From Myxococcales bacterium (GTDB taxonomy: Bacteria; Myxococcota; UBA727; JABDBI01): DNA of 32,055 nucleotides. A program made the translations under genes and the position numbers. The stretch lies in assembly GCA_947445025.1 (NCBI GenBank), contig CANFCB010000012.1, positions 1-32,055 on the forward strand, in the 5' to 3' direction. This document shows positions 1-32,055 of the stretch, in pieces. Each line of letters starts with the position of its first letter. Positions within the stretch are counted from its first letter, which is position 1. Below the pieces are notes generated by a model that had not been told where the DNA came from, searched no databases, and saw only the letters and a program-made list of their open reading frames with translations.

Positions 1-175
1 CAAATTGAATCAGCTGATTCTCTTCAAGAGATTTTATAGCCCGCCTAAGCGTACTCACACAAACACCCAACTGCAAACTCAACTCTTTTTGCTTGAGCAC
101 AAATTCGCCATTCACACCTCGTGGCAACAGCCAAAGCTCTGCCCAAACAAACTTGGCACGTAGCGACAGTTTAGA
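1..175 (-). pseudogene. Fragment of helix-turn-helix protein (second copy of the gene at 23601), cut by window edge
   Basis: On the minus strand this stretch encodes SKLSLRAKFVWAELWLLPRG and continues through STLRRAIKSLEENQLIQF to the left edge. It matches residues of the HTH protein at 23601-23963; I count about 13 differences in about 166 aligned bases. The homology stops at about base 175. The copy at 23601 has its own N-terminus there, whereas here the reading frame runs on without a stop into repeat-derived sequence up to about base 446. I find no in-frame ATG and only TTG codons without a Shine-Dalgarno sequence, so the 5' end appears to have been replaced by repeats. I call it a broken gene, but part of it lies outside the window and expression from a TTG cannot be excluded. 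Confidence 0.6.
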
Positions 176-426
176 TTTCCTCAACTGTTTTATATGGATT
201 CGACGCCATGGGCGTAATTTAGAAAGCCTGGCGGCCTTGGCCCCAGGTGGCGTTGGGATTTTTTTGTCATCAAGCGAAGGTGAAGCAATCCAGAGCAATG
301 AAAAACTGGATTGCCGCGTCGCTACGCTCCTCGCAATGACGATCAGGAAGGTTACGCAAGAGGTCTGGTTTAAATCCCCCTGCCCCCTTTTTCTAAGGGG
401 GACTAAATCCAGCTCGACAAACTTAA
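176..426. repeat. Mosaic of interspersed repeats between HTH fragment and the TatT-like gene
   Basis: No conventional gene is visible here. Three blocks can be told apart. About 205-245 resembles the repeat at about 20980-21025 (both carry GAAAGCCTG followed by a GGC-rich stretch ending in GCCCC). About 290-345 contains CTGGATTGC next to CGCTACGCTCCTCGCAATGA, a type of short dispersed repeat common in bacterial genomes. 374-410 is a C-run/G-run inverted repeat like those in addB and at 23877. The minus frame stays open across all blocks, so they read as coding-compatible repeats fused to the HTH fragment. Confidence 0.6.
374..410. repeat. C-rich palindromic interspersed repeat, copy 1
   Basis: The segment carries a CCCCC tract, a short loop (TTTTTCTAA) and a GGGGG tract followed by ACTAAATC. 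The same core, CCCCCTTTTTCTAAGGGGG plus ACTAAATC, recurs at 23881-23909, and a longer relative sits inside addB at 14951-15036. Each copy can fold into a short hairpin. Confidence 0.7.
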
Positions 427-1200
427 TTAATTCCTCAAAGCAGCCTTAATCTGATTTAGGAATATCTTTGATTCAGGACCAAGATTAACGGGCAATTGTT
501 TAGCACGTATTAATTTTTCTAACTCGCGTTTGGCAGTCTCAAGGACAACCAATGCTTCATTGCCACGATCCAAAGCTTTTAATATTTCTGCTTTCACCAC
601 ATAAACGTTAAAATATTCTGGGCCTTTTTGGGCTGCTTCGTTAATCTGAACTAATGCCTTTTCATAATCCTGAAGACCACTCAGCCAGCTAGCACGCAAG
701 TGAATAGTCGCAACTACACGATGCATCCCACCACCGGCGTAATCCGTATTAAACTCAAGACCTTGTTTCATGTTGTCTTTTAACTCTCCCAGTCTTACGG
801 CAGCAGAAATCATGCCAGCGGCACGTCCCCAAAGAGCTAGACAAGAAGTTTTCCAATAAAAATAGTTTTCGCTTTTACCAATTTTGGCGGGGTTAATATT
901 TTCCACATACTCGAGGCATTTAGAAAAGATTTGCTTTCTTTTGGAGCTATCATCTTGGGAAAGCAATAGTTCGCCTTCGTAGTAAGCAAGCTTACCTAGA
1001 CGTTCCACAGCGTGTAAAAGATCCTCTTTGCTGGCAGAACTGTTCAGCGCTTGCTCGTAAAGACCACGTGTTTTGGCGATTGTTGAACTGTCTTCGCGCA
1101 GAGCAAAAGCAGCATCTGCTTCGCTAAAATCATGGGCTACTGCTGCTGTGCAAATAAGAACTGTAAATAATGCGGCAACCAAAAACTGTACTTTCTTCAT
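427..1200 (-). CDS. Exported TatT/TPR-like protein
   Basis: The product is about 257 residues with a Sec signal peptide: MKK, a hydrophobic stretch, then a likely cleavage after AAVA before HDFSEAD. The mature part is helical and TPR-like. The order LYEQAL, then ERLGKLAYYEGELL, then GLEFNTDYAGGGMHRV, then A..GPEYFNVYVVKAEILKAL recalls TatT, the TPR partner of some periplasmic TRAP transporters. No TRAP dctPQM genes are visible nearby, so any transport role is inference. The start at 1200 is chosen over a TTG 18 bases upstream because AAGGA lies 6 bases before this ATG and the signal peptide begins there. It lies downstream of hpt on the same strand with a 78-base gap. It could also be a generic TPR protein. 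Confidence 0.55.
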   Translation of the reverse strand: MKKVQFLVAALFTVLICTAAVAHDFSEADAAFALREDSSTIAKTRGLYEQALNSSASKEDLLHAVERLGKLAYYEGELLLSQDDSSKRKQIFSKCLEYVENINPAKIGKSENYFYWKTSCLALWGRAAGMISAAVRLGELKDNMKQGLEFNTDYAGGGMHRVVATIHLRASWLSGLQDYEKALVQINEAAQKGPEYFNVYVVKAEILKALDRGNEALVVLETAKRELEKLIRAKQLPVNLGPESKIFLNQIKAALRN

Positions 1201-1278
1201 ATTTTTTCCTTTTTCCAAATGGAACTATAGACATAATATCAAGAGGCTGCTTATTTTGGCGCATGGTTTATCTAAAAA

Positions 1279-1824
1279 TTAATCGGCAGTTTCAACAATA
1301 CCGACATGTGGCAAGTTACGATAAAGCCCAGCAAAATCAAGGCCATAACCAACTACAAAATCATCAGGGATAGAAAATCCTAAAAAATCAATGAGAATAT
1401 GGCCTTGGCTTTTCCCTGGTTTTTCCAACAAGGCACACATGGCCACACTGGCAGGTTCACTGCTACGAAAATGCTTGAGCAAATATTTAGCAGTCAGCCC
1501 CGTATCCACGATGTCTTCCACTAAAATAATATGTCGGCCCTTAATTGGTCTGGTTAAATCCTGGGTGATTTGCACAACTCCAGAAGATTCCGTTTCGTCT
1601 CCATAAGAAGAAACACCCATAAATTCTAATTCCACAGGCAAAGAAATAGCGCGACATAAGTCAGATAAAAAAATCACGCTGCCTTTTAAAATGCCAATTA
1701 AAATCAGCGGTTCTCCTAGATCAGCATATTTTTCAGTAATTTCTTGACCAAGCTTGGCTACGCGGTTTGCAATTTCTTGCTCAGAAAGCAAAACACGAAC
1801 GGTTAGCGCTTTTTTCTTTGACAT
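1279..1824 (-). CDS. hpt: Hypoxanthine phosphoribosyltransferase
   Basis: This 181-residue protein has the usual length and motif order of HPRT enzymes, which convert hypoxanthine or guanine plus PRPP to IMP or GMP in purine salvage. The PRPP-binding loop IILVEDIVDTGLTAKYLL is clear near the middle. The N-terminal LIGILKGSVIFLSDLCRAI and the C-terminal IPDDFVVGYGLDFAGLYRNL match the family's PPi-loop and base-binding regions. A Shine-Dalgarno AAGGA sits 6 bases before the ATG. It lies 9 bases downstream of the upp-like gene and both follow tdk, giving a tight salvage operon for purines and pyrimidines. Cytoplasmic. Confidence 0.92.
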   Translation of the reverse strand: MSKKKALTVRVLLSEQEIANRVAKLGQEITEKYADLGEPLILIGILKGSVIFLSDLCRAISLPVELEFMGVSSYGDETESSGVVQITQDLTRPIKGRHIILVEDIVDTGLTAKYLLKHFRSSEPASVAMCALLEKPGKSQGHILIDFLGFSIPDDFVVGYGLDFAGLYRNLPHVGIVETAD

Positions 1825-1833
1825 AGGTAATCC

Positions 1834-2667
1834 TTAGCAAATGGTATTATTCATAATCTCTCCAAGCCCGCCCGCACCTGGAACAATATAATCTTTATCG
1901 GTCAAGCCGCTTTCTTCGCTCCAACGCACGCCGGGCTTCTTCTTTAAGATTTCTGCAGGAGAAGCACCTCGATCAAGGCGCAAAGCATAAACAACTACGT
2001 CGGGATGCTCGACTTTCATCCGTCTTAAATACTCAGGTGTCACAATCAAATTAACAGTTAAATATCTGCGCGCTTTTCCCTGAACATTTTTCTTATAGTG
2101 ATGAATGGCGTTGCACAAAGATCCACCAGTTGCCCCCATAGGATCTGGAAAAATCACAAAAGCATTATCGACAGAGCCGCCGATTTTGCTGTCTCCCAGA
2201 TAAGTCCCTTTTACTTTGCCATTTTCATCGACGATACGTGACATAACAATGTGATCTTGACGCACATATTGCGGATCAATGGTCTTGTTTAAATAATCAA
2301 AACAAACTTGGCTAGGCAAAGTACCAGCACGCATGACATTGACTGTCACGGTAGGAACTTTTTGTTCGATAATCTGTCCAGTCCAAACCCCCAGGTCAGA
2401 AAACTTGGACATTCTGGTTTCCACATGAGACACGACGCGAGGAAACTCCGCATTTAAAACCGCTTTGATTAAATACTGATACAGGTCGCGCACAATTTCA
2501 TTAACTGTGGGTTGCTTGGTTTTTTCTTCACATAAAAAAGCTAAGTGGGTCAGCAAAAATGGATCAGATAAAATGTGCACGCGCGATCCATAAGCATGCT
2601 CAATTTCTGCAAGCTCACGCGGCAAATCTAAATAGGCACAATCAACTTGATCCTTTGCTTTTGACAT
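1834..2667 (-). CDS. upp: Uracil phosphoribosyltransferase-like protein
   Basis: The 277-residue protein has the PRPP-binding motif VIFPDPMGATGGSL, close to the DPMLATGGS motif of uracil phosphoribosyltransferases. Its C-terminal tail, KDYIVPGAGGLGEIMNN, ends in the G-L-G-(D/E) uracil-binding type of segment. It is longer than the usual enzyme of about 210 residues because of N-terminal and internal extensions, so it belongs to a divergent branch. Expected reaction: uracil + PRPP to UMP + PPi. GGGAGA lies 5 bases before the ATG. Its place between tdk and hpt supports a salvage role. Substrate specificity is inferred, not seen. Confidence 0.78.
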   Translation of the reverse strand: MSKAKDQVDCAYLDLPRELAEIEHAYGSRVHILSDPFLLTHLAFLCEEKTKQPTVNEIVRDLYQYLIKAVLNAEFPRVVSHVETRMSKFSDLGVWTGQIIEQKVPTVTVNVMRAGTLPSQVCFDYLNKTIDPQYVRQDHIVMSRIVDENGKVKGTYLGDSKIGGSVDNAFVIFPDPMGATGGSLCNAIHHYKKNVQGKARRYLTVNLIVTPEYLRRMKVEHPDVVVYALRLDRGASPAEILKKKPGVRWSEESGLTDKDYIVPGAGGLGEIMNNTIC

Positions 2668-2682
2668 TTATTCTCCCAATAA

Positions 2683-3321
2683 CTAGACAACAGTCGTTTC
2701 GTTTTCATGAGAAGCAACAACAACAGCTTTGTCGACACCACGCACATGACAACCACGACAACGCGCTTCATAAGCATCGTGCGCCCCAACCAATATTTTT
2801 TCACCAGACGGTGTTTTTTGATGATTCGCCCAAACACGTTGTGATTTCGTTGCGGGAGCACCGCATAAAACACAAACGGCATACTGCTTTGTCACCATAT
2901 CTGCAATGGCTAATAGATGTGGAATAGGACCAAAGGGCTGTCCTAAATAATCCTGATCAAGGCCTGCTGCCACGACTCTGATTCCCGAATTGGCCCAATT
3001 TTCTACCAACGGAATTAAGCTGCTATCAAAAAACTGTGCTTCATCAATGCCTATCACTTCTACGGGTAACGCCAATTGCGTTAAGCAATACTCCATCATA
3101 GCAGGGTCTTCCACCGGTATCGAAGGAATGCGCTGATCAGAGTGACTGACAATTTGAATCTCATCGTAGCGATTATCCAGGCTGGGCTTAAAAACCACCA
3201 CACGTTGACGCGCGATTTTTGCACGACGTAAACGACGGATCAATTCTTCCGTTTTTCCGGAGAACATAGGTCCGCAAATAATCTCGATTACGCCCATTCT
3301 CATCAGACGAAAAGGTTCCAC
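2683..3321 (-). CDS. tdk: Thymidine kinase, type II
   Basis: The protein starts MEPFRLMRMGVIEIICGPM and contains the Walker A motif GPMFSGKT, the Walker B/active-site segment IGIDEAQFF and a zinc site made by CVLCG and CRGCH, all typical of the cytosolic homotetrameric thymidine kinases that make dTMP from thymidine and ATP. An open frame extends 9 codons further to a TTG, but GGGAGG lies 6 bases before the GTG at 3321, which I therefore take as the start. First gene of the tdk-upp-hpt run; upp follows after 15 bases. The first 6-8 residues precede the conserved core, so a start at the internal ATG MGVIEI is also possible. Confidence 0.9.
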   Translation of the reverse strand: MEPFRLMRMGVIEIICGPMFSGKTEELIRRLRRAKIARQRVVVFKPSLDNRYDEIQIVSHSDQRIPSIPVEDPAMMEYCLTQLALPVEVIGIDEAQFFDSSLIPLVENWANSGIRVVAAGLDQDYLGQPFGPIPHLLAIADMVTKQYAVCVLCGAPATKSQRVWANHQKTPSGEKILVGAHDAYEARCRGCHVRGVDKAVVVASHENETTVV

Positions 3322-3401
3322 TTTAATCCTCCCAGGATATTGCTGCAAATTGAAGTTACGATTGTGAGAAAGTCCTGGCTTTTTGTCAATTGTTAAAACG
3401 A

Positions 3402-3448
3402 GCTAAGCCTGCTAGGCAAGACCCTTACGCTAGCAGAGCATGCTTAGC
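3402..3448 (+). promoter_or_regulatory. Nested inverted repeat in the asnS leader
   Basis: GCTAAGC (3402-3408) pairs with GCTTAGC (3442-3448), and inside it TGCTAG (3410-3415) pairs with CTAGCA (3430-3435). The arms are perfect but the gaps between the two stems are unequal (1 and 6 bases). The structure ends just before the Shine-Dalgarno GAGGA used by the asnS start at 3464. It could be an RNA leader or a DNA operator in the tdk/asnS divergent region. Confidence 0.35.
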
Positions 3449-3463
3449 GCAAATGAGGAAGCC

Positions 3464-4819
3464 ATGATTGCCAATGAATTTTCAGAGAATTGGGTTCGCA
3501 TATCAGCTGTAGCTGATCATGTTGGTCAGGAAATAACTTTAAAAGGTTGGCTCTACAATAAGCGCGGCTCCGGCAAAATTCAATTTTTGCAAATGCGCGA
3601 CGGCTCTGGCTTCATGCAATGCGTGCTCAGCAAACAAGATGTCAGCGAAGACATGTTTGCCCTGGCCAGTTCTTTAACGCAAGAATCTTCTATTATATTA
3701 GCGGGTATTGTAAAAAAAGATGACCGCGCGCCCTTCTGTGGACACGAACTGCAAGTCACATCGGTAACTTTAGTTGGAAAATCTGTTGATTATCCTATCG
3801 CTAAAAAAGAGCACGGCGACGCCTTTTTGATGGATCATCGCCACTTATGGCTTCGCTCCAGACGTCAACATGCCATTTTAAGAATTCGCGCCACTATCAT
3901 CAAAGCGATTCGCGATTATTTTGATAGCCACGATTTCTTACTCGTCGACAGCCCTATTTTTACCCCAAATGCGTGTGAAGGCACTTCGACTTTATTTGAA
4001 ACAGAGTGGTTTGATGAACGCAAAGCTTACCTGTCGCAATCAGGACAGCTCTATCAAGAAGCAACCGCCATGGCTTTTGGAAAAACTTATTGTTTTGGCC
4101 CTACTTTTCGAGCAGAAAAAAGTAAAACCAGACGTCATCTCAATGAATTTTGGATGGTGGAGCCCGAAGTTGCTTTTATGGATTTGGAAGGCGACATACA
4201 GCTTGCCGAAGATTTTCTCTGCTACGTCGTCGAAGTCGTTTTAAACAAACACGAAAAAGATCTGACTGAGATTTTAGAGCGCGATTTAAACATTCTGAAA
4301 AACGTCAAAAAACCTTTTCCTAGATTGAGTTACGACGAAGCCGTGCTCATGATTCAAGAAATCCAAAAAGAAGTCACTGACGAAGAAAGCAAAAAATTAA
4401 TGCACATCGAATGGGGCATGGATTTTGGTTCACCACACGAAACCGAATTAACTAAGCGCTTTGATAAACCATTAATTGTGTATGGCTTTCCTGCTCAGAT
4501 AAAAGCTTTTTACATGAAAAAAGATCCAAACAATCCTAAAATCGCTAAATGTGTCGATGTTTTGGCACCAGAAGGTTATGGCGAAATTATTGGTGGTGGT
4601 GAACGTGAAGATAATCTTGACTTTCTTTTAAAAGAAATTGAAAAACACGGCCTAAACCAAAATGATTTGGAATGGTTTTTAGATTTACGTCGCTACGGTT
4701 CAGTTCCTCATGCAGGATTTGGACTTGGAGTGGAGCGCACCGTTGCTTGGATTTGCGGTCTGCATCATGTTCGTGAGACCATTGCCTTTGCCAGAACCTT
4801 GGATAGGCTTTATCCTTAA
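3464..4819 (+). CDS. asnS: Asparaginyl-tRNA synthetase, archaeal-type branch
   Basis: This class IIb synthetase charges tRNA-Asn. An N-terminal OB-fold anticodon-binding domain ([20 protein letters not shown]) is followed by the catalytic core with motif 2 [20 protein letters not shown] near residue 214 and motif 3 [17 protein letters not shown] near residue 415. The ending [17 protein letters not shown] and the [12 protein letters not shown] segment resemble AsnRS of archaea and some bacteria rather than the E. coli type (from memory). An ATG at 3440 is in frame, but GAGGAAGCC before the ATG at 3464 gives a far better ribosome site, so 451 residues is preferred. It leads an operon with rluF (3-base gap) and the MOSC gene. 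AspRS is the main alternative; the motif 3 context and the length near 450 favour AsnRS. Confidence 0.9.
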
Positions 4820-4822
4820 GAT

Positions 4823-5542
4823 ATGCAAACGCGATTAAACAAGTTCATTAGCGAAACCGGAATTTGTTCAAGAAGAGAGGCCGACCTGTTTATCGAGCAG
4901 GGACTGGTCAGTGTGAATGGGCAAAAGGCCGCGCTGGGGACCAAAGTTACCTCGGCCGATGTGATTAAAGTAAATGGCCAGCTTTTAAAAAATAAAGCCG
5001 AAGCAGTTTATCTGGCCTTCCATAAACCGGTCGGCATCACCTGCACTACTGATCAAAAAGATAAAGATAATATTATTGATTTTATCAATTACCCCAAACG
5101 CATTTTTCCCATCGGCCGACTCGATAAAGATTCACAAGGACTTATTTTTTTGACCAATGACGGCGATATCGTCAATAAAATTTTAAGAGCCGGCAATCAG
5201 CACGAAAAAGAATACATTGTGAATGTCAACAAAACCATCACTGACAGCTTTATGCAAAAAATGAGCCGTGGCGTTGCTATCCTAGACAGCGTAACACGTA
5301 AATGCTTTGTCGAAAAAATCAGCAAAAATAGTTTTAAAATTATCTTGGTCCAGGGTCTCAATCGACAAATCAGAAGAATGTGTGAAGCTTTGGGATACGA
5401 GGTCACTATTTTAAAACGAATCCGAGTTATGAATGTCACCTTGACCGGCATTGCTCCTGGAAAATGGCGTTACTTGACGGATAGAGAAAAAGAAATCTTG
5501 AATCAATTAGTGGCCAACTCCATCAAAACCAAAGAGGCCTAA
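4823..5542 (+). CDS. rluF: 23S rRNA pseudouridine synthase RluF-type
   Basis: The 239-residue protein starts with an S4 RNA-binding domain ([18 protein letters not shown]) and continues with a pseudouridine synthase domain holding the catalytic Asp in [18 protein letters not shown]. The stretch [13 protein letters not shown] and the partner segment [17 protein letters not shown] are typical of RluF, which modifies U2604 in the peptidyl-transferase region of 23S rRNA in E. coli. RluB, RluE and RsuA relatives share the same fold; KDSQGL after GRLD favours RluF. It lies 3 bases after asnS, so it is probably co-transcribed. Cytoplasmic. Confidence 0.87.
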
Positions 5543-5545
5543 TTT

Positions 5546-6310
5546 GTGCACGTCAATTCTCTTTATATTTATCCCGTCAAATCATGCGCAGGCATTTCCT
5601 TAAGCTCTGTCGATGTTGACACCCGCGGCTTTCAATATGATCGCCAATGGATGCTGGTCTCGTTAGACGAAGGATTTTTAACTCAACGCCAAATACCAAA
5701 AATGGCGACGATTAGACCTAGCTTAAGCCAAACACATTTGGTTATAAATGCAGCGGGAATGCCCACCATTTCTATTTCTTTAATAAGCTGCCCCGCTCAA
5801 AAACGCGTGCCCACCAGAGTTTGGAATATTGACGTCATGGCAAACGATCAAGGCGATGCTGTTGCCGCTTGGCTTAGTGGTTATTTAGAATTAGCAAATA
5901 TCAGACTCATGCGCATGTGCGAGGACAACGATACTAGTTTTGTCGATAGCAGACCTGTCTTGGTTATTTCCGAGGCCTCCCTCGATGATCTCAATCGACG
6001 CCTAGCCCACGCTATCCCCATGGATCGCTTCCGGCCCAATATCGTGATTGCGCATAGCCAGCCTTATCAAGAAGACACCTGTCAACAAATCCACATTGGC
6101 ACTTTAATTTTAGATAGCTCCAAGCCCTGCACGCGTTGCGTCATTACCGCAACCAATCAATTGACTGGTGAGAGAAAAAGTAAGGAGCCTTTAAAAACCT
6201 TGAGTACTTACCGCAAGTCTCCTCGTGGTGTCATTTTCGGCTATTATTTTATCCCGCAAAACTTAAGGAAGATCAGTCTTAACGATCGCTGTCATATGGT
6301 ATCAATTTAA
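5546..6310 (+). CDS. MOSC-domain protein (YcbX/mARC-like)
   Basis: The protein has an N-terminal MOSC beta-barrel domain beginning YIYPVKSCAGISLSSVDVDTRGFQYDRQWMLV and a C-terminal MOSC domain with DRFRPNIVI and SKPCTRCVITATNQLTGERK. The Cys in PCTRC is at the position of the molybdenum ligand in this family, so a molybdenum-cofactor-dependent reductase of N-hydroxylated compounds is likely, as for YcbX and mARC. It uses a GTG start 3 bases after the rluF stop, without a strong Shine-Dalgarno sequence, which suggests translational coupling. At 254 residues it lacks the C-terminal ferredoxin domain of E. coli YcbX and so would need a separate electron donor. Substrate unknown. Confidence 0.85.
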   Translation: MHVNSLYIYPVKSCAGISLSSVDVDTRGFQYDRQWMLVSLDEGFLTQRQIPKMATIRPSLSQTHLVINAAGMPTISISLISCPAQKRVPTRVWNIDVMANDQGDAVAAWLSGYLELANIRLMRMCEDNDTSFVDSRPVLVISEASLDDLNRRLAHAIPMDRFRPNIVIAHSQPYQEDTCQQIHIGTLILDSSKPCTRCVITATNQLTGERKSKEPLKTLSTYRKSPRGVIFGYYFIPQNLRKISLNDRCHMVSI

Positions 6311-6395
6311 AAGCACCAGTTTAAAATTCTATCGACTTGCTTTTTGCAAGCCTTCTAAAATATGATTGAGCGGATTTTAAAAAATGGGGCTGATC

Positions 6396-7484
6396 ATGAA
6401 ATTATTTTGTAACTTAATCCTATCGAGTTTGATCTTATTGGTGCTCTCATGCAGCGGCCAACCAATTCTTGATCAAGAAGGATGCCTGCCCGGTACACCC
6501 TTCATACTGGGGCCAGATGGCGGCGAGTTCGAACTTGAACAATGGGTCTTTAGCGTCAAACCCGGAGACTTAAAAGAAGCCACTCTTTTCACTGCTAAAC
6601 AATGCCCTGCCAAGGATTTTAATCACAAAATCACCCATCAATTTATCGGTACCGAGTCAGAAGATATAGTCACAGTAGAAGCAACACACCCGATCGATCC
6701 AGACTATCCCACTATTAAAATTGAACTCAATAACAAAAATATTCCTGAAGATTCCCTTGAGTTAACTGCCTGCCAAACGGCAAACCCCGGCGATGATGCC
6801 AGACAATTAATTGTGACCAACCAAGTGCAAGCCCTGATCCCAATTTTTGGTGTTGAACCAACCGCGATGTCAAAATGTTATGCCGTTGAGTTTTCACTAG
6901 CTGCAGATGATCAGGCATACACCGCGTGGTTCAGCACACTGCAAAGCGCCTTTGATAAAGTGAAGACCTATTCAGGCGAAACCTTAAGCCAGTACATGGC
7001 TTATATTGAAAAATTTGCCAATGAGAAATATGAAAAACATATCAGCACTTGCTATGCCTGCAAAATATCTGCCAGCTATTTAATTGATAAATTTACTTGT
7101 TCGGGCCAATTTGTCGGTGATTTTAAAAAATTAGGATGCATGGCTGCTATTGGTACTATTAGTGCCGGCGTCGGAACCCTGTTTTCTGGAGTCATTTGCT
7201 CTGGATTTAGCTATCTGTTTGATCAGCTATCAGGCAAAATAGCCGGGACTACACTCACCAAACTTTGCAACACCGCAGCTGGCATAGATATTATTACAAA
7301 CAATCTTAAAAGCGAAGTTTGCAGTATATGCAATACTTACATGCCCACATATAACTGCACCGTCGATGACAACCCCAATAAACAGTGTCCCAAATTAGAC
7401 TGTAAGGATATTTTCGATGAAGGAAGCTGTAAAATCGATCCACAAGGATGCATTTGGAAAACAGAGAAATGCGCTAAAAAATAA
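6396..7484 (+). CDS. Cys-rich lipoprotein of unknown function
   Basis: The N-terminus MKLFCNLILSSLILLVLSCS is a lipoprotein signal peptide with lipobox LVLSC, so the protein should be lipid-anchored. The mature part, about 345 residues, has an acidic N-terminal half without a motif I recognise. A glycine-rich hydrophobic stretch follows (AAIGTISAGVGTLFSGVICSG, roughly residues 248-268), then a tail with many cysteines (CSICNTYMPTYNC, CPKLDCKDIF, GCIWKTEKC) that may form disulfides. An in-frame ATG 12 bases upstream exists; the one at 6396 has a GGGG tract 6 bases before it. It converges with another lipoprotein gene. No function can be assigned. Confidence 0.72.
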   Translation: MKLFCNLILSSLILLVLSCSGQPILDQEGCLPGTPFILGPDGGEFELEQWVFSVKPGDLKEATLFTAKQCPAKDFNHKITHQFIGTESEDIVTVEATHPIDPDYPTIKIELNNKNIPEDSLELTACQTANPGDDARQLIVTNQVQALIPIFGVEPTAMSKCYAVEFSLAADDQAYTAWFSTLQSAFDKVKTYSGETLSQYMAYIEKFANEKYEKHISTCYACKISASYLIDKFTCSGQFVGDFKKLGCMAAIGTISAGVGTLFSGVICSGFSYLFDQLSGKIAGTTLTKLCNTAAGIDIITNNLKSEVCSICNTYMPTYNCTVDDNPNKQCPKLDCKDIFDEGSCKIDPQGCIWKTEKCAKK

Positions 7485-7493
7485 CGCGTTTCG

Positions 7494-8207
7494 CTAGTTA
7501 GAGAGCGGTAATTTCAATGGGTTTGCGTCATTATGTTCGCTTAGGCCCAGGGGACCCACATTTTTTCCGGTGATTTTGTATTTCAAAAAATCAACACAGT
7601 GCCTCGCATTGCCCCATAATTCGTTGAAATTCCAGGGCTCCCAGGGTGAGCCCTCAAATTGAAACCATGTGGACCCATCCTTGGTGGTGCCAGTCAAAAT
7701 CGTCTGTAGAGTTTCTCCAAGGCGAACACCAAATTGATTGTCCTGGGAGTCATGAGACGAATTTCTTGGATATGCACCAGGGACCTCGTTCTTTATAAAA
7801 TTATATATTTCTGCGCTGTCTTTGGTAACATTGACATGGGCCCCAGATAGTATTTCTTTAATGCAAATACTGTCGCTGCGGCAAACTTTTATGTATATGG
7901 TAGCAAGCAAGAGCCGGTCTTTTTCTCCAAGATCATATGTTTCAATAGCAGATTCGTTCCTAAGGCCATGCGAATCAATGGTATAGTTTCCTCCCTTGAC
8001 TGGGGATATCTCGAGCAAGCTAAGCGTCTTAACGAAGCCATCCTCCACGTCAGGAGCGTAGCCGATATACTCTTGCCCTGGACCTGTGCATGATTCTTCT
8101 TCGTCTGTCTCATTGTTCTGCGATTCTGTTCCGGGTGCACAGGCAAATATCGAACACAGCAAAGCAGCAGGAACGAGCCACAGTGAAGCATTACTACTAC
8201 GCATCAT
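7494..8207 (-). CDS. Predicted lipoprotein of unknown function
   Basis: The product has a signal peptide ending in CSIFAC, a plausible lipobox, and then a low-complexity acidic linker (APGTESQNNETDEEE), typical of a surface or periplasmic lipoprotein. The rest, about 200 residues, is soluble with some Trp-rich segments (GSPWEPWNFNELWGNARHC) and one Cys pair near CRSDSIC. I recognise no domain. Start choice: GGGGGG lies 4 bases before the ATG at 8207 and 7 before the one at 8204; a third ATG at 8219 lies upstream of the G-run. The gene converges on the lipoprotein at 6396 with a 9-base gap. Confidence 0.65.
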   Translation of the reverse strand: MMRSSNASLWLVPAALLCSIFACAPGTESQNNETDEEESCTGPGQEYIGYAPDVEDGFVKTLSLLEISPVKGGNYTIDSHGLRNESAIETYDLGEKDRLLLATIYIKVCRSDSICIKEILSGAHVNVTKDSAEIYNFIKNEVPGAYPRNSSHDSQDNQFGVRLGETLQTILTGTTKDGSTWFQFEGSPWEPWNFNELWGNARHCVDFLKYKITGKNVGPLGLSEHNDANPLKLPLSN

Positions 8208-8341
8208 AAATCCCCCCATTATTTATCCAATTACAATTATATCACTAGTCTGCGCAATAAAGCAAATTTGTGCACTTATTTCACTTGAGTTCATTGCAGA
8301 ACGGTATAGGCCCCAGGTAACGCATAAAAATTAATTGGTAG

Positions 8342-8357
8342 CGATTTTTAAAAATCG
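8342..8357. promoter_or_regulatory. 16-base perfect palindrome upstream of the MBL-fold gene
   Basis: CGATTTTTAAAAATCG is a perfect inverted repeat in the divergent intergenic space, 35 bases before the ATG at 8393. A TATGCT hexamer that could be a -10 box begins 3 bases after it, but no good -35 is present at 17 bases, so the promoter is not certain. It is a plausible operator for a dimeric repressor, or chance in AT-rich DNA. The rest of 8220-8392 shows nothing further. Confidence 0.3.
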
Positions 8358-8392
8358 TTTTATGCTATCTCGAAGTCACATTTGAGGTAGCC

Positions 8393-9100
8393 ATGTCACA
8401 ACTTTATTTTAAGCAATTGCTAGCGGGACGCGATTTTGCATTAGAAAATCCTTTTGCCTGCCAAATGGAAAATTTCATCTACCTGATTGGCGATAAAAAA
8501 AGCAAAGAATGCGTAGTGGTGGATCCGGCCTGGGCAGTGCAAGAAATTGTCGATATCGCGAAAAAAGACGATATGCGCATAGTCGGTGCTCTGGCTACCC
8601 ATTACCATCCTGACCATATTGGTGGCAGCGCGTTTGGATTGAATATCGAGGGATTGGCAACCTTGATAAAAATCAACCCATGCAAAGTCCATACCCATAA
8701 ATTAGAAGCCGATGGCGTCAAGAAAATCACCGGCATTTCCGATTCTGATATTTGCAAACACGAATCAGGTGACGTGGTGAAAGTAGGAGATATCGACATA
8801 GAGCTTTTACATACCCCAGGACACACGCCAGGTTCCATGTGCTTTCGTCTAAAAAATGCCTTAGTCTCTGGCGATACACTTTTCTTAAATGGCTGCGGAC
8901 GTGTCGACTTGCCCGGCGGCAATTCTGACGACATGTACTACACTTTGACGCAACGTTTAAACACCCTCCCCGACGACACTATTTTGTACCCGGGCCATGC
9001 CTATGGCGGTGAACATGCGCCACTATCCGACGTACGGCAAAGCAATGCCATGTTACGCGTCAAAGATATCGAAACCTGGCGACGTGTCAGAGGAAAGTAA
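8393..9100 (+). CDS. Metallo-beta-lactamase-fold hydrolase (glyoxalase II/persulfide dioxygenase-like)
   Basis: This 235-residue protein has the metal motif THYHPDHIGG near residue 66, the next His in HTPGHTPGSMCF, the bridging Asp in SGDTLFLNGCGRVDLPGG and the last metal His in LYPGHAYGG. The GRVDLPGG segment is typical of the branch that includes hydroxyacylglutathione hydrolases and ETHE1-type persulfide dioxygenases. The glutathione-binding C-terminal domain of true glyoxalase II is missing, so the exact substrate is unclear. GAGGT 5 bases before the ATG supports the start. Its last 48 bases overlap the 3' end of addA on the other strand. Confidence 0.82.
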   Translation: MSQLYFKQLLAGRDFALENPFACQMENFIYLIGDKKSKECVVVDPAWAVQEIVDIAKKDDMRIVGALATHYHPDHIGGSAFGLNIEGLATLIKINPCKVHTHKLEADGVKKITGISDSDICKHESGDVVKVGDIDIELLHTPGHTPGSMCFRLKNALVSGDTLFLNGCGRVDLPGGNSDDMYYTLTQRLNTLPDDTILYPGHAYGGEHAPLSDVRQSNAMLRVKDIETWRRVRGK

Positions 9101-12100
9101 AGATGACATCTCCCCAATCACGCATGCAGTGAAAAAAATTGGCACTGACATACGAGGCTGAAGGGCCGCGGCATAGGCAGAAAGCTGCAGCCGTGTGGCT
9201 TCGCTTTTTGCAGTATATGCAGATGATTTGAAATCAATAAGCAGGCATTTAGATGAGTGATAAGCCACTAAATCGGCAAATCCCTCCAAAACAGAACTGT
9301 CTTGTTCTAGATAAATTGCCGCTTCAAATTGCAGAAAATAATTATCCACTAAAAGGCCTCGCACGAAGCCAGCCAGTGTTTTCTGACAGGCATCCATGAT
9401 CAAGGACACTTCCGCATCAAGAGGCGATAATCCCAGACGACGGGCAGTCGCCTGCAATAACACAAATATTTCTTGTGAAGATGTTGCCTTGGTCATTTGC
9501 ATGCCCACGGCTGCAATTAATTGATGGGCCAAGCTTCCCATTTTTGCCGTCCTGGATTTTGCTGGAACTTCTAAAATTCCCTTATCCGCTTTTTCTAGGC
9601 GGGCATCTGAAATTTGACTGGCAGTGAGACGCTTTTTAAAAGCAGGTTGCTCAACAAACAGATGCGGTTTGGGCGGCGGTTCTTCTAAAATCTCCCTACC
9701 CCCTTTATTAAAGTAAGGCTTGATAATTTCGGTCGGCATGATCATATCAAAGCGCTGCGGATCTAAATCACGGCCCTGATAAAGTAAACGACGCAGATTC
9801 ACGCCTCTATCCGTTACTTTCTCGCCATCGACTTGCACATCCATAAAAAAGACGCGCTCTTTAGCTCTGGTCAAAGCTACATATAAAAGCCGAGCCAGCT
9901 CCGACTCCGAAGCTTTTTTCTTGCTTTGCCGAACCAAATCAATGGGCGTCGGCGCATATTGTTTTTCTTCTTGTGTTATAGGCGCACAGGCAGCAATAGG
10001 TCGACCCTTATTGGTGACAGCCAAGCCTGCGTGCGGCGAAAAACTAATGTCATCGGTGTCATTAGGGTCTGCGCTTAAGGTGTCCGCCAAAATAACAAAG
10101 CGATATTCCAAACCTTTCGCTTGGTGAATAGTCATGAGCCGCACCGCATTAGCCTGGGCGTCTAAATTTTCTGCCAAACTTTCTTTGGGTGGATTATCTA
10201 AACTCTCCCACAATTGACGAATTCGTCGCACGCCATCACCAAAAAAAGCAATACACATAGAACGTAACTTTAAAACATTAGCCAACCTATCAGCAGCATC
10301 TTCCTCGACGGCAATGGCCAAACCATACTGACCTTCCTCGAGCAACCGATCGATCGCTTGGGCCACAGAAATCTCTCCCAATTTTGCGCGCAAGTGTCTA
10401 ATTATCCCCGCAAAAGCCGTCATTCTTATTTTAACATCTTCAGCCACCGGCGCATTTTCTAACGCAGCTAAAACTTGCGGAAAACGCACACCGCCTTTCC
10501 AGTCGGCCATACTGTCTAAAACTAAAACCAAATCGGCATCGGACATGGCCACAAAAGGTGATCGCAATACTGTCAACGTCGCCAGTTCATCATCTTCATC
10601 GACCGCTAATTTCAAAGCAGCCAAAATGTCGACAACTTCGGTGCGCGCAAAAAATCCAACACCTCCATAAATACGCGCGGCAATACCAAAACGCTGCAAA
10701 GCAAGCACTATAGGCAAAGCATATTTCACACGACGCACTAAAACTACGATGTCTTCTAAAGCAGCATTCTCCTCGACAATTAATTTCTGTACTTTTGCCG
10801 CCAAAACATCAGCTATGGCGCTTTCTTTATGATGCAGTGATAAAATATCTGCTTTCCAAATAGATCCCGCAATTCCAAGAGCTGGCTTTAACGCTGCTAA
10901 ACAATCTTCAGCAGAAAATGTAATACCATCGCCGGGACTAGCCAAAGTAGCGCGCCCGACTAAATTAACTAGCTCGACCACCGAGCCTTGCGAGCGGCGG
11001 CATAATTGTAAAGTAGTTCGCTTACCAGTGGCTGCTTGATGCGCCGATCCTTTGCTCACAGTGTTTAAAGTATGATTAAACAATTGAACATCGGCACCAC
11101 GAAATCCATAAATGCTTTGCTTAGGATCCCCCACCACAAAGAGCACATCATTTTTCAAAAAAACTTTCGACATGGCCCGTTCATGGGGCAAAAGCGTAGT
11201 GGCCTGCGCTGGGTCTTCACACAAAAGCGCCACTAGATCTTCTTGCAAGGGACTGGTGTCTTGAAACTCATCAACGAGGATGCGGCGAAAACGGTTTTGC
11301 ACCTCTTTGCGTACGCTTAAATTATTGCGCAAGAGCAGGCGCGCCTTTTTTAGCAAATCACCAAATCCCAAAACAGAAAAATGGGTTTTATAAGCATCAA
11401 AACGCTCGAAGAAGCGCTCTAATAAAAAACAAATGGTTTTGGCATCACGAGTCGTCAAAACAAAACATAAATAACTTCCCAAAGACACAATTGCTCTGAC
11501 TAAATCTTTACGTAATTCATCATTACCAAAACGACCTGCGACGCACGCACGCATTGCTTTGTACGCCGCAGACAACTTAATTTCTAAATCATCTTTTTCA
11601 TGCAACATCTTCAAAAAAATTTGCAGCGCACTTTCTACTTGCTCGATACGCAGCAGCGCATTGCCGGTAAGTTTGCTTTCACGGAATTGACCAATAGCCA
11701 TTTTGATTTGGTAAAAAAGCCTGTCGATTTCTTTATCTTCAGCAAGTATTTTGTTGCTAACAGTTAACGCCGACTGCACCTGTAACGGAGACATGCCATG
11801 CTCGGACAACTGCTGATACAAACTCACCAAATTGTCACAAAGACCTTTGCCGTCACCAAACTTGCGCAACTGAAAACGGGTCAGCAAACAATCGACGTTA
11901 TCAACCCCCTCGGACAAAGCATCAATAATAACAGCCTCGGCGATATCAAGTGCGATGGCATTTTCATCTAAAGGCGCAAGCAAAGAAAATTCAGAATCAA
12001 TCTCGGCGCATACTGCATGTTCTCGAATAATTTGTGAACAAAAAGAATGAAAAGTGCAAATAGGAGCCGATAGAATACTGCGACTTATGCTACGTAATTC

Positions 12101-12367
12101 TACCGGAGTCGGTAACTCGACAGCAAAGAATTGCGCGCGCTCTAAAATCCAATCATCGAAAACATTATCGTGGGCCAGTTGCAACAACTTCGAGGTCACT
12201 CGAGAACGCATTTCGGCGGCCGCTTTTTCCGTAAATGTAACCGCTAAAATTTGCGAAGGATGCAGACGATCTTTGCTCTCGTGAAATCCCAACAAGGCAG
12301 AAATATATTCTTGCACCAAGGCATAGGTTTTTCCGGCACCAGCACCTGCTACCACAACGGTATTCAT
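9053..12367 (-). CDS. addA: AddA-like helicase-nuclease subunit
   Basis: This 1104-residue UvrD/RecB-family protein begins with Walker A (AGAGAGKTYALVQ, residues 7-19) and has Walker B LVDEFQDTSPLQ near 364, motif III GDPKQSIYGFRGAD near 414, motif V TIHQAKGLEYRFVILAD near 749, motif VI LLYVALTRAKERVFF, and a C-terminal PD-(D/E)XK nuclease motif (GFADLVAY, LLIDFKSS near 1044, then QLSAYAAAL). With AddB it would resect double-strand DNA ends for RecA loading. The ATG overlaps the addB stop by 4 bases (ATGA), showing translational coupling. RecB is the alternative, but the fused nuclease and AddB partner favour AddA. Its 3' end overlaps the hydrolase gene by 48 bases. Confidence 0.88.
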   Translation of the reverse strand: MNTVVVAGAGAGKTYALVQEYISALLGFHESKDRLHPSQILAVTFTEKAAAEMRSRVTSKLLQLAHDNVFDDWILERAQFFAVELPTPVELRSISRSILSAPICTFHSFCSQIIREHAVCAEIDSEFSLLAPLDENAIALDIAEAVIIDALSEGVDNVDCLLTRFQLRKFGDGKGLCDNLVSLYQQLSEHGMSPLQVQSALTVSNKILAEDKEIDRLFYQIKMAIGQFRESKLTGNALLRIEQVESALQIFLKMLHEKDDLEIKLSAAYKAMRACVAGRFGNDELRKDLVRAIVSLGSYLCFVLTTRDAKTICFLLERFFERFDAYKTHFSVLGFGDLLKKARLLLRNNLSVRKEVQNRFRRILVDEFQDTSPLQEDLVALLCEDPAQATTLLPHERAMSKVFLKNDVLFVVGDPKQSIYGFRGADVQLFNHTLNTVSKGSAHQAATGKRTTLQLCRRSQGSVVELVNLVGRATLASPGDGITFSAEDCLAALKPALGIAGSIWKADILSLHHKESAIADVLAAKVQKLIVEENAALEDIVVLVRRVKYALPIVLALQRFGIAARIYGGVGFFARTEVVDILAALKLAVDEDDELATLTVLRSPFVAMSDADLVLVLDSMADWKGGVRFPQVLAALENAPVAEDVKIRMTAFAGIIRHLRAKLGEISVAQAIDRLLEEGQYGLAIAVEEDAADRLANVLKLRSMCIAFFGDGVRRIRQLWESLDNPPKESLAENLDAQANAVRLMTIHQAKGLEYRFVILADTLSADPNDTDDISFSPHAGLAVTNKGRPIAACAPITQEEKQYAPTPIDLVRQSKKKASESELARLLYVALTRAKERVFFMDVQVDGEKVTDRGVNLRRLLYQGRDLDPQRFDMIMPTEIIKPYFNKGGREILEEPPPKPHLFVEQPAFKKRLTASQISDARLEKADKGILEVPAKSRTAKMGSLAHQLIAAVGMQMTKATSSQEIFVLLQATARRLGLSPLDAEVSLIMDACQKTLAGFVRGLLVDNYFLQFEAAIYLEQDSSVLEGFADLVAYHSSKCLLIDFKSSAYTAKSEATRLQLSAYAAALQPRMSVPIFFTACVIGEMSSLLSSDTSPGFDIFDA

Positions 12368-15348
12368 GATACCCTCCCTTCTTCAGTAATCACTGCTTCT
12401 GTAGGTAAAGAAGTAATATTAGAAGGAACACGACAAACACGTTTGAGACGACATTCGTCGCATCTCTCGCTTACATCGGCAGGCACAGCCCCGGCTAAAA
12501 CAGGATGCAAAAGTTCGTGCAACGAGGCAGCTAAACCATCGGGCGCTGAGTCGTCTAAAATGCGCCTGCGCAGATCTTTTACGCGCTGACGACCAAGCAA
12601 TGGACTCACAGTTCCGTCGGCAATGGAAACTAAGTACCCCAGCAATTCTGTCGAAGTGCTGCTGGGGCGATGATGCTCTAACAACCTTAAGTAAAGCGGC
12701 AATTGAAAATGAGATTGAAACACTTGTTTTTCATCTAATTTGCGGCTAATATTGGCGGTATTGGAAATTTTATAATCTACCACGACACGCACATGTTCAC
12801 CTTCATCAACCCGATCTAAAATACCACCAAAATAAAGCGTTTCTAAACCCACTTTAATAGGAATGGCACCTAAAAAAGATGCAACTTCGCCTCGATTTAA
12901 ACCCACCGCTAATTCAAAGGCTTTCGGGTACACGCCATACACCGGCGGATTTTTGCTCAAGTTAGAAACCAGGCGCAACAATGCAGTATTTAACCAAGCA
13001 ACATAGGCATACAAAACCGCCTGATGCCCCGACGCTTCGCTCTCGAGATAACGCTTTGCGCGTTGACACAAAATCGCCGTCAATTGGGCGCGATCTTTCT
13101 GATTCACCTCACGGTGTTCAATGGCGCCATGATTTTTATAAAAAACCTCGAGTACTTCATGGGCCAAACGCCCCAAAACTCTGGCATCCATGTCATTGCC
13201 GGCAGCCTGACCGACGTCTACCTTGAGCATGCCCTCGACAAAGCCGCGAAAGCGACAACGCGCCAAAGCTTCGATGCGCGTATAACTTAAAGGCCGCTCG
13301 GAAGTTAAACCTAATTGGGAAGAAAAACGGCGACGAAAAATGTCTTCGTTCACTTTAAAAGCAAAGGCATTGGTCACATCTAACAGCGACGCGTTTTGTT
13401 CTTTCTGAAAAAATTGATCGCGTTGTTTACGCATCTCAGAATAAAGCTGTAAGGTTTGTACTTCATAAACGTTTAGCTGACTTGTCTCACCGGTTGCTGC
13501 CCAATATTTTGCTTGAGAAATACGGGATTCCAATCGATCAAAGTTCACGGATATTTTTGGTTCATCATTTTCAGAATTAGCCGGACCCAAAGCGCGCAGC
13601 GCGGCATCAAAATACTCGCTTTGCGCCTGATCACGTTTGCTTTGATCTTGCCGTGACGAAGTGAGTATCAAGCCTTGCCGTGCTGACTTTAAAGCACCTT
13701 GCCACCACTTGGTTTCCCTATTAGCATCGTCTTCATGCAAAGGAAAAATGGCACGGTCTAAAAGACGATTAATTTCTGCACGATCAGCATCTTGCAGCAG
13801 TGGATCCCGGTCGGCATTTTTGGGTAAACGACCATGCACCATATCCACGACGGCAACGTAATCAAATGGCCGACCATACAGATCAGGCAAAGCCAGCAAC
13901 TGAACAGCATTGGCATCTGGCGCCGCGGGTTTTGAAAAATTGCTTTGGCTTAAATTTTTTTGAAACCATTTAATGAAACTTAAAAGCGAAATTTCACCTG
14001 AAGAAGCATCGAGTACATATTCCATGTGCAGAAGTTTTTCTTTGATTTTCAAAAAACCTTCGGCACTAGAAACAATTTGACTATCCATCAGTTCAATAAG
14101 GACACGTGTATACTTTTTTAAAGAAGCTTGCTTAGGGATACTATCTTTTATGTTTAGCAACGCCGAAACCGCATCAATCACATTTTGAATACTTTCTTGT
14201 TCATTCAAAGTAGACGCGGTTTTTTTTAAACGCAGCAAACGGTGAGCATAAGCACCTTGCGGCCTTTTTTCATCTTCAACATCATTGCGAATGCCGGCTT
14301 TTTTAAAATAGTCCAACATGTCAGCGATAGAAAATTTATGATTTTCCCTTGCTTGATATACAGGACAAGACAAAATAGAAATCACATCGTCTTTAGGAAA
14401 CTGCTTGGCCGTGGCATACAATAAATCCAACAGCAGCTGTCCACTGGCTACCTCGACAAGTTGACGGCCTTTGTTATCTTGGACAAAAATGCCGTGCTGC
14501 GCCAAAGCATCTTTAAAAAACAAGGAGCGTTCATCTAAACTTCGCAAGGCAACAGCAACGCTTGCAATACCTTTAGGACTTTGACGGAGCTGAGCAATAA
14601 AACCTGCCAACCAGCGTGCTTCTTTCACGATGTCATTGGCCAAATGAATCTGCACGCAGCCAAGAAGATTCGAGTATACATTCTCTTCGCTAAAAATAGC
14701 CTCGACCAATTCAGCTTGATGAACCAGTAGACCCAGTTTTACCAATTGCGCAATCACGCTTTGCTCAACCAAAGTCAAGTCAAGATCTTCCAAGCTAACC
14801 GAAGAAAACTTTTGTAAAAAAGATGGCAATTGTTTTTTGTGCTGCAAGATCTCTAGCGCATCACGAAGTGCAGTTTCTTTATCGATTTTCCCCAAATCCT
14901 GCATGCGCAAGGCCATCTGATTTAAGCTGGAAAATATTTGCTTAATACCTGAGGAAAATCCCCCCACCCCCTTTTCCAAAGGGGGACTGGAACCGCTTAT
15001 TCCCCCTTTGGAAAAGGGGGTAGGGGGATTTTCCTCGCGGCTGTCGAAGCAAAGCTTTTCTAAAATTTCATGAGGCGACGACCCGCCCTGAACCACCTCA
15101 CGAAATAATTTAGCATAATGGGGCGCCAGCATAAAATTCTGACCACATTCTTTCGCTAAAATATCAGCAGCCACCAAAGACAGGGCCGCGTCATCACCCT
15201 GAACTTCGCTATTTTCTATAAAAGCAATCAGCCGAATCTGATCGAAAAAATCTGCGCATGTCACAACATGGCAATACGTTTTTTCTGCACGAACTTTATC
15301 TTGAAGATGCCCACGACTTCTAACAACGTAAAGACTGACAGAACTCAT
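12364..15348 (-). CDS. addB: AddB-like subunit with nuclease domain and Fe-S cysteines
   Basis: This 994-residue partner of AddA has the pattern of AddB C-terminal domains: a first cysteine in IEALARCRFRGFVEGM (Cys698), the PD-(D/E)XK core VVVDYKIS followed by FQLPLYLRLLEHH, and a final CDECRLKRVC (Cys963, 966, 972). The four cysteines fit the [4Fe-4S] cluster that staples the AddB nuclease. I see no Walker A at the N-terminus (MSSVSLYVVRSRGHLQDK), so the helicase half is probably a Chi-scanning or structural remnant, as known for several AddB proteins. Residues about 105-133 come from an interspersed palindromic repeat inserted in frame. The ATG overlaps the stop of the upstream CpoB-like gene by 4 bases. 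Confidence 0.83.
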   Translation of the reverse strand: MSSVSLYVVRSRGHLQDKVRAEKTYCHVVTCADFFDQIRLIAFIENSEVQGDDAALSLVAADILAKECGQNFMLAPHYAKLFREVVQGGSSPHEILEKLCFDSREENPPTPFSKGGISGSSPPLEKGVGGFSSGIKQIFSSLNQMALRMQDLGKIDKETALRDALEILQHKKQLPSFLQKFSSVSLEDLDLTLVEQSVIAQLVKLGLLVHQAELVEAIFSEENVYSNLLGCVQIHLANDIVKEARWLAGFIAQLRQSPKGIASVAVALRSLDERSLFFKDALAQHGIFVQDNKGRQLVEVASGQLLLDLLYATAKQFPKDDVISILSCPVYQARENHKFSIADMLDYFKKAGIRNDVEDEKRPQGAYAHRLLRLKKTASTLNEQESIQNVIDAVSALLNIKDSIPKQASLKKYTRVLIELMDSQIVSSAEGFLKIKEKLLHMEYVLDASSGEISLLSFIKWFQKNLSQSNFSKPAAPDANAVQLLALPDLYGRPFDYVAVVDMVHGRLPKNADRDPLLQDADRAEINRLLDRAIFPLHEDDANRETKWWQGALKSARQGLILTSSRQDQSKRDQAQSEYFDAALRALGPANSENDEPKISVNFDRLESRISQAKYWAATGETSQLNVYEVQTLQLYSEMRKQRDQFFQKEQNASLLDVTNAFAFKVNEDIFRRRFSSQLGLTSERPLSYTRIEALARCRFRGFVEGMLKVDVGQAAGNDMDARVLGRLAHEVLEVFYKNHGAIEHREVNQKDRAQLTAILCQRAKRYLESEASGHQAVLYAYVAWLNTALLRLVSNLSKNPPVYGVYPKAFELAVGLNRGEVASFLGAIPIKVGLETLYFGGILDRVDEGEHVRVVVDYKISNTANISRKLDEKQVFQSHFQLPLYLRLLEHHRPSSTSTELLGYLVSIADGTVSPLLGRQRVKDLRRRILDDSAPDGLAASLHELLHPVLAGAVPADVSERCDECRLKRVCRVPSNITSLPTEAVITEEGRVS
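14951..15036. repeat. Palindromic C-rich repeat inserted in frame inside addB
   Basis: Two 36-base arms (14951-14986 and 15001-15036) are inverted copies with one mismatch, separated by 14 bases. On the gene's strand the repeat reads as NPPTPFSKGG, a linker, then PPLEKGVGGF. The total of 86 bases lies in an open frame and does not break the gene. The C-run/G-run core resembles the copies at 374-410 and 23877-23910. The insert lies in the poorly conserved N-terminal part, where extra residues may be tolerated. Confidence 0.85.
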
Positions 15349-16145
15349 TTTGCTTTTTTCTTCACAGATTTTAATTTTGCTAATTTTAGCGAGGCATCTT
15401 TCACAAAAGCACTTTTAGGATGCTTGCTGATCACTTCTTCATAAAAAACTATGGCATCTTTAGAAAAGCCCATGCCACTTAAAGAATTACCCACTTTATA
15501 CAAAGACTCTGGCACTTTTTTTGAATCAGGAAACCTGGTTAAGACTTCTTGAAAAGACAAGACTGCTTTTTTATACAAGTCTTTTTTGTCGGCTTCTTTA
15601 TCCGCATTTCTGGCCTGTTCAAAATAAGCGTCACCTTTTAAGAAAAAAACCTGACTTAAAAATTGCTTGTCATCTTTAAAACGCTCCAAAAAAGAATCAA
15701 ATGCGGCAATGGCCTCGCCATATTGCTTGTTATCGTATAGTTTTTTGGCAAATACAAAATGATCTGCTTTATCAAGCGGCATATCTTTGCTGAAAGATCC
15801 AGGCACTTCTACCGCAGCACTTTTTGCCTTCTGCACTTCACTTAAATTAAACTGAGTCTCTTCAAGTTGTCCACGCAATTGCTGCATTTCCGAAACAAAT
15901 TTTTCTTTTTCTAAACTGGTATCAGCACTTTGTTTGAAATTATTTTTTTCTAAAGTGGAGGTGCGCGCTTTAATGTCTTTGATGTGATTATTTACTTGCT
16001 GCAATGAATCAAAACGCTCGCGTTGCAGGCTAGCAATTTCATCTTTGATACGGCTCATATCAGCAAGCATGAGATCGCCTTCGCTGCGCGTAACAAAACA
16101 GGCCGACATGAGCAGACTTGAAACAACAGCTAACATCCATCGCAT
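15345..16145 (-). CDS. CpoB/YbgF-like lipoprotein
   Basis: The 266-residue product has a lipoprotein signal peptide (lipobox LLMSAC, Cys16), then a coiled-coil region (MSRIKDEIASLQRERFDSLQ onward, roughly residues 30-105), then TPR repeats (AKKLYDNKQYGEAIAAFDSF, AVLSFQEVLTRFPDSKKVPE, DAIVFYEEVISKHPKSAFVK). Coiled coil plus C-terminal TPRs is the architecture of CpoB/YbgF, which links peptidoglycan synthesis to outer-membrane constriction with the Tol-Pal system. The lipobox differs from E. coli CpoB, which is periplasmic and soluble. A Pal-like gene directly upstream strengthens the call. Its stop overlaps the addB start by 4 bases. Confidence 0.78.
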   Translation of the reverse strand: MRWMLAVVSSLLMSACFVTRSEGDLMLADMSRIKDEIASLQRERFDSLQQVNNHIKDIKARTSTLEKNNFKQSADTSLEKEKFVSEMQQLRGQLEETQFNLSEVQKAKSAAVEVPGSFSKDMPLDKADHFVFAKKLYDNKQYGEAIAAFDSFLERFKDDKQFLSQVFFLKGDAYFEQARNADKEADKKDLYKKAVLSFQEVLTRFPDSKKVPESLYKVGNSLSGMGFSKDAIVFYEEVISKHPKSAFVKDASLKLAKLKSVKKKAK

Positions 16146-16193
16146 AAATCACATCCATAAAAAACATAAAAAGCCCCCCCCTTCTTTTGCACC

Positions 16194-16994
16194 TTACTCG
16201 ACGCTTATCTCGCTGCGACGATTTTTAGCATAAGCCGCTTGGGTGTCTGCTGGATCCAATGGCTTCTCTAATCCATAAGACACGTCATGCATTCTTGCTT
16301 CATCGACGCCCAATTTCGACAAATAATTTGAAGTAGCTCTGGCACGACGCTCTCCCAGTGACATGTTGTATTCACTGGAACCTTGCTTGTCAGTGTGACC
16401 TGCAATAGTCACTTTCGCATTTGGATTTTCTCGAAGACAAATGCCCCACTGATCAAGTATTACCACACCATCCGAACGAAGGTCGTATTTATTAAAATCA
16501 AAGAAAATATTGTTCTCTTCTGGGCACTTGGAATTCACAGTCATGGCTTCGCTGCTGCTTTGCACACAAAGACCTGATTCGCATTTAAATCCGGTTTGGC
16601 AATCGGTATTTTGACTGCAGGTGAGAGGCGCAACACAACGTCCACTGCTACAAACTTGGCCATCGACACAGGCACTACTATCTTCGCAATTCGCGGCACA
16701 AAGACCAGCTTCGCAATGCGCTGCCTCGCCACATACGGCATCATCTGCACAAGTCATAATACACATATTGTCTTTACACTGCTGTCCTTCCTGGCAATCC
16801 GTGTCTTTAGCGCATTCTTGGCACTTACCGAAGAGGCAAACACCAGCTTTCGCATCAGCACCAGTACCGACTTTACACTGCGAATCGGTTTTACAATTAG
16901 GATATTCGAGACCTTTGCACCCGACTTGCCAAATGGCCAAGCTCAATCCGAGTACACACAATCCGAGACGATATTTTACAAACATTTTATTCAT
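16194..16994 (-). CDS. Pal-like OmpA-domain lipoprotein with Cys-rich repeats
   Basis: A signal peptide ends in the lipobox WQVGC (Cys26). Residues about 34-145 hold four regular repeats of the form C-x5-C-x5-C-x4-C (for example CADDAVCGEAAHCEAGLC and CSQNTDCQTGFKCESGLC), preceded by one longer variant. The C-terminal OmpA domain (about 155-267) has NIFFDFNKYDLR, TIAGHTDKQGSSEYNMSLGE and RRARATSNYL, the peptidoglycan-binding pattern of Pal. The protein likely tethers the outer membrane to peptidoglycan, with the Cys repeats as a disulfide-rich spacer. GGAGG lies 5 bases before the ATG at 16994, which is preferred over the ATG at 16997. It heads the run to the CpoB-like gene, addB and addA. 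Such repeats are familiar from myxobacterial surface proteins. Confidence 0.83.
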   Translation of the reverse strand: MNKMFVKYRLGLCVLGLSLAIWQVGCKGLEYPNCKTDSQCKVGTGADAKAGVCLFGKCQECAKDTDCQEGQQCKDNMCIMTCADDAVCGEAAHCEAGLCAANCEDSSACVDGQVCSSGRCVAPLTCSQNTDCQTGFKCESGLCVQSSSEAMTVNSKCPEENNIFFDFNKYDLRSDGVVILDQWGICLRENPNAKVTIAGHTDKQGSSEYNMSLGERRARATSNYLSKLGVDEARMHDVSYGLEKPLDPADTQAAYAKNRRSEISVE

Positions 16995-17066
16995 CATTTC
17001 CTCCCTGTATTGCTCTTGCTTTAAGTCTGTGAGAGCAGATTGGCAAGAGACTTTGTGGGTTGCAAT

Positions 17067-17086
17067 CTTAAAAGATATCTTTTAAG
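17067..17086. promoter_or_regulatory. 20-base perfect palindrome between the Pal-like and MATE genes
   Basis: CTTAAAAGATATCTTTTAAG is fully self-complementary and lies in the only divergent spacer here (16995-17119), 34 bases before the MATE start. A TTGCAA begins 7 bases before it and the MATE start region follows. It could be the binding site of a dimeric regulator controlling one or both genes. A terminator is unlikely because neither flanking gene ends here. Confidence 0.45.
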
Positions 17087-17119
17087 GAAGCTTGTTCACA
17101 TTTTACCGCGCTAAAGGCA

Positions 17120-18625
17120 ATGCCAATCTGCATGAATGAATCATCGAAGCATCCAGAAACGACAAACATGGTAAGCATTTACACGCAAGATCCAGGTCCT
17201 CGTCGCTTTAATTTTTTAGGTCTGGAACCCATTTTATTGCGTCGCATTATTCATCTAGGGTGGCCAGTCATAATTGGCATGCTGAGTCAAACAGCAATCA
17301 ACACCGTCGATTTACTTTTTATCGGGCGCTTACCTGAAGAAATAGCGGTGCCGGGCACAGCTGCCGTGCTTTCCTCCATCATCTTACTTTGGGCATTTGG
17401 TGGTTTTTTATCTTCTATTTCGGTCGGGACTCAGGTCATCAGCGCCCGCAGATTTAGCGAAGGCAATTGGCAGCAAACAGGTCGCGTGCTCACCAATGCT
17501 ATTGCCGTTTCCGTGATCGCTGCATTCTTTATCACGGCGCTTGCACAATTTTTACTGGAGCCACTCATGGCTTTGCTTTCACCAAGCACCGCCGTGCAAC
17601 AATTAGGAACATCTTATAGCCGCATCCGCTTTTGGAGCTTACTAGGCATGGCCTTGATGTCCTCTTACAAAAGTTTTTACGACGGCCTGGGACGTGTGCG
17701 AATTCACATGACTATCGCCATCATCATGAATATTGCCAACGGTATCATATGCTACTTTCTCATTTTTGGTTTTTCTATTTTTGGTTTCACTTTAAAACCC
17801 ATGTACATTGAAGGTGCGGCACTCGGGGCTGTGCTTTCGAGTTACCTCGGTTTATTGCTCATGATTATTTGGTCACTACGCAAGCAAGATCGTCTATACT
17901 TTGGCGTTTATCGTCTCACGCAGTTAAATTGGAGTGTTGCTTTTGCAGTTGCTAGATTATCTTTTTGGTCAGGCTTGGCCACCGTGATTTTAATGTCCGG
18001 TGTTGGTTTATTTAATTACATAGTCGGGCTCATCGACCAATTAGAAGGCGTCGACGCCATCAACAGTTCTGCCGCTAGTATAATTATTCATGTCATGATG
18101 CTGGTATTCATGTCTTGCCTGGCTTTTGGAACATCCACTGCCACTTTAGTTTCTCAATCCATTGGCGCCAAAGTTCCCAATCTCGCCGAACGTTACGGCT
18201 GGCAAAGTGTTTTATTGGCAGTTTACATTGTCAGTTTTTTGGGTCTTTTCGCTTTTCTATTTCCCGAACCAATCTTGCGTATTTTTATGCCCAAAGAAGT
18301 CACGCAGGCGGACGGCTTAAAAGATGCCGTGGTCTTGCTGGCAATCCCGTCGTTAAAACTTGCCATTGGACTATTAGCACCTCTTGCAGCTGCAGCCATG
18401 GTCTTAACCCAAGCTCTGTACGGAGCGGGCAAAACTCGCTATGTCATGGTCGTCGAATTCCTTTTGCACTTTGGATGCCTGGTTCCCTTAGCTTGGTTTT
18501 TGGGTGTGGTTTGTCGTTTCGGTCTTTTGGGGTGCTGGCTTGCTGCTGTAGTTTATGCGGCGCTATTATTGGTGGCGACAGGAATCAAATTCTGGCGAGG
18601 CCACTGGAAAGAAATGGTCATTTAA
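17120..18625 (+). CDS. MATE-family efflux transporter
   Basis: This 501-residue polytopic membrane protein has about 12 hydrophobic helices in two similar halves. The first helix pair reads HLGWPVIIGMLSQTAINTVDLLFIGRL, the family's opening signature, followed by AAVLSSIILLWAFGGFLSSISVGTQV. The second half (LSFWSGLATVILMSGVGLFN and later GTSTATLVSQSIGAK) repeats the pattern. MATE proteins export organic cations and drugs by Na+ or H+ antiport. The substrate cannot be told from sequence. Alternative starts exist at 17132 and 17168; none has a good ribosome site, so the longest is kept. dnaJ follows after 23 bases. Confidence 0.9.
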   Translation: MPICMNESSKHPETTNMVSIYTQDPGPRRFNFLGLEPILLRRIIHLGWPVIIGMLSQTAINTVDLLFIGRLPEEIAVPGTAAVLSSIILLWAFGGFLSSISVGTQVISARRFSEGNWQQTGRVLTNAIAVSVIAAFFITALAQFLLEPLMALLSPSTAVQQLGTSYSRIRFWSLLGMALMSSYKSFYDGLGRVRIHMTIAIIMNIANGIICYFLIFGFSIFGFTLKPMYIEGAALGAVLSSYLGLLLMIIWSLRKQDRLYFGVYRLTQLNWSVAFAVARLSFWSGLATVILMSGVGLFNYIVGLIDQLEGVDAINSSAASIIIHVMMLVFMSCLAFGTSTATLVSQSIGAKVPNLAERYGWQSVLLAVYIVSFLGLFAFLFPEPILRIFMPKEVTQADGLKDAVVLLAIPSLKLAIGLLAPLAAAAMVLTQALYGAGKTRYVMVVEFLLHFGCLVPLAWFLGVVCRFGLLGCWLAAVVYAALLLVATGIKFWRGHWKEMVI

Positions 18626-18648
18626 GCAACGGATTATGACTTTAACAT

Positions 18649-19701
18649 ATGGAAGATTACTACCAAATCCTCGGTGTCAGTGTCGATGCTTCGCAAGAAG
18701 AAATTAAAAAGGCGTTTCATCGCTTGGCCAGACAATTTCATCCTGACGTACTGGGTAGCAATAAAAAAAATGACGACTACTTCAAAAAAATAACCGAAAG
18801 CTATCAAACACTTTCTGATCCCGATCAACGACGACACTATAACATTAAAAGAATTGTGAGAACTTCGCCGCAGTCTCCCAAATCCCACGTTCAAGACGCT
18901 GCCTTCTTTGCCTTTCAAGGTTTTTCTGAATTTTTAAATGATCTTTTATTTAAAGATGCCGCACAAGCCACACAAGCACCGACGCAAGGCCAACATGTCG
19001 AAACTCAACTAACGGTAAGCTTTGCCGAAGCATATTTGGGATGTCAAAAATCACTTTCATTTAAAGCGCTCCGGGTTTGTTCCGACTGCAAAGGCAAAGG
19101 CTGGCCGCCCAAACATCCTCCGCAAAAATGTCCAGAATGCCACGGCGCAAAAGTTCGCTTAGCCAAAGGGCCACTCCCCTTTAAGCGCTCTTGCAAACGG
19201 TGCAACGGTATCGGACAGATTCAAGCTCAAGTTTGCAGGCGTTGCAATGGCAATTGTTTGTTCACGGAAACAGAAACCATCGATATCGAAGTTCCGCCTG
19301 GCGTTAGCCATGAGACACGCCTATGCCTTTCTAAAAAAGGCAGTTCCGGACTTCACGGCGGCGAACGTGGCGATTTACTGGTACAAGTAGCCGTAGCACC
19401 AGACTCCGGCTTTTCGCGCCATGGCAATGATTTAAAAGTCAGCGCACCTGTCACCCTCAGTGAACTACTTTTAGGAACACAGATTCGCGTCAAAATCCCC
19501 GGCGATGAACTCACTATGCGTGTCCCCGCTGGCGCAGATTTGGGGCAATCGTTTCGTTTAAAAAACAAAGGTTTTGCTTACCACAAAAAAGAGAACCGCG
19601 GTGACCTGTACGTCACTTTGAAATTAACTTTGCCACCACACATTCCCGAATCAGCGCTTGCTTTACTTAAACAATTAGCAAAAATTGTTCCAGGATTTTA
19701 A
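18649..19701 (+). CDS. dnaJ: DnaJ chaperone (type I, short linker)
   Basis: The J domain (residues 2-65, YYQILGVSVDASQEEIKKAF with HPD at 31-33) is followed by a zinc domain with four C-x2-C-x-G-type motifs (CSDCKGKGW near 144, CPECHGAK, CKRCNGIGQ, CRRCNGNC near 196) and the two C-terminal substrate domains (PPGVSHETRLCLSKKG onward). The protein stimulates DnaK ATPase and delivers unfolded clients. At 350 residues it is a little shorter than most DnaJ proteins, and the usual Gly/Phe-rich linker is replaced by a short stretch (VQDAAFFAFQGFSEFLNDLL). Two zinc motifs lack the last Gly. No dnaK or grpE is nearby, so it could be an extra co-chaperone. Confidence 0.88.
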   Translation: MEDYYQILGVSVDASQEEIKKAFHRLARQFHPDVLGSNKKNDDYFKKITESYQTLSDPDQRRHYNIKRIVRTSPQSPKSHVQDAAFFAFQGFSEFLNDLLFKDAAQATQAPTQGQHVETQLTVSFAEAYLGCQKSLSFKALRVCSDCKGKGWPPKHPPQKCPECHGAKVRLAKGPLPFKRSCKRCNGIGQIQAQVCRRCNGNCLFTETETIDIEVPPGVSHETRLCLSKKGSSGLHGGERGDLLVQVAVAPDSGFSRHGNDLKVSAPVTLSELLLGTQIRVKIPGDELTMRVPAGADLGQSFRLKNKGFAYHKKENRGDLYVTLKLTLPPHIPESALALLKQLAKIVPGF

Positions 19702-19704
19702 AAT

Positions 19705-20094
19705 ATGTTTCGTGCCTTTATTTTGTTAGCAATTCTGCTTGGCTCTTTTCAAGCAATGAATGCCGCATATACCATCGATGTCTCTAAAAGCACGCAAACT
19801 TTAAAAGCAAAAGAGCATGGCCTCTTCATTGTCTCGGTTAAAATAGAACCCGAAGTTCAACTGAATCAAGAAGCACCTATCGAATTAGTTTTAGAAAAAA
19901 ACTTGAAGCTGCAATTTACCAAAACTACCTTAAACAAGACTGGCAACGCTTTTCAATTTCAAATTCCCTTTCAAGCTATAACAATTGGCAAACAGGCAAT
20001 TAAAGGCGAGCTGCGCTTTTTCTTATGCCGTGCCAACACCTGCACTGCCATTAAAGAATCGTTATCGCATAATGTAGAAGTGAACGCTTACTGA
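19705..20094 (+). CDS. Small exported protein with a Cys pair
   Basis: The 129-residue product has a Sec signal peptide ending near AMNAAYT, so it should be periplasmic. The mature part is predicted to be a beta-sandwich with two cysteines in GELRFFLCRANTCTAIKES. The pattern of a beta strand, Cys, five residues, Cys recalls the N-terminal domain of DsbD and related thiol-disulfide proteins, but the match is weak. It starts 3 bases after the dnaJ stop, suggesting coupled expression. A role in redox or envelope folding is possible and not proven. Confidence 0.7.
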   Translation: MFRAFILLAILLGSFQAMNAAYTIDVSKSTQTLKAKEHGLFIVSVKIEPEVQLNQEAPIELVLEKNLKLQFTKTTLNKTGNAFQFQIPFQAITIGKQAIKGELRFFLCRANTCTAIKESLSHNVEVNAY

Positions 20095-20191
20095 CAATTA
20101 AAAATTTAATGAGCAACTTGCATTAAAGGCAGAATTAATATGCTAGATCTAAACAGGTACCCATTGAGCCCGCAAATAAGGCATTAAATTT

Positions 20192-20884
20192 ATGACTCTT
20201 CTGGTTCTTGATGAAGGCAAACACCACGTTGTGGTAGACAAGCCATACAACATGGTGGTAGTGGCCGGTCGCGGCGTTCCTCGTCCCACTTTGCTGGATT
20301 TAGCCCAAGAAAAATGGGGAAAAGGCATCAAGCCCGTCCATAGAATCGATCGGGTCACCAGCGGCTGCTGCATTTTAGCCAAAAGCACCTATGGTCAACA
20401 AGCCTTAAGCGATGCCTTTAGACGGCACTTAATTGAAAAGAAATATTTGGTAATCATCGAGGGTAAGCCGTCTTTTACTTCGCTCAATATCGATGCCAGA
20501 TTGGAACGCATCGACGATCTAAAAGCCAAAAAAGGTTATTTAGCAACGCAGACCATTAATGAAGAGGGAAAGCGCGCCTTAACCCGTGTACAAGTTTGGG
20601 CTAGCAACGATAACTTTGCTGTGGTCTTGGCCAAACCACAAACCGGACGCATGCATCAAATCCGTGCCCACTTGGCACATGTGGGTCACCCTATCGTCGG
20701 CGATAAACAATACGGTGCTAAAACAGCCTTTGGCATTCACGCTATTGCGCTTTTTGCCTGGTCAGTCTCGTTCCCCTTGCCCGAAGGTGGACGTCGCGTT
20801 GTTCAAGCCACTCTGCCCAAAAGTTTTCAGGAATTTTTAAAAACCCAGAACCTCAACATTGCCGATAAATTAAAGTTGAATTGA
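20192..20884 (+). CDS. RluA-family pseudouridine synthase
   Basis: The 230-residue protein lacks an S4 domain and starts directly with the catalytic domain (VVVDKPYNMVVVAGRG). The active-site motif is VHRIDRVTSGCCILAKS, with the catalytic Asp in HRID, and the later QTGRMHQIRAHLAHVGHPIVGDKQYG is the standard family segment. Family members isomerise uridine to pseudouridine in rRNA or tRNA. Which position this one modifies cannot be told. It probably belongs to the MATE-dnaJ transcription unit, after a 97-base gap in which I see no clear terminator. Confidence 0.86.
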   Translation: MTLLVLDEGKHHVVVDKPYNMVVVAGRGVPRPTLLDLAQEKWGKGIKPVHRIDRVTSGCCILAKSTYGQQALSDAFRRHLIEKKYLVIIEGKPSFTSLNIDARLERIDDLKAKKGYLATQTINEEGKRALTRVQVWASNDNFAVVLAKPQTGRMHQIRAHLAHVGHPIVGDKQYGAKTAFGIHAIALFAWSVSFPLPEGGRRVVQATLPKSFQEFLKTQNLNIADKLKLN

Positions 20885-21080
20885 TTGTCGTGATTGTCTT
20901 AACAGCTCAGGCGTGCACTGCGGCCGTTGTCCGGCTTTCGTATAAAATCCTATGGATCAACTATAATCGTTCACGCCCATCGGAGTTGTCATGAAAGCCT
21001 GATGGCTTTAGCCCCGGTTCGGAATGACAGGAAAACCTTAGCCGAAACTCAGGTTAAAGATAGAGATCGGAGCAATCCAT
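20885..21080 (+). repeat. Intergenic spacer with interspersed repeat
   Basis: The segment at about 20980-21025 (GAAAGCCTGATGGCTTTAGC followed by CCCGGTTCGGAATGACAGG) resembles the block at about 205-245, so the repeat is dispersed. A perfect TATAAT at 20962-20967 is a possible -10 box for the next gene, but no good -35 stands at 16-18 bases. A ribosome site GGAG lies 8 bases before the ATG at 21081. No coding region is visible. Confidence 0.5.
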
Positions 21081-23336
21081 ATGCGAAAAATAACGTTTTT
21101 CAAAGTGTGCGGAAAAGATCACGCAAGCATTCAGCTAGACTCTGATGAAAATCTTACCGACGAAGAAACAGACGTCGAAAAAATTGCTCCGCCAAGCAAA
21201 CAAACTAATGCTGATTTCTATCGCAATGTTCTGTATTACAAACCATTGATTGTTGCTTTTTTGATTCTAGCAGTCGGTACGTTTTATTATTTTTATCCCG
21301 CTGAAAAATCTTTTTTTGCTTTTGTTCGCATATGGTGTCTTTTTCAGGCCTATGCTGTGCTCACCAATCTGAGTGAGCAGCTCCGCTTTTATGACTGGTG
21401 GAGCAAATCCACACTGAGCGACGCGAACACGAGAGGACTCGGTACGAATGGGTTTTGCCTATTTGGAGTTATCCCCATGCCAAATCTCTCGAGCGATTCG
21501 CTAAGAGCGGTTAGTGTCAGCTATATCGGCTGTTTGGTTTTGTGTGCTTTGTTTGCAGAACAACCGTTTATTGGATACCTATTTATAATCGCAACCGTCC
21601 TTGCTCTTTTCTACTTTTCTTCACTGTGGGCAGAGAGAAATGCGTCATATCATCGCGAATATGTGACCTTAGCTATTCTTTTCTATTTTTGTTTTACGCC
21701 CGACTTTTATGGATTCGGCCAGTCATCGCCTGCAATCAGTTTTTTAATTCAGCTTCACATTACTTCCATCTACGTGGCAGGGGCGGCGCAAAAAATCGCC
21801 TGTTCTTTTTGGGCAAAAAAAAACTGGTTCGCATGTGCCCCTCACGGATTCATGTGGCGCGCGATGTGGTCTAAGCCGTACTACAGCACAATACAGCGCT
21901 TCTTTTTCTTGAATCCAAAACTTATGGCTTTTGGCGGATTCTTGATTCTACTTCTTGAACTCGCGTTTTTTACGCTTTTTTGGGCAAGCCATGACACGCG
22001 AGTGACGGCGATAACCTGCATGCTTGTTTTTCACATTGCTGTATTCGTGCTGCAAGGGATTGACTACCTCACCTTTTGGAGTCCCGCTTTCCTGTTGTGG
22101 TTCATTGTGCAGGGAAGTTCAGATACGAGTATTTTGAACCTTTTACATTCGTGGTACATGGCTCCTGCAATCCTATTTTGTGCAACACAGCTACTGTACG
22201 CTTTGACTTTTGCAGAAGACCTAAACGTCAATGCTCCACCATTCACCTGTTGTCCCATGTTTGTGAATGTATGCAGATTTAATGAACGAATACCGCAGTA
22301 TTATTGCATGTGGGATTTGAGCTCTCCCATCGCATATGAGCGACTCGAGTGGATTTACCCCTTTGTTAAAGCCGAGTTTGGGATGGGCATGGTCGAATCT
22401 GATCTCGAAAAGCTTCCATTTAATTTCATTGGCTTTGGCTATTACGCTGAACCATGTCAGCTCCCTGCCTTGCAGAGAAAATGGTTTCACACTGATCTGA
22501 TAAAAGACGAAGGGTTTTTCCTCTATGCCAACTATGTAGTGGACCCGAAGTTGAGCAAACGATTAGCTCAACTCATGATTTGGCTACATGAAAATCAGCA
22601 TTCAACTTCGATTTACGACAAAATTTTTTTAAAGGATGCTATGGTGCGCTACACGGAGTGCTACAAAATGTTTGTCGACGATATTTTCGATGCCGATGCC
22701 GATGGGCCTTCAAAAGGTACTGACCTCTATTTGAAAACCTATACATGCGAAAAGGAAGAAGAGATAAGAGCCGTTTATGATGAATGGGCACCAAGTTATG
22801 ACGACCAAATGTTTAAATTGGGTTGGAATGCTCCGAACCAAATTGCTGAGCTGCTCGCAAGAGCATTTGCCAGTCATGAACGACCTTCGGCAAGAATTTT
22901 GGATGTCGGAGCAGGCACAGGACTCGTAGGACTTGCCCTCGCACATATCGGATTTAGATCACTTGATGCGTTTGATATTTCAAGCGAAATGCTTAAACAG
23001 GCTAAAGCCAGAGCAGTGTATGCAAATACCATCCTTGGAAATGCCGAAAATCTCACCGAGTATATAGACCAAAAATATGATGCAGTTGTTTGTGTAGGAG
23101 CACTCAACTTTGGCCACATTCTTCCAAACACTTTGATCGAATTGATTCATGCGACCAAGCAAAATGGCCATATTTGTTTTTCAACTCGAGAAGACTACTA
23201 TCAGATAAGCGCTCACGTCGTGCAAAAAGAACTGGAGCAGCAGCAACGCTGGCGACTGATTGCAAATGAAATTTATCCGACATCGATCAAAGATATGCCT
23301 CACCGACATTGGCTGTACCAAGTGATCGACTTCTAA
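21081..23336 (+). CDS. HTTM-like membrane domain fused to a SAM methyltransferase
   Basis: The 751-residue protein has three parts. Residues about 55-380 hold many hydrophobic helices in the order of bacterial HTTM (vitamin K carboxylase-like) domains: SFLIQLHITSIYVAGAAQKI near 224, GGFLILLLELAFFTLFWASH, then LVFHIAVFVLQGIDYLTFWS. Residues about 385-550 are soluble, with PFTCCPMFVNVC. The C-terminal part (about 560-751) is a class I methyltransferase with YDEWAPSYDDQMF, motif I LDVGAGTGLVGLALAHIG near 607, acidic motif II LDAFDIS and motif IV DAVVCVGALNFGHIL. The fusion suggests modification of a membrane-associated substrate; which one is unknown. No frameshift is seen. It lies between a dispersed repeat and the HTH module, as in an acquired island. 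Confidence 0.72.
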   Translation: MRKITFFKVCGKDHASIQLDSDENLTDEETDVEKIAPPSKQTNADFYRNVLYYKPLIVAFLILAVGTFYYFYPAEKSFFAFVRIWCLFQAYAVLTNLSEQLRFYDWWSKSTLSDANTRGLGTNGFCLFGVIPMPNLSSDSLRAVSVSYIGCLVLCALFAEQPFIGYLFIIATVLALFYFSSLWAERNASYHREYVTLAILFYFCFTPDFYGFGQSSPAISFLIQLHITSIYVAGAAQKIACSFWAKKNWFACAPHGFMWRAMWSKPYYSTIQRFFFLNPKLMAFGGFLILLLELAFFTLFWASHDTRVTAITCMLVFHIAVFVLQGIDYLTFWSPAFLLWFIVQGSSDTSILNLLHSWYMAPAILFCATQLLYALTFAEDLNVNAPPFTCCPMFVNVCRFNERIPQYYCMWDLSSPIAYERLEWIYPFVKAEFGMGMVESDLEKLPFNFIGFGYYAEPCQLPALQRKWFHTDLIKDEGFFLYANYVVDPKLSKRLAQLMIWLHENQHSTSIYDKIFLKDAMVRYTECYKMFVDDIFDADADGPSKGTDLYLKTYTCEKEEEIRAVYDEWAPSYDDQMFKLGWNAPNQIAELLARAFASHERPSARILDVGAGTGLVGLALAHIGFRSLDAFDISSEMLKQAKARAVYANTILGNAENLTEYIDQKYDAVVCVGALNFGHILPNTLIELIHATKQNGHICFSTREDYYQISAHVVQKELEQQQRWRLIANEIYPTSIKDMPHRHWLYQVIDF

Positions 23337-23457
23337 CTCAATTGGATATTTGTGTGAAATATTAGAATATTGCTTTATCTGAATAAGAAATTATTTTTAA
23401 AATAGCGCTTGCTTTTATTTTGGCTTTTAATTTATGCTGATTTTACTGAAAGTTGAT

Positions 23458-23591
23458 CGCACACGGTGTGCGTTCAGCAAAAAAATACCGCGCCTAATAC
23501 CGACAAAAGTTTATGGCGCGGCAGATTCAACAAAGAACCGGGGCGAAAATTAACACTCCGGTTCTGCTTGTAAAGCTTTTTATTAAGCTTT
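23458..23591 (+). promoter_or_regulatory. Structured leader with four consecutive perfect inverted repeats
   Basis: In the 264-base spacer 23337-23600 the first half is AT-rich and featureless, then four perfect hairpins follow: CGCACAC/GTGTGCG (23458-23464, 23466-23472), CCGCGCC/GGCGCGG (23488-23494, 23515-23521), AGAACCGG/CCGGTTCT (23534-23541, 23558-23565) and AAAGCTT/AAGCTTT (23572-23578, 23585-23591). The last ends just before the Shine-Dalgarno GGAG. Regulatory RNA leader, operator array or relic of a replication origin are the options. Confidence 0.55.
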
Positions 23592-23600
23592 GGAGTGTTC

Positions 23601-23963
23601 ATGACAAATAAAATATGCATCCCCATCGAGATATTTCACAATTCAAAATTATCGCTACGTGCCAAGTTTGTTTGGGTAGAGCTTTCGCTGTTGCCACGAG
23701 GTGTGAATGGCGAATTTGTTATTCATCAAAAAGAGTTAAGTTTGCAGCTGGGAATTTGTGTGAGTACGCTTAGGCGCGCTATAAAATCTCTTGAAGAGAA
23801 TAAGCTGATTCAATTTGTTGGGTTGTCAGACCAGCATTTTAAAAAGTTTGTTTTTAAGAGTGACGGTGTCGACGAGAAAATCCCCCTTTTTCTAAGGGGG
23901 ACTAAATCTAAAATTCACCGTCACGACTTGTGTGCATCGGGCAGTTTTCTAAGGGGGAATTAG
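23601..23963 (+). CDS. Helix-turn-helix protein with repeat-derived C-terminus
   Basis: The 120-residue product starts MTNKICIPIEIFHNSKLSLR and contains a winged-helix-like region: AKFVWVELSLLPRG, then IHQKELSLQLGICVSTLRRA and IKSLEENKLIQFVGL. The fold looks like the DNA-binding domains of plasmid or phage replication and regulatory proteins. From KIPLFLRGTKS onward the frame is made of the C-rich repeat and a partial second copy, so the original C-terminus was probably lost. GGAG 5 bases before the ATG at 23601 supports that start over a GTG 6 bases upstream. A second, about 92% identical copy lies at 1-175. It may be a truncated remnant. Confidence 0.62.
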   Translation: MTNKICIPIEIFHNSKLSLRAKFVWVELSLLPRGVNGEFVIHQKELSLQLGICVSTLRRAIKSLEENKLIQFVGLSDQHFKKFVFKSDGVDEKIPLFLRGTKSKIHRHDLCASGSFLRGN

Positions 23964-23965
23964 TC
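23877..23965. repeat. C-rich palindromic repeat, plus a partial second copy
   Basis: TCCCCCTT (23881-23888) and AAGGGGGA (23894-23901) form a hairpin followed by CTAAATC, as in the copy at 374-410. A half copy (TTTTCTAAGGGGGAATTAGTC) follows at about 23945-23965. Together they supply the last codons and the stop of the HTH gene. Confidence 0.7.
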
Positions 23966-23983
23966 CAGATACAAAACGGCCTG

Positions 23984-24008
23984 AACGCTTAAATTTTCAT
24001 TAAGCGTT
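23984..24008. terminator. Probable bidirectional terminator
   Basis: AACGCTTAA (23984-23992) and TTAAGCGTT (24000-24008) are perfect 9-base arms around a 7-base loop. A short T-rich run follows on the plus strand. The hairpin sits between the HTH gene and the stop of the ferredoxin gene on the other strand, so it could end both transcripts. Confidence 0.55.
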
Positions 24009-24377
24009 TTAGTTAATTGCCAAGGGATGATTCAAAAAAGCGTATTTATGCACAATCCGGCCACACATAAGATGCTCTTCGATAATCTGATCGAGGACAT
24101 CTGGTGTGCAAGAATGATACCAAGTCCCTTCTGGGTAAACCACCGCGATGGGGCCGGCTATACAGATACGAAAACAGCTGACCTTGGTTCGGCCGATATA
24201 AATCTCGTTGTTATTTTCCATTTCACCGATGCGGCGTTTTAAATGCATCCAAGATTCTAGGCCTTGCTCGAGGCTACAACATTTTGGCTTATGCTGATCG
24301 CAACACAAAAAAATATGACGCTTAACCTTCTCGAGGTGAAGTTTTTTAACAGTCGATTCTAAAGTTTCAGTCGGCAT
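24009..24377 (-). CDS. Thioredoxin-fold [2Fe-2S] ferredoxin
   Basis: The 122-residue protein matches the small thioredoxin-like ferredoxins: [14 protein letters not shown] (Cys25, 26, 33, 34), [11 protein letters not shown], then [20 protein letters not shown] with Cys68 and Cys72, and a closing [12 protein letters not shown]. The C-x3-C pair plus one cysteine from each N-terminal pair would bind the cluster. These proteins carry electrons in the cytoplasm, with varied partners. It lies 28 bases downstream of the topoisomerase VI A subunit on the same strand, possibly in one transcript. The partner enzyme is unknown. Confidence 0.87.
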
Positions 24378-24405
24378 GGCAATTCCCTAATTTCATATAC
24401 ATATC

Positions 24406-25542
24406 TTAAGGCAAAAACTTGCTAGGATTTTTCAATTTTTGCGGCAAGTACTCTTCGATAACAAAGTTGAGTCCATGCAAACTCAAAGCTTGCTGTTCGG
24501 CGCGGACTTCCATTTTTAGTAACTTTTGCAAGGCATCTTGCCAAGGTTTATGCGCTTTGAAAAACGGGTCATTTTTCAGTGCATCATGCGCGCGTTTTCG
24601 ATCTTGTTCTCCGAGCGGATGGGTTGCTTTTTGCAAACCATAGTGCTCAATATCTTGCGGCGTCAATCCCAAATAAGTAGCACTAGGCACACAGAAAAAT
24701 TGATTAATATGCGCAGCGTTTCCCGATCCAACTTTTAGGGTACGATAAATATTCGCAATTCCATAAGGGTCACAATCTGTAAAAGCATAAACAGGAACTT
24801 TGGCTGACTCCGACAAGCGACGGACAAAGCGTCGACAGGCACGTGTCGGAACACCTCCCATGCTCACCAAAATACAGTTAGCTTGTTTCCAGTATTTATG
24901 GCTTTGTAAACGCTGAAACATACCTTGAGTTTCAATGCACAAAATAAACGAAGCCTTGGTCTGAAATTCTAAATGCTCAACCCACGACGGAACAGAATAT
25001 GCACCCGAGCCAAATTTAGTACAATCAATGACGATTTTTTCGCCGGTTTCTAAATCATGATCCACGACTTTTAATTCACCAGCAACAGCTCCTCCGTGTT
25101 GATCAGGAATGAAGCGTAGCTGCTCGCGGGTAATACCCTCAATGGCAAACATGGCCTCGATGTCATCCATGATTGCGTCAGATTCAGGTTGTTCCAAGAA
25201 ACGCGCATCACCCCAATTTTTCGATTGGTAGTACGCATCTCTTTTGGTAGCAAAATCATCGCTGGTTACTAAATCTTTGCTAAGCGACATCATTTTTAAC
25301 GTTTGCGCAAACGCTTTTACCGTGTTGACGCTTAACGTTCGCTTTTTGACGCCCGCGCCAAGTTCAAAAAAGCCTGCCTTCTTATCGTAACTGACATTGC
25401 TTAAACTTCGCAGCGGCATCTTAATGCTGGGTGCCTTTATCTTTTTGATTTCATTATGAATGATCATTGCGGTATTTTTAATCACCGCCAACGTCGCCTT
25501 ATCTTTTGTGGCGGATCCTGCTTTTGGTTTATCTACAGCCAT
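24406..25542 (-). CDS. top6A: DNA topoisomerase VI subunit A (Spo11 homologue)
   Basis: This 378-residue protein has the 5Y-CAP segment KRDAYYQSKNW with the catalytic tyrosine at 104 or 105, the region RFIPDQHGGAVAGELKV, and a Toprim domain with the Glu in ILCIETQGMFQRL and the Asp pair in YAFTDCDPYGIANIY. These are the cleavage-religation features of Top6A, the archaeal-type type IIB enzyme related to Spo11. It starts 2 bases after the Top6B stop (GGAG 5 bases before the ATG), so both subunits are made together. Topoisomerase VI is standard in archaea and plants but sporadic in bacteria. All active-site residues I can check are present, so the enzyme should be active. Confidence 0.93.
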   Translation of the reverse strand: MAVDKPKAGSATKDKATLAVIKNTAMIIHNEIKKIKAPSIKMPLRSLSNVSYDKKAGFFELGAGVKKRTLSVNTVKAFAQTLKMMSLSKDLVTSDDFATKRDAYYQSKNWGDARFLEQPESDAIMDDIEAMFAIEGITREQLRFIPDQHGGAVAGELKVVDHDLETGEKIVIDCTKFGSGAYSVPSWVEHLEFQTKASFILCIETQGMFQRLQSHKYWKQANCILVSMGGVPTRACRRFVRRLSESAKVPVYAFTDCDPYGIANIYRTLKVGSGNAAHINQFFCVPSATYLGLTPQDIEHYGLQKATHPLGEQDRKRAHDALKNDPFFKAHKPWQDALQKLLKMEVRAEQQALSLHGLNFVIEEYLPQKLKNPSKFLP

Positions 25543-25544
25543 AA

Positions 25545-27407
25545 TTACTCCGCCTCTTCTGCTTCAAATTGATGCCGCTTCACGCCTTTTTCGGGCAGAA
25601 TTTTTTCTCGGCTTTTTTCTAAAACTTGTTTTAATGCTTCCACAGTTGCGCCTTTTTCTGAAGCAGAAAACCCTAAAATTTCTTGCAGCGCTTCCCCGAT
25701 AGGATTTAAATATTTTTCAATATAGCTGCGCTTCTTTGCTTCGTCTGCTTGGCGCTGACGATGTTTTAAAAAACGTTGCAGTCTGCGTCCGCATTCCATC
25801 AGCGCCAGCCTGATCTCTTTCATGATTTCTGGATAATGCGCAATCGCCTCTTTAGACTCTGAGGTATAAGGCACCCACACTGAAGCAATATGCATCATTA
25901 CCACAACAGGCCCGCTTGGCAAAGCTCCTTTCGATTGATCCAAACCATAGGATTTCCATGGCGCCGTGATAGCAGCTTTACTCATAGCGCACGCCGACGC
26001 TTGATACTGCAAAGGCACGCGATTCGCGTAGCGATACACTTGCATCAAACCATCAGCTTTTAGGCCTTTTCCATAAAACAAGCCTACTTCAACTTGGAAG
26101 GGATTACCTCGATAAACAGCAGGTGGCCTAGTTACCGCGGTTACAAAGTATCCATCTTCTTTGGAGAGAACCGAGCCTTCTTCATCTCTTTTTAAACCTT
26201 GTACGGTCTTTAAGGAATCTTCTGCCTGTTTGTGGTTTTCTTCTACTTTGTCCTTGTCAAATTTGAACTCGGCTTGGTCAATTTCTTTTTTAGAATTTTT
26301 CTTTGGCCGCGTTTCTTTCTCTGGTTCGGAAATAAGGCTCGAAAATACTTTTTGTTCTTCTTGATCCCAGTGTTGCGATTCTACAAACAGCCAATACAGC
26401 GCTTTTAAAATACTGTCTTCGCCCATAGGAGACAAACAGTTGGTCGGCGGTGGCAAAAGTTTAACAGTCTGAATGGCGCCGTATAATTTTTCGGACTCCG
26501 AACGACTCAAGGTTGCCGCTTGTTGTTTTGGTTTTAATTGAGCTGTTTGACATAAGTCCTGCACCACTTGTTCGGTCACACGAGAGAATTCACCTCGTAA
26601 AAATGTGCTGACTGTTTCTTTCTTAGCGTCATGCAACATTTGGATCAGCGAACCGAGCTCAACACCATGGGGATGGGGTTTAATTTCTTGACCTGCCTCA
26701 GGTAATTGATTGACCAAACGCGGAAAACGATGGGCATTATTTTTGGGATCAAACAGCGTGATGTTCGCATGAGGATTCGACAACGCTGTCTGACTCATGT
26801 AAGCCAGCACGCCGTGACGCCCTTCTTTGTAGGATGCTTCCATGAAAATAGTTATGCATGTTCCTGAATCTCGTTCCTGCCATTTTGGATCATGAGATTC
26901 TGATTCGTTGACAATTTTTGCTTGATTCTTTTTGGTATCAATCTGCAATTTCATGGTAATCGCAGGCTTACCTTTGCCAGTTTTACTAATGACCTCGGCA
27001 GGTTTTCCCGTCGTCATCTGACCGTACATCACCGCTGCAGAGATACCAATACCTTGCTGCCCGCGACTTTGTTTCAGTCTATGGAATTTAGAACCGTAAA
27101 GCAATTTACCAAAGATATTGGGCAAATGGCTTTTGACGATACCAGGACCATTGTCCTCAATGGATACTTTATATTCGTTTTCAGATACTTGAGAAATTCG
27201 GACAACCACGTCGGGCAAGATCCCTGCTTCTTCGCACGCGTCCAAAGCATTATCGACACCCTCGCGCACAGTCGTCAAAAGCGCTTTTAAGGGATTATCG
27301 AATCCGAGCAAATGGCGATTTTTAGCAAAGAATTCGGAAATGGAAATTTCGCGAATCTTACTCGCCATCGTCGTCGCGGTCTCCTTTGGAGGCTCCTTTT
27401 TTCTCAC
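25545..27407 (-). CDS. top6B: DNA topoisomerase VI subunit B
   Basis: This 620-residue GHKL ATPase has the N-box REGVDNALDACEEAG (Asn53), the G1 box IEDNGPGI (83-90) and the lid RGQQGIGISAAVMYG (115-129). A helix-two-turn-helix region and a transducer domain with PVVVMMHIASVWVPYTSESK and EIRLALMECGRRLQRFL follow. A charged Lys/Glu-rich insert (ETRPKKNSKKEIDQAEFKFD) lies in the C-terminal half and looks like a linker. ATP binding closes the B dimer and drives strand passage through A. Start: AGGA lies 7 bases before the GTG at 27407; a TTG at 27413 and an ATG at 27368 are alternatives. It is the first gene of the top6B-top6A-ferredoxin run. Confidence 0.93.
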   Translation of the reverse strand: MRKKEPPKETATTMASKIREISISEFFAKNRHLLGFDNPLKALLTTVREGVDNALDACEEAGILPDVVVRISQVSENEYKVSIEDNGPGIVKSHLPNIFGKLLYGSKFHRLKQSRGQQGIGISAAVMYGQMTTGKPAEVISKTGKGKPAITMKLQIDTKKNQAKIVNESESHDPKWQERDSGTCITIFMEASYKEGRHGVLAYMSQTALSNPHANITLFDPKNNAHRFPRLVNQLPEAGQEIKPHPHGVELGSLIQMLHDAKKETVSTFLRGEFSRVTEQVVQDLCQTAQLKPKQQAATLSRSESEKLYGAIQTVKLLPPPTNCLSPMGEDSILKALYWLFVESQHWDQEEQKVFSSLISEPEKETRPKKNSKKEIDQAEFKFDKDKVEENHKQAEDSLKTVQGLKRDEEGSVLSKEDGYFVTAVTRPPAVYRGNPFQVEVGLFYGKGLKADGLMQVYRYANRVPLQYQASACAMSKAAITAPWKSYGLDQSKGALPSGPVVVMMHIASVWVPYTSESKEAIAHYPEIMKEIRLALMECGRRLQRFLKHRQRQADEAKKRSYIEKYLNPIGEALQEILGFSASEKGATVEALKQVLEKSREKILPEKGVKRHQFEAEEAE

Positions 27408-27554
27408 AGGCAAATCCTTTTTTTAAAAAAAACTTTCTAATACGATCTTGGGCGCTATCCGCACTAACGCGTTGTGGTATAGCCAACTTGTATATCTAAG
27501 CACTAATTCTTTAATGGATAGGTCTTAACTTTACTAGCAGATCTGGAGATATTT

Positions 27555-28907
27555 ATGCAAGCCAGCAAGATTATCGCAGTCCCAAAAACAAAGCAACCAA
27601 CTCCTGAGACAGACAAAGAAGCGGACACGGAAATCATCGAGCCGACGGAAAAAGGCGAAAATCTATTTAAGCTTGCCGAGAGACAGTTACAACGCGCTTT
27701 TGATGTTATTGCCATTGAAGATTCTTTGCAAACGCTTTTGAAACAACCTAAAAACGAAATTATTATTCACTTTCCAGTCAAACTGAGCACAGGCAAAGTG
27801 CAACTTTTCAAAGGTTATCGAGTTCAGCACAATAATATCTTGGGACCATTTAAAGGCGGCATTCGTTTTCATCAAAATGTTTATTTGGATGAATGTAAAG
27901 CTCTGGCCACATGGATGACTTGGAAATGTGCTTTACAGAATTTACCTTTTGGCGGCGCAAAGGGTGGTGTTAAATTCAACCCCAATCTGCATAGCAAAGA
28001 AGATCTCGAACATATCACACGTCGTTTCACCCATGCCCTGGGCAATAATATTGGACCAGAATGGGATGTGCCTGCGCCTGACATGGGAACCAATGCGCAG
28101 ATCATGGACTGGATGATGGACACTTACAGCAACATTATCTCCATGTCCGACAAACAGTCTGTCAAACGCGTGGTCACTGGAAAATCCACGGTTTGCGGCG
28201 GCAGTCCTGGACGTGAAGAAGCCACAGGGCGCGGAATTGTGCATTGCATAACCCAGTGGGCCAATGAAGCCCGCTTCAATTTAGCTGGGGCCACCTTAGC
28301 CGTGCAAGGATTTGGCAATGTAGGCTCCAATACCGCCAAAATCTTGTCCCGTATGGGTGCAAGTCTCGTCGCAGTGGGCGATCATGCCGGGTACTGGCGC
28401 CATCCAGAAGGTTTTAATCCGTACAAATTGGCAGAATATGTCCGCCAAAAAGGAACTTTGCAGGGCTATCCAGGCGGCGAGTCCATAACCCGCGACGAAT
28501 TTTTTGCCACCAAGTGCGATATTTTCATCCCCGCGGCTTTGGAACTGCAAATTTGCGAACATGAAGCCAGATTGATGAACTGCAAAGTGGTGGTGGAAGG
28601 TGCCAACGGCCCGACCAATGTTGAGGGCGAAGCTATATTGTGCAAGCGCGGTATCGCCATTATTCCTGATATTTTAGCCAATTCAGGAGGTGTCGTGGTC
28701 AGCTACTTTGAATGGTTACAAAATAAGCGCAGCGAAACATGGGATATTGAAGATGTGCGCACACGCCTAGAAACGCGCATGAATAGCACCTATCAAATGG
28801 CCTCAGAAAAGGCTCGTCACATGCAAATCCACATGCGAACCGCGTGCTATGTGATTGCTCTGGAAAGATTGCAAGAAGTCTATGCCCGCCGCGGCATCTG
28901 GCCCTAG
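27555..28907 (+). CDS. gdhA: Glutamate dehydrogenase (Glu/Leu/Phe/Val family)
   Basis: This 450-residue enzyme interconverts glutamate and 2-oxoglutarate plus ammonia. The substrate domain has GPFKGGIRFHQNV and the catalytic lysine region LPFGGAKGGVKF (about 132), followed by EWDVPAPDMGTN. The nucleotide domain has the Rossmann motif LAVQGFGNVGSNTA. The first 35 residues form a charged extension (PTPETDKEADTEIIEPTEK) that precedes the usual start of the family. GGAG 7 bases before the ATG supports the start. NAD versus NADP preference cannot be read safely. It is divergent from top6B, with about 147 bases between in which I see no firm promoter. Confidence 0.92.
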   Translation: MQASKIIAVPKTKQPTPETDKEADTEIIEPTEKGENLFKLAERQLQRAFDVIAIEDSLQTLLKQPKNEIIIHFPVKLSTGKVQLFKGYRVQHNNILGPFKGGIRFHQNVYLDECKALATWMTWKCALQNLPFGGAKGGVKFNPNLHSKEDLEHITRRFTHALGNNIGPEWDVPAPDMGTNAQIMDWMMDTYSNIISMSDKQSVKRVVTGKSTVCGGSPGREEATGRGIVHCITQWANEARFNLAGATLAVQGFGNVGSNTAKILSRMGASLVAVGDHAGYWRHPEGFNPYKLAEYVRQKGTLQGYPGGESITRDEFFATKCDIFIPAALELQICEHEARLMNCKVVVEGANGPTNVEGEAILCKRGIAIIPDILANSGGVVVSYFEWLQNKRSETWDIEDVRTRLETRMNSTYQMASEKARHMQIHMRTACYVIALERLQEVYARRGIWP

Positions 28908-28961
28908 TTGACCAAGCACACCGTAAGTGTACAATCTGGGACTTCACTACGAGGTTATTAT

Positions 28962-29477
28962 ATGGCTGCCAAAGAGGTTCTAATTTGGCCAGATGCTAAT
29001 TTGTCCAAAACGTCGATAGCTATCGAGGTAATAGACGAAAGCGTTCACGCTTTAGTTGCGGACCTAATTGCCACCATGGAATACGAAGGCAGTTCCGCCG
29101 GCCTAGCTGCACCGCAAATCGGTATTCATAAGCGTCTCTTCATTGTCGATATTCCACCCCAAGATAACAACGGTAATGGGACCAATGGCCCTGAAGCTTT
29201 TATCAACCCTGAATTTATTTTAAAAGAAGGCAGACTGCATTGGGAAGAAGGCTGCATGTCCATTCCCCATGAAAGAGGCTGGGTAACACGTTCTTCGCGC
29301 GTTATCATGCGCTATTTAGATTTAAATGGCGTACAGCAAGAACGAGAAGCCTTTGATTATTTGGCAGGATGCTTTCAACACGAAGCCGACCACCTCGACG
29401 GAAAACTTTGGGTCGACTATCAAAGCCCTTTAAAACGCAATTTAGTTCGCAAGAAAATGCTTAAACTGAAAAAATGA
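28962..29477 (+). CDS. def: Peptide deformylase
   Basis: All three family motifs are present in the 171-residue product: SAGLAAPQIGI near residue 46, EGCMSIP near 96 and QHEADHLDG near 139. The Cys and the two His residues bind the catalytic metal that removes the formyl group from nascent proteins. An open frame extends 18 codons upstream to 28908, but GAGG 7 bases before the ATG at 28962 and the family's N-terminus (KEVLIWPDANL) favour the shorter start. The stop overlaps the start of the next gene by 4 bases. No fmt is visible in the window. Confidence 0.93.
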   Translation: MAAKEVLIWPDANLSKTSIAIEVIDESVHALVADLIATMEYEGSSAGLAAPQIGIHKRLFIVDIPPQDNNGNGTNGPEAFINPEFILKEGRLHWEEGCMSIPHERGWVTRSSRVIMRYLDLNGVQQEREAFDYLAGCFQHEADHLDGKLWVDYQSPLKRNLVRKKMLKLKK

Positions 29478-30355
29478 CCAACCCTATCCCCCACACTGTC
29501 GACGCCGGTGGACTTAAATTGCGATTATGGCAATACCCAACTAGCGATGAGACTGCACAGGAAAAATTTAAGGTTTTATTTCTACATGGATACTACGATA
29601 CCGGGCGCAGTTTCGATAGTTTGATTACTTACCTTGATCCTAAAATCCAAGCATGGAGCCTCGATTTTCGCGGACACGGGCAAAGCGAGAGGGCACCACC
29701 AGGCGCAAGTTACCATTTGCTTGACCACGTCAAAGATACTTTTTATGCCATTGAACATTTGAATCAACAAAACATCGAGGTTGATTTATTGTTTGGCCAT
29801 TCCATGGGCGGAAATATCGCTCTTATATTAGCTGGCTCCGTTCCTGAAAAAATAAAAGGCCTTATGCTTTTAGATAATCTCGGTGCTCCAGCAGAAGATT
29901 CCCGTGAGCAACCTGCGCGCTTGGGAATTGCCTTGCAAGCCATGTTGCAAGAATATCCGCCGCATTTTTGTTATAGCCAAGCAGAAGCGATTGCGAAGTT
30001 GCAAAAAAATAATCCGTATCTCAGTTTGGAAGGTGCCACTCGAATGGCAAAGCACATGCTCTCCCCTGATCCACAGCAACCAGGCCGACTCTTGTTTGCT
30101 TTTGATCCGCGTCTTCGTGGTCCAGCACCCCACCGCTACCCCGAGGAAACTTGGCAAACTTTTTGCGCACGTGTCAAAGGGCCCACTTGGATACTGCAAG
30201 CTGAAAATGGCTATGCGCCTAAAGAAGGCGAATACATGAATCGTCTACAAAGTTTTTCCAATGCTCAATTCTTTACAATCCCAAACGTAGGACATCATTT
30301 ACACGTTGATACCCCTGAGATTGTTGCTAAGTATGTCAATCAATATGCTGAGTAA
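29474..30355 (+). CDS. Alpha/beta-hydrolase
   Basis: The 293-residue protein has the alpha/beta-hydrolase order: the oxyanion segment FLHGYYDTGRSF, LDFRGHGQSE, the nucleophile elbow LFGHSMGGNIALIL (Ser at about 110), and a late His in PNVGHHLHVDTPE. It is likely an esterase or related hydrolase, and the substrate is unknown. Its ATG overlaps the def stop (ATGA), so translation is coupled. A cap region between the elbow and the His is about 120 residues long, which allows selective substrates. No signal peptide is seen, so it is cytoplasmic. Confidence 0.85.
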   Translation: MTNPIPHTVDAGGLKLRLWQYPTSDETAQEKFKVLFLHGYYDTGRSFDSLITYLDPKIQAWSLDFRGHGQSERAPPGASYHLLDHVKDTFYAIEHLNQQNIEVDLLFGHSMGGNIALILAGSVPEKIKGLMLLDNLGAPAEDSREQPARLGIALQAMLQEYPPHFCYSQAEAIAKLQKNNPYLSLEGATRMAKHMLSPDPQQPGRLLFAFDPRLRGPAPHRYPEETWQTFCARVKGPTWILQAENGYAPKEGEYMNRLQSFSNAQFFTIPNVGHHLHVDTPEIVAKYVNQYAE

Positions 30356-31361
30356 AACAAAAAAGTTAATTCGCGTTATTTTTCTTATTACTACCACCGT
30401 TTGCGCATTAACAGCAGCCGGAATTTGGTGGAGTGTTGGCGCATTTTTCCCTCGCTATTCACAACTTAAAACGGAATACATTGTCAATGCAGTCCCAAAA
30501 GACGCGAGTCCAACCCTACGTCTTGTGACCTACAATATTGCCCATGGCCAAGGATTTAAAGATCACGCTTCTGACTGGCGAGATGAAGCGCTCACACGTC
30601 AAAAAATGAGTGAAGTCGCTGCCGTGCTTAAAAAAATTGATGCCGACGTTGTTTTGCTGCAAGAAGTCGATTTGAATTCCAATCGTACACATCATATTAA
30701 TCAAGTCGAATGGCTGGTAGACGCGATCGGTTACCATTATTGGGCTTGTGCGCCAATCTGGGAAAAAAACTATGTTCCTTTTCCCTACTGGCCCATTGAA
30801 CATCATATTGGCGAAGTCAAAACCGCTAATTGTGTCTTGTCTAAATACCTCTTATCTGATCACAGACGCTTCATTTTTGATAAGCCGGACTCTAACCCAT
30901 TTTGGTATAATTGGGGATACATCGATCGTGGCGCTCAGCATGTCGTCGCGCATATCAACAACAAACAAATCACCGTCATTAACGTGCATTTTGAAGATCG
31001 AGATGAATCCGCCCGTGAAAAGCAAGCGCGCGATTTACTGCAGTGGACTGCTTCCATGAAAGGGCCCATGATTATCGCCGGAGATTTCAATGCACCTCCT
31101 CATAATGCTGAGCTTCGCTACCAAGACGATGAAACCATCGATATTATTCGCCATGGACTTGTCGATGAAACTGAAGCAATTAGCGAAAATCAGCATCGCA
31201 GCGACGAACAAAGTACTCTCACCTGGCCTTCTCATGCACCCAGATCTCGCATCGATCATATTTTTGCCTTAAGAGGCGCGCAAGTCATACAAGGACGTGT
31301 TATAAAAGAAGCGGGAAATGCTTCTGACCATTTACCAGTATGGGCAGAGATTAATTATTGA
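30333..31361 (+). CDS. Membrane-anchored EEP-family phosphodiesterase/nuclease
   Basis: An N-terminal hydrophobic segment (LIRVIFLITTTVCALTAAGI) should anchor or export the protein, leaving an endonuclease/exonuclease/phosphatase domain outside the cytoplasm. Catalytic signatures are VTYNIAHG near 65, LLQEVDLN near 109, IAGDFNAPPHN near 249, SRIDHIF near 305 and NASDHLPVWAEI at the end. Family members cleave phosphodiesters in DNA, RNA or lipids, and which one applies here is not clear. The gene overlaps the hydrolase by 23 bases if it starts at 30333; starts at 30306 (TTG) and 30345 are possible and none has a strong ribosome site. Its last 70 bases are duplicated at 31888. Confidence 0.8.
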   Translation: MSINMLSKTKKLIRVIFLITTTVCALTAAGIWWSVGAFFPRYSQLKTEYIVNAVPKDASPTLRLVTYNIAHGQGFKDHASDWRDEALTRQKMSEVAAVLKKIDADVVLLQEVDLNSNRTHHINQVEWLVDAIGYHYWACAPIWEKNYVPFPYWPIEHHIGEVKTANCVLSKYLLSDHRRFIFDKPDSNPFWYNWGYIDRGAQHVVAHINNKQITVINVHFEDRDESAREKQARDLLQWTASMKGPMIIAGDFNAPPHNAELRYQDDETIDIIRHGLVDETEAISENQHRSDEQSTLTWPSHAPRSRIDHIFALRGAQVIQGRVIKEAGNASDHLPVWAEINY

Positions 31362-31369
31362 TATGCAGA
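31292..31369 (+). repeat. 78-base direct repeat, left copy (3' end of the EEP gene)
   Basis: The segment from AGGACGTG to GATATGCAGA recurs at 31888-31965 with 2 mismatches. This copy contains the last 70 coding bases and stop of the EEP gene plus 8 bases beyond. The two copies bracket the ankyrin gene. Confidence 0.92.
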
Positions 31370-31383
31370 CAACACGCCTGTGC

Positions 31384-31830
31384 CTAACCTGCTAAATCTT
31401 TCTGCAAATTCAGCCACAACCAATCTTTTACTGCTTTTATCACGGCTCGATTTGCTTTGTGTAAAGGTGACTCGTCGTAATAGTTCTTAATTGTTAAGTA
31501 AGCACCTGCACTAAGAAGAGATGTGACGATAGCAGGATATCCATTCATAGCAGCAAAGCGTAGCGGTGTGTGGCCCCATAGATCCACAGCATTGACCATT
31601 ATGCGTGCATTAAGCAGAACTATGACGACAGCAAGATTTCCATTCCATGCAGCCCAGTGTAGCGCTGTGTAGCCATATTCATCCACAGCATTAACATCTT
31701 CGCCTGTAGCAAGTAGCAACGTTATTTCTGCAAGATTTCCACGCCCAGCAGCCTCGTGCAACAACGAGGCAAATCCTGCCGATGGAAGACTTAGTATAAG
31801 TAACGCAAATAGATACATTTTCTTAAACAT
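31384..31830 (-). CDS. Exported ankyrin-repeat protein
   Basis: The product of about 148 residues starts MFKKMYLFALLILSLPSAGF with a signal peptide cleaved near GFA. It then carries about four ankyrin repeats: LLHEAAGRGNLAEITLLLATG, then TALHWAAWNGNLAVVIVLLN, TPLRFAAMNGYPAIVTSLLS and a degenerate SPLHKANRAVI. Ankyrin repeats bind other proteins, and export suggests a periplasmic or extracellular partner. An ATG 13 codons upstream exists, but AAGG 4 bases before the ATG at 31830 and the signal peptide support this start. The gene lies exactly between two 78-base direct repeats, so it probably arrived by insertion or duplication. Confidence 0.83.
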   Translation of the reverse strand: MFKKMYLFALLILSLPSAGFASLLHEAAGRGNLAEITLLLATGEDVNAVDEYGYTALHWAAWNGNLAVVIVLLNARIMVNAVDLWGHTPLRFAAMNGYPAIVTSLLSAGAYLTIKNYYDESPLHKANRAVIKAVKDWLWLNLQKDLAG

Positions 31831-31887
31831 ACGACCTTCATGAATCTTTCCAGACAATACCGTTGGCACATTAATTTATTTTTAAAT

Positions 31888-31965
31888 AGGACGTGTTATA
31901 AAAGAAGCGAGAAATGCTTCTGACCATTTACCAGTATGGGCAGAAATTAATTATTGATATGCAGA
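31888..31965 (+). repeat. 78-base direct repeat, right copy
   Basis: This copy is identical to 31292-31369 except for 2 bases. It carries the pseudo 3' end and stop of the EEP gene without the rest of that gene, and its last bases contain the ATG of the next open frame. Confidence 0.92.
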
Positions 31966-32055
31966 GTCGTACCGGATGCGTATATATATTTTTTTTGATT
32001 TTGTTACTACTAGCGAACTCGGCAACAGCAGGATTTTTTACACTTTCTGACTATC
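31959..32055 (+). CDS. Start of an exported protein, cut by the window edge
   Basis: From the ATG at 31959 the frame is open to the right edge and starts MQSRTGCVYIFFLILLLLAN, followed by SATAGFFTLSDY. This is a convincing Sec signal peptide with cleavage after ATA. The start codon and next codons lie within the right copy of the 78-base repeat, so the original neighbour of the EEP gene may have been this gene, 1 base after its stop. No good Shine-Dalgarno is seen. Only 32 residues are visible and no function can be given. Confidence 0.5.
   Translation, partial: MQSRTGCVYIFFLILLLLANSATAGFFTLSDY

What the first reader, a model, noticed from the sequence alone, without database searches (positions are those of the whole stretch)
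21081..23336. Fusion of an HTTM-like membrane domain with a class I SAM methyltransferase
Seen in sequence: one uninterrupted 751-residue frame joins a polytopic N-terminal region with the HTTM/vitamin K carboxylase-like pattern (IQLHITSIYVAGAAQKI; FHIAVFVLQGIDYLTFW) to a C-terminal methyltransferase with LDVGAGTGLVGLAL. Known: HTTM domains usually stand alone or with carboxylase-like C-termini. Inference: membrane-bound modification of a lipid, quinone or exported peptide, with the methyltransferase on the cytoplasmic side. I do not know of a described system with this pairing.
Basis: partly seen in the sequence, partly recalled or inferred. Interest (0 to 1): 0.72.

Follow-up and report, generated by a model that had tools for sequence, protein, structure and literature searches.

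The report
Membrane HTTM-like protein fused to methyltransferase
One gene in a reduced-genome myxobacterium joins a very divergent membrane domain of the vitamin-K-carboxylase (HTTM) superfamily, apparently inserted upside-down in the membrane, to a METTL27-like methyltransferase; no other copy of this pairing was found, and what it methylates is unknown.

Summary
Window 21081-23336 is one coding frame of 751 aa whose coding signal runs unbroken through the junction. The C-terminus (about 545-751) is a METTL27/WBSCR27-like class I methyltransferase with an intact SAM motif. The N-terminus (about 77-378) is HTTM-like, but so divergent that Pfam HTTM is silent; profile comparison places it (hhalign 92%, P 6e-7; shuffles and unrelated polytopic proteins fail). 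GGCX's catalytic-base lysine (K218) is kept as K238; the Glu-site histidine (H160) aligns to Arg192, so carboxylation is unlikely. New here: an extra N-terminal helix plus a reversed positive-charge pattern (z about -6 against 50 HTTM relatives) suggests that the membrane core is inverted, with both ends and the methyltransferase in the cytoplasm. The fusion was found nowhere else: not in the family, 195 Myxococcota, 717 sampled Alpha/Gammaproteobacteria, 400 genomes of a Chloroflexi bin's phylum, plasmids or phages. Over 100 methyltransferase relatives showed no membrane domain. Best reading: a membrane-anchored, cytoplasm-facing methyltransferase for a hydrophobic substrate such as a quinone or lipid. 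The substrate is inferred, not shown.

The parts
21081..23336 (+). fusion gene, 751 aa
   Evidence: single ORF; codon bias supports the frame through the junction
21069..21072 (+). GGAG, likely ribosome binding site, 8 nt before the ATG
   Evidence: read directly in the sequence
21240..21302 (+). extra N-terminal transmembrane helix (residues 54-74), absent from HTTM relatives
   Evidence: hydropathy peak about 1.9; low-confidence AF2 helix 43-71; aligned homolog segments are soluble or amphipathic
21309..22214 (+). HTTM-like core, nine helices (residues 77-378)
   Evidence: hhalign to HTTM-likes 92%, 6e-7, controls; HMM hit 1.5e-6; A2 profile to GGCX 1.1e-21
21651..21656 (+). His191-Arg192; Arg192 sits in the column of the classical HTTM / GGCX Glu-site His (H160)
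   Evidence: 51-sequence alignment: H in 32/50
21792..21794 (+). Lys238, equivalent of GGCX catalytic base K218
   Evidence: K in 50/50 relatives; GGCX alignment; role of K218 from PMC12589487
22032..22034 (+). His318, conserved HTTM histidine
   Evidence: H in 49/50 relatives
22215..22712 (+). post-TM9 'PFTCCPMF' motif and orphan linker (residues 379-544)
   Evidence: motif aligned with L024 'WPVACYPTF'; equivalence to GGCX 'DMM' is inference; rest without relatives
22713..23333 (+). METTL27-like class I methyltransferase (residues 545-751)
   Evidence: AF2 pLDDT mostly 86-98, a few blocks 73-82
22899..22931 (+). SAM-binding motif LDVGAGTGLVG (residues 607-617)
   Evidence: D608, G610, G612, T613, G614 invariant in 24 sequences

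Best explanation
A single polytopic enzyme: a divergent HTTM-superfamily membrane core (ten helices in all) carrying a METTL27-like SAM methyltransferase on its C-terminus. Shown computationally: the frame, the two homologies, an intact SAM site, a kept HTTM base lysine, an extra N-terminal helix and a reversed charge pattern. Inferred: the extra helix flips the HTTM core, so that N-terminus, cap loop, active-site face and methyltransferase all lie in the cytoplasm, where SAM is. The HTTM core binds a hydrophobic, membrane-resident molecule (most likely an isoprenoid quinone or a lipid) at its cytoplasmic face and presents it to the methyltransferase. It is probably not a carboxylase, because the Glu-site histidine is replaced.
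For: HTTM kinship. Retained HTTM invariants R83, G165, Y231, K238, D/E293, H318. Two positions invariant in the relatives are lost (Arg 50/50 at 169, Ser 50/50 at 213), and both lie in loops or helix ends that are cytosolic in the GGCX topology. K/R in GGCX-cytosolic loops minus GGCX-luminal loops: query -12, 50 relatives mean +4.5, sd 2.5, minimum -2. By density: -0.086 vs +0.113, sd 0.032, minimum +0.035. In 8-residue TM flanks: -3 vs +10.9, sd 4.3, minimum +1. GGCX has 9 TMs and luminal domains after them (PMC12589487), so one extra N-terminal helix explains the flip. Methyltransferase: METTL27 3.6e-23; fold 7qcb 1.8e-14, then a PE N-methyltransferase and UbiG. Quinone context: COX1, 508 bits, and a polyprenyl synthase; no UbiE-type methylase found in the held assembly, the methyltransferase profile finding only this gene, PrmA and one weak hit.
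Against: Only one sequence exists, so no covariation and a poor model of the membrane half (pLDDT about 30-60). Charge asymmetry within the query alone is only borderline (Fisher p 0.07). The 50 relatives are all Myxococcota and many are closely related. The UbiE absence rests on motif and profile searches of a 73%-complete assembly. METTL27 itself has no known substrate despite extensive tests (PMC9240639). Nothing shows that the HTTM core binds a quinone; by hand count the GGCX quinone-pocket residues F294/F299 fall on Q/L in the query.
Confidence: 0.45

Rival explanations
1. The HTTM core is only a membrane anchor or scaffold, catalytically dead; the methyltransferase works on a soluble or peripheral substrate near the membrane (lipid headgroup, protein or RNA), like a tethered METTL27.
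For: Glu-site His and several quinone-pocket positions are not kept; the methyltransferase is complete and its relatives all work without a membrane part.
Against: K238, E293, H318, Y231 and R83 are all kept, which a pure anchor would not need.
Confidence: 0.3
2. RiPP or peptide maturation: the HTTM and methyltransferase parts modify an exported peptide, as HTTM proteins and alpha-N-methyltransferases occur together in linaridin clusters.
For: Linaridin clusters carry an HTTM protein and usually a methyltransferase (PMC9927463); weak similarity of the methyltransferase to the cypemycin enzyme (7wzg, E 0.34) and fold hits to N-terminal protein methyltransferases.
Against: No convincing precursor, LinL-like gene or exporter beside the gene; neighbours are an RluA-like synthase, a small HTH protein and Topo VI. 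Such methyltransferase hits are generic for class I enzymes.
Confidence: 0.1
3. GGCX-like topology is kept: the C-terminal domain is periplasmic and the methyltransferase part is non-functional there or uses another ligand.
For: Homology argues for conservation of orientation; GGCX domains after TM9 are luminal (PMC12589487).
Against: SAM motif fully intact; loop charges reversed by three measures; extra helix present.
Confidence: 0.1
4. Assembly chimera or recent accidental fusion without function.
For: Single genome; no second copy.
Against: Coding bias is continuous in the same frame through linker and junction; GC and GC3 match neighbouring genes; divergent but intact invariants on both sides.
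Confidence: 0.05

Closest known systems
HTTM / vitamin K-dependent gamma-carboxylase superfamily (Pfam PF05090; GGCX, PDB 9bum, 9l1y)
   Same: nine-helix core, Lys base, conserved R, Y, E/D and H, post-TM9 'xMF/DMM' segment
   Different: below Pfam detection, Glu-site His replaced by Arg, extra N-terminal helix, reversed loop charges, methyltransferase in place of the luminal propeptide-binding domain
Bacterial HTTM-like + DCC or 'WxMF' C-terminal proteins of Myxococcota (L024, L067, L073)
   Same: closest detectable relatives of the membrane half (L024 BLASTP 2e-5)
   Different: none of those inspected carries a methyltransferase; ordinary charge pattern
METTL27 / WBSCR27 (PDB 7qcb)
   Same: best sequence and structure match of residues 545-751
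   Different: METTL27 and the close bacterial relatives found are about 210-300 aa without a membrane domain; substrate unknown
Linaridin biosynthesis (HTTM protein plus LinM/CypM-type methyltransferase)
   Same: an HTTM protein and a class I methyltransferase work in one pathway
   Different: separate proteins there; no linaridin precursor or LinL seen here

Membership tests
HTTM (PF05090) | score above the curated Pfam cut-off (27.7 bits) | tested here: not met
   no HTTM match at E up to 10; none in the own-genome search
HTTM superfamily (distant) | significant profile similarity to HTTM-likes over the membrane core | tested here: met
   hhalign 92%, P 6e-7, score 59.9 vs at most 29 in 200 shuffles; A1 HMM E 1.5e-6
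HTTM superfamily (distant) | invariant Lys and His of the core | tested here: met
   K238 50/50, H318 49/50
Vitamin K-dependent gamma-carboxylase | catalytic base K218 | tested here: met
   K238 by alignment
Vitamin K-dependent gamma-carboxylase | Glu-site H160 | tested here: not met
   Arg192 in that column, His one residue before; alignment locally uncertain
Vitamin K-dependent gamma-carboxylase | luminal/periplasmic substrate-binding domain and active site | tested here: inconclusive
   charge pattern points to the opposite side; no experiment
METTL27-like class I methyltransferase | Rossmann fold and SAM motif, best match to METTL27 | tested here: met
METTL27-like class I methyltransferase | methyl transfer activity on a defined substrate | not testable with these tools
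   no substrate known for the family (PMC9240639)
Linaridin biosynthesis | precursor peptide and LinL beside HTTM and methyltransferase | tested here: inconclusive
   none recognised among neighbouring ORFs; no LinL model search was run

The most novel reading that the evidence does not exclude
An HTTM-fold domain whose membrane orientation has been inverted by one added helix, so that its Lys-centred active face works in the cytoplasm in tandem with a fused SAM methyltransferase: a new two-part membrane enzyme, possibly the quinone methylase of this lineage.
Probability: 0.3. Interest if true: 0.75.

Novelty: new variant of a known kind. Interest (0 to 1): 0.5.

Why it matters
HTTM proteins are widespread in bacteria, but hardly any has a known function (own knowledge), and METTL27 is a methyltransferase with no known substrate (PMC9240639). 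A natural fusion of the two narrows both problems to a membrane-resident, probably hydrophobic substrate. An inverted HTTM core would also be a clean case of membrane topology inversion in evolution.

Tried and rejected
Pfam, NCBIfam and phmmer on the N-terminal half (nothing useful; the weak chalcone isomerase and Fab hits are chance). N-terminal relatives in plasmids, phages, Myxococcota, Alpha- and Gammaproteobacteria: only chance-level hits, except L024, which proved to be an HTTM protein. First genome-contig scan with the single protein: none. L002 (609-aa frame) looked like a second fusion but is a methyltransferase domain plus a second, soluble domain without TM helices. L169/L170 in sister species looked like HTTM relatives but read as lipase-maturation-factor-like proteins next to a DCC protein. 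Literature search for an HTTM-methyltransferase fusion: none.

Full report
Observation. The frame at 21081-23336 is real: 751 aa from an ATG with GGAG 8 nt upstream, no stop, and codon log-odds trained on neighbouring genes favour this frame through the linker and the junction. GC and GC3 are like the neighbours. The window is on contig C12 of a 1.085-Mb, 43-contig, 73%-complete assembly. The organism is Myxococcota: a 1500-base piece of Citreicoccus inhibens (L151) is 100% identical to G023, which is listed as 'same phylum'. Its family contains genomes of only 0.3-1.8 Mb, i.e. reduced-genome bacteria.

C-terminal half. Residues 545-751 match Methyltransf_25/11, METTL27/WBSCR27 in the PDB at 3.6e-23 and, by fold, 7qcb at 1.8e-14, followed by a phosphatidylethanolamine N-methyltransferase and UbiG. 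The AF2 model of this half is mostly confident (pLDDT 86-98 in most blocks, 73-82 in a few). Seven residues are invariant across the 24 aligned sequences: Y573, D608, G610, G612, T613, G614, D632. The close relatives are soluble proteins of about 210-300 aa in rhizobia, marine Alphaproteobacteria, Dehalococcoidia and others; of more than 100 inspected, none has three or more membrane helices before the methyltransferase. A sample of 400 genomes from the phylum of a Chloroflexi bin gave matches to the methyltransferase part only.

N-terminal half. Pfam HTTM is silent. Among 195 Myxococcota, the only meaningful weak hit was L024, which is itself an HTTM protein, aligned from TM6 to the 'CxPxF' segment at 2e-5. 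An alignment of 11 diverse HTTM-likes (A1) gives hhalign 92%, P 6e-7, with the query. The same comparison with the window's MATE transporter gives 0.2%; with 200 segment-preserving shuffles at most 4%; with other polytopic proteins at most 1.7%, except two LMF-like proteins that are plausibly real distant relatives. A1 finds GGCX in the PDB at 6.7e-18, and A2, with the query included, at 1.1e-21. An A1 HMM ranks this ORF first in its whole genome, E 1.5e-6. Membership in the superfamily is therefore supported; membership in Pfam HTTM as curated is not.

Residues. In a 51-sequence alignment the query keeps R83, G165, Y231, K238, E293 and H318. K238 aligns to GGCX K218, the base that deprotonates vitamin K hydroquinone (PMC12589487). 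The column where classical HTTMs have His (GGCX H160, the Glu-site residue) holds Arg192, with His191 beside it. I therefore do not file it as a carboxylase.

Topology. GGCX has nine TM helices followed by luminal domains (PMC12589487). The query has the nine matching helices plus one extra hydrophobic helix at 54-74 (the low-confidence AF2 model also shows about ten long helices there). If the core kept the GGCX orientation, the methyltransferase would be periplasmic, away from SAM. The loop charges say otherwise. The loops that are cytosolic in GGCX hold 1 K/R in the query but 7-15 in the relatives printed; those that are luminal hold 13. The difference is -12 against a mean of +4.5 (sd 2.5, minimum -2) in 50 relatives, and density and 8-residue-flank versions agree. 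An Arg of the TM2-TM3 loop and a Ser at the TM4-TM5 loop, invariant in the relatives and cytosolic in the GGCX orientation, are lost. The simplest account is that the added helix inverted the core. This is inference from one sequence and needs an experiment.

Spread. No second fusion was found in the family (8 genomes), 195 Myxococcota, 350 Gammaproteobacteria and 367 Alphaproteobacteria sampled, 400 genomes of the phylum of L079, plasmids, phages or viral contigs. So it is so far a singleton; metagenomes were out of reach.

Function. Neighbours do not form an obvious pathway: an RluA-like pseudouridine synthase upstream, a small HTH protein, a small cysteine-containing ORF and Topo VI downstream. 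The genome keeps COX1 and a polyprenyl synthase, so a quinone pool is likely (inference). The methyltransferase profile finds in the held assembly only this gene, PrmA and a weak third hit, no UbiE-type enzyme. That is a lead for a quinone-methylase role, weakened by 73% completeness. METTL27 has no known substrate (PMC9240639). I commit to a membrane-anchored, cytoplasm-facing methyltransferase for a hydrophobic membrane substrate at 0.45, with a pure-anchor version as the main rival.

Noticed in passing
24406-27413 (-): Adjacent Topo VI B and A subunits (Pfam 2e-49, 4e-57), a type IIB topoisomerase, in a reduced Myxococcota genome.
   Followed up: no
383-401, 14967-14985, 15002-15020, 23882-23900: Palindromic repeat CCCCCTTTnnnnAAGGGGG, far above chance (8 strand matches vs 0.04 expected). 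Two copies lie in frame inside the AddB-like gene (12364-15348) and encode '...PPTPFSKGGISGSSPPLEKGVGGF...', i.e. a repeat tolerated inside a protein.
   Followed up: partly
L169 and L170 (sister-species genomes G003, G005): A 470-aa polytopic protein reading like a lipase maturation factor (VGTYGAFGSITRPRYE..IEGS), divergently beside a DCC thiol-oxidoreductase-like gene; it scores 84-86% in hhalign against HTTM-likes.
   Followed up: partly
24009-24377 (-): 122-aa ORF that reads like a thioredoxin-fold [2Fe-2S] ferredoxin; no Pfam hit at 1e-5.
   Followed up: partly
L002:385-2187 (-): METTL27-like methyltransferase domain fused to a second domain that resembles an EgtD-type histidine methyltransferase (by eye).
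   Followed up: no
16194-16997 (-): OmpA-domain protein with a Cys-rich EB/DUF7107-like stretch.
   Followed up: no
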